29,606 nucleotides of DNA, from positions 1 through 29,606 of the IMG/VR virus record IMGVR_UViG_3300047678_000820, one strand, 5' to 3'. The position numbers and the translations under genes were made by a program. Positions 1 to 29,606 of the stretch are shown in pieces. Under the pieces are notes generated by a model. That model was not told the origin of the DNA. It saw nothing but the letters and a program-made list of their open reading frames with translations, and did not search any database. Position 1 is the stretch's first letter; each line of letters begins with the position of its first letter. The DNA is from a virus.

Positions 1-501
1 TCAGCGCACTTGCTGCTGCTCCCGCACCCAGTCCTGCAGCCCGTCTAGGCGGGCTGCCGTTCGCCGGCACGCGGCGTAGTTGTCGGTGACGGTTTGGAGG
101 GCGACGGCGGCGGGAGGGGCTTCGGGCGTTCGGCCGGCAGCATCAATTCCGCCGGCGGCGGCGGGAACGGCACCCAGGGCGCCGGCGTCGTGCAGCCGGC
201 GCCAGTCAGCATCAAGACAAAAGCCGGGATTGACGTTCGCATAGCGGATCACCTCTTTCTCGATGGTCTGGACGATCGGCTCGGCCTGCTTGACGATCGT
301 GCGGTACTTCGTCACCACGCGCTCGGTGGCTTCGCCCTGCCGGGTGATGATCCGGACGGCTGCGGCCGCGTTCTCGCGCAGGATCTCCTCGCGCCCTTCC
401 TGCTTCCAGTGCAGCCGGGCCATCAGCACAACGGCAACGAGCACGACGGCCAGCACGAGCCAGCGGGCGAGGCCTGACGTGAAGAAGGACAGGATGGGCA
501 T
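1..501 (-). CDS. Rz: Rz-like i-spanin
   Basis: Probable inner-membrane spanin subunit that disrupts the outer membrane in the last step of lysis. The 166-aa product has one N-terminal transmembrane segment (about residues 11-28) followed by a charged helical periplasmic region (about 32-88), then an Ala/Pro-rich stretch and a second helical end. The ATG at 501 follows a strong GGGGGAGG ribosome site, and the TGA occupies the first three bases of the window. It lies directly after an M15 endolysin gene, and a second frame inside it encodes a proline-rich lipoprotein (45-242), the classical Rz/Rz1 arrangement. Rz families diverge strongly, so the call rests on topology, position and the embedded Rz1 rather than on sequence similarity. 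Confidence 0.8.
   Translation of the reverse strand: MPILSFFTSGLARWLVLAVVLVAVVLMARLHWKQEGREEILRENAAAAVRIITRQGEATERVVTKYRTIVKQAEPIVQTIEKEVIRYANVNPGFCLDADWRRLHDAGALGAVPAAAGGIDAAGRTPEAPPAAVALQTVTDNYAACRRTAARLDGLQDWVREQQQVR
45..242 (-). CDS. Rz1: Rz1-like o-spanin lipoprotein embedded in Rz
   Basis: Probable outer-membrane lipoprotein partner of the i-spanin. The 65-aa product is encoded entirely within the Rz gene in another frame. It starts with a short hydrophobic leader ending in LTGAGC, where Cys17 would be the acylated residue. The lipobox is weak because position -3 is Gly. The mature part is very proline-rich (a PFPPPPAEL run, then many Pro, Ser and Thr residues) with no other predicted structure, as in known Rz1 proteins. 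A nested Rz1 after an endolysin gene is well established in lambda-like phages. The main doubt is the imperfect lipobox. Confidence 0.75.
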   Translation of the reverse strand: MRTSIPAFVLMLTGAGCTTPAPWVPFPPPPAELMLPAERPKPLPPPSPSKPSPTTTPRAGERQPA

Positions 502-503
502 GG

Positions 504-959
504 CTACACCTCCCCCGGCAGCGGCGGCACGCTGGGCGGGTTGTTGTTGGGGATGAAGACGCGCTTGCCGCTGCGCGGCGGGACGATCTGCAGGTGGACC
601 CAGGTCGGCGTCCACTGCGGCCGCTCCATCCACAGGCCGATGGCGTCGAGCACGTCGAGGTTCTGCAGGCACCAGCGGGCGAGGCGGCGGTCGACGGCGT
701 CGCGGACGTCGCCGGCTTCGCCGGTGCGGTGCTTGCTGAAGGCGGCGCCGCCGGGCGTGCGGGCGTTGACGTCGGCGGGCCGCCAGCCGCTGGCCCAGCA
801 CCAGCCGCCGATCGGCGGCTCGAGGCCCTGGTTGCCGGTAATCTCGAGTAGGGCCCGCCAGCGCGTGACGGTGCGCTGGGCGTTGTCGCGGATGTCGGGG
901 GTGAGCTCGCCGGCGTCGGTCTCGTCGCGGCCCATCCAGTAGGCCTGCAGGGTGATCAC
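504..959 (-). CDS. M15-family peptidase, endolysin copy 2
   Basis: Predicted peptidoglycan peptidase of the M15 (D-Ala-D-Ala carboxypeptidase-like) family, a common phage endolysin type that cleaves the peptide cross-bridges of murein. The 151-aa protein shows zinc ligands in the usual order: His77 and Asp84 in SKHRTGEAGD, and His122 in WVHLQ. SGWRPADVN (about residues 57-65) is the substrate-groove motif. The GTG at 959 is the start because it overlaps the stop of the upstream phosphoesterase gene (GTGA). It also aligns with the first residue of the paralogue at 3269-3751, with which it shares most of its length (roughly 60% identity by eye). No signal peptide is visible, so export depends on a holin. 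Two such genes in one lysis region is unusual. Confidence 0.85.
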   Translation of the reverse strand: MITLQAYWMGRDETDAGELTPDIRDNAQRTVTRWRALLEITGNQGLEPPIGGWCWASGWRPADVNARTPGGAAFSKHRTGEAGDVRDAVDRRLARWCLQNLDVLDAIGLWMERPQWTPTWVHLQIVPPRSGKRVFIPNNNPPSVPPLPGEV

Positions 960-2344
960 GCGGGCACCTCCAAGCGCCGCACCGGGTTGGCGCGGTCGAA
1001 CTGGAAGTTGTAGTAGCCGCGGTCGAAGTAGCGGATCTGCTCGGTGCGGCAGGTGGTGACCGCGCCCTTCTCGTCGAGCTTCAGTTCCACCAGCACGCCG
1101 CCGACGTGGGCCTCGATGCGCTTCTTGCGCATGAAGGGCGTCTGGTCCTGCGTGGTGCCGCCCTGGATGATCCAGACGTTGCGGTAATTGAAGACGTCCA
1201 TCTTGTGGTAGTGGCCGAAGTTCACCACCGCCGGCTTCTCGCCGCCCTGATACGACTCGACGATCTTCTGCGGGCTGTAGCTGATGGCGTAGGCCGACCC
1301 GCCGCCCGGATGCACCACGCCCATCACGGAGCCCTTGCCGTGGCGCTTGTGGCGCAGGCGGATGTACGACTCCATGTACCCCAGGTAGCGCAGGTCGTTG
1401 CGGCCGGCGTCCACCGCCGTCTGATAGGCGCGCAGGCCGATGTCGATGCCGTCGTACCACCCCTCGTGATCGTCGCCGGCGACGTAGTAGGTGGTGATGC
1501 CGGGCCGCTGCGGGTAGTGCTTCACGAAGCCGGCGAGCTGGCCCTCCATGCCGTGCGCCCACGGCTCGAGGTCGTGGCGGTTGAAGCGCGCCTCGCCGTC
1601 GATCCAGTTGCCGGCGTTGTAGACCCGGGTGATACCTTCGGCGGCGAAGTGGTCGTAGAGCGCGTTCAAGACATCCAGACGCGCGTACTTGCTGCCGATG
1701 TGGTTGTCGGTGACGAAGCCGTAGCGGATCCAGCCGTCGGCGTCGGACTCGAACAGGTGCAGCTGCGGGTTGTAGGGCTTGGGCGAGGGCTTGTCGTCCA
1801 GCCCGATGCGGCCGGCGCGCTGGTAGAGGGTGTAGCCGGCGTCGATCGCGCGCAGCACGGCGGCGTCGACCTGGGATTCCTTGATGCACAGCGCCGCGGC
1901 CAGCTCCTGCGCGGCGAGCGGCTTTTTGGCGACGGCCGCGTGGACCAGGTCGGGGCGGGTTTTCGCCTCGACGGGCAGCTTGCGCCAGGCGGCGGTGCGG
2001 AAGTTGCGCCAGTTCTTGTAGATCAGCTCGTAGCGCATCGGCTGCGCGACGGGCGTGGACCGCAGAAACTCCTGCTCCGTCAGCGCGGGGTTGGCCTTCA
2101 GGCGCTCGACCAGATCGTCCAGCAGCGCCGACACCGGCTGCAGCCGCGCCGCCTTCTGTTCCGCGGATTCGAGGCCTTGTTTGGTGATCCGGGACAAGCG
2201 CGAATTCAGGGTCCCGATCGGGATGCCGAGTGCGCGGGCGGCGGCGGCTGCCTTCCACGCGCGCCGCGCGCCGGTGTAGCCGTGCTTTTTGGCGACCTTG
2301 AGGGTGCGGTCGATCTCGGCCTGCTTCAGCGGTTGTTGCGGCAT
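956..2344 (-). CDS. HTH-domain metallophosphoesterase fusion
   Basis: A 462-aa protein with DNA-binding-like and phosphoesterase parts. Residues about 31-52 (AARALGIPIGTLNSRLSRI) look like a helix-turn-helix, and residues 140-175 could form a second helical or winged segment. From about 205 the calcineurin-like metal-binding motifs appear in order: DNH (213-215), GNWIDG (245-250, for the usual GDxxD), AGDDHE (289-294, for GNH[D/E]), a His in VVHPGGGSA (345) and GHYH (377-380). All metal ligands are therefore plausible, with Asn and Asp substitutions in two motifs. It overlaps the end of the GNAT gene by 19 bases and ends in a GTGA overlap with the second endolysin. The substrate is unknown: DNA, nucleotide or another phosphodiester. 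The position among lysis genes suggests accessory cargo carried in the late operon. Confidence 0.8.
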   Translation of the reverse strand: MPQQPLKQAEIDRTLKVAKKHGYTGARRAWKAAAAARALGIPIGTLNSRLSRITKQGLESAEQKAARLQPVSALLDDLVERLKANPALTEQEFLRSTPVAQPMRYELIYKNWRNFRTAAWRKLPVEAKTRPDLVHAAVAKKPLAAQELAAALCIKESQVDAAVLRAIDAGYTLYQRAGRIGLDDKPSPKPYNPQLHLFESDADGWIRYGFVTDNHIGSKYARLDVLNALYDHFAAEGITRVYNAGNWIDGEARFNRHDLEPWAHGMEGQLAGFVKHYPQRPGITTYYVAGDDHEGWYDGIDIGLRAYQTAVDAGRNDLRYLGYMESYIRLRHKRHGKGSVMGVVHPGGGSAYAISYSPQKIVESYQGGEKPAVVNFGHYHKMDVFNYRNVWIIQGGTTQDQTPFMRKKRIEAHVGGVLVELKLDEKGAVTTCRTEQIRYFDRGYYNFQFDRANPVRRLEVPA

Positions 2345-2781
2345 TGCATCTCCAGTCGCCAATAGAGCGGGCAGTCGTGCGTCGCCCAGGGAATCTCGGG
2401 CCGGTAGAGCCGGAAGCCGCACGCGATCAGGGAATTCGCGGAGGCGTAGTTGTCGTTCAGCGTGTCGGTGACCAGCGCGCTCCAGCCCTGCTCGCGGGCG
2501 TGGCGGATGCGCAGGCGGATCAGCCGCTTCTGCAGACCGTGGCCGCGGAACCGGGGCAGCACGCCGCAGCGGGCGAGGTAGCCGGCGTTGGGCGTCTTGC
2601 CAGCCTTGTAGACGGCGGCGTAGGCGGCCACCTCGCGGCCGGCGCGGGCGATCCACCACGCGCCGAAGTAGCCGCGGTGGCGCGTCAGGCCGCCGGGGAA
2701 GACCTCGTCGTCGAGCGACTCGATGGCCGCGCGCACGATCGCGTCCGCGATGTCCACGCGGTGGATGCGGAAGGCGGGCAT
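2326..2781 (-). CDS. GNAT-family N-acetyltransferase
   Basis: Predicted acetyl-CoA-dependent acyltransferase of 151 aa. The acetyl-CoA pyrophosphate-binding motif RxxGxG is at residues 77-82 (RFRGHG), preceded by the beta-4 strand GYLARCGVLP. The C-terminal part has the usual NxxSxNSLxxxGF element (residues 111-123), then a Trp/Tyr-rich end. The acceptor cannot be read from the sequence: candidates are a host protein, a toxin or antibiotic, peptidoglycan, or the phage's own DNA-modification substrate. The start at 2781 lies five bases after the 41-aa membrane protein gene, and the 3' end overlaps the HTH-phosphoesterase start by 19 bases, so these two are translationally linked. Confidence 0.88.
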   Translation of the reverse strand: MPAFRIHRVDIADAIVRAAIESLDDEVFPGGLTRHRGYFGAWWIARAGREVAAYAAVYKAGKTPNAGYLARCGVLPRFRGHGLQKRLIRLRIRHAREQGWSALVTDTLNDNYASANSLIACGFRLYRPEIPWATHDCPLYWRLEMQCRNNR

Positions 2782-2785
2782 GGGC

Positions 2786-2843
2786 TCATGCGGACAGCTT
2801 GTCCGCCTGCCGCCGGCCGATCACGACCAGGATCGCCAGCGCG
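2786..2843. repeat. 58-bp direct repeat, copy A
   Basis: Exact match to 3954-4011 in the same orientation. It covers the last codons and stop of the 41-aa membrane protein gene. Identity stops abruptly at both ends, which points to a recent duplication or recombination between two versions of a lysis module. Confidence 0.95.
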
Positions 2844-2911
2844 GCCGCGGCGATCAGCAGCGCCTGGATGCGGCCGGCACCGCCCATAAAGAACGTGATG
2901 AGTTTGCTCAT
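2786..2911 (-). CDS. 41-aa single-span membrane protein sharing the end of the 87-aa protein
   Basis: Small open reading frame not previously obvious because of its length. The ATG at 2911 is preceded by GAGG at five bases. The product has a short N-terminus (MSKLITFFMGGAGR), one hydrophobic span (about 16-31) and a basic-to-polar tail IGRRQADKLSA. Its last 17 residues match the end of the 87-aa membrane protein at 3954-4217, and the DNA is identical over 58 bases. It therefore looks like a truncated or chimeric second copy of that gene. Position between DUF6527 and GNAT genes inside the lysis block fits a small holin or pinholin-like role, but nothing in the sequence proves it. Confidence 0.65.
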   Translation of the reverse strand: MSKLITFFMGGAGRIQALLIAAAALAILVVIGRRQADKLSA

Positions 2912-2918
2912 GCTCGCC

Positions 2919-3272
2919 TCAGTCGTCGACGTCCGGCAAGGGCACCGTCTGCCCCGCAAGCTTGTGCGTGCAGTCGCTGAGGAACTGGATCTGGCCGTCG
3001 GTCACGAAGGAGTGGCAAACATCCTCCACCTTCGTCTGCGGCCACGGCGCGCGGCGCCACTCCTCCATGTTTTCCGGTGTGACGGGCGGAACGTGGTGCG
3101 AATACCGCACCAGAATCGACGGACTGAACGTCGGCCGATGAACGTCTCCGTTCCACGTCCAGCAGGGATGTGCGTCAACCCCTACGCGGACTTGGTGCAT
3201 GCACTCGCACCCGGGGCATTGAAACAACAACAGGCCGCCCTCGGCGTTGCGCAGCACTTTGCCGATCTTCAT
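2919..3272 (-). CDS. DUF6527-like protein
   Basis: A 117-aa protein of unknown function that resembles the phage family DUF6527, sometimes mislabelled ammonia monooxygenase. The N-terminus has a zinc-knuckle-like CPGCEC (residues 19-24), followed by WTWNGDVHRPTFSPS (38-52). The C-terminal half has VCHSFV (85-90), an FLSDCTH element (97-103) and LAGQTVPLP. Conserved Cys/His pairs suggest a metal-binding fold. The ATG at 3272 overlaps the stop of the first endolysin (ATGA), and its stop lies seven bases before the 41-aa membrane gene. In other phages I recall this family lying near lysis genes, but no biochemical role is known to me. Confidence 0.7.
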   Translation of the reverse strand: MKIGKVLRNAEGGLLLFQCPGCECMHQVRVGVDAHPCWTWNGDVHRPTFSPSILVRYSHHVPPVTPENMEEWRRAPWPQTKVEDVCHSFVTDGQIQFLSDCTHKLAGQTVPLPDVDD

Positions 3273-3751
3273 GGTTGCGGTTCTCCAGGTAACGGCGGCG
3301 CCTGCGGTGGCGCGTTGGACGGGATGAAGACCTGCTTGCCGCTGCGCGGTGCGCGCGTCTGCAGGTGCACCCACGGATCTCCGTGGCCGGCGCACCACTG
3401 GGGGCGCTCCATGTAGAGGTCGAGCGCCTCGAGCACGTCGAGATGCGCCAGGCACCAGATCGCGAGCGTGCGGCCGGGCGTGTCCTGCAGGTCGCAGGCC
3501 TCGGCGGTGAGGTGCTTGCTGTTGGCGGCCGCGTTGGCGGTGCGGGCGTTGACGCCGGCCGGCCGCCAGCCGCTGGCGACTTCGGTGCCGGTGACCTGGT
3601 CGATCCCTGGTTCGACGCCGTCGCGCGCGGCGATCTCGAGGAGCGTGCTGACGCGCGTCACGGTGCGCTGCGCGTTGGCGGCGACGTCCGGGGTGAGCTC
3701 GCCGGCGTGCGTGACGTCGCGGCCCATGAAGTATTCGGACAGGGTGATCAT
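3269..3751 (-). CDS. M15-family peptidase, endolysin copy 1
   Basis: Predicted murein peptidase of 160 aa in the M15 family. Zinc ligands are His80 and Asp87 (SKHLTAEACD) and His129 (WVHLQ); SGWRPAGVN is at 60-68. It is the paralogue of the gene at 504-959. Copy 1 has a slightly longer loop before the last His (WCAGHGDPWVHL) and a proline-rich end. It starts with an ATGA overlap with the 69-aa secreted protein gene and ends in an ATGA overlap with the DUF6527 gene. Lying directly behind the membrane-protein genes, it is in the usual position for the main endolysin. No signal peptide is seen, so holin-dependent release is expected. Confidence 0.85.
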   Translation of the reverse strand: MITLSEYFMGRDVTHAGELTPDVAANAQRTVTRVSTLLEIAARDGVEPGIDQVTGTEVASGWRPAGVNARTANAAANSKHLTAEACDLQDTPGRTLAIWCLAHLDVLEALDLYMERPQWCAGHGDPWVHLQTRAPRSGKQVFIPSNAPPQAPPLPGEPQP

Positions 3752-3957
3752 GTGCAGCCCGCCCCCTGCTTCAGGCGCCGGATCTCGGCGGCTTGCTGGA
3801 TCATCAGCTCGACGAGGCGTCGGGCGTCGTCCAGGCGGATGAACTGCTCGCCCGTTTTCTCGTCGCGATAGACCTCGATGCGGTCTTCGGCGGCCTGCGG
3901 CCACGCGGCGGCCAGCACGCAGGCCACCAGCAGCAAGATCGCGGCGGCGCGTTTCAT
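3748..3957 (-). CDS. 69-aa secreted or membrane-anchored lysis-region protein
   Basis: Unrecognised small protein. Residues 1-20 form a clear export signal or membrane anchor (MKRAAAILLLVACVLAAAW), followed by QAAEDRIEVYRDEKTGEQF and an amphipathic helix (about 43-64) with a terminal GAGCT. It overlaps the 87-aa gene upstream and the first endolysin downstream by four bases each (ATGA). The topology resembles a short i-spanin or a periplasmic accessory protein, but it is much shorter than typical Rz, and a full Rz/Rz1 pair already exists at 1-501. The function is therefore left open. Confidence 0.6.
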   Translation of the reverse strand: MKRAAAILLLVACVLAAAWPQAAEDRIEVYRDEKTGEQFIRLDDARRLVELMIQQAAEIRRLKQGAGCT

Positions 3958-4011
3958 GCGGACAGCTTGTCCGCCTGCCGCCGGCCGATCACGACCAGGA
4001 TCGCCAGCGCG
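3954..4011. repeat. 58-bp direct repeat, copy B
   Basis: Exact copy of 2786-2843, here forming the 3' end of the 87-aa membrane protein gene. Because this copy sits in the longer gene, it is more likely to be the parental one. Confidence 0.95.
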
Positions 4012-4217
4012 CCGGTGATGGCGATGTGGGCGTAGTAGCGCACCTCGCCGCCGGAGAAGGCGGTCAGGATCACGCCCAGGGCGGCGACGGCGACCACGAT
4101 GTTGAGCGCCCGGTAGCAGTGCTTGGTGGTCCCGAGGCGCATGGCGTTGATGTTGGCCAGGGCGCGCACCAGCAGCACGCCGGCGAAGACGATGTCGAGG
4201 AAGGGCGCGAGGTTCAC
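3954..4217 (-). CDS. 87-aa multi-span membrane protein, holin or antiholin candidate
   Basis: Small membrane protein with about three hydrophobic segments (residues 5-20, 39-55 and 63-78) and a short basic, polar C-terminus (GRRQADKLSA). It starts with GTG at 4217, overlapping the stop of the 150-aa membrane protein gene (GTGA), and ends in an ATGA overlap with the 69-aa gene. Size, topology and location just ahead of an endolysin suggest a holin-type protein. No family signature is recognised, and either this or the 150-aa protein could be the holin, with the other as regulator. Confidence 0.6.
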   Translation of the reverse strand: MNLAPFLDIVFAGVLLVRALANINAMRLGTTKHCYRALNIVVAVAALGVILTAFSGGEVRYYAHIAITGALAILVVIGRRQADKLSA

Positions 4218-4666
4218 GACTCATCCCTCCCGCCGCCGGTGCCGCCGCCGCCCCACGGGTTGCCCCGGATGCGGTCGGCCAGCGCCCGGAAGAACTCGGG
4301 CACGGACCGCAGCGCGAGCGGGATCACGGACAGCGCCACCAGCCCGGTGATGAAGGCGATGCCCTGGGCGAGCTTGGCCGGGGCGTCGCTGTAGTGCGCG
4401 ATCAGCGGCTCGGTGAAGGCGGCGATCAGCGTGCCGGCCACCACCGCCGCCACCATGCCCTTGAAGGTTTTATAGGGCGGCAGGAACGACAGCGCGATCA
4501 GCGCGCCGGCAAAGCCCGCCAGCAGCACGGAGACCGAGACGCCGAAGATGTCGATCGACCAGCTCGCGGTGAGCACCGAGGCCGTGCCGGTGGCGACGGA
4601 GCCGCCGGCGGCGGCCAGTTGAATCAGGGAATGGTCCGACAGAATGCTGAAATCCCAGCGGAACAT
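4214..4666 (-). CDS. 150-aa membrane protein, holin candidate
   Basis: Hydrophobic protein with about four membrane-spanning stretches (near residues 17-35, 38-62, 70-86 and 100-120) and a charged Gly-rich cytoplasmic tail ending in GGGGTGGGRDES. It begins with ATG at 4666 immediately after the TAA of the 182-aa gene and overlaps the 87-aa gene at its end. The dense cluster of membrane proteins upstream of the endolysin makes a holin role likely. I cannot assign it to a named holin family. Confidence 0.6.
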   Translation of the reverse strand: MFRWDFSILSDHSLIQLAAAGGSVATGTASVLTASWSIDIFGVSVSVLLAGFAGALIALSFLPPYKTFKGMVAAVVAGTLIAAFTEPLIAHYSDAPAKLAQGIAFITGLVALSVIPLALRSVPEFFRALADRIRGNPWGGGGTGGGRDES

Positions 4667-5215
4667 TTACGCTCCCCGATAGCCATGCAGCGGATTGATG
4701 GAACACGCCAGCGCCGCCGTGTGGTGCGGCTGCGCCTGGCGGTCGCGGAACGGCGCGAGCTTGGAGCCGACCTTGATGCGCAGGCAGCGCGACCGCAGGA
4801 ACGGGTAGCGCCACACGGCGTAGACCATCCAGGCGGGCTCGATCTCCTTGTCGCGGAGCGTCTGCGCCCACACCAGCAGCAGGCCCGGCTCGCCGCCGAC
4901 GTCGTCGGAGGTCTTCGGGTTGCCGAGGTGGTGGTAGGTGGTGTCGGGCGTTTCCTCGAAGCCCAGCATATGGCCGAGGTTGTGCGCCGGATTCCGGAAG
5001 GCCAGGAACAGCACGCGGCGCCACCAGCTCGTGCCCCGGTTCTCGACGGGCCCGTTGATGGTGTCGTCGCTGTTGTCCCAGGGGTAGGCCCACGCCGGCA
5101 GCGCGGTGGCGGCTTCGGAGAGGCCGAGCGCCGCGATCGGGACGATGACCAGGCCGAAGACCGCGCCGAGCGCGAGGAAGGCCAGCAGGACGGGCCAGAG
5201 GATGAGGGCGCGCAT
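4667..5215 (-). CDS. 182-aa membrane-anchored phage protein, function unknown
   Basis: The protein begins with a long hydrophobic anchor (residues 1-35, MRALILWPVLLAFLALG and onward). A Trp-rich region follows, with YPWDNSDDTINGPVENRG at about 44-61 and WWRRVLFLAFRNPAHN at about 64-79. A region near 105-150 contains WAQTLRDKEIEPAWMVYAVWRYPF. The WDxxDD...G...NRG...W...RNPxxN pattern recurs in uncharacterised tailed-phage proteins that I recall lying near lysis or fibre genes (DUF7338-like, uncertain). The start at 5215 shares one base with the stop of the 39-aa gene and has an AGGGG ribosome site. Confidence 0.6.
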   Translation of the reverse strand: MRALILWPVLLAFLALGAVFGLVIVPIAALGLSEAATALPAWAYPWDNSDDTINGPVENRGTSWWRRVLFLAFRNPAHNLGHMLGFEETPDTTYHHLGNPKTSDDVGGEPGLLLVWAQTLRDKEIEPAWMVYAVWRYPFLRSRCLRIKVGSKLAPFRDRQAQPHHTAALACSINPLHGYRGA

Positions 5216-5334
5216 CACCAGCCCCTGTAACACTCAAAGCGGTACGAGTAGTTGGCCCGCGTCATCGCCGCCGCGGCCCGCCAGCCAGAAGGCTGGTCGC
5301 CGAAAACAATAGTCACTCCGTCGTTTGTCCACAT
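5215..5334 (-). CDS. 39-aa small protein between fibre and lysis genes
   Basis: A short reading frame supported by an excellent ribosome site (GGAGG eight bases before the ATG at 5334) and by a one-base stop/start overlap with the next gene (TGATG). The product starts MWTNDGVTIVFG and is rich in aromatic and basic residues, with no membrane span. Its start lies two bases after the fibre stop, so it fills what would otherwise be a gap. No function can be assigned. It might be a fragment or a fibre-associated small protein. Confidence 0.55.
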   Translation of the reverse strand: MWTNDGVTIVFGDQPSGWRAAAAMTRANYSYRFECYRGW

Positions 5335-5336
5335 TA

Positions 5337-6722
5337 TCAAAACCTCCGTCTACAGATGCCTGCGTATTTCCAACTACCAGCCGTCAAAACCGAGCCCGTG
5401 CCCGTGGTGGGGTTGGTAACATAGAAAGTTGTGCTGGTTGATGCAACGGCAAAGGAAAAAGTGTTCCTTCCAATGCGCGGTTGCAGGTTGGCAGCATTTG
5501 TAGCGGGATATGTGATGCGTAAGATTGTTTGCTCTCCGACCACAAAGCCTGCGTCGTTCGTTGTGCATTCGGCCAGAAAGTCAATGCCCTCAATAAAATT
5601 AGTTCCAATGTTGTGATTAAAAGAAACGACAGCCCCGTTCCCCGGCAGCGTTGCCGTCCACGCGGAGGTGTAGCGCCCCATCAGGGCATACCAGGTGATC
5701 GCCGTCACAACGCCGCCAGCGACCGTGACTTCTCCTACGAACACCCGGTAGGTCTGCGATGCGGTCGAACCGTTGCCCACCTTCATCGTCATCTCTTGGA
5801 TGTTGAAGGTGTGCTGGTTGGCGGTGGTGCTGTAGGTGCCGCCCCACTGGTAGGTGGGCGCCAGCGTGGTGCTGCCGGTGGACGGGCTGCCGCCGTTGTA
5901 GTCCACGTACAGATACATCGTCCCGTTGGTGGACAGGCCGGTCCAGGACGGGTTGGTGATCTGGAACACCTGGTCCACGGCCCCGGAAGACCCGAAGCCA
6001 TTGGCGGCGGCCAGGGTGAGCGCCCCGCCCGTCTGCGTGACCGTGGTGCTGCCGGTGGATCCGCCGAAGCTGGGCAGGCCGTTGGAATCCACCGCGCCGT
6101 TCAGCACGGTCTGGCGCACCGGCACCGCCGTCGCGGTGCCGGCCGTCGGGTAGCCGATGGTCTTGAACGCGCTGCCGTCGCAGTAGATGAAGCCCGACGT
6201 CGGGCCCACCAGCACCTTGGTCGTGGCGCCGTCGATCTGCTCGCTCGCGTTCGGGTCGAGGGTGATCGTCACGCCGGACTCGACGCGGTAGCCGATCCAC
6301 CAGCCGTCGCCCAGCGTGGCGGCCGCCGTCAGCGTCTGCGTGAAGTTGGACGTGGCGACGATCGTCTTGCCGATGTCGGACAGGCCGAGGATCGTGTTGC
6401 TCGAGCGCGAGAGCATGAACGTCTCGTCGAGCGACCGGATCACCAGCCAGGCCGAATTCGCGGCATTGCGGCGTTTCAGCGTGTTGGTGGTGGTGTCGGC
6501 CCACAGTTGCCGCGCGTAGGTCGTCGCCGGCGCAGTGGCGCCGGAGCTCAGCGTGACGAGCGCCTGCAGCTCGCTGTTCAGATCCGAACGGAACGCCGCG
6601 CCCGCCTGGTTGGCGATGTTCTGGTCGCCCTGCAAAAAGCAGATGTGGCGCGCGATCGGCGTCAGCTCGCTCGGGAAGCGGTCGATGGCGAAACGGCGGC
6701 TGCGGCGGGTGCGGAAAGTCAT
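5337..6722 (-). CDS. Tail fibre / receptor-binding protein
   Basis: A 461-aa beta-rich protein placed after the tail-tip gene J, the usual position for the host-recognition fibre. The N-terminal 100 residues hold RRSRRFAIDRFPSEL and an ITR-like ATTYARQLWADTTTNTLKRR stretch. The middle (about 175-345) has the repeated Gly/Thr/Ser beta pattern of phage fibres, including LAPTYQWGGTYS, a HTFNIQEMTMKVGNGST element and VFVGEV, which I have seen in many phage fibres. The last 95 residues or so (nt 5337-5640) have visibly lower G+C than the rest, suggesting an exchanged receptor-binding tip. It starts at ATG 6722 behind AAGGAA. The C-terminus ends in CRRRF. Confidence 0.75.
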   Translation of the reverse strand: MTFRTRRSRRFAIDRFPSELTPIARHICFLQGDQNIANQAGAAFRSDLNSELQALVTLSSGATAPATTYARQLWADTTTNTLKRRNAANSAWLVIRSLDETFMLSRSSNTILGLSDIGKTIVATSNFTQTLTAAATLGDGWWIGYRVESGVTITLDPNASEQIDGATTKVLVGPTSGFIYCDGSAFKTIGYPTAGTATAVPVRQTVLNGAVDSNGLPSFGGSTGSTTVTQTGGALTLAAANGFGSSGAVDQVFQITNPSWTGLSTNGTMYLYVDYNGGSPSTGSTTLAPTYQWGGTYSTTANQHTFNIQEMTMKVGNGSTASQTYRVFVGEVTVAGGVVTAITWYALMGRYTSAWTATLPGNGAVVSFNHNIGTNFIEGIDFLAECTTNDAGFVVGEQTILRITYPATNAANLQPRIGRNTFSFAVASTSTTFYVTNPTTGTGSVLTAGSWKYAGICRRRF

Positions 6723-6746
6723 GGTGGATTCCTTCGGAGAGAGGCG

Positions 6747-6808
6747 AGGACTAAGGACTGAGGACTGAGGAAAACCCTCTTAGTCCTGAGTCCTTAGTCC
6801 TCAGTCCT
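6747..6808. repeat. Heptamer-repeat hairpin 1 (AGGACTR units)
   Basis: Tandem 7-base units AGGACTA/AGGACTG (6747-6770), a short AAAAC loop, then complementary units TTAGTCC/TGAGTCC/TCAGTCC (6775-6808). The two arms can pair over about 24 bases with roughly one mismatch per seven. It fills the gap between the 128-aa gene and the fibre gene. It resembles the second element at 7223-7291. Confidence 0.9.
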
Positions 6809-6812
6809 GCAA

Positions 6813-7199
6813 TTAATTGGCGTCGACGCTCTGCTGGTACTGCGCCATCCAGGACAGGGTGAGCGCGGGCAGCAGCACCTTCTGCTCCTGCAGCGCCTGG
6901 CACAGCGCGTGAAACGCCCGGTCGCTGGTGATCTCGGCCGGCGCGGTTTTCTGCCGCTTCGGCTCGATGGGCACCAGCACCTTGTTTTCGAGGCGGTAGG
7001 CGCCTGGGCGGTTATCGCAGTCGGGCGGCACCACCAGGTGCTCGTCCGTCACGGCGTCGGCGGCGATCTCCTTGACGCCCCAGAAGACGCCGTCGGCGTC
7101 GACGTCGGCCACGAAGACAGTGTTCGGCGTCTTGGCTTCCTCGGGCAGGGCCTCGATCGCCTCGGCGGCGGCTTCGGCGGCTTGCACTTGGTCGGTCAT
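6813..7199 (-). CDS. 128-aa protein between tail tip J and tail fibre
   Basis: Unrecognised, mostly acidic protein. The N-terminus is Ala/Glu-rich (MTDQVQAAEAAAEAIEALPE). The middle has TVFVADVDADGVFWGVKEI and a HLVVPPDCDNRPGAYRLE segment, and the C-terminus is a helical region that includes LLPALTLSWMAQYQQSV. The ATG at 7199 follows AAAGGAA. Small acidic proteins in this place are often fibre-associated chaperones or minor tail proteins (an inference from position only). The gene is bracketed on both sides by related heptamer-repeat hairpins, which sets it apart as a unit. Confidence 0.65.
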   Translation of the reverse strand: MTDQVQAAEAAAEAIEALPEEAKTPNTVFVADVDADGVFWGVKEIAADAVTDEHLVVPPDCDNRPGAYRLENKVLVPIEPKRQKTAPAEITSDRAFHALCQALQEQKVLLPALTLSWMAQYQQSVDAN

Positions 7200-7222
7200 G
7201 GCGTTTCCTTTGGAAAGTTGCG

Positions 7223-7291
7223 AGGACTAAGGACTAAGGACTGAGGCACTTCCTCTTAGTCCTGAGTCCTGAGTCCTCAGTCCTCAGTCCT
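7223..7291. repeat. Heptamer-repeat hairpin 2 (AGGACTR units)
   Basis: Left arm of three AGGACTA/AGGACTG units plus AGG (7223-7246), loop CACT, then a right arm of five complementary AGTCCTN units (7251-7291). It lies between the J stop (7298) and the 128-aa gene. It is a second, longer copy of the element at 6747-6808. Confidence 0.9.
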
Positions 7292-7297
7292 TGTTTT

Positions 7298-10200
7298 CTA
7301 CACAGGCACCTTCGCATCGACGCGCAGCGTGTCGACGGCGATGTTGTGGGTGGCCTGCGCGCTTGCCAGGTCGAGCCGGAAGCGCGCCGCGCGGCAGGTG
7401 AAGTCCGCCACGAAAAACGGCGCGTAAGGGCCCCATGTCGGCGCGCCGGCCGGATCGTCGGGCGTGGTGCTGATGTAGAGCACCGCATTGACGTCGTCGA
7501 CGCTGGAGCCGTCGAACAGGCCCCAGTCGTCCACGTTGTCCAGACGCGAGTCGATCAGATCGCCGGTGTCGAAGCCCGTGGAGCGGATGTCCGCCTCGAA
7601 GCGCCGGGTGGTAGAGCTCAACAGGTCGAGGTAGGTGTCGAACGCATAGCTGCCCGTCGCCGAGACGCCGCCCAGCGCGTCGATGAAGGGCCAGTCGTCC
7701 ACCAGCGCGGCCATGCTGTCCACCGTCGCCCTGCTGTCCAGCTGGATCGAGGTGCCGACCAGCGCCACGTTGGACTTGGCGCCGGTGAACGTCGGGTGCT
7801 GGATGCTCGATCCCACCGTGGTGAAGCCCGTCACCAGGCCTTCGGTCGCCACAAAGCTCACGGCGTTGAGCGAGTAGTTGCCGGAACTGTCCACGGCCTT
7901 CGCCATGTAAGTGCCGGTCATCAGCGGCACGAAGCCCTGCACGTCGGAGCCCGTGAACTCGCCGACGATGATGCCGTCGCTCCAGACGACGCCCGTCGTG
8001 TTCGGGTTGTGGCGGATCACGATCGTGCCGCCCACCTGCACGTCGAGATCCGCCGCCGGCGTCCACTGCGCCAGGCCGAACCCGGCCGACTTGATGACGC
8101 TGAAGCCGCCGACGTCCGCCGGCGGCGCGGTCTTGCCGTAGATCTCCTGCGTAAGCGTCGCGGCCACGCTGGGAATGCCCAGCGCGTTGAGCTGCTTGAC
8201 CGAGAACGTGTACAGGTCCGGCAGCAGGTCGTCGATCTCGATGGTCTGCGACACCAGCTCGGGCAGCGTCACCCAGTTGCCCACGCTGCCGCGGTAAGCC
8301 ACCACGTAGCGGCCGGTGGTGCCCTCCCAGGACAGCGTCACCCGTGTGCCCACGGCGTTGACGCCGGCAAGGCAGAGCTGCTCGCTCGCGCTCAGGTTCG
8401 TCGGCGGATCGGGCATGGCGCCGATCGTCGACGTCGTCGGGATCTCCAGCACCAGGTCCTGCTCGACCGCGTCGAACTTGGACTCGTTGTAGGCGAGCGC
8501 CATCACCTGCAGCGTGGACTTGTCGGGCTGGGTGACCGCGATCACGCGCCACACTTCCGGCTCGAGCGTGGATGCGGCCAGGATCCAGGCCGCCTGCGCG
8601 GACGGCGCCACACTGAACGGCGTGACCGGGTTGAGCACGCTCGTGCTGCCGGGTGCGTTGCCGAGATCCCGCGATTGCAGCGTGCCGTCGGCCGCCATCA
8701 CGTACAGCGTGTAGACCGGGCCGAGCGTGATCGTCACGGGCGAGTCGATCGTCACGGCCGTGGTGGTGGCGCTCACCACGCGGCCGCCGACGCGGGAGCC
8801 GGACCGGATCGGGTCCGACGTCTTGATGATGGCCCCCGGATACACCAGGATGCCCTCGAGCCCCGTGCGGAAGGTGACGGTCTCCGTCTCCATCCGCTCG
8901 CTGTAGAGCATCCAGCGGCCGACCCGGTGCGCCTGACCGCGGGACGTGCAGCCAAACGCCAGCGTCTCGCCCTGCACCACGCCGTAGCGGGCGATCCCGG
9001 CCAGATCCTCGACGTACTCGACCTTCTGCTGGTAAGCGTCCGACGGATCGTTCCAGGCCACGATCGCGACCGTGTGGCGGGTGTTCCGGGCGCTGCCCTC
9101 GTACTTGAACTGCCCGTCGATCACGTTGGAGCGGTTGAACAGCATTACCGCATCGGACGGCCGGTCCTGCACGGCCGTGATCGCGCCCGAGCTCCAGTAC
9201 GCCATGCCCCGGAAGATCGAGGCCATGTTGTTGATGACGGTGTAGGCCTCGGCGCGCTCCTGCAGATACAGGTTGCAGGTGAACCGCGGCTCCAGGCCGC
9301 CGAAGCCATCGCTGACCAGCTCGTCGCAATACTGGGCGATTTCGTAGAGCGACCACTTGTCGATCTGCGACGCATCGACGAACGCGCCGAGGCCGTAGCG
9401 CTCCGACGTCAGCATGTCGTAGAAGCACCACGCCGGATTGTCCGTCCAGGCGATCTGGAAGTTGCCGTCCCATACGCCCGTGTAGACGCGCGTCGTGGCG
9501 TTGTAATTGCTCGGCACCTGCACCCGCATGCCGCGGATGTGAAACGCGCGCGACGGAATGCCGCTGAACTGCTGCGCGTCGACCTGCGTGGCCACGATCG
9601 CCGAATTCGGAAACGTCAGCTTCTGATCGATGATCTCCGTGTAGCTGCTGAAGAACGTCCGGTTCACGACGTTCGTGGTCAGGCTGTCCGCCGTGATGCG
9701 CCGCACGCGGATATCCCACGGCGGACTGCCGGTCAGCTCCACCCGGTAGCTGCGGTTGTAGCGCGTGGTGGTTTTGCCGGCGATCGTGTCGAGGACCTGC
9801 TGCACGAACCCGCCGCCGTTCGACTGCAGGTCGATCGCGATCTGCACCGACGTGCCGGACAAGTCCCCGGTGGTCACGTTGGCGCTGGTCAGCTGCGGAA
9901 TCGCCAGCGTGATCCGCGCCGCGTTGACGTTGACGTTGGTGATCTGGCGCGTGACCGACAGCGCCTTGGTCACCTCGACGCCGACCGCCACCTCATTCTG
10001 CGACGAGGGAAAGCCCTCGATGTAGGTCTGGCCCTGCGTGCCGGTGCGGGAGTCCACCACGACGCCGGTGAAGTTGAACGAGCCGTCGCCGTTCTGCAGC
10101 GGCACGCCGTCGAAATATACCGACTGCAGACCGTTGACGAGTCCCTGGATCTCACCTTCCGACACGAGGTCCAGCACCGTCGCGTACTGGCGCGAGCGCA

Positions 10201-10324
10201 GGCTGTCCGGGGCCTCCACCGGCGCGCGCGTGGAGCCGCCGCTGTTGCTGCCGCCCTTGCCGCCGGCGCCCCGCACGGCGGCCGCCACCGCGAGCGGCAG
10301 CTTCTTCTTGCGCGGAATCCTCAC
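7298..10324 (-). CDS. J: Tail tip / host specificity protein J
   Basis: A 1008-aa central tail-tip protein of the lambda J type, which closes the distal tail and helps contact the receptor. It begins with a GTG at 10324 overlapping the gpI stop (GTGA), then a basic start and a Gly/Ser linker. A conserved J domain begins near residue 38 (APDSLRSRQYATVLDLVSEG). The middle carries the tip core with VERTICAL order typical of the family: DGVPLQNGDG, WDIRVRRIT, SEIG-type strands and YWSSGAITAVQDRP. A fibronectin type III-like segment spans about 636-725 and a second about 730-815. The C-terminus (about 860-1008) is a beta-rich domain likely to meet the fibre. It ends six bases before a heptamer-repeat hairpin. 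Confidence 0.92.
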   Translation of the reverse strand: MRIPRKKKLPLAVAAAVRGAGGKGGSNSGGSTRAPVEAPDSLRSRQYATVLDLVSEGEIQGLVNGLQSVYFDGVPLQNGDGSFNFTGVVVDSRTGTQGQTYIEGFPSSQNEVAVGVEVTKALSVTRQITNVNVNAARITLAIPQLTSANVTTGDLSGTSVQIAIDLQSNGGGFVQQVLDTIAGKTTTRYNRSYRVELTGSPPWDIRVRRITADSLTTNVVNRTFFSSYTEIIDQKLTFPNSAIVATQVDAQQFSGIPSRAFHIRGMRVQVPSNYNATTRVYTGVWDGNFQIAWTDNPAWCFYDMLTSERYGLGAFVDASQIDKWSLYEIAQYCDELVSDGFGGLEPRFTCNLYLQERAEAYTVINNMASIFRGMAYWSSGAITAVQDRPSDAVMLFNRSNVIDGQFKYEGSARNTRHTVAIVAWNDPSDAYQQKVEYVEDLAGIARYGVVQGETLAFGCTSRGQAHRVGRWMLYSERMETETVTFRTGLEGILVYPGAIIKTSDPIRSGSRVGGRVVSATTTAVTIDSPVTITLGPVYTLYVMAADGTLQSRDLGNAPGSTSVLNPVTPFSVAPSAQAAWILAASTLEPEVWRVIAVTQPDKSTLQVMALAYNESKFDAVEQDLVLEIPTTSTIGAMPDPPTNLSASEQLCLAGVNAVGTRVTLSWEGTTGRYVVAYRGSVGNWVTLPELVSQTIEIDDLLPDLYTFSVKQLNALGIPSVAATLTQEIYGKTAPPADVGGFSVIKSAGFGLAQWTPAADLDVQVGGTIVIRHNPNTTGVVWSDGIIVGEFTGSDVQGFVPLMTGTYMAKAVDSSGNYSLNAVSFVATEGLVTGFTTVGSSIQHPTFTGAKSNVALVGTSIQLDSRATVDSMAALVDDWPFIDALGGVSATGSYAFDTYLDLLSSTTRRFEADIRSTGFDTGDLIDSRLDNVDDWGLFDGSSVDDVNAVLYISTTPDDPAGAPTWGPYAPFFVADFTCRAARFRLDLASAQATHNIAVDTLRVDAKVPV

Positions 10325-10902
10325 GGCAGCGGTTCCGTCTGGATCCCGGCAGAGATCACCTGCGAGCCGACGCGCAGCTCGCCGTAGCAGATCGGCACGC
10401 AGTTGCCCTGCCCGCTGGTGTTGACCGCCCCGTTGAACGAATAGCTCGGGCGGTTGTTCGCGGCCTCGTTCTGCGACACCTTGGGCTTCGGCGCCGAGAA
10501 CAGCAGCTCCGAGACGCCGCTGAACAGCAGGCTCGCGCCCATGCTCATGAGCGGCGTGCCGGCACCGAAGCCGAAGTAACTCAGGATCGCGCCGACGATG
10601 ATCAACACGATGCCGGCGATGATCTTGAACACCGCGCCGCCGCCGGCGATCACGGGCACGATGCGGATCACCTTGCGGCCCGTGCGCAGCTGCAGATCGT
10701 CCACCGCCAGGCCTTCGGCGCCGGCGAACACCTTGTAACCGGGCTCGGAGTAGCGCTGCAGGTGGTCGCGGAAGCCCCGGATCTGGGAGCACAGCGCCCG
10801 CAGGGCCTGCGCCGGCGAATGGACGGCGAAGCGGTGGACGCGGCCGAACTTGATGCCCAGTACGCCGTGCAGCCGGATCTCCGTCAGGGTTGCGGTGTGC
10901 AT
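10321..10902 (-). CDS. I: Tail assembly protein I
   Basis: A 193-aa homologue of lambda gpI, needed for tail-tip assembly. It starts with MHTATLTEIRLHGVLG and has a ubiquitin-like beta-grasp N-terminal half. A hydrophobic, glycine-rich segment follows (about 100-130, with FKIIAGIVLIIVGAILSYFG), then a C-terminal NRPSYSFNGAVNTSGQGN and PICYGELRVGS stretch typical of the family. The start at 10902 overlaps the end of gpK by 19 bases and the stop overlaps the J start. Confidence 0.85.
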   Translation of the reverse strand: MHTATLTEIRLHGVLGIKFGRVHRFAVHSPAQALRALCSQIRGFRDHLQRYSEPGYKVFAGAEGLAVDDLQLRTGRKVIRIVPVIAGGGAVFKIIAGIVLIIVGAILSYFGFGAGTPLMSMGASLLFSGVSELLFSAPKPKVSQNEAANNRPSYSFNGAVNTSGQGNCVPICYGELRVGSQVISAGIQTEPLP

Positions 10903-11606
10903 AGCGTCTGATGCCGCGCGGCAAAACGAAGGCACTTCGCCCAGTGGCCGCCGAAGACGGCCCGGCGCGACAGGGTGCGCATCGGGTGGTGCAGCATCAC
11001 GCCCTCGCCCAGGTAGAGCGCGCAATGGTTCGGCACGTCCGCGCCGATCTGCATGACGAGCAGGTCATACTTCCGCAGTTCCCCGGACACCTTCACGAAC
11101 CCGGCCGCGGCCAGGTGCTGCTCGAAGAGGTCCTCGCCGCCGCGGTCCCAGCCTTCGCGCCGCGGGAAGTCCGGCAGCGTCAGCCCCACCTCTTCCATCA
11201 GCGCATCGCGCACCAGCGCCCAGCAGTCGTGCACCCCGTGCACGAAGGCGCGGCCCAGCAGCGGCGCGCGGTAGCCGGTGGCCTCGAACATGAAGTGACT
11301 GCCGACCGGATGGTTCACGATCAGCCAGGGCAGTCCGGACGCCTCGCAGCCGGCCTTGTCCGCCGGCGACGGGATCGGCGGGATCCCGACGTGCGAGTGC
11401 GCGATCGCCACGATCCGGCCGGCGTCTTCGGCGGCCGCGAAGTCCAGCCCGTGGATCTCGAACTGCTGGCCGTCCTGGGCGACGTTGCGGCAGGCGTAGT
11501 ACTGCTGCGCGCCCTCGACGTCGACGATGACACCGCAGCACTCGCGCGGCGCTTCGCGGGCGGCGTGCGCGAGCACGGCGGCCAGCGTGGCGGGTTGCAG
11601 GTTCAT
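10884..11606 (-). CDS. K: Tail tip peptidase K (JAMM plus NlpC/P60)
   Basis: A 240-aa lambda gpK homologue with two enzymatic domains. The N-terminal JAB/MPN domain has Glu22 (APRECCG) and the HxHx7SxxD zinc motif at 70-83 (HSHVGIPPIPSPAD). The C-terminal NlpC/P60 domain has a catalytic Cys128 (HDCWALVRD) and a His at 194 (NHCALYLGEG). These domains are thought to act in tail assembly and in local cell-wall digestion during DNA entry. All key residues are present. The ATG at 11606 overlaps the gpL stop (ATGA). Confidence 0.92.
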   Translation of the reverse strand: MNLQPATLAAVLAHAAREAPRECCGVIVDVEGAQQYYACRNVAQDGQQFEIHGLDFAAAEDAGRIVAIAHSHVGIPPIPSPADKAGCEASGLPWLIVNHPVGSHFMFEATGYRAPLLGRAFVHGVHDCWALVRDALMEEVGLTLPDFPRREGWDRGGEDLFEQHLAAAGFVKVSGELRKYDLLVMQIGADVPNHCALYLGEGVMLHHPMRTLSRRAVFGGHWAKCLRFAARHQTLCTPQP

Positions 11607-12298
11607 TTGATCAGGCTCGTGGCGGGGAACCCGCCATAGGGCAGCGGCGCGGTGGCGCCGAAGCGCAGCTTGCAGCTCGCCAGCCGCTTGCCGCACTGGT
11701 CCCGCGACAGGTCGGTGGTGGCGACATCGTTCAGGTCGGCCTTGGCGCCCCCCGCGTAGCTGCACTCGGCCGAGCGGTACCGCCAGGTGCAGACGTTGGC
11801 CACCACCTGCCGGCGCGGCAGGGCAAGGCCGGGCCAGTCGAACGCGCTGACCAGCTCGAGCTCGACCTGCAGGTTGTTCTCGTTGGACTTGCGGTTGACG
11901 AAGAACACGTCGTCGGGCCACGCCTGCGTCGGATCCGCCGACGGATTGACGCCGCCCGGATAGTTGACGGCGTCGAGATACTTGTAGAGCGTGCGGCGGC
12001 GCGTGACCTTGGCGCCGATCAGGTCGTCGTAAGTGCGCAGCAGGCCGCCGAACAGGCCCGAGACGTTGGCCGCCACCAGCTTCGGCGTGGGCAACTGCCC
12101 GCGGCCGCTGAGATCGAAGCCGGAGCCTTCCACCGGGAAGCGGGTGTAGATCTGCCCCTGCCAGGTGATGTCGGTCTGCAGGACGTTCAGGCCCGACGAG
12201 ATGTAGACCGGCGTGCCGCCCAGGGCGGTCGGGTCGATGACGTAGAACTCGAGCAGCGTGCCCGGTGCAAACGTCTGGACATCCGCAACGAGCGTCAC
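11603..12298 (-). CDS. L: Minor tail protein L
   Basis: A 231-aa lambda gpL homologue, part of the tail-tip complex. It starts with GTG at 12298, overlapping the gpM stop (GTGA). The N-terminal half has TLLEFYVIDPTALGG and the TWQGQIYTRFPVEGSGF stretch of the family. The C-terminal part carries four cysteines in VCTWRYRSAECSY and DQCGKRLASCKLRF. In lambda gpL relatives the conserved cysteines bind an iron-sulphur cluster, and the same pattern is preserved here. Confidence 0.9.
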   Translation of the reverse strand: MTLVADVQTFAPGTLLEFYVIDPTALGGTPVYISSGLNVLQTDITWQGQIYTRFPVEGSGFDLSGRGQLPTPKLVAANVSGLFGGLLRTYDDLIGAKVTRRRTLYKYLDAVNYPGGVNPSADPTQAWPDDVFFVNRKSNENNLQVELELVSAFDWPGLALPRRQVVANVCTWRYRSAECSYAGGAKADLNDVATTDLSRDQCGKRLASCKLRFGATAPLPYGGFPATSLIK

Positions 12299-12624
12299 TC
12301 GAACACCTGGTCGAAGGTGGCGTTCAGGGTGTTGTTGTTGACGCCGCTGAAGCCGCGCGACCAGGACCGGCAGACGACCTTGATCTCGCTTTTGCCGGGC
12401 GGCGTCCAGGTGAACGCCGTGACGCCGGCCTTGAGCTCGAAGAAGGCCTCGATCGCCGCGACGTCGGTGTCGCCGCGCGTGAACACGACGTTCCAGCTTT
12501 GCGGATTGGCGTTGATGCCGTCCTGCACGCGCTGCTCGTAGCCGTCGCCGTAGGGTGCCACCAGGACGCGCGGCTGCCGGCGCAGCTGCGTCGCGGCGCT
12601 GACGTTGTAGGTAAAGTCGCTCAT
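12295..12624 (-). CDS. M: Minor tail protein M
   Basis: A 109-aa homologue of lambda gpM, a tail-tip component. The family pattern is clear: PRVLVAPYGDGYEQRVQDG near residues 19-37, NPQSWNVVFT, then FTWTPPGKSEIKVVC and a C-terminal DQVFE. The ATG at 12624 overlaps the tape measure stop (ATGA) and its stop overlaps the GTG of gpL. Confidence 0.9.
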   Translation of the reverse strand: MSDFTYNVSAATQLRRQPRVLVAPYGDGYEQRVQDGINANPQSWNVVFTRGDTDVAAIEAFFELKAGVTAFTWTPPGKSEIKVVCRSWSRGFSGVNNNTLNATFDQVFE

Positions 12625-14438
12625 CGCGCGCCCAGCAGACCGCCCGGCTTCTGCTGCTCGACCAGCACCTCACGCGCCGTCGAGGCCATGTAGGGCCGCA
12701 GCGCCATCAGCGTTGTCTGCAGGTCGTTGCCATCGCCGCCGCCGTCGGTGGTGATGTAGAAGTTCTGCGTCAGCGACGCCCCGCCGCCGTTGGGCACCAC
12801 CGTCCCGCCGCCGGCGCCGGACCACACGACCTCCGGCCCGCGCTCGCCCACGACGTTCCAGGTGTTCGGCTTCATCTGGCCACCGTCGGCGAAGAAGCCG
12901 CTGATCCAGGACCCCACCGAGCTCGCCGCGCTGCCGATCCAGCCGCCGATCCCGCCACCCGGCGCTTGCGAAGGCACGCCGCCGCCCTTGTCCTTGCCGA
13001 AGCCCATCAGGTCGCCGAGATAGTCGGCGCCGGCCTGAAACGCCTTGCGCGCCAGCATCTGCTCGATGTCCTTCAGCAGCCCCCGCATCACGTCGGAGAG
13101 CTTGCCGCCGCTGACGATGGCCTGTGAGAACGCGCTTTGCATGGTGATGGCGAAGTCGTGGTATAGGTCCTTCATCTCGTCGACCTGGTTCTTGATCTTT
13201 TCCTGCGCCTCGTAGGTGCCGTTCAGCATCTTGTCGGTCTTGTCGTAGGCCTCCTGCCGCAACGCCTCGGCGTCGAGCGTGGAGAGCAGCCCGGCCTCTT
13301 CCAGCTCGTTGATGAGCAGGAGCTGCTCGCGGATTTTTTCCAGCGGGTCCAGCGATTCGCGCAGGGCCTTGGCCTGTTCCTGCTGGCGCTTGATGGCGTC
13401 GTCCGCGGTTTTGTTGGCGTCGTCTTCCATCTGCTGGCGTTTCATGGCGGCCATGGCGAGCAGGTCGTCGAGCGACAGGCCGGCCTTGCCACGGCCGCCG
13501 CCCGAGGCACCCCCGGACAAGATGCCGGACAGCGCTTTCTCGTTGATGGGCGCGCCGCTCGCCGCGGCGGCGGCCGCGCCGGCCTTGGGCGTCGTCTGCT
13601 CGAACAGCGCGGCCGTGCGCTTGTCCCAGTCGCCGCCGACGGTGGCGCCCATGAAGGCGTAGAAATACTTGTTCAGCTCCAGGAACAGCGCCTTCAGACG
13701 GTTGGCGCCCGGCTCGGCGCGGGCCAGCGCCGCGGCGGTTTCGGTGAGCGCGGGCACCGCCTGCGCCATCAGGGAGATGCCGAGCTGCTCGCCGGCCATC
13801 TTGAGCAGCGTGAGGTTGTCCTTCAACTGGTTGGCCTGCGCGGCGGTCTCGCCGCTCATCACGAGGCCCATGCGCTGCGCGGCGGCCTTGGCTTCCTCGG
13901 CCTGGTTGGCGACGAGGATCATCTGGTCGCCGGCCTTGCCGAAGGCCTCCTTGAACACGGCGACCTTGAGCGAGGCGTCCTGGATGCCGGCGGCCTTCTG
14001 CAGGAACTGTTCGAGCGCGACTTCGGGCCCCTGCGTGATGTCCACGCCGACGGCCTGCATGATCTGGCCCATCTTGCTGGTCTCGTCGCGCGCCTCGACC
14101 AGGTGCTGGTTGAACTTGCCCACCGACGTCGCCACGGACTCGAAGTCGACGTCGGCCAGCTTGGCCGCCACGCGCAGGCCGGAGAGCGCCTCCACCGAAA
14201 TGCCGGTGCGCTGGTTCAGCTTGTTCAGTTCGTCCCCGAGGGTCAGGACGTGGTCGATCATCGACCTGATGCCGAGGATGATGGCGGAGCCACCGAGCAC
14301 GCTCTTCACGTTCTCGAAGGCGCGGCCCATGTCGGCCGCCGTGCGCTGCACGGTGTTCTTGGCGGCGTCCATGTCGCGCTGCAGGCGCGCGACGTTGGCG
14401 CTCATCTCGACGACGAGGGTGCCGATCGTGGTGGCCAT
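12621..14438 (-). CDS. H: Tail tape measure protein
   Basis: A 605-aa tail-length determinant. The N-terminus has the family-type TIGTLVVEMSANVARLQRDM followed by a long helical region to about 250, with an Ala/Gly-rich break at about 285-325. Coiled coils lie at about 330-450 (QRQQEQAKALRESLDPLEK). The C-terminus is the lambda-H type end: a glycine-rich stretch, then GFFADGGQMKPNTWNVVGERGPEVV. If the lambda ratio holds (853 residues for a tail of roughly 150 nm), the tail would be near 100 nm. It starts two bases after the chaperone GT stop, as expected for this gene order. Confidence 0.92.
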   Translation of the reverse strand: MATTIGTLVVEMSANVARLQRDMDAAKNTVQRTAADMGRAFENVKSVLGGSAIILGIRSMIDHVLTLGDELNKLNQRTGISVEALSGLRVAAKLADVDFESVATSVGKFNQHLVEARDETSKMGQIMQAVGVDITQGPEVALEQFLQKAAGIQDASLKVAVFKEAFGKAGDQMILVANQAEEAKAAAQRMGLVMSGETAAQANQLKDNLTLLKMAGEQLGISLMAQAVPALTETAAALARAEPGANRLKALFLELNKYFYAFMGATVGGDWDKRTAALFEQTTPKAGAAAAAASGAPINEKALSGILSGGASGGGRGKAGLSLDDLLAMAAMKRQQMEDDANKTADDAIKRQQEQAKALRESLDPLEKIREQLLLINELEEAGLLSTLDAEALRQEAYDKTDKMLNGTYEAQEKIKNQVDEMKDLYHDFAITMQSAFSQAIVSGGKLSDVMRGLLKDIEQMLARKAFQAGADYLGDLMGFGKDKGGGVPSQAPGGGIGGWIGSAASSVGSWISGFFADGGQMKPNTWNVVGERGPEVVWSGAGGGTVVPNGGGASLTQNFYITTDGGGDGNDLQTTLMALRPYMASTAREVLVEQQKPGGLLGAR

Positions 14439-14440
14439 AA

Positions 14441-15183
14441 TCAGGACTCGCTTTGTGCGTGTATCGTCGCCAGCGCTACGCGGTCGAGCGCCAGCAGGAT
14501 CTCGGCTTCCCAGCCGGTCAGGGGCACGCCGTGCACCTGTTGCCAGGCCGCGAGGTCCGCGTAGGTGAGCGGATTCGGGCCGAAACCGTTACTGCCGCGC
14601 GCCGCCGACAGCGCGGCGAAGGCCTCCCACAGGGCCGCCACCGCGGGCGGCAGCGGCGGCGCCACCAGCTCGTCGGGCACGCGGCCCGACGCCGCGGCGG
14701 CGGCCTGCAGGTGCTCGCCCAACGTGCAGCCGTCGGGCTGCCGGCGGGCCAGGCGGGCGTGATGCCGGGCGTACGCGATCAGGCACTCCCGGAGGTCTTG
14801 ATAAAAACCTCCTGCTGCTCCAGCGCGGCGGCCAGTTGCGCGCGCAGCCAAGCCAGCTCGGGCCGGGCGTAGAGCTCGCGCGCGGCGGCTTCCGAAAACG
14901 CCACCGGCTGGCCGTCGTCGGCGATGCCCTCCCAGCCGAGCGTGCAGGCGGCCAGCACCTCGATGGTCTCGGCTTCGTCTTCCTCCGGATCGCCGAACAC
15001 GACGCGGCCGGCTTTCTGGTACTGGGCGCGCAGTTGCCGCTGGCGCTTCCACTTCAGCGCCTTGCGCGTGGGGTGCTCGGGCCCGGCGAGCGTGACGCGC
15101 GCGCCGGTGGGCTGGTTGGTAAGCGGGTGGACGATGTCCACGGAGGCGGTCTGCGCCTGGGTGATGCTGTCGAGATCCAACAT
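14441..15183 (-). CDS. Tail assembly chaperone GT (frameshift product)
   Basis: Predicted 247-aa fusion made when ribosomes slip back one base near 14803. Residues 1-127 are the upstream chaperone and the last 120 come from the -1 frame, which stays open to 14441 and has no good start codon of its own. The extension begins YQDLRECLIAYARHH and contains NPLTYADLAAWQQVHG and TGWEAEILLALDRVALA near its end, a pattern seen in the T-part of chaperones. It ends directly before the tape measure. In lambda, GT bridges tape measure and tube subunits during tail assembly. Confidence 0.75.
14779..15183 (-). CDS. G: Tail assembly chaperone G
   Basis: The 134-aa product made without frameshifting. The start is ATG 15183 because AAGGAG lies at a good distance and the longer upstream extension is out of place. 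It begins MLDLDSITQAQTASVDIV and contains GARVTLAGPEHPTRK and a helical C-terminus with AAARELYARPELAWLRAQLA. It lies between tail tube and tape measure genes, the invariable place of the G/GT chaperones. The frame ends with IKTSGSA shortly after the slip site. Confidence 0.8.
   Translation of the reverse strand: MLDLDSITQAQTASVDIVHPLTNQPTGARVTLAGPEHPTRKALKWKRQRQLRAQYQKAGRVVFGDPEEDEAETIEVLAACTLGWEGIADDGQPVAFSEAAARELYARPELAWLRAQLAAALEQQEVFIKTSGSA
14791..14812 (-). promoter_or_regulatory. Candidate -1 frameshift site with flanking inverted repeat
   Basis: On the minus strand the zero-frame codons are GAG GTT TTT ATC. Slipping back one base on the U-run (14803-14807) gives TAT CAA in the T frame. 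The run lies inside an inverted repeat, GGAGGT (14812-14807) and ACCTCC (14796-14791), with a ten-base loop. GGAGG could also act as an internal ribosome-pausing site. The heptamer is not the canonical lambda G GGA AAG. Confidence 0.65.
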
Positions 15184-15209
15184 GAAAGGCTCCTTGGAAC
15201 GAACGGAAC

Positions 15210-15275
15210 GTCCCGCCACCGGCCGCCCCGGGCGCGCCGAGGAAACGCGCCGGAAAGGGCCGCCGGGGGCGGGAC
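15210..15275 (-). terminator. Strong hairpin between tail tube and chaperone genes
   Basis: Arms 15210-15228 and 15257-15275 pair over 19 bases with two mismatches, enclosing an inner GGCGCG/CGCGCC stem. There is no U-run, so it is an attenuator, a processing signal or an mRNA-stabilising hairpin rather than a proven terminator. Confidence 0.55.
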
Positions 15276-15286
15276 GCGGGGCAGGC

Positions 15287-16501
15287 TTACGCCTGGCTGT
15301 CCTGCACCAGCAGGGTGGTTTGCTCGGTCGCGATGCCGGTGCCGCCGGCGGCGTTGAACAGCGCTTCGAAGGGCAGCGTCATGACCAGGCCCTGCACGCC
15401 GTCGCTCTTCCGCGCCGCGCCGAACTTGATGCGCGGCATGGCGAAGGTGAGCACGTTGCTGTTGGCCGAGTTGTCGGAGGACAGCGCGATCAGCAGCGCG
15501 ACCTCGGTCTCGTTGATGAAGTAGTCGCGCATCACCGCGTCCTGGAAGTACGCGGTGAGCTCGCCGTCGACGTTGATGCGACCGGGGAAGATCGCGGGCA
15601 CCTGGTTCGCACCGACCACCGGGCTCGAGCTGTATTCGCCGTTGATCTTGAACTTCATGCCGGTGCAGTAGGCGACGTTGCTGCCGCCGGCGAGCAGCAG
15701 GCCGTTGGCGGCCGCCACGATGCCGGTGCCGGTGGCGGCGGTCGGGCTGGTGTAGTACTGCGCGCCGGCCGTGGTGATGTTCTGGCCCATGATGCCGAGG
15801 TCGATCTCGGCCATGCCGGACGGCGGCAGGTTCACGTCCACGGTGGCGACCTTGCAGCCGGTGAACAACTCCGACAGGCTGACGTCCGAATACCAGCGCT
15901 CGATCGCGAAGGAGTTGTCCAGATGTCCGGACGTCGGCGCGTAGGTGACCTTGCCCGGCACCGTGACGGTGGCGCTGGCGATCGGGCCCTCGGTCGTGAG
16001 CGTGCTGCCGTTCAAGACGTAGACGGTGAGCGCGAGCGCCGTGACGCCCACGACCAGCAGGTTCTTGTTCAGGTTGCCCGCGGTAAAGCTACCGGCCGTG
16101 AGCTGCACGACGTGCCCGATCTTGATGCCGCCGGCCAGAAAATCGCCGGCGGACCGGGTGAGTGTGTAGGTGGGGCCGGCGCCGGCGATGGTGATGGTGA
16201 GGCCGGACAGCGCCGTCACCGCCGTGAAAGCGCGCCGCAGCGCGGCGGCGAGGAAGTCCTTGTAGGTGCCGGGCGACAGCTCGCCCTTGATCGAGCCGGT
16301 GACCTTGCGCACGCCGTGGCGGTAGTCGTAGCGCTGGAGATCCGGCCGGATCTCGGCCGACTCGAAGGTGTCCTTCTCCAGCGACAGGTCCGCCGACACA
16401 CGGCGCAGCAGTTGCGCGCCGGACGCGCCAGGCGCGGTGCCGAAGGACGATTCGGCCTTGTAACGCAGAGTCTGTAGTACGCCGGCGGCGATCGGGGGCA
16501 T
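15287..16501 (-). CDS. Major tail tube protein
   Basis: A 404-aa tail tube subunit that polymerises around the tape measure. It opens with LQTLRYKAESSFGTAPGASG, a signature of a siphovirus tube family, followed by LRRVSADLSLEKDTFES and RHGVRKVTGSIKGELSPG. It ends with GLVMTLPFEALFNAAGG. Residues about 105-185 form a Thr/Val-rich beta segment (TLTRSAGDFLAGG, TVYVLNGSTLTTEG), which looks like an inserted Ig-like or extra beta domain. That would explain a length above the usual 200-320 residues. It is placed between DUF3168 and the G chaperone. Confidence 0.85.
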   Translation of the reverse strand: MPPIAAGVLQTLRYKAESSFGTAPGASGAQLLRRVSADLSLEKDTFESAEIRPDLQRYDYRHGVRKVTGSIKGELSPGTYKDFLAAALRRAFTAVTALSGLTITIAGAGPTYTLTRSAGDFLAGGIKIGHVVQLTAGSFTAGNLNKNLLVVGVTALALTVYVLNGSTLTTEGPIASATVTVPGKVTYAPTSGHLDNSFAIERWYSDVSLSELFTGCKVATVDVNLPPSGMAEIDLGIMGQNITTAGAQYYTSPTAATGTGIVAAANGLLLAGGSNVAYCTGMKFKINGEYSSSPVVGANQVPAIFPGRINVDGELTAYFQDAVMRDYFINETEVALLIALSSDNSANSNVLTFAMPRIKFGAARKSDGVQGLVMTLPFEALFNAAGGTGIATEQTTLLVQDSQA

Positions 16502-16513
16502 GGGTCGTTCTCC

Positions 16514-16912
16514 TTACTGGTAGTGCGTGATGAGGAAGTCGCGGGACTGGTACGGCAGCACCAGCGACAGTTCGTAGAGGTCCGGGCCTTCAATGTCGGG
16601 CAACACCGACACCACCTGCACGCCGTTGATCAGCCCGGACTGATACGACAGCGCCTTGCGCACTTCTTCGAGCAGGTTCTTGACGCTCGGGTAATCGACG
16701 GCGAACGCGGTGACCTGCACGCGCGACAGCGCGATGTTGCTGCCGGCGAAGGCGTTGACCGGCGGCACGTCCACGGAGCTCACCTTGCTGTAGACGAGCG
16801 CCGGGCTGGTGGTCTTCTGCGGCAGCGGGAACGCGTAGATCTTCGTGCCCACGAGCGCCGTGACGCCGGCGGCGTTCTCGAGCAGATACTTGACGACTTT
16901 TTCCGCGCGCAT
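16514..16912 (-). CDS. DUF3168-like tail terminator / completion protein
   Basis: A 132-aa protein of the DUF3168 (gp17/U-like) group, thought to cap the tail tube. Features are MRAEKVVKYLLENAAGVTAL at the start, KIYAFPLPQKTTSPALVYSK, and an RVQVTAFAVDYPSVKNLLEEV helix. The gp10 homologue lies upstream and the tube gene downstream, as in HK97-like phages. Confidence 0.85.
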   Translation of the reverse strand: MRAEKVVKYLLENAAGVTALVGTKIYAFPLPQKTTSPALVYSKVSSVDVPPVNAFAGSNIALSRVQVTAFAVDYPSVKNLLEEVRKALSYQSGLINGVQVVSVLPDIEGPDLYELSLVLPYQSRDFLITHYQ

Positions 16913-16915
16913 GGC

Positions 16916-17401
16916 CTAGCTGCCCTGCTTGCCGAGTTCGCGTGGGATGCGCGTCGTCAGGTAGTCCACGACGGCGTCGAGCGCCCGCGGCGCCCCGCCA
17001 TCGAACGCCGGGCGCATGAACGGCTTTTCCTGCGCGCCGGGGTGGTTGATGACACTGGAAAATACCCCCGCGAAGAACAGCGACTTCGCGCCCTTGGGCC
17101 GTTCCTCGTGCGCGCTGGTGCCGAACTCGACCAGGTGCGCGTAGAACGGCTCGCCCTTGCCGCGGCCGCCGGCGCGGATGAACGCCTGCACCAGCCCGCC
17201 GCGCACCCGCATGGAGACGCGGATGGAATCGCGCAGCGCGCCGGATTTCACGGGCACGTGACGCTTCGCTTCGTCCTGGATAACGCGCGCCCCGGCGCGC
17301 AACGCGCCGCGCAAGACGTTGCGCTCGAGCCGGGCCGGCAGTTCGTCGAGTTGCCGCTGCAGGTCGGCCAGGCCGTCGATGCGGATCTCCACGTCGCTCA
17401 C
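16916..17401 (-). CDS. HK97 gp10-like tail completion protein
   Basis: A 161-aa protein with the gp10 family pattern: GLADLQRQLDELPARLERN, then AKRHVPVKSGALRDSI, YAHLVEFGTSAH and the C-terminal KPFMRPAFD. It connects head and tail assembly. It starts with GTG at 17401, overlapping the head closure gene stop (GTGA). Confidence 0.9.
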   Translation of the reverse strand: MSDVEIRIDGLADLQRQLDELPARLERNVLRGALRAGARVIQDEAKRHVPVKSGALRDSIRVSMRVRGGLVQAFIRAGGRGKGEPFYAHLVEFGTSAHEERPKGAKSLFFAGVFSSVINHPGAQEKPFMRPAFDGGAPRALDAVVDYLTTRIPRELGKQGS

Positions 17402-17733
17402 GTGTTCACCTCGGTGCAGATGAGCTCGAGGGCGGCATGGCGCCCCTTTTCCAGCACGGCGTTGATCTGCACGATGCGGCCGTCGTCGAGCACCAGCCGC
17501 ATTTGCCGGGTGACGTCGTTGCGCCAGCGGATCGTGACGCGGATGACCGACTCCCCCACCACCTGCTTGGCGAGGAAGAACTCGCGGCCGGAAACGTTTT
17601 CGACCTTGGCGTAAACCTGGGCAAGCGTCGCCCAGCTTTTTTGCTCTGCGCCGAACACGGGGTCGCGGTTGACCGTGAGACTCTGGATCGTGATCAGCCG
17701 ATCGAGCAGCCCGATGTTGAGCCCCTGCGGCAT
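17398..17733 (-). CDS. Head closure / head-tail adaptor protein
   Basis: A 111-aa protein of the SPP1 gp16 / HK97 gp7-like family, which closes the connector before tail joining. Family hallmarks are GLLDRLITIQSLT, GAEQKSWATLAQVYAKVENVSG, RVTIRWRNDV and the C-terminal ICTEVN. It starts one base after the gp8-family connector stop and overlaps gp10. Confidence 0.9.
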   Translation of the reverse strand: MPQGLNIGLLDRLITIQSLTVNRDPVFGAEQKSWATLAQVYAKVENVSGREFFLAKQVVGESVIRVTIRWRNDVTRQMRLVLDDGRIVQINAVLEKGRHAALELICTEVNT

Positions 17734-17734
17734 G

Positions 17735-18610
17735 TCAGAACATCACGATGCGGTAAGGGTCGAGCAGGCCGTCAACGAACTCGGTTTCCAGCGCGGCCAT
17801 GTTCACGCGCTCGCCGATCACCACCGCCTGGCGGTTTTCGTAGAGCGTGCCCACCGCCAGCAGCAGCCAGGACTTGAGGCCGCTGGGAATGCCGCCGATG
17901 AACTGGTCGCCGGATCCCGCGGCCGTGAGGTCGATCGCCGCCCCGCCGCTGGTGGCGGCGAGCTTGTACACATTGCTGCCGGCCACCGATTGCACGTAGT
18001 AGTCGGTATAGCCCGCCAGCGGCGCCGCTAGCGCGCCGTCGCCGGCCACGAGCTGGTCCCGCACGGAGACGCGCAGGCTGTCGTTCACGGCCAGCGTCTT
18101 CCAGCCGGGCACGGTGATGGTGTCGGCGGCCGGATTCGCCGTAAGCGGCGCGGCGTGGCCGGCGTCGAAGGTGACCGTCACCGCACCGATCTGCGGCAGG
18201 GTGACGGGCCAGATCTTGCCGAAGACGGGCGTGATGCGGGCCGGTTCCGTCACGTCGACGGTGTAGTCCGACGACGGCATCGTCTGCAGCGTGCCCGCCA
18301 TGTCCAGGTATTGAATCGACACCACCTGCAGGAGCGGCGCGATCGGCATGACGATCGCGTGCGCCGGCAGCGAGAAGGTGACCCCGGCCGGCACGCCGAT
18401 CAGCGTGGGGCCGGGGAAGGCGTCCAGGACGAGCTTCCAGCGCGCCGCCACGATCTGCCGCCTCGTGACGATCTCCGCCCGCGCGCGCGCCGCGGCGACC
18501 AGGAGCGAGATGAGGCTGTCCTCGGTGGCCTGTGTGGCGCGCAGATGGAGCTTGGCCTCGGCGAGCGACAAGGGCTCGACGGTCGGCGGAATGAGTTGCT
18601 GCAGGGGCAT
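17735..18610 (-). CDS. Head-tail connector (phiE125 gp8 family) with inserted domain
   Basis: A 291-aa connector adaptor. The start has LSLAEAKLHLRATQATEDSL, then AARARAEIVTRRQIVAARWKLVLD, VVSIQYLDMAGTLQ and a WPVTLPQIGAVTVTFDAGH strand. The C-terminus resumes with IPSGLKSWLLLAVGTLYENRQA and the DPYRIV ending. Between about residues 155 and 240 lies an extra stretch with ITVPGWKTLAVNDSLRVSVR, YYVQSVAGSNVYKLAATSGG and AIDLTAAGSG. This resembles beta-sandwich repeats found in other phage structural proteins. Typical members of this family are about 190-200 residues. Confidence 0.85.
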   Translation of the reverse strand: MPLQQLIPPTVEPLSLAEAKLHLRATQATEDSLISLLVAAARARAEIVTRRQIVAARWKLVLDAFPGPTLIGVPAGVTFSLPAHAIVMPIAPLLQVVSIQYLDMAGTLQTMPSSDYTVDVTEPARITPVFGKIWPVTLPQIGAVTVTFDAGHAAPLTANPAADTITVPGWKTLAVNDSLRVSVRDQLVAGDGALAAPLAGYTDYYVQSVAGSNVYKLAATSGGAAIDLTAAGSGDQFIGGIPSGLKSWLLLAVGTLYENRQAVVIGERVNMAALETEFVDGLLDPYRIVMF

Positions 18611-18625
18611 GGCGGCGCGGCCGGG

Positions 18626-18886
18626 TTACTTCCCGTCGTCTTTCTTGTCGTCCGACTTGGTCTCGGTCTTGTCGTCCGAACCGGTCTCCGTCTTCTCTGC
18701 GGTTTCCGCGGCGACCTCGGCCTGCATTTCGACCTCGACCTCTTCCGCGTCGCCGGAGGCGATCAGGCGGGTGGTCTCTTCGGTGATGGGGTAATCGGCG
18801 CCGGCGGCAAACTTCAACGCGCCGGACTCGAACCAGTTGCGCACGAACTTCGCGCGCTTGACGAATTCTTTCTTGGGCTTGGCCAT
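18626..18886 (-). CDS. 86-aa small acidic-tailed protein in head block
   Basis: Unrecognised. The N-terminus is basic (MAKPKKEFVKRAKFVRNW), then ADYPITEETTRLIASGDAEEVEVE, and the last 25 residues are a charged repeat rich in Asp, Lys, Thr and Glu. GGAG at six bases before ATG 18886 sets the start. It lies between a terminator and the connector gene. It could be a head-tail joining accessory protein, but there is no direct evidence. Confidence 0.65.
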   Translation of the reverse strand: MAKPKKEFVKRAKFVRNWFESGALKFAAGADYPITEETTRLIASGDAEEVEVEMQAEVAAETAEKTETGSDDKTETKSDDKKDDGK

Positions 18887-18896
18887 GACAATCTCC

Positions 18897-18931
18897 AAAA
18901 AGAACGCCGGAGGGCTGCCCCTCCGGCGTTC
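18897..18931 (-). terminator. Intrinsic terminator after the 157-aa gene
   Basis: On the minus strand a perfect 12-bp stem (GAACGCCGGAGG with its complement, 18902-18931) with a six-base loop is followed by five U. The ribosome site of the next gene begins immediately after it. Confidence 0.85.
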
Positions 18932-18952
18932 GGTTGCCGTGCTGACGGTGGC

Positions 18953-19426
18953 TTACTGGATGATCTGGACGACGTTCGCGCTGCCCAGGTTGATCGCCGG
19001 GCTTGCGCCCGCATCCTTCACCGGCTCGAACAGCGCGTTGCCGCCGAACAGCGTGCCGGAAATGAGGCTCGCCGCCGTGCCGACGGTCATCGACAACCGC
19101 ACGTAGCTGAAGCCGTTCGTGGTGTCGAGGTCGGTGTCGCGCATGTTGATCAGCGCCTGCTTGCCGTCACCCGAGGCCTTGACGATCTGCACGATCGCCT
19201 TGCCCGGGACGTCTTTCGCGCCGGTGCCGCCGGAGTCCTGCGCCTGCTGGATCTTGGCGTCGAGCGTCGCGGAGGCGCCCATGATGCCGGTCTGCACCAG
19301 CGCCATGATCGAGTGGAAGTTGCCGGCGCTGACCCAGCCCGTGGTGACGGTGCCGGCGCCCTGGCTGATCGGGCTGATCGAATCGAGAATGGCCAGCCCT
19401 TCGGCGAGCGATTGATTGGGAGTCAT
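18953..19426 (-). CDS. 157-aa putative virion structural protein
   Basis: Unrecognised protein in the place of head decoration or vertex proteins, directly after the capsid gene. It contains LDSISPISQGAGTVTTGWVS, IMALVQTGIMGASATLDAKI and a DTDLDTTNGFSYVRLSMTVG strand region. The C-terminus is beta-rich (FGGNALFEPVKDAG, ANVVQIIQ). A terminator follows and a hairpin precedes it, an expression pattern expected for an abundant virion protein. Assignment as decoration protein is an inference. Confidence 0.7.
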   Translation of the reverse strand: MTPNQSLAEGLAILDSISPISQGAGTVTTGWVSAGNFHSIMALVQTGIMGASATLDAKIQQAQDSGGTGAKDVPGKAIVQIVKASGDGKQALINMRDTDLDTTNGFSYVRLSMTVGTAASLISGTLFGGNALFEPVKDAGASPAINLGSANVVQIIQ

Positions 19427-19457
19427 GACTGAATGTCCTTTGTAGAGAAGTTCGAAG

Positions 19458-19483
19458 CCAGCGGGCCCGCCCGGGCCCGCTGG
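19458..19483 (-). terminator. Perfect GC hairpin after the capsid gene
   Basis: CCAGCGGGCCCG and its complement form a perfect 12-bp inverted repeat with a two-base centre. No U-run follows on the minus strand, so it may act as partial terminator or RNA-stabilising hairpin rather than a full terminator. Confidence 0.6.
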
Positions 19484-19500
19484 TTATGCCCCGACGCCGA

Positions 19501-20982
19501 TTACCGGGCCTGCAGTTGCACGAACGGCGACATGGTGGTGCTGCCGTTGGCCGGGTTGATCGGGTTGATGATCTTCGGCTGGCCGTCCACGCGGAACGTG
19601 GTGCGGAAGGCCGTGGCGTCGGCATCGAAATACAGGTGCATCGACATCGCCGTCTCCATCGGGCTGCCGCGCTTGGTGATCGTCCGGTAGTAGGACAGAT
19701 CGACCAGCAGCACGTCGCCCTGGCTGGTGAAGCTCTTGGCGTGCTGGCTCACGATCACCGGGCGGCCGAGCAGGTTGCCGTACGGGCTCTTCTGCGCGCC
19801 GCCGTAGGTGGCGTCACCCGTGGGCAGGTAGATCGGGTAGTTCGCCAGGGTGAGCGTGAACAGCGCCGGCAGCGCGTTGTTGTTGATGAGCCACAACGCG
19901 CGGCTGTACGAGCCCGCCGGCAGACGCGCGATCATGTTGGCGACGTTGAGCGTCGACAGCGTGAGGGTCGCCTGCCCCGAGTCCTTCGCCTGCACCACGG
20001 CCGCGTTGCCGCTGAAGGCACCCAGCGGCGTGCCATTGCCGGAGCCGAACAGAATCGCTTCGTTCGTCTTCCAGCGGATGGAGTCGCCGATCTTGCTCGG
20101 CAGATACGCGCCGAGCGCGGTGGTGTCCGCCAGCAGCTCGTCGGTGATCGGCACGAGCGCCATCAGCTTGTCGAGGCGCAGCGTGGTCGTGCTGAGCTTC
20201 GGCTTGGTGGCCGTGGCGACCGAGGCTTCCGACTGCCAGTAGGCGCGGATGCCGTCCGTGCCCCACGGCGTGGTCTCGTCTTTCGGGAAGACCATGCTGT
20301 TGCCTTCGACCGGGGTGTTGTCGGTGGACGGCAGGAGCGAATCCTCGCCGAGGCTGTGGGTGAAGATCTCGGTCGAGAACTCCGGCGGGACGGCGAAGCC
20401 GCCGTCGGCCCCGATCGACTCGTTGCCGTAGGTCGACGGCGCCGCGGCGCCGATCAGCAGGCGCTGGTCGGGCGTCGCGTTCTTCGCGCTGCCGCGCATG
20501 ACGGCCTGGAAGAATTCACCCTTGTGCGCAAAGCCGCGCTTCGGATCCTGCAGGACGTTCTCGACGACCGCGACCGCACCGTCGGGCAAGGTGGCGACGC
20601 CCAGGGCGGCTTCTTCGGCCACCAGCAGCGCTTCACGGTCGATCGCATCGCTCGCCGATTTGATCTGGGCGGACAGGGCGTCGAACTGCGCCTGTTCTTC
20701 CGGGGTCGGATCCCGGTTCTCGGCGGCGAACTTGTCCTGCAGCGCGCGGGCGCTCTTGACGAGCTCGGCTTTCTTCGCCTGCAGCGCGCGCATGGGCTTG
20801 CTGCTGACGGCGAAGGCCGGCACGGCGCCGGCGAGACTCAGGCCGGCCGCGAACAGCGCGTCCGGGGTGTACGGCGGGTGCGCGACGATCTGGGCGATCG
20901 AAGCGGCGTCGGCGACGGCCGCGGCACAGACGAGCGCCAGGCCGACGAGGGCGGCAAAGAGGAAGGGCGAACGGTATTTCAT
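19501..20982 (-). CDS. Major capsid protein (HK97 fold)
   Basis: A 493-aa HK97-type shell protein. A coiled-coil delta domain lies at about 64-120 (LQAKKAELVKSARALQDKF, then DPTPEEQAQFDALSAQIKSA). The mature domain follows with GADGGFAVPPEFSTEI, TTTLRLDKLMALVPITDEL, ILFGSGNGTPLGAF, then GRPVIVSQHAK and DLSYYRTITKRGSPME. The first 60 residues are odd: MKYRSPFLFAALVGLALVC and an Ala-rich hydrophobic run, with a second hydrophobic stretch at 43-60, which looks like a signal peptide. The ATG at 20982 has GGAG seven bases upstream. The alternative Met at 20793 has no ribosome site. The S49 protease gene is upstream, as expected for prohead maturation. Confidence 0.9.
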   Translation of the reverse strand: MKYRSPFLFAALVGLALVCAAAVADAASIAQIVAHPPYTPDALFAAGLSLAGAVPAFAVSSKPMRALQAKKAELVKSARALQDKFAAENRDPTPEEQAQFDALSAQIKSASDAIDREALLVAEEAALGVATLPDGAVAVVENVLQDPKRGFAHKGEFFQAVMRGSAKNATPDQRLLIGAAAPSTYGNESIGADGGFAVPPEFSTEIFTHSLGEDSLLPSTDNTPVEGNSMVFPKDETTPWGTDGIRAYWQSEASVATATKPKLSTTTLRLDKLMALVPITDELLADTTALGAYLPSKIGDSIRWKTNEAILFGSGNGTPLGAFSGNAAVVQAKDSGQATLTLSTLNVANMIARLPAGSYSRALWLINNNALPALFTLTLANYPIYLPTGDATYGGAQKSPYGNLLGRPVIVSQHAKSFTSQGDVLLVDLSYYRTITKRGSPMETAMSMHLYFDADATAFRTTFRVDGQPKIINPINPANGSTTMSPFVQLQAR

Positions 20983-21004
20983 CGGGTTCTCCGGGTTCGT
21001 ACAT

Positions 21005-21036
21005 AAAAAAACCCGCACTCAGGAATAAGCGCGGGT
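21005..21036 (-). terminator. Intrinsic terminator just upstream of the capsid gene
   Basis: ACCCGC (21036-21031) pairs with GCGGGT (21016-21011) around a 14-base loop, followed by seven U on the minus strand. It lies between the protease gene and the capsid gene, only about 20 bases before the capsid start, so read-through or antitermination must feed the capsid gene. Confidence 0.8.
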
Positions 21037-21112
21037 CGTGGACGCAGTCGGCCGACGGGCCGGGCCGGCGCACGTTCAACGGAACGGCGCCGGGTGGAGC
21101 TGGCGTTTCAGC

Positions 21113-22045
21113 TCACAAAATCGACAGTGCTCGGTTGGCCGCGGCCAGGCGCGAGGCCCCTTTCGCCGCAGCGGGTTGTTTGATGCGTTTCGAGAGGGCC
21201 TTGACGGCCTCGTCGAAGGTAGCGACGCCATCGACCATTTTTTCGGCGAAGGCCTGGTCGGCGCCGAGCACGCGGCCCTGCCCCATGCCGTCGCGGACCT
21301 GCGCAACGGGAACGCCGCGCGCACGCGCGACGGACTTGGTGAAGGTGCCGTAATAGTCGTTGACGCGGGTCTGCATGAAGGCCTTGGCGGCGTCGGTCAG
21401 GGGTTCGTAGGGGTTGCCCTCGACCTTGAACTCGCCGGCGGACACGAGCGTGGTCTTGATGCCCGCGTCGTCCATCGCCTTGCTCCAGTCTTCGTGCGCG
21501 GCCCACACGCCGATGGAGCCGACTTCGCCACCGGGCGTGACGTAGAACTCCTCGGCCGCGGCGCCGATCCAGTAGGCGGCCGAGGCGGCCACGCTGTTGG
21601 CGATCGCGGTGATGGGCTTGCCGCCGCGGGCGCGATACAGTTCGTCGGCCAGCTCGCCGACGCCGTAGACACTCCCGCCAGGCGAATCGATATCGATCAG
21701 GATGCCGGCCACGGCGTCGTCGGCCAGCGCCTGGCGCAGCGCGCTGGTGAAGCGCTGCGTGCTGGTACCACCAGGGCCGGAGACGTCTTCAACCTGGCTC
21801 GCGCGCTGGGCGATGACGCCGTAGAGCGGAAGCACCATGATCACCCCACCGCCGGCGCCCTGCGAGGCGGCGGCTCGGCGCGCTTCGACGGCGGCCTTGT
21901 CGGCCGCGACGGTGGCCGCGCCTTCGGGCGTGGGCCCGAGGTTCGCGCTCCAGCGCGCCAGCACATGCGCGAAGGCAGCCATCCGCTCGGGGCGCAGGGC
22001 CCAGGGCGTGGACAGGAACTCGGAGACGAGCAGCGCGTGACGCAT
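21113..22045 (-). CDS. S49-family prohead protease
   Basis: A 310-aa SppA/ClpP-fold serine protease that probably trims the capsid shell. After the N-terminal strand region there is VLPLYGVIAQRAS and DIDSPGGSVYG (118-128). The nucleophile is Ser155 (VAASAAYWIGAA) and the general base is Lys207 (GEFKVEGNPYEPLT). The 52-residue spacing matches the Ser147/Lys199 pair known for Bacillus SppA. ATG 22045 follows GGAG. It lies between portal and capsid genes. Confidence 0.9.
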   Translation of the reverse strand: MRHALLVSEFLSTPWALRPERMAAFAHVLARWSANLGPTPEGAATVAADKAAVEARRAAASQGAGGGVIMVLPLYGVIAQRASQVEDVSGPGGTSTQRFTSALRQALADDAVAGILIDIDSPGGSVYGVGELADELYRARGGKPITAIANSVAASAAYWIGAAAEEFYVTPGGEVGSIGVWAAHEDWSKAMDDAGIKTTLVSAGEFKVEGNPYEPLTDAAKAFMQTRVNDYYGTFTKSVARARGVPVAQVRDGMGQGRVLGADQAFAEKMVDGVATFDEAVKALSKRIKQPAAAKGASRLAAANRALSIL

Positions 22046-22048
22046 GGG

Positions 22049-23518
22049 TTACTCCTTCGGTTTCGCCGGCAGGGCCAGCGCGGTCAGTTCGGCGGCGAGA
22101 TCGTGTTCCAGCAGGCCGCGCAGGCGGGTGCCCACCGCGGCGATGGCCGCGTCTTCCGGTACCGCCAGCGTTTCGACGATCAGCGGCACCAGTTCGGCGG
22201 CGCTCATCTGCGATTTCACCGCCCGCCGCGCGAGGCGTTGCGCATTGGAGCGCACGACGGCGGCGAGGCGCGCTTCCGCGTCGTCGGACGGCTCCGGCGC
22301 CGGGGTGCGGGTGACGCCGGGCGGGTCTTCCGCCGGATCCTCGCCCGCCTTGGTCATGTTGAGCGGCTGCAGCGGCTCATCGAGACCGTCGAGCGCGTTC
22401 AGGTTTTCCTTGTGGCGCGCCTCGTTGCGCGTCAGCCAGCCATTGGTGATGCCGCTCGCGTAGTACTCGGCGCGGGCTTTGCTGTCGCCGCGCTCGAGGT
22501 TCTCCATCTCGAACTCGACGTCGAGGCCTTCTTCGTCGGGCAGCAGGCTGGTCTGAATCGACGACTCCCAGCGTTCGGCCCAGGGCAGCATGGAGTACTT
22601 CACGAACTCGAGCGACTGCTGTTCGATGTTGCTGAAGGTGGCGCGGGACAGATCCCCCACCAGGTGCGGCGGCACGCCAAAGAGCCGGCAGATCTCCGCG
22701 ACCTTCAATTGCCGCACTTCGAGAAACTGGGCGTCTTTGTTGTTGAGCCCGATCTCGTGATACTTCATGCCGGATTCGAGCACCGCCACCTTGCCGCGGT
22801 TGCTGCCGGCCTGTGCCGCCTGCCAGGACTCGCGGAACGTGGTGCGGGCGGCCGTGTCCTTGAAGCTGCCCGGGAACTCGATCCAGCCGCCGCCGGGCTT
22901 GGCGTCGTTGGCGAAAAGCTGCGCCGAGTACGCTTGCATGGCCAGGCCTTCGCCCACGCATTCGCGCGCCAGCTCGATCGGGTTGATCCCGGTGTAGCCG
23001 TTCGACGACAGGCCGCGCACCTGCCACACCGCGCCGGCGGACAGGATTTCATCCGAACCGTTCGGGCGCTTCACGCGGTAACGCGGCACGCCGCTGTCGA
23101 GGATCTCGACCGAGACGCGGTCCGGGTGGATCGGGACCAGCTCGTCGATCTCGCCGCGGGCGTTGCCGATGATGCGGCAGTAGCTGTTGCCGCGGAGCAC
23201 CACGTGCCCCTGCAGCATTTCCGTGAACTCGAACGGCGTCTGCCAGCGGTTGGGCTGGCGCGCGAACAGCCGGTACAGCCAGTGCTTGCGGTCGGGCGTT
23301 TTGGTGCCGTCCTCCGCGGTGCGGTACAGACAGAACGGCAGCGTCGCCATCATCTTGGCGAGCAGCGCCACGCAGCCGTAAACCGCCGTGAGCCGCATCG
23401 CCTGGTCGGGCGACACCCGAACGCCCGAGAGCGTGCGCATCGATACGGGCTCGAACCAGAAGTTTCCCCAGGGCGAACGGTCGTCGCCGGCGGCGGCGCC
23501 AAAGCGCGAGAGAAACAT
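22049..23518 (-). CDS. Portal protein (HK97 type)
   Basis: A 489-aa dodecameric portal through which DNA is packaged. Recognisable elements are LTAVYGCVALLAKMMATLPF, FTEMLQGHVVLRGNSYCRII, VWQVRGLSSNGYTGINPI and the characteristic FLEVRQLKVAEICRLFGVPP followed by SNIEQQSLEFVKYSMLPW. The start at 23518 shares one base with the stop of the 54-aa gene (TGATG) and is preceded by a G-rich site. Confidence 0.93.
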   Translation of the reverse strand: MFLSRFGAAAGDDRSPWGNFWFEPVSMRTLSGVRVSPDQAMRLTAVYGCVALLAKMMATLPFCLYRTAEDGTKTPDRKHWLYRLFARQPNRWQTPFEFTEMLQGHVVLRGNSYCRIIGNARGEIDELVPIHPDRVSVEILDSGVPRYRVKRPNGSDEILSAGAVWQVRGLSSNGYTGINPIELARECVGEGLAMQAYSAQLFANDAKPGGGWIEFPGSFKDTAARTTFRESWQAAQAGSNRGKVAVLESGMKYHEIGLNNKDAQFLEVRQLKVAEICRLFGVPPHLVGDLSRATFSNIEQQSLEFVKYSMLPWAERWESSIQTSLLPDEEGLDVEFEMENLERGDSKARAEYYASGITNGWLTRNEARHKENLNALDGLDEPLQPLNMTKAGEDPAEDPPGVTRTPAPEPSDDAEARLAAVVRSNAQRLARRAVKSQMSAAELVPLIVETLAVPEDAAIAAVGTRLRGLLEHDLAAELTALALPAKPKE

Positions 23519-23682
23519 CAGTTGCCCCCGCGGCGGGTCGTCAGCACGGCGCCGGCCAGCGTCAGCGCGATCACCAGCGTGCCGGTGACCACCAGCGCGG
23601 CCGGCACGCTCCAGCAGGCCACCCCGCCGGCGATCAACAGCAGCCCCGTGAGGAGGCACACGTCATAGACTTTTGGGTTCAT
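23518..23682 (-). CDS. 54-aa two-span membrane protein
   Basis: Small hydrophobic protein between TerL and portal genes (MNPKVYDVCLLTGLLLIAGG and a second span ending in AGAVLTTRRGGN). It overlaps TerL by four bases (ATGA) and portal by one. Proteins of this size and topology occur at the same place in related phages. Function unknown. Confidence 0.65.
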   Translation of the reverse strand: MNPKVYDVCLLTGLLLIAGGVACWSVPAALVVTGTLVIALTLAGAVLTTRRGGN

Positions 23683-25436
23683 ACGACGAGAACCTCCGTA
23701 GGGGCCTGCGCGGCCGCCGGCTGCGCGAGCAGCCGCCCGAGCGCCATGATCAGGGCGATGACGCCGTCGATCTTCTGCTCGGGCCGCTGCTTGTTCGGGT
23801 AAATGTTGTCTTTGTGATCGCGGTGAAAGATCACGTTGCCGATCATCCACGCCAGCGCCGGGTCGCCGTTGTGGTGGAACCGGCGCTCGAGCACCAGTTC
23901 ACTCAGTTTCTTCATCGGCTCGCTGAAGTTCAGCACCGTCGGCCGCATCTCGACCGCCTGGAAGCCCTCGGCCAGCAACTCGGTGGCGAACTGCGTCAGC
24001 TGCGCCGGGTCGTAGGCGATCTCGCGGATCACGTGCCCCTCCGCGTCCGCCCGGATCGCCGCGCGCACCAGCTCGATATCGATCACCGCCCCGTCGGCGA
24101 CGGTGATGTGCCCTTCCGCCGCCAGCGCCCGCACCTGGTCGTTGCCCTTGGCGTCCACCTGCGCCTGCGGGGCCCAGTAGGTGCCGAACGCATACAAGTG
24201 CTCGCCGCGCCGGAACACCTTGACCTTGGCGAACAGGTCGGTCTTGAACGCGGCGTCGAGGCCAACCACGCAGTCTTCGTGCGCGAAGTCGGCCTCCTGC
24301 AGCGTCGGATCGCCGCAGGCCTGCCACTGCGTCATGTCCATCCAGGCGGCCTCGGCGGCCACCCACTGGCTGCAGCGCTTGGTGCGGAACTCGCCCTGCG
24401 ACTGCGGGCTCGCCTTCGCCTTCGTGCAGGCGTTGACCATGTCCTCGAGGCTCACCGATACGCCCAGGTTCGGGTTGGCCTTCGTCCAGACGTCTGGATC
24501 CGCCCAGTCGTCGTCGGGGCGGCCGTCAGCGTAGCCCGTGTCCAGCGTGTAGATCAGGCCAAAGTAGGTGTCGTCCGCCAGCGCCGAGCCCTCGACCCGG
24601 TAGCCCAGCCCCCCGTGCGCCAGCAGCGTGGTGTTCAGGATCCTGGCCAGGTAGCTGCGCTGTTCGTAGCACACGCCGGCGGTGTTGCTGCCGGCGGTCG
24701 TGATGCCGATCCCCAGCGGCTGGCTGCGCGCGCCGGTCGAGCTGTCCAGCACGTCGTAGACGCCGCGATCCTTTTGGGCGTGCAGCTCGTCGGAAATGAA
24801 GCAGTGCGTGTTCAGACCGTCGAGCGAATCCGAATCGCGCCCGATGGGCTCGTATTTGCTGGCGGTGGCCGCCTGGAAGATCGCGCGCGTGTTGTGCGCG
24901 ACGCCCAGCGCTCGGAAGTCCGCCTCGCGGCTCACCATCTGGCGGGCCACCTCCCAGACGATCTTCGCCTGGTCCTTCTTCGTCGCCGCGCTGTAGACCT
25001 CGGCGCCAGGTTCGTCGTCGGCCGTCAGCATGTAGAGCGCGATCGCCGACGCCAGCGTGCTCTTCGCGTTCTTGCGCGCCACCTCGAGGTAGGCGCGGCG
25101 AAACCGCCGAAGCCCCGTGGCCACGCTCACCCAGCCGAACAGGACCGCGACGAAGAACACCTGCCAAGCCTCGAGCTGGATCTTCGGGTAACGCATCGCC
25201 CCGTCGATCCATTCCGGCCGCGCCCATTCACCCTTGATGTGCGGCAGCAGCTCGACGAACGAACACGCTCGCCCCGCCTTGTCTTCGTCGAAGCGGAACG
25301 CAAAAGCCGGATCGGTCTCCGCCCGCTCCAGATCGTCCAGGTGCCGCCGGCATGCCGCCTTCACCCACCGGCCGGCGACGATCCGGCCGGCTAGGACATC
25401 CTCGGCGTATGCGCGCGCGCGCGCCGCGTAGTTCAC
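23679..25436 (-). CDS. terL: Terminase large subunit
   Basis: A 585-aa packaging motor and nuclease of the Terminase_1 group. The Walker A variant ARKNAKST is at 120-127, and the Walker B CFISDELHA (212-220) includes Asp216 and catalytic Glu217. ITTAG (coupling motif) follows at about 244-249. The RNase H-like nuclease begins at VVGLDAAF, with further acidic motifs in the C-terminus (DGVIALIMALGR near the end). It starts with GTG at 25436, overlapping the TerS stop (GTGA). Confidence 0.95.
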   Translation of the reverse strand: MNYAARARAYAEDVLAGRIVAGRWVKAACRRHLDDLERAETDPAFAFRFDEDKAGRACSFVELLPHIKGEWARPEWIDGAMRYPKIQLEAWQVFFVAVLFGWVSVATGLRRFRRAYLEVARKNAKSTLASAIALYMLTADDEPGAEVYSAATKKDQAKIVWEVARQMVSREADFRALGVAHNTRAIFQAATASKYEPIGRDSDSLDGLNTHCFISDELHAQKDRGVYDVLDSSTGARSQPLGIGITTAGSNTAGVCYEQRSYLARILNTTLLAHGGLGYRVEGSALADDTYFGLIYTLDTGYADGRPDDDWADPDVWTKANPNLGVSVSLEDMVNACTKAKASPQSQGEFRTKRCSQWVAAEAAWMDMTQWQACGDPTLQEADFAHEDCVVGLDAAFKTDLFAKVKVFRRGEHLYAFGTYWAPQAQVDAKGNDQVRALAAEGHITVADGAVIDIELVRAAIRADAEGHVIREIAYDPAQLTQFATELLAEGFQAVEMRPTVLNFSEPMKKLSELVLERRFHHNGDPALAWMIGNVIFHRDHKDNIYPNKQRPEQKIDGVIALIMALGRLLAQPAAAQAPTEVLVV

Positions 25437-26032
25437 ACGCGCGGCGGGGCGAAATCGCGCAGCGACGTGATCTTCGCCTTTGGCGACTCGCCCTGCGCCG
25501 GCTCCATCCCGGGCAGGAACGGATAATTCTCCGACGGCGTCACCCGGGCCCGCGCCGACGGCGACAGGCCGAAGCTCTGCAGGAACTTGTCGAGCTGCTC
25601 GGCCGCCTTGTTCTTGCCCACCCAGTGCGGGCTGTAGGTGAAGCTGCCGTTAGGTGTCGGCAGCTGGAAGCCATCGCCACCCGCCCACTCGGCGCCGGCG
25701 TTCTTCGGATCGGCTTCCCACGCGGCGCGCTTCTCCGCGCTGCGCTTGATGTCCGCCTGGAGCCGCTCCTCATGCCAGACCCACCACGCATACGCCTGGC
25801 AGTACAGCGCCAGGGCGGCGCGGTCGATCTTGGCGATGAGCCCCAGCTCCTCGAGTAGAGGCGAGATGCGCTTCCACTCCTTGCGCGCGGCGGGCAGCAG
25901 GTGTTGCGGGCAGCCCGGGATCTCGATCGTGGGCTGGACGCCGTCGATCAGATCGGCGATGGCCTTCTTGCTGGCGTTCCCCTGCAGCCGGTGAACAGTC
26001 GCCGGCATCGGTTTCGGTCCACGCGCGCCCAT
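25433..26032 (-). CDS. terS: Terminase small subunit (P27 family)
   Basis: A 199-aa DNA-recognition subunit. The P27 signature begins GARGPKPMPATVHRLQGN and continues with CPQHLLPAARKEWKRISPLL, IDRAALALYCQAYAWW and the C-terminal FGLSPSARARV. It starts at ATG 26032 behind AAGGTGA. Upstream lie a candidate cos region and the HNH gene, the usual order in this group. Confidence 0.93.
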   Translation of the reverse strand: MGARGPKPMPATVHRLQGNASKKAIADLIDGVQPTIEIPGCPQHLLPAARKEWKRISPLLEELGLIAKIDRAALALYCQAYAWWVWHEERLQADIKRSAEKRAAWEADPKNAGAEWAGGDGFQLPTPNGSFTYSPHWVGKNKAAEQLDKFLQSFGLSPSARARVTPSENYPFLPGMEPAQGESPKAKITSLRDFAPPRV

Positions 26033-26109
26033 AGGTCACCTTTGATCCACCCCTGCCCTGATACCCCCCTCCCCAAAACCCCCGCGCGCGAAAATTTGGT
26101 TGCGAAAAC

Positions 26110-26142
26110 GGTCTACAGTTTTGAACTGCTAGAGATTAGACC
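26110..26142. other. Dyad next to terminase, candidate cos/packaging site
   Basis: Between HNH and TerS lie 114 non-coding bases. They contain an AT-richer interrupted palindrome: GGTCTA and CAGTT at 26110-26120, AACTG at 26124-26128 and TAGACC at 26137-26142. A strongly G-rich run on the minus strand is found at about 26045-26095. In HNH-terminase phages cos lies close to this place. The exact cut site cannot be read from the sequence. Confidence 0.4.
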
Positions 26143-26146
26143 CGCC

Positions 26147-26539
26147 CTACCCCACACCACCCGGGCCCTGCGCGCGACCGAAGCCACCGTCTTGCGTAGC
26201 TGTCTTTCTGTCGTGGCATGGCTTTGCGAGCGCCTGCCAGTTACTACGGTCCCACATCAGCTTGAGATCGCCGCGATGGGGAATGCGATGGTCTACGACG
26301 GTCGCCGCGGTTACGCGCTTCCGTCCCTCGTCGCATTCGTCACACTGGCACAGCGGGTGAGCGCGCAGGAACGCAGCGCGTGCGACCTGCCACTTGCGAC
26401 CATAGCCACGAGAGGAGGCGGAACCTCGTCGCTCGTCTGTTTCACGGGAAACCTGCGCGCGATGCCGCTCGCAACGACCACGCTCCGTCAGCAAGCCACA
26501 CCCAGGGTGGGTGCACGGACGCAGCGCAGCGGCAGGCAT
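26147..26539 (-). CDS. HNH endonuclease
   Basis: A 130-aa HNH nuclease of the packaging type, often required together with TerL for cos cleavage. Cysteines 9, 14 and 23 form a basic N-terminal knuckle. The core has HPLCQCDEC (61-69), ATVVDHRIPHRGD (79-91, catalytic His84), Asn100 and CHDRKT (108-113). The first Cys of the last knuckle is replaced by Ala105 (QALAKPCH instead of the usual CxxCH). ATG 26539 has GGAG seven bases upstream. A terminator ends just before the start. Confidence 0.9.
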   Translation of the reverse strand: MPAAALRPCTHPGCGLLTERGRCERHRAQVSRETDERRGSASSRGYGRKWQVARAAFLRAHPLCQCDECDEGRKRVTAATVVDHRIPHRGDLKLMWDRSNWQALAKPCHDRKTATQDGGFGRAQGPGGVG

Positions 26540-26554
26540 CGTGCACTCCAGAAT

Positions 26555-26578
26555 AAAAAGGCCCGCGGGAAGCGGGCC
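26555..26578 (-). terminator. Terminator ahead of HNH gene, second of a pair
   Basis: Seven-bp GGCCCGC/GCGGGCC stem (26560-26578) with a five-base loop, followed by UUUUU on the minus strand. It lies between Q and the late genes, where lambda has tR'. Confidence 0.85.
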
Positions 26579-26641
26579 GTCAATGCGCTGCCGGGGAGGA
26601 AGGGCCGGCGATCGCGATCACCACTACGTCAGGAGGAAATG

Positions 26642-26672
26642 AAAATGCCCGAGGGGCTTAGGCCTCGGGCAT
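26642..26672 (-). terminator. Terminator downstream of the late promoter, first of a pair
   Basis: Ten-bp stem ATGCCCGAGG/CCTCGGGCAT (26645-26672) with an eight-base loop and a four-U tail on the minus strand. Transcripts from the promoter at 26706-26734 would meet it within about 60 bases. Confidence 0.85.
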
Positions 26673-26705
26673 CTGCTGCCGGTGCTTCACACCAGCGTGC
26701 CACGA

Positions 26706-26734
26706 AATGTACGGACTTTGTGTAATCGCGTCAA
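26706..26734 (-). promoter_or_regulatory. Sigma70-like late promoter (pR'-like)
   Basis: On the minus strand TTGACG (26734-26729) and TACATT (26711-26706) are separated by exactly 17 bases. The -35 element overlaps the stop codon of the Q gene. Two terminators follow. The layout fits Q-dependent late transcription. Confidence 0.7.
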
Positions 26735-27141
26735 GCGGCACAGCGTTGAATCTCGTGTTCGCGGATCGGCAACCCCGCCGCCACCGAAGTAAACAGATCG
26801 AGCAACCGGACGTAAGCCGCATCGAGGCGGTTGTAGTAGGTCTTGCGGCAACAGCCCAGGCGTGCGGCCTTGGCCTCGGCCGTGCCCCCGTGCAGGTAGG
26901 ACTGCATGATCGCCTGCTTCAGCTCGGCGCCCAGCGCCTTCACGCACTGATCAGTCTCGTGCGCTTCGGCCTCGCTCACCGGGCAGGTCTCCATGCTCGC
27001 CGTGGATTGGACCTCGGTGCGCACGTTGGCCAGCTGGGACTGGACACGCTTGGGACCAGTCGGCCCCTGGTTCCACTTGCACCACACCGCCCAGCGCCCG
27101 AGGCGGGACATGACGTAATCCAGCGGCCGGCCTCCGATCAT
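26731..27141 (-). CDS. Q: Antiterminator Q-like protein
   Basis: A 136-aa phage late-gene regulator of the antitermination Q type. It begins MIGGRPLDYVMSRLGRWAVW, and a helix-turn-helix (sigma region 4-like) lies at about 84-112 (TAEAKAARLGCCRKTYYNRL). The start is ATG 27141, supported by GGAGGG upstream. A longer reading frame from 27228 runs into the repetitive GC tract and has no support. A promoter and two terminators lie directly downstream, matching the lambda Q-pR'-tR' arrangement. Confidence 0.85.
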   Translation of the reverse strand: MIGGRPLDYVMSRLGRWAVWCKWNQGPTGPKRVQSQLANVRTEVQSTASMETCPVSEAEAHETDQCVKALGAELKQAIMQSYLHGGTAEAKAARLGCCRKTYYNRLDAAYVRLLDLFTSVAAGLPIREHEIQRCAA

Positions 27142-27163
27142 GCTGCTGCCCTCCGTCCTTGTT

Positions 27164-27350
27164 GTCCCATACGTCCCAGAGAAGGAGGGATTGCGCGCCT
27201 GCGCGTGCGCGCGCGCGTGTGCGCCCACGCACGCACGCGCCCACGGGACGCGGGATTCTGGGACGGCTGGGACGGCGCATTGATTTTGCTGGTGTTTTTC
27301 CGTCCCATTGGTTTACCAATCATCAGGACGGAACGGGACGCAACGGGACG
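27164..27350. repeat. GGGACG repeat array, iteron-like
   Basis: Seven exact GGGACG/CGTCCC hexamers (27172, 27245, 27260, 27269, 27301, 27335, 27345) plus several one-mismatch copies (near 27155, 27164 and 27325). Local spacings are 9 bp (TGGGACGGC twice near 27268) and 10 bp (27325/27335/27345). A perfect ATTGGT-TT-ACCAAT palindrome sits at 27307-27320, flanked by inverted copies of the motif. The array is non-coding, between vapE and Q. Confidence 0.85.
27192..27240. other. Alternating purine-pyrimidine tract
   Basis: About 49 bases of GC/GT/CA alternation with an inverted repeat GCGCGTGCG (27201-27209) and CGCACGCGC (27232-27240). It could form Z-DNA or a cruciform. It lies in the middle of the GGGACG array. 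Confidence 0.6.
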
Positions 27351-27352
27351 GA

Positions 27353-28708
27353 TCATTGATACTTCTCCTTGCACCAGGTGACGAAGTCCTCTTTTGAAAC
27401 CCCTGCCCGCAGGTAACCCCAGTCGCGATCGCCGATCGGCTCGCGCTCGCGCACCCATCCGAGCCGGTGCTGCATCAAGCGCCCGATCCGCCGTTGCTCG
27501 GCCTCGGTCCAGCGGCCAGCGTCGATGTGCAGCGCGTGCTGCAGCAGATCCGCCGTCGTGAACCACGGCCTGGACCGCTGATCGGCGTCGTTGACGTAGC
27601 GCCGGATCTTGGTCTCCCAGGCGTCACCGATCACGGACGACTCAGCGGCGTCCTTGAAGAGCGCCATCTCCGTGCGCCGGATGTAGTGAACCTCGGTTCC
27701 GGCTTCGGCCATGTGCATCGCCTCGGCCCACAGCTGGTCGCGGTCATTGGCCAGCGCCTCGAAGTCACAGCGCTGCGCGGCGATGACCCAGTAGCGGCGA
27801 TTGCCGCTGACGTCCTTGAAGATCGCGTCGTGGTTGACGGTCCCCCCGAACGCCTGCTGTCGCGGGACACTCTGCATGCGGCGGCCGTAGGGATTGCGGA
27901 ACACGTCGCGATCGCGCGAGAAGAAAGCCTTCGCCGCGTTGTCCTCCGCGCGGTTGAAGCTGTCGAGCTCGGCGAACTCGCAGCCCCAGTGCCCGCGCAT
28001 CACCATCGCGGCCTCTTGGGTGTCGCGCAGATCGAAGGCCGCATCGGTGAACCACGGATCGAAGAGGATCTTGAACGTCGTGCTCTTGCCGATGCCCTGG
28101 TCGCCCTTGAGGATCAGCACGTGATCGAACTTGATGGGCGCCCGCATTACCCGCAACACCGCCCCGACCAGCCACTTGCGGCCGGCGAGCCGGCTGTGCT
28201 CTGTGTCGGGGGCTCCGAGATACATGGACAGCCAGTGATCGATGCGCGGCGCGCCATCCCATTTGAGCCCCTGCAGGTATTCGCGGACCTCGTGGTAGCG
28301 GTGGCCGTCGGCGACGTTGAACACGGCATCGCGGATCTCGTCGGCCGCCAGCTTGCGCATGCCGTAACGCTCCGCGAACCAGAAGCGCAATCGGACGTCA
28401 TCCTCGTCCAGCCACTCGCCCAGGCTGGCGACGGTGAACGGCGGCGGCTTGCGCTTCATCACGGAGCCGCGGAATTCGTCGTAGGCGATCACGCCCTGCC
28501 ACTCCTGCTCGTTGCGCAAGATGAGCACGTAGTTCGTGAGGCACGCCACCACCGCGCCCGCCTCCGTGCGCGCGAGGCGCTCCCGCCACAGTTCAGAAAC
28601 TCCCGCAGCGGCGAACTGGCTGGCGAGCGCATCAGGCGGCGCGACGCTCTTGAGTTTCTTGCTCGAGTCGCCCTTGGGCGGCTTTGAGCCAGAGCTGGAT
28701 TCGCTCAC
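27353..28708 (-). CDS. VapE-family P-loop ATPase (replication)
   Basis: A 451-aa protein of the virulence-associated E family, superfamily 3-like AAA ATPases found in phages and islands and generally linked to DNA replication initiation. Walker A is GDQGIGKST (202-210). A Walker B-like CEFAELDSF follows at 243-251. The family motif GTVNHDAIFKDVSGNRRYW is at 289-307. The C-terminal third has a winged-helix-like segment (TADLLQHALHIDAGRW, TEAEQRRIGRLMQHRLGWVR). The GTG at 28708 gives a 77-base overlap with the upstream gene. No later start is as good. An iteron-like array lies just downstream. Confidence 0.9.
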   Translation of the reverse strand: MSESSSGSKPPKGDSSKKLKSVAPPDALASQFAAAGVSELWRERLARTEAGAVVACLTNYVLILRNEQEWQGVIAYDEFRGSVMKRKPPPFTVASLGEWLDEDDVRLRFWFAERYGMRKLAADEIRDAVFNVADGHRYHEVREYLQGLKWDGAPRIDHWLSMYLGAPDTEHSRLAGRKWLVGAVLRVMRAPIKFDHVLILKGDQGIGKSTTFKILFDPWFTDAAFDLRDTQEAAMVMRGHWGCEFAELDSFNRAEDNAAKAFFSRDRDVFRNPYGRRMQSVPRQQAFGGTVNHDAIFKDVSGNRRYWVIAAQRCDFEALANDRDQLWAEAMHMAEAGTEVHYIRRTEMALFKDAAESSVIGDAWETKIRRYVNDADQRSRPWFTTADLLQHALHIDAGRWTEAEQRRIGRLMQHRLGWVREREPIGDRDWGYLRAGVSKEDFVTWCKEKYQ

Positions 28709-29117
28709 TGTTTATCCGTTCGGTTTCGCGGGGCCACCAGGGCGCCCACGCACGACGGCCGCTCTCGCGGCCAAGACGAAACGCCAGCAGCTGCGCGCTG
28801 ACGCGATGCCGCCAATGCCCTTCGATATCGATGTAGGCCGCGTGCTTTCCGAGCTCGCCGGCGAGCCACAGCAGCGGCCGCGTGCGCACCCCGCGGCCGC
28901 ACCGGATCGTCACCACCATCCCCACCACCACGCGGAAGTCGTAGACGCCTGGACGGTATTCCCGTGGGCTCAGCGCCAGCCTCGGCGGGGTCAAACTGCC
29001 CTCCGGCACTTTCGGCCAGAAGTCGGAGAACTCGAGCACGCACTCGAGCGGATGATCGCCCGCCATACGGCGCTCGTGGAGCGCGTTGCCGTAGGCCGGC
29101 ATCCGCAGTCGCTTCAT
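28632..29117 (-). CDS. 161-aa protein upstream of vapE, function unknown
   Basis: Unrecognised. It has a basic start (MKRLRMPAYGNALHERRMAG), SREYRPGVYDFR-like beta segments (about 50-72), and a Trp/Arg-rich helical C-terminus (RAWAPWWPRETERINSERIQ). The ATG at 29117 overlaps the upstream stop (ATGA). Position suggests a replication-block accessory. Confidence 0.6.
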   Translation of the reverse strand: MKRLRMPAYGNALHERRMAGDHPLECVLEFSDFWPKVPEGSLTPPRLALSPREYRPGVYDFRVVVGMVVTIRCGRGVRTRPLLWLAGELGKHAAYIDIEGHWRHRVSAQLLAFRLGRESGRRAWAPWWPRETERINSERIQLWLKAAQGRLEQETQERRAA

Positions 29118-29284
29118 TTCCGAACCCCGCTCCAGATCCGCATCGGCAGCGTCAGGAGCCAGAGCGGGAACACCGCGCACACCAGGCACGACAGCGCCAG
29201 GCTCACCACGATCGACGCGGCTGCAGCGCACAGCAGCATGCCGAAGGTGTAGGCGAACGGTTCGGCCTTGGGCTTTGCGCGCAT
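29114..29284 (-). CDS. 56-aa small membrane protein
   Basis: Two hydrophobic segments (about residues 11-28 and 30-46) with a basic end (MRIWSGVRK). Translationally coupled on both sides through ATGA overlaps (29284 and 29114-29117). It was found by reading the gap between neighbouring frames. Function unknown. Confidence 0.6.
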   Translation of the reverse strand: MRAKPKAEPFAYTFGMLLCAAAASIVVSLALSCLVCAVFPLWLLTLPMRIWSGVRK

Positions 29285-29478
29285 CAGCGCGGGCTCCGGA
29301 AACGCGGGCCGCGGCGGTACGACGGCCGCAGTTGATATTCGAGCAAATCGGCGGTACCGCCCTCGTCGTCCGTGTAGCGGACTTCGAGGCGGTCGGCGTC
29401 CAGACGTTTCACCACCAGCGCGGGCCGACCCGTCGGCGTCGTCACCGCATCGTCTTCCTGCAGCGATCGGAGCAGCAT
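29284..29478 (-). CDS. 64-aa protein of unknown function
   Basis: A small beta-rich protein (MLLRSLQEDDAVTTPTGRP, then DRLEVRYTDDEGG). The ATG at 29478 is preferred because it overlaps the stop of the upstream frame by one base (TGATG). The longer frame from 29508 would overlap it more. Basic C-terminus (YRRGPRFRSPR). Confidence 0.55.
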   Translation of the reverse strand: MLLRSLQEDDAVTTPTGRPALVVKRLDADRLEVRYTDDEGGTADLLEYQLRPSYRRGPRFRSPR

Positions 29479-29606
29479 CAGCGCGGCGCTCCGCTGTAGT
29501 TCAGCCACAACGCGCCGCGGTGGTAGGGCTTGCCGGCGATCACGCCGCTGCCGGCCGCGCGCTGTTTTTGGGCGGGCCGCGGCTGCCGGTGCGCAGGCGT
29601 CGGCGC
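29478..29606 (-). CDS. Partial reading frame cut by the right window edge
   Basis: Only the last 42 residues are visible, ending in GKPYHRGALWLNYSGAPR. The frame is open to the window edge and its stop shares a base with the next start. It is too short to identify. Confidence 0.45.
   Translation of the reverse strand, partial: APTPAHRQPRPAQKQRAAGSGVIAGKPYHRGALWLNYSGAPR

Follow-up and report, generated by a model that had tools for sequence, protein, structure and literature searches.

Two hairpins built from tandem copies of a seven-nucleotide unit, AGGACTN, flank a single small gene in the late operon of the phage studied here. We think it probable (roughly 0.6) that these hairpins derive from one host-type AGGACTN hairpin that was captured by the phage lineage and then duplicated and that, if they are functional, they act as hairpins in the mRNA that do not terminate transcription.

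Two heptamer-repeat hairpins flank one gene of the late operon

The DNA analysed, referred to here as the window, is a 29.6-kb virus record (29,606 nucleotides) whose minus strand encodes a lambda-like late module with terminase, portal, tail tube, NlpC/P60 and J genes. The late operon runs from J (7298..10924, minus strand; a tail tip protein, phrog_31, PF24801, PF13550) through a 128-aa ORF (6813..7199, minus strand, ending with its own TAA stop codon at 6813-6815) to the gene for a tail fibre-like protein (5337..6722, minus strand). The 128-aa protein had no family in Pfam or PHROG and no relative in IMG/VR, and its structure model (mean pLDDT 44) was too poor for a structure search.

Hairpin E1 (6747..6808, minus strand) lies with the stop codon of the 128-aa gene 4 nt away on one side and the ribosome site of the fibre gene on the other, and hairpin E2 (7223..7291, minus strand) begins 6 nt past the J stop codon (TAG, 7298-7300) and ends ahead of the ribosome site of the 128-aa gene. 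Read on the plus strand, the first arm of E1 consists of three units (AGGACT three times, joined by A and then by G), which are followed by a short loop, GAGGAAAACCCTCTT, and by an inverted array of four units (AGTCCT four times, joined by G, T and C in that order). E2 likewise has three AGGACT units on the plus strand, joined by A in both places, then a loop and an inverted array of five AGTCCT units. On the coding strand the array that stands behind both stop codons is AGGACT, and a free AAGGAA ribosome site is left beyond the end of each hairpin. An earlier reading of the DNA from the sequence alone (the sequence-only reading) had described paired heptamer hairpins at 6747-7291, on either side of a single gene located between J and the fibre. 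The hairpins are real, they lie at that location and they enclose that one gene, with two refinements: the unit is best given as AGGACTN, since its seventh base in E1 and E2 can be A, G or C, and the hairpins form part of an 80-nt direct repeat.

Within the window this arrangement is confined to the two hairpins. When up to one mismatch is allowed, the 13-mer AGGACTRAGGACT occurs 11 times, each time in E1 or E2, against an expectation of 0.06 (100 shuffles, the largest count being 1), and 7 is the sole lag among 4-11 with runs that reach 18/21 matches or more, at E1 and E2 only. Folding of the sense (minus) strand gave long stems with energies of -43.8 and -45.1 kcal/mol (z ~ -5), and 0 of 200 shuffles were as good. 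An Rfam search of E1 and E2 returned no family at the curated threshold; the weak matches, to microRNA-precursor models and one TUC338 model, were all far under their thresholds.

AGGACTN arrays are present in other viruses and in many bacteria

Stretches with three AGGACTR units numbered 33 in IMG/VR and at least 119 in bacterial genomes from many phyla, so the objection that no similar arrays might exist elsewhere, which the sequence-only reading had raised against itself, falls away. Some of the viral arrays adjoin genes for tail components; in L026 the neighbour is a tail sheath gene, and in L021 and L024 the array is close to tail genes. No tight AGGACTN hairpin was found in other viruses at exact match, and looser ones are present in L009, L010 and L018. 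Among bacteria, the Blastocatellia genome G007 had 1,238 matches (compared with 7 for a reversed control), G008 had 98 (compared with 0 for the reversed pattern), and the Burkholderiales MAGs G005 and G590 had 19 and 48, respectively. Among 274 genomes sampled at random from one class, AGGACTN arrays were no commoner than the reversed control, and in IMG/VR the control was the commoner of the two (69 versus 33 stretches), which argues that AGGACTN itself has no special meaning and rules it out as a universal or specially enriched heptamer. Thus, AGGACTN is one of many heptamers and not a universal signal. The exact array strings did not occur in the literature searched.

According to mechanical gene calls, on which all of the placement counts given here rest, 89 of 127 arrays in the genome loci are intergenic, compared with 11% of random positions (with edge cases, p ~1e-56), and close pairs of arrays are convergent in 36 cases and divergent in 2 (p 5e-9). 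An array starts at a median of 13 nt past the stop codon of a same-strand gene and ~105 nt ahead of the next start, with the distance to the stop being partly biased because the AGGACT strand of the repeat itself carries stop codons, so that the ends of same-strand ORFs are pulled toward the arrays. In the viral set, 19/33 arrays lie within called ORFs.

For G005 and G590, which belong to one Burkholderiales genus, 36 arrays were viewed in context; 25 are at most 25 nt from a stop codon, 21 form hairpins, and 17 occupy the entire junction between two genes. The design found in the phage recurs between co-directional genes at L320, L334, L336 and L343. At L346 the array is between convergent genes and the stop codon leads into it as TAA-AAAC-AGGACTG, which may be compared with TAG-AAAACA-AGGACTG after J in the phage. 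(Note that a long aroA-like ORF contains a three-unit AGTCCTC array at two loci, L332 1539-1559 and L344 1530-1550; the array is conserved between G590 and G005 and is apparently translated.)

The hairpins match a published class of heptamer repeats

E1 and E2 match a class of intergenic heptamer repeats described in the literature, which includes GGGAATC, GGGGATT and TAACTGA, in three respects: they consist of a tandem 7-nt unit present in at least two copies with 7 as the best period, they lie between genes, and they show the convergent inverted pairing of the Xanthomonas type. As to the dispersal in many copies that also marks this class, the 29.6-kb phage record holds two copies of the element only, and some bacteria carry many AGGACTN arrays. 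The GGGAATC arrays of Xanthomonas are intergenic and comprise about four copies of a 7-nt unit with variable bases, at a mean of 28 nt from the upstream ORF versus 160 nt to the next; there are 70-75 convergent inverted pairs per genome, and array length varies among relatives (Rehm et al. 2015, PMC4692102). The phage and other AGGACTN arrays resemble these in being intergenic, near the upstream ORF, convergently inverted and variable in length, whereas the phage arrays differ in their unit and in forming tight hairpins inside an operon, in two near-identical copies around one gene. The Xanthomonas repeats are also G-rich, G-quadruplex-forming and chromosomal, with plasmids being free of them, and Nostoc GGGGATT and the older cyanobacterial heptanucleotide repeats are intergenic heptamer arrays that form G-quadruplexes as well (PMC4692102). 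The phage elements share with those of Nostoc the intergenic heptamer arrays but not the unit, and they form tight hairpins. Note that AGGACTN contains no GGG, and so has no runs of three or more G; the quadruplex variant seen in Xanthomonas and Nostoc thus does not apply to the phage elements.

The TAACTGA repeats of marine Beggiatoaceae, which are intergenic and scattered over unrelated phyla, have stop codons in their reading frames, are positioned mostly just before start codons with no ribosome site, and are direct repeats with a single inverted case (MacGregor 2015, PMC4679880). The phage arrays are likewise intergenic heptamers with stop codons, but they are inverted, stand behind stop codons and leave the ribosome site free. 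More generally, an over-representation of heptamer repeats in bacteria has been noted (as cited by Rehm et al., PMC4692102), with neither the period nor a function explained. As far as we know, a heptamer-repeat element in a phage is new, although the type of element is already known and is poorly understood.

The period is mostly kept at two orthologous junctions where the heptamer changes

Two junctions were tracked through the genus of G005 (L357-L367 and L371-L381), a sample that calls for a systematic scan. At the first junction, 7 was the best period in 8 of 11 orthologous sequences, most of which had clear inverted arms, and the unit was AGGACTN in G005 and G590, GCGTGAR in G589, G593, G586 and G584, and CAGTGAA-like in G448. 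At the second junction the period was 7 in 5 of the 8 sequences scored, with AGGACTN, CAGGATY, GAACTCT or AACGTTC-like units. Together, 7-nt arrays were present in 13 of the 19 orthologous sequences scored, and the array-free sequences had no 7-nt period. The idea that each species has one heptamer was contradicted by ~200 kb from each of eight genomes, in which several heptamers and some octamers coexist within one genome.

The presence of a changed heptamer at the same junction might mean that it is the period and the fold, and not the sequence, that are maintained, either by selection or by a process that makes heptamers. Put broadly, hairpins of 7-nt units at gene ends would be kept at orthologous junctions while the heptamer is replaced, and phages would carry like elements between their tail genes; we offer this generalization tentatively and would at present bet against it. 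If it is true, the question "why seven?" becomes directly testable by comparative genomics, and the change of heptamer at orthologous junctions may matter more than the phage hairpins themselves.

Hairpins with octamer arms (such as GTGAACGG and GTGAAGGG) were also seen, at L438 13291-13386, at L441 10677-10761, 12217-12315 and 14470-14546, and at L413 19843-19907. Several of these have a GTAAC...GTTAC-like core that some of the heptamer hairpins in this genus also possess.

The main rival to our preferred explanation is that the arrays are neutral or selfish spacers, which would originate and lengthen through replication slippage, turn into hairpins through template switching, be tolerated behind stop codons because they are harmless there, and have no function in the phage. 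Consistent with this, the number of units differs between E1 and E2 as it does between G005 and G590 at orthologous junctions (L357/L359), the unit has been replaced wholesale at the same junction between related species, and no regulatory role was found for the arrays of Xanthomonas and Nostoc (Rehm et al., PMC4692102). However, neither the strong convergent bias of array pairs (36:2) nor the retention of 7-nt arrays at the same junctions across species (13/19) need arise neutrally, and on balance we consider purely neutral spacers to be unlikely, if a serious contender.

One element appears to have been captured and duplicated

Each hairpin is contained in one copy of an 80-nt direct repeat, with copy 1 (6729..6808, minus strand) consisting of E1 and copy 2 (7205..7284, minus strand) consisting of E2, each together with the leader that carries the AAGGAA ribosome site of the gene downstream. 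The two copies are 88% identical. E2 outreaches the repeat by one 7-nt unit (7285-7291) that E1 does not have. The 18-nt leaders of the two copies are identical at 14/18 positions and the remaining leaders in the window are unlike them, which argues that one element was duplicated and that the hairpins are not two independent expansions.

Relatives of J are encoded in 62 viral loci; J is ~36-55% identical in these distant relatives, and a closer phage relative was not found. Where the downstream sequence is readable, the J stop codon is mostly separated from the following start by -4 to 15 nt, free of hairpins, compared with gaps in the window of 98 nt (J to the 128-aa gene) and 90 nt (the 128-aa gene to the fibre gene). 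These compact, hairpin-free junctions argue that E1 and E2 are additions in this phage, and because no close relative was found, it is from the gaps in distant relatives that we infer capture and duplication. In the closest relatives the fibre gene directly follows J and encodes an N-terminal domain that matches residues 31-95 of the fibre-like protein of the window. (The latter protein starts ~30 residues upstream of the start of the relatives' fibre and so has an extra N-terminal stretch, residues 1-30, MTFRTRRSRRFAIDRFPSELTPIARHICFLQ.)

A search with TerL in the family of G005 gave a best match of 41%, and no host was therefore assigned. The tetranucleotide fit between the window and the Burkholderiales MAGs is only moderate (r 0.60-0.63), with a GC content of 67.8% versus 59-60%, which counts against our preferred explanation. 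We consider E1 and E2 likely to be intergenic heptamer repeats of a host type that were captured by the phage. The phage lineage would have acquired the heptamer element from a host-type genome, duplication would then have placed a second copy of the element, with the leader of the next gene, on the opposite side of the 128-aa gene, and slippage would add or remove 7-nt units of the arms, leaving E2 one unit longer than E1.

Alternatively, E2, the 128-aa gene and E1 could constitute an exchangeable cassette that was inserted between J and the fibre gene, the copies permitting its loss, swap or inversion by homologous recombination. Most J relatives have the N-terminal domain of the fibre straight after J with no small gene between them, as this alternative would have it, and inverted arms (57 nt at 79%) are present in addition to the direct repeat with its 88% identity. 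The longest exact stretches common to the two copies, however, are just ~16-19 nt, the repeats have no recombinase linked to them, variants with the cassette missing, exchanged or inverted were not found, and L160 has a small ORF in the same slot without hairpins (J, a 104-aa ORF at 7931-8245 and the fibre gene, with overlapping ends). The loss or inversion of 6813-7199 that the sequence-only reading had envisaged is thus possible by sequence, but no such variant came to light, and we regard a cassette as a rather improbable account of the hairpins. (Note that the 104-aa ORF of L160 looked by eye like a plausible homologue of the 128-aa protein; BLASTP found no similarity between the two, and the idea was dropped.)

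The hairpins may act in the late mRNA without terminating transcription

Under our preferred explanation of a captured and duplicated hairpin, each element would fold in the late mRNA into a stable, non-terminating hairpin, would hold successive reading frames apart, and would protect the coding part upstream of it at its 3' end. Translation and message stability would thereby be kept separate for J, the 128-aa protein and the fibre. That E1 and E2 are RNA structures that affect expression of the fibre is plausible; that such an effect has been selected is possible, at what we would put as somewhat under an even chance. With its two hairpins enclosing a single gene of a compact late operon, the phage offers a small and tractable case for studying effects on message stability and translation.

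Could the hairpins instead be terminators or attenuators of late-operon transcription? Strong stems right behind two stop codons would suit such a role, but the sense strand has no U-run after either stem and a terminator scan reported neither site, which rules out intrinsic terminators and bears out the earlier remark that the hairpins are unlike ordinary ones; moreover, E1 and E2 are internal to an operon, and the fibre encoded downstream of them is presumably required, so that we consider either role very unlikely.

REP and REPIN elements are fixed palindromes that are moved by RAYT and carry a conserved tag of the GTAG/CGTC type; they are intergenic, lie at the 3' ends of genes, and a role in message stability has been proposed for them. 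It is highly improbable that E1 and E2 are palindromes mobilized in this way by a RAYT transposase, even though the elements are palindromic, intergenic, dispersed and downstream of genes and Y1_Tnp genes are present in 8/10 genomes tested, because the arms vary by whole heptamers, unlike the fixed REP, because 19/20 Y1_Tnp loci lack heptamer arrays, whether AGGACTN or another, within ~1 kb, the sole exception being in G007, where arrays are everywhere, and because G410 has Y1_Tnp genes and no heptamer arrays in 200 kb. The broader suggestion that the hairpins are a mobile element retains indirect support from the hairpin-free relatives, the near-identical copies and the dispersed bacterial copies, but no transposase or recombinase was tied to the hairpins.

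G007 itself (Blastocatellia SSF51; for example, at L069, L078, L091 and L107) carries more than 1,200 array matches in 8.3 Mb, an extreme expansion of one heptamer, and its arrays frequently form convergent pairs ~50-120 nt apart.
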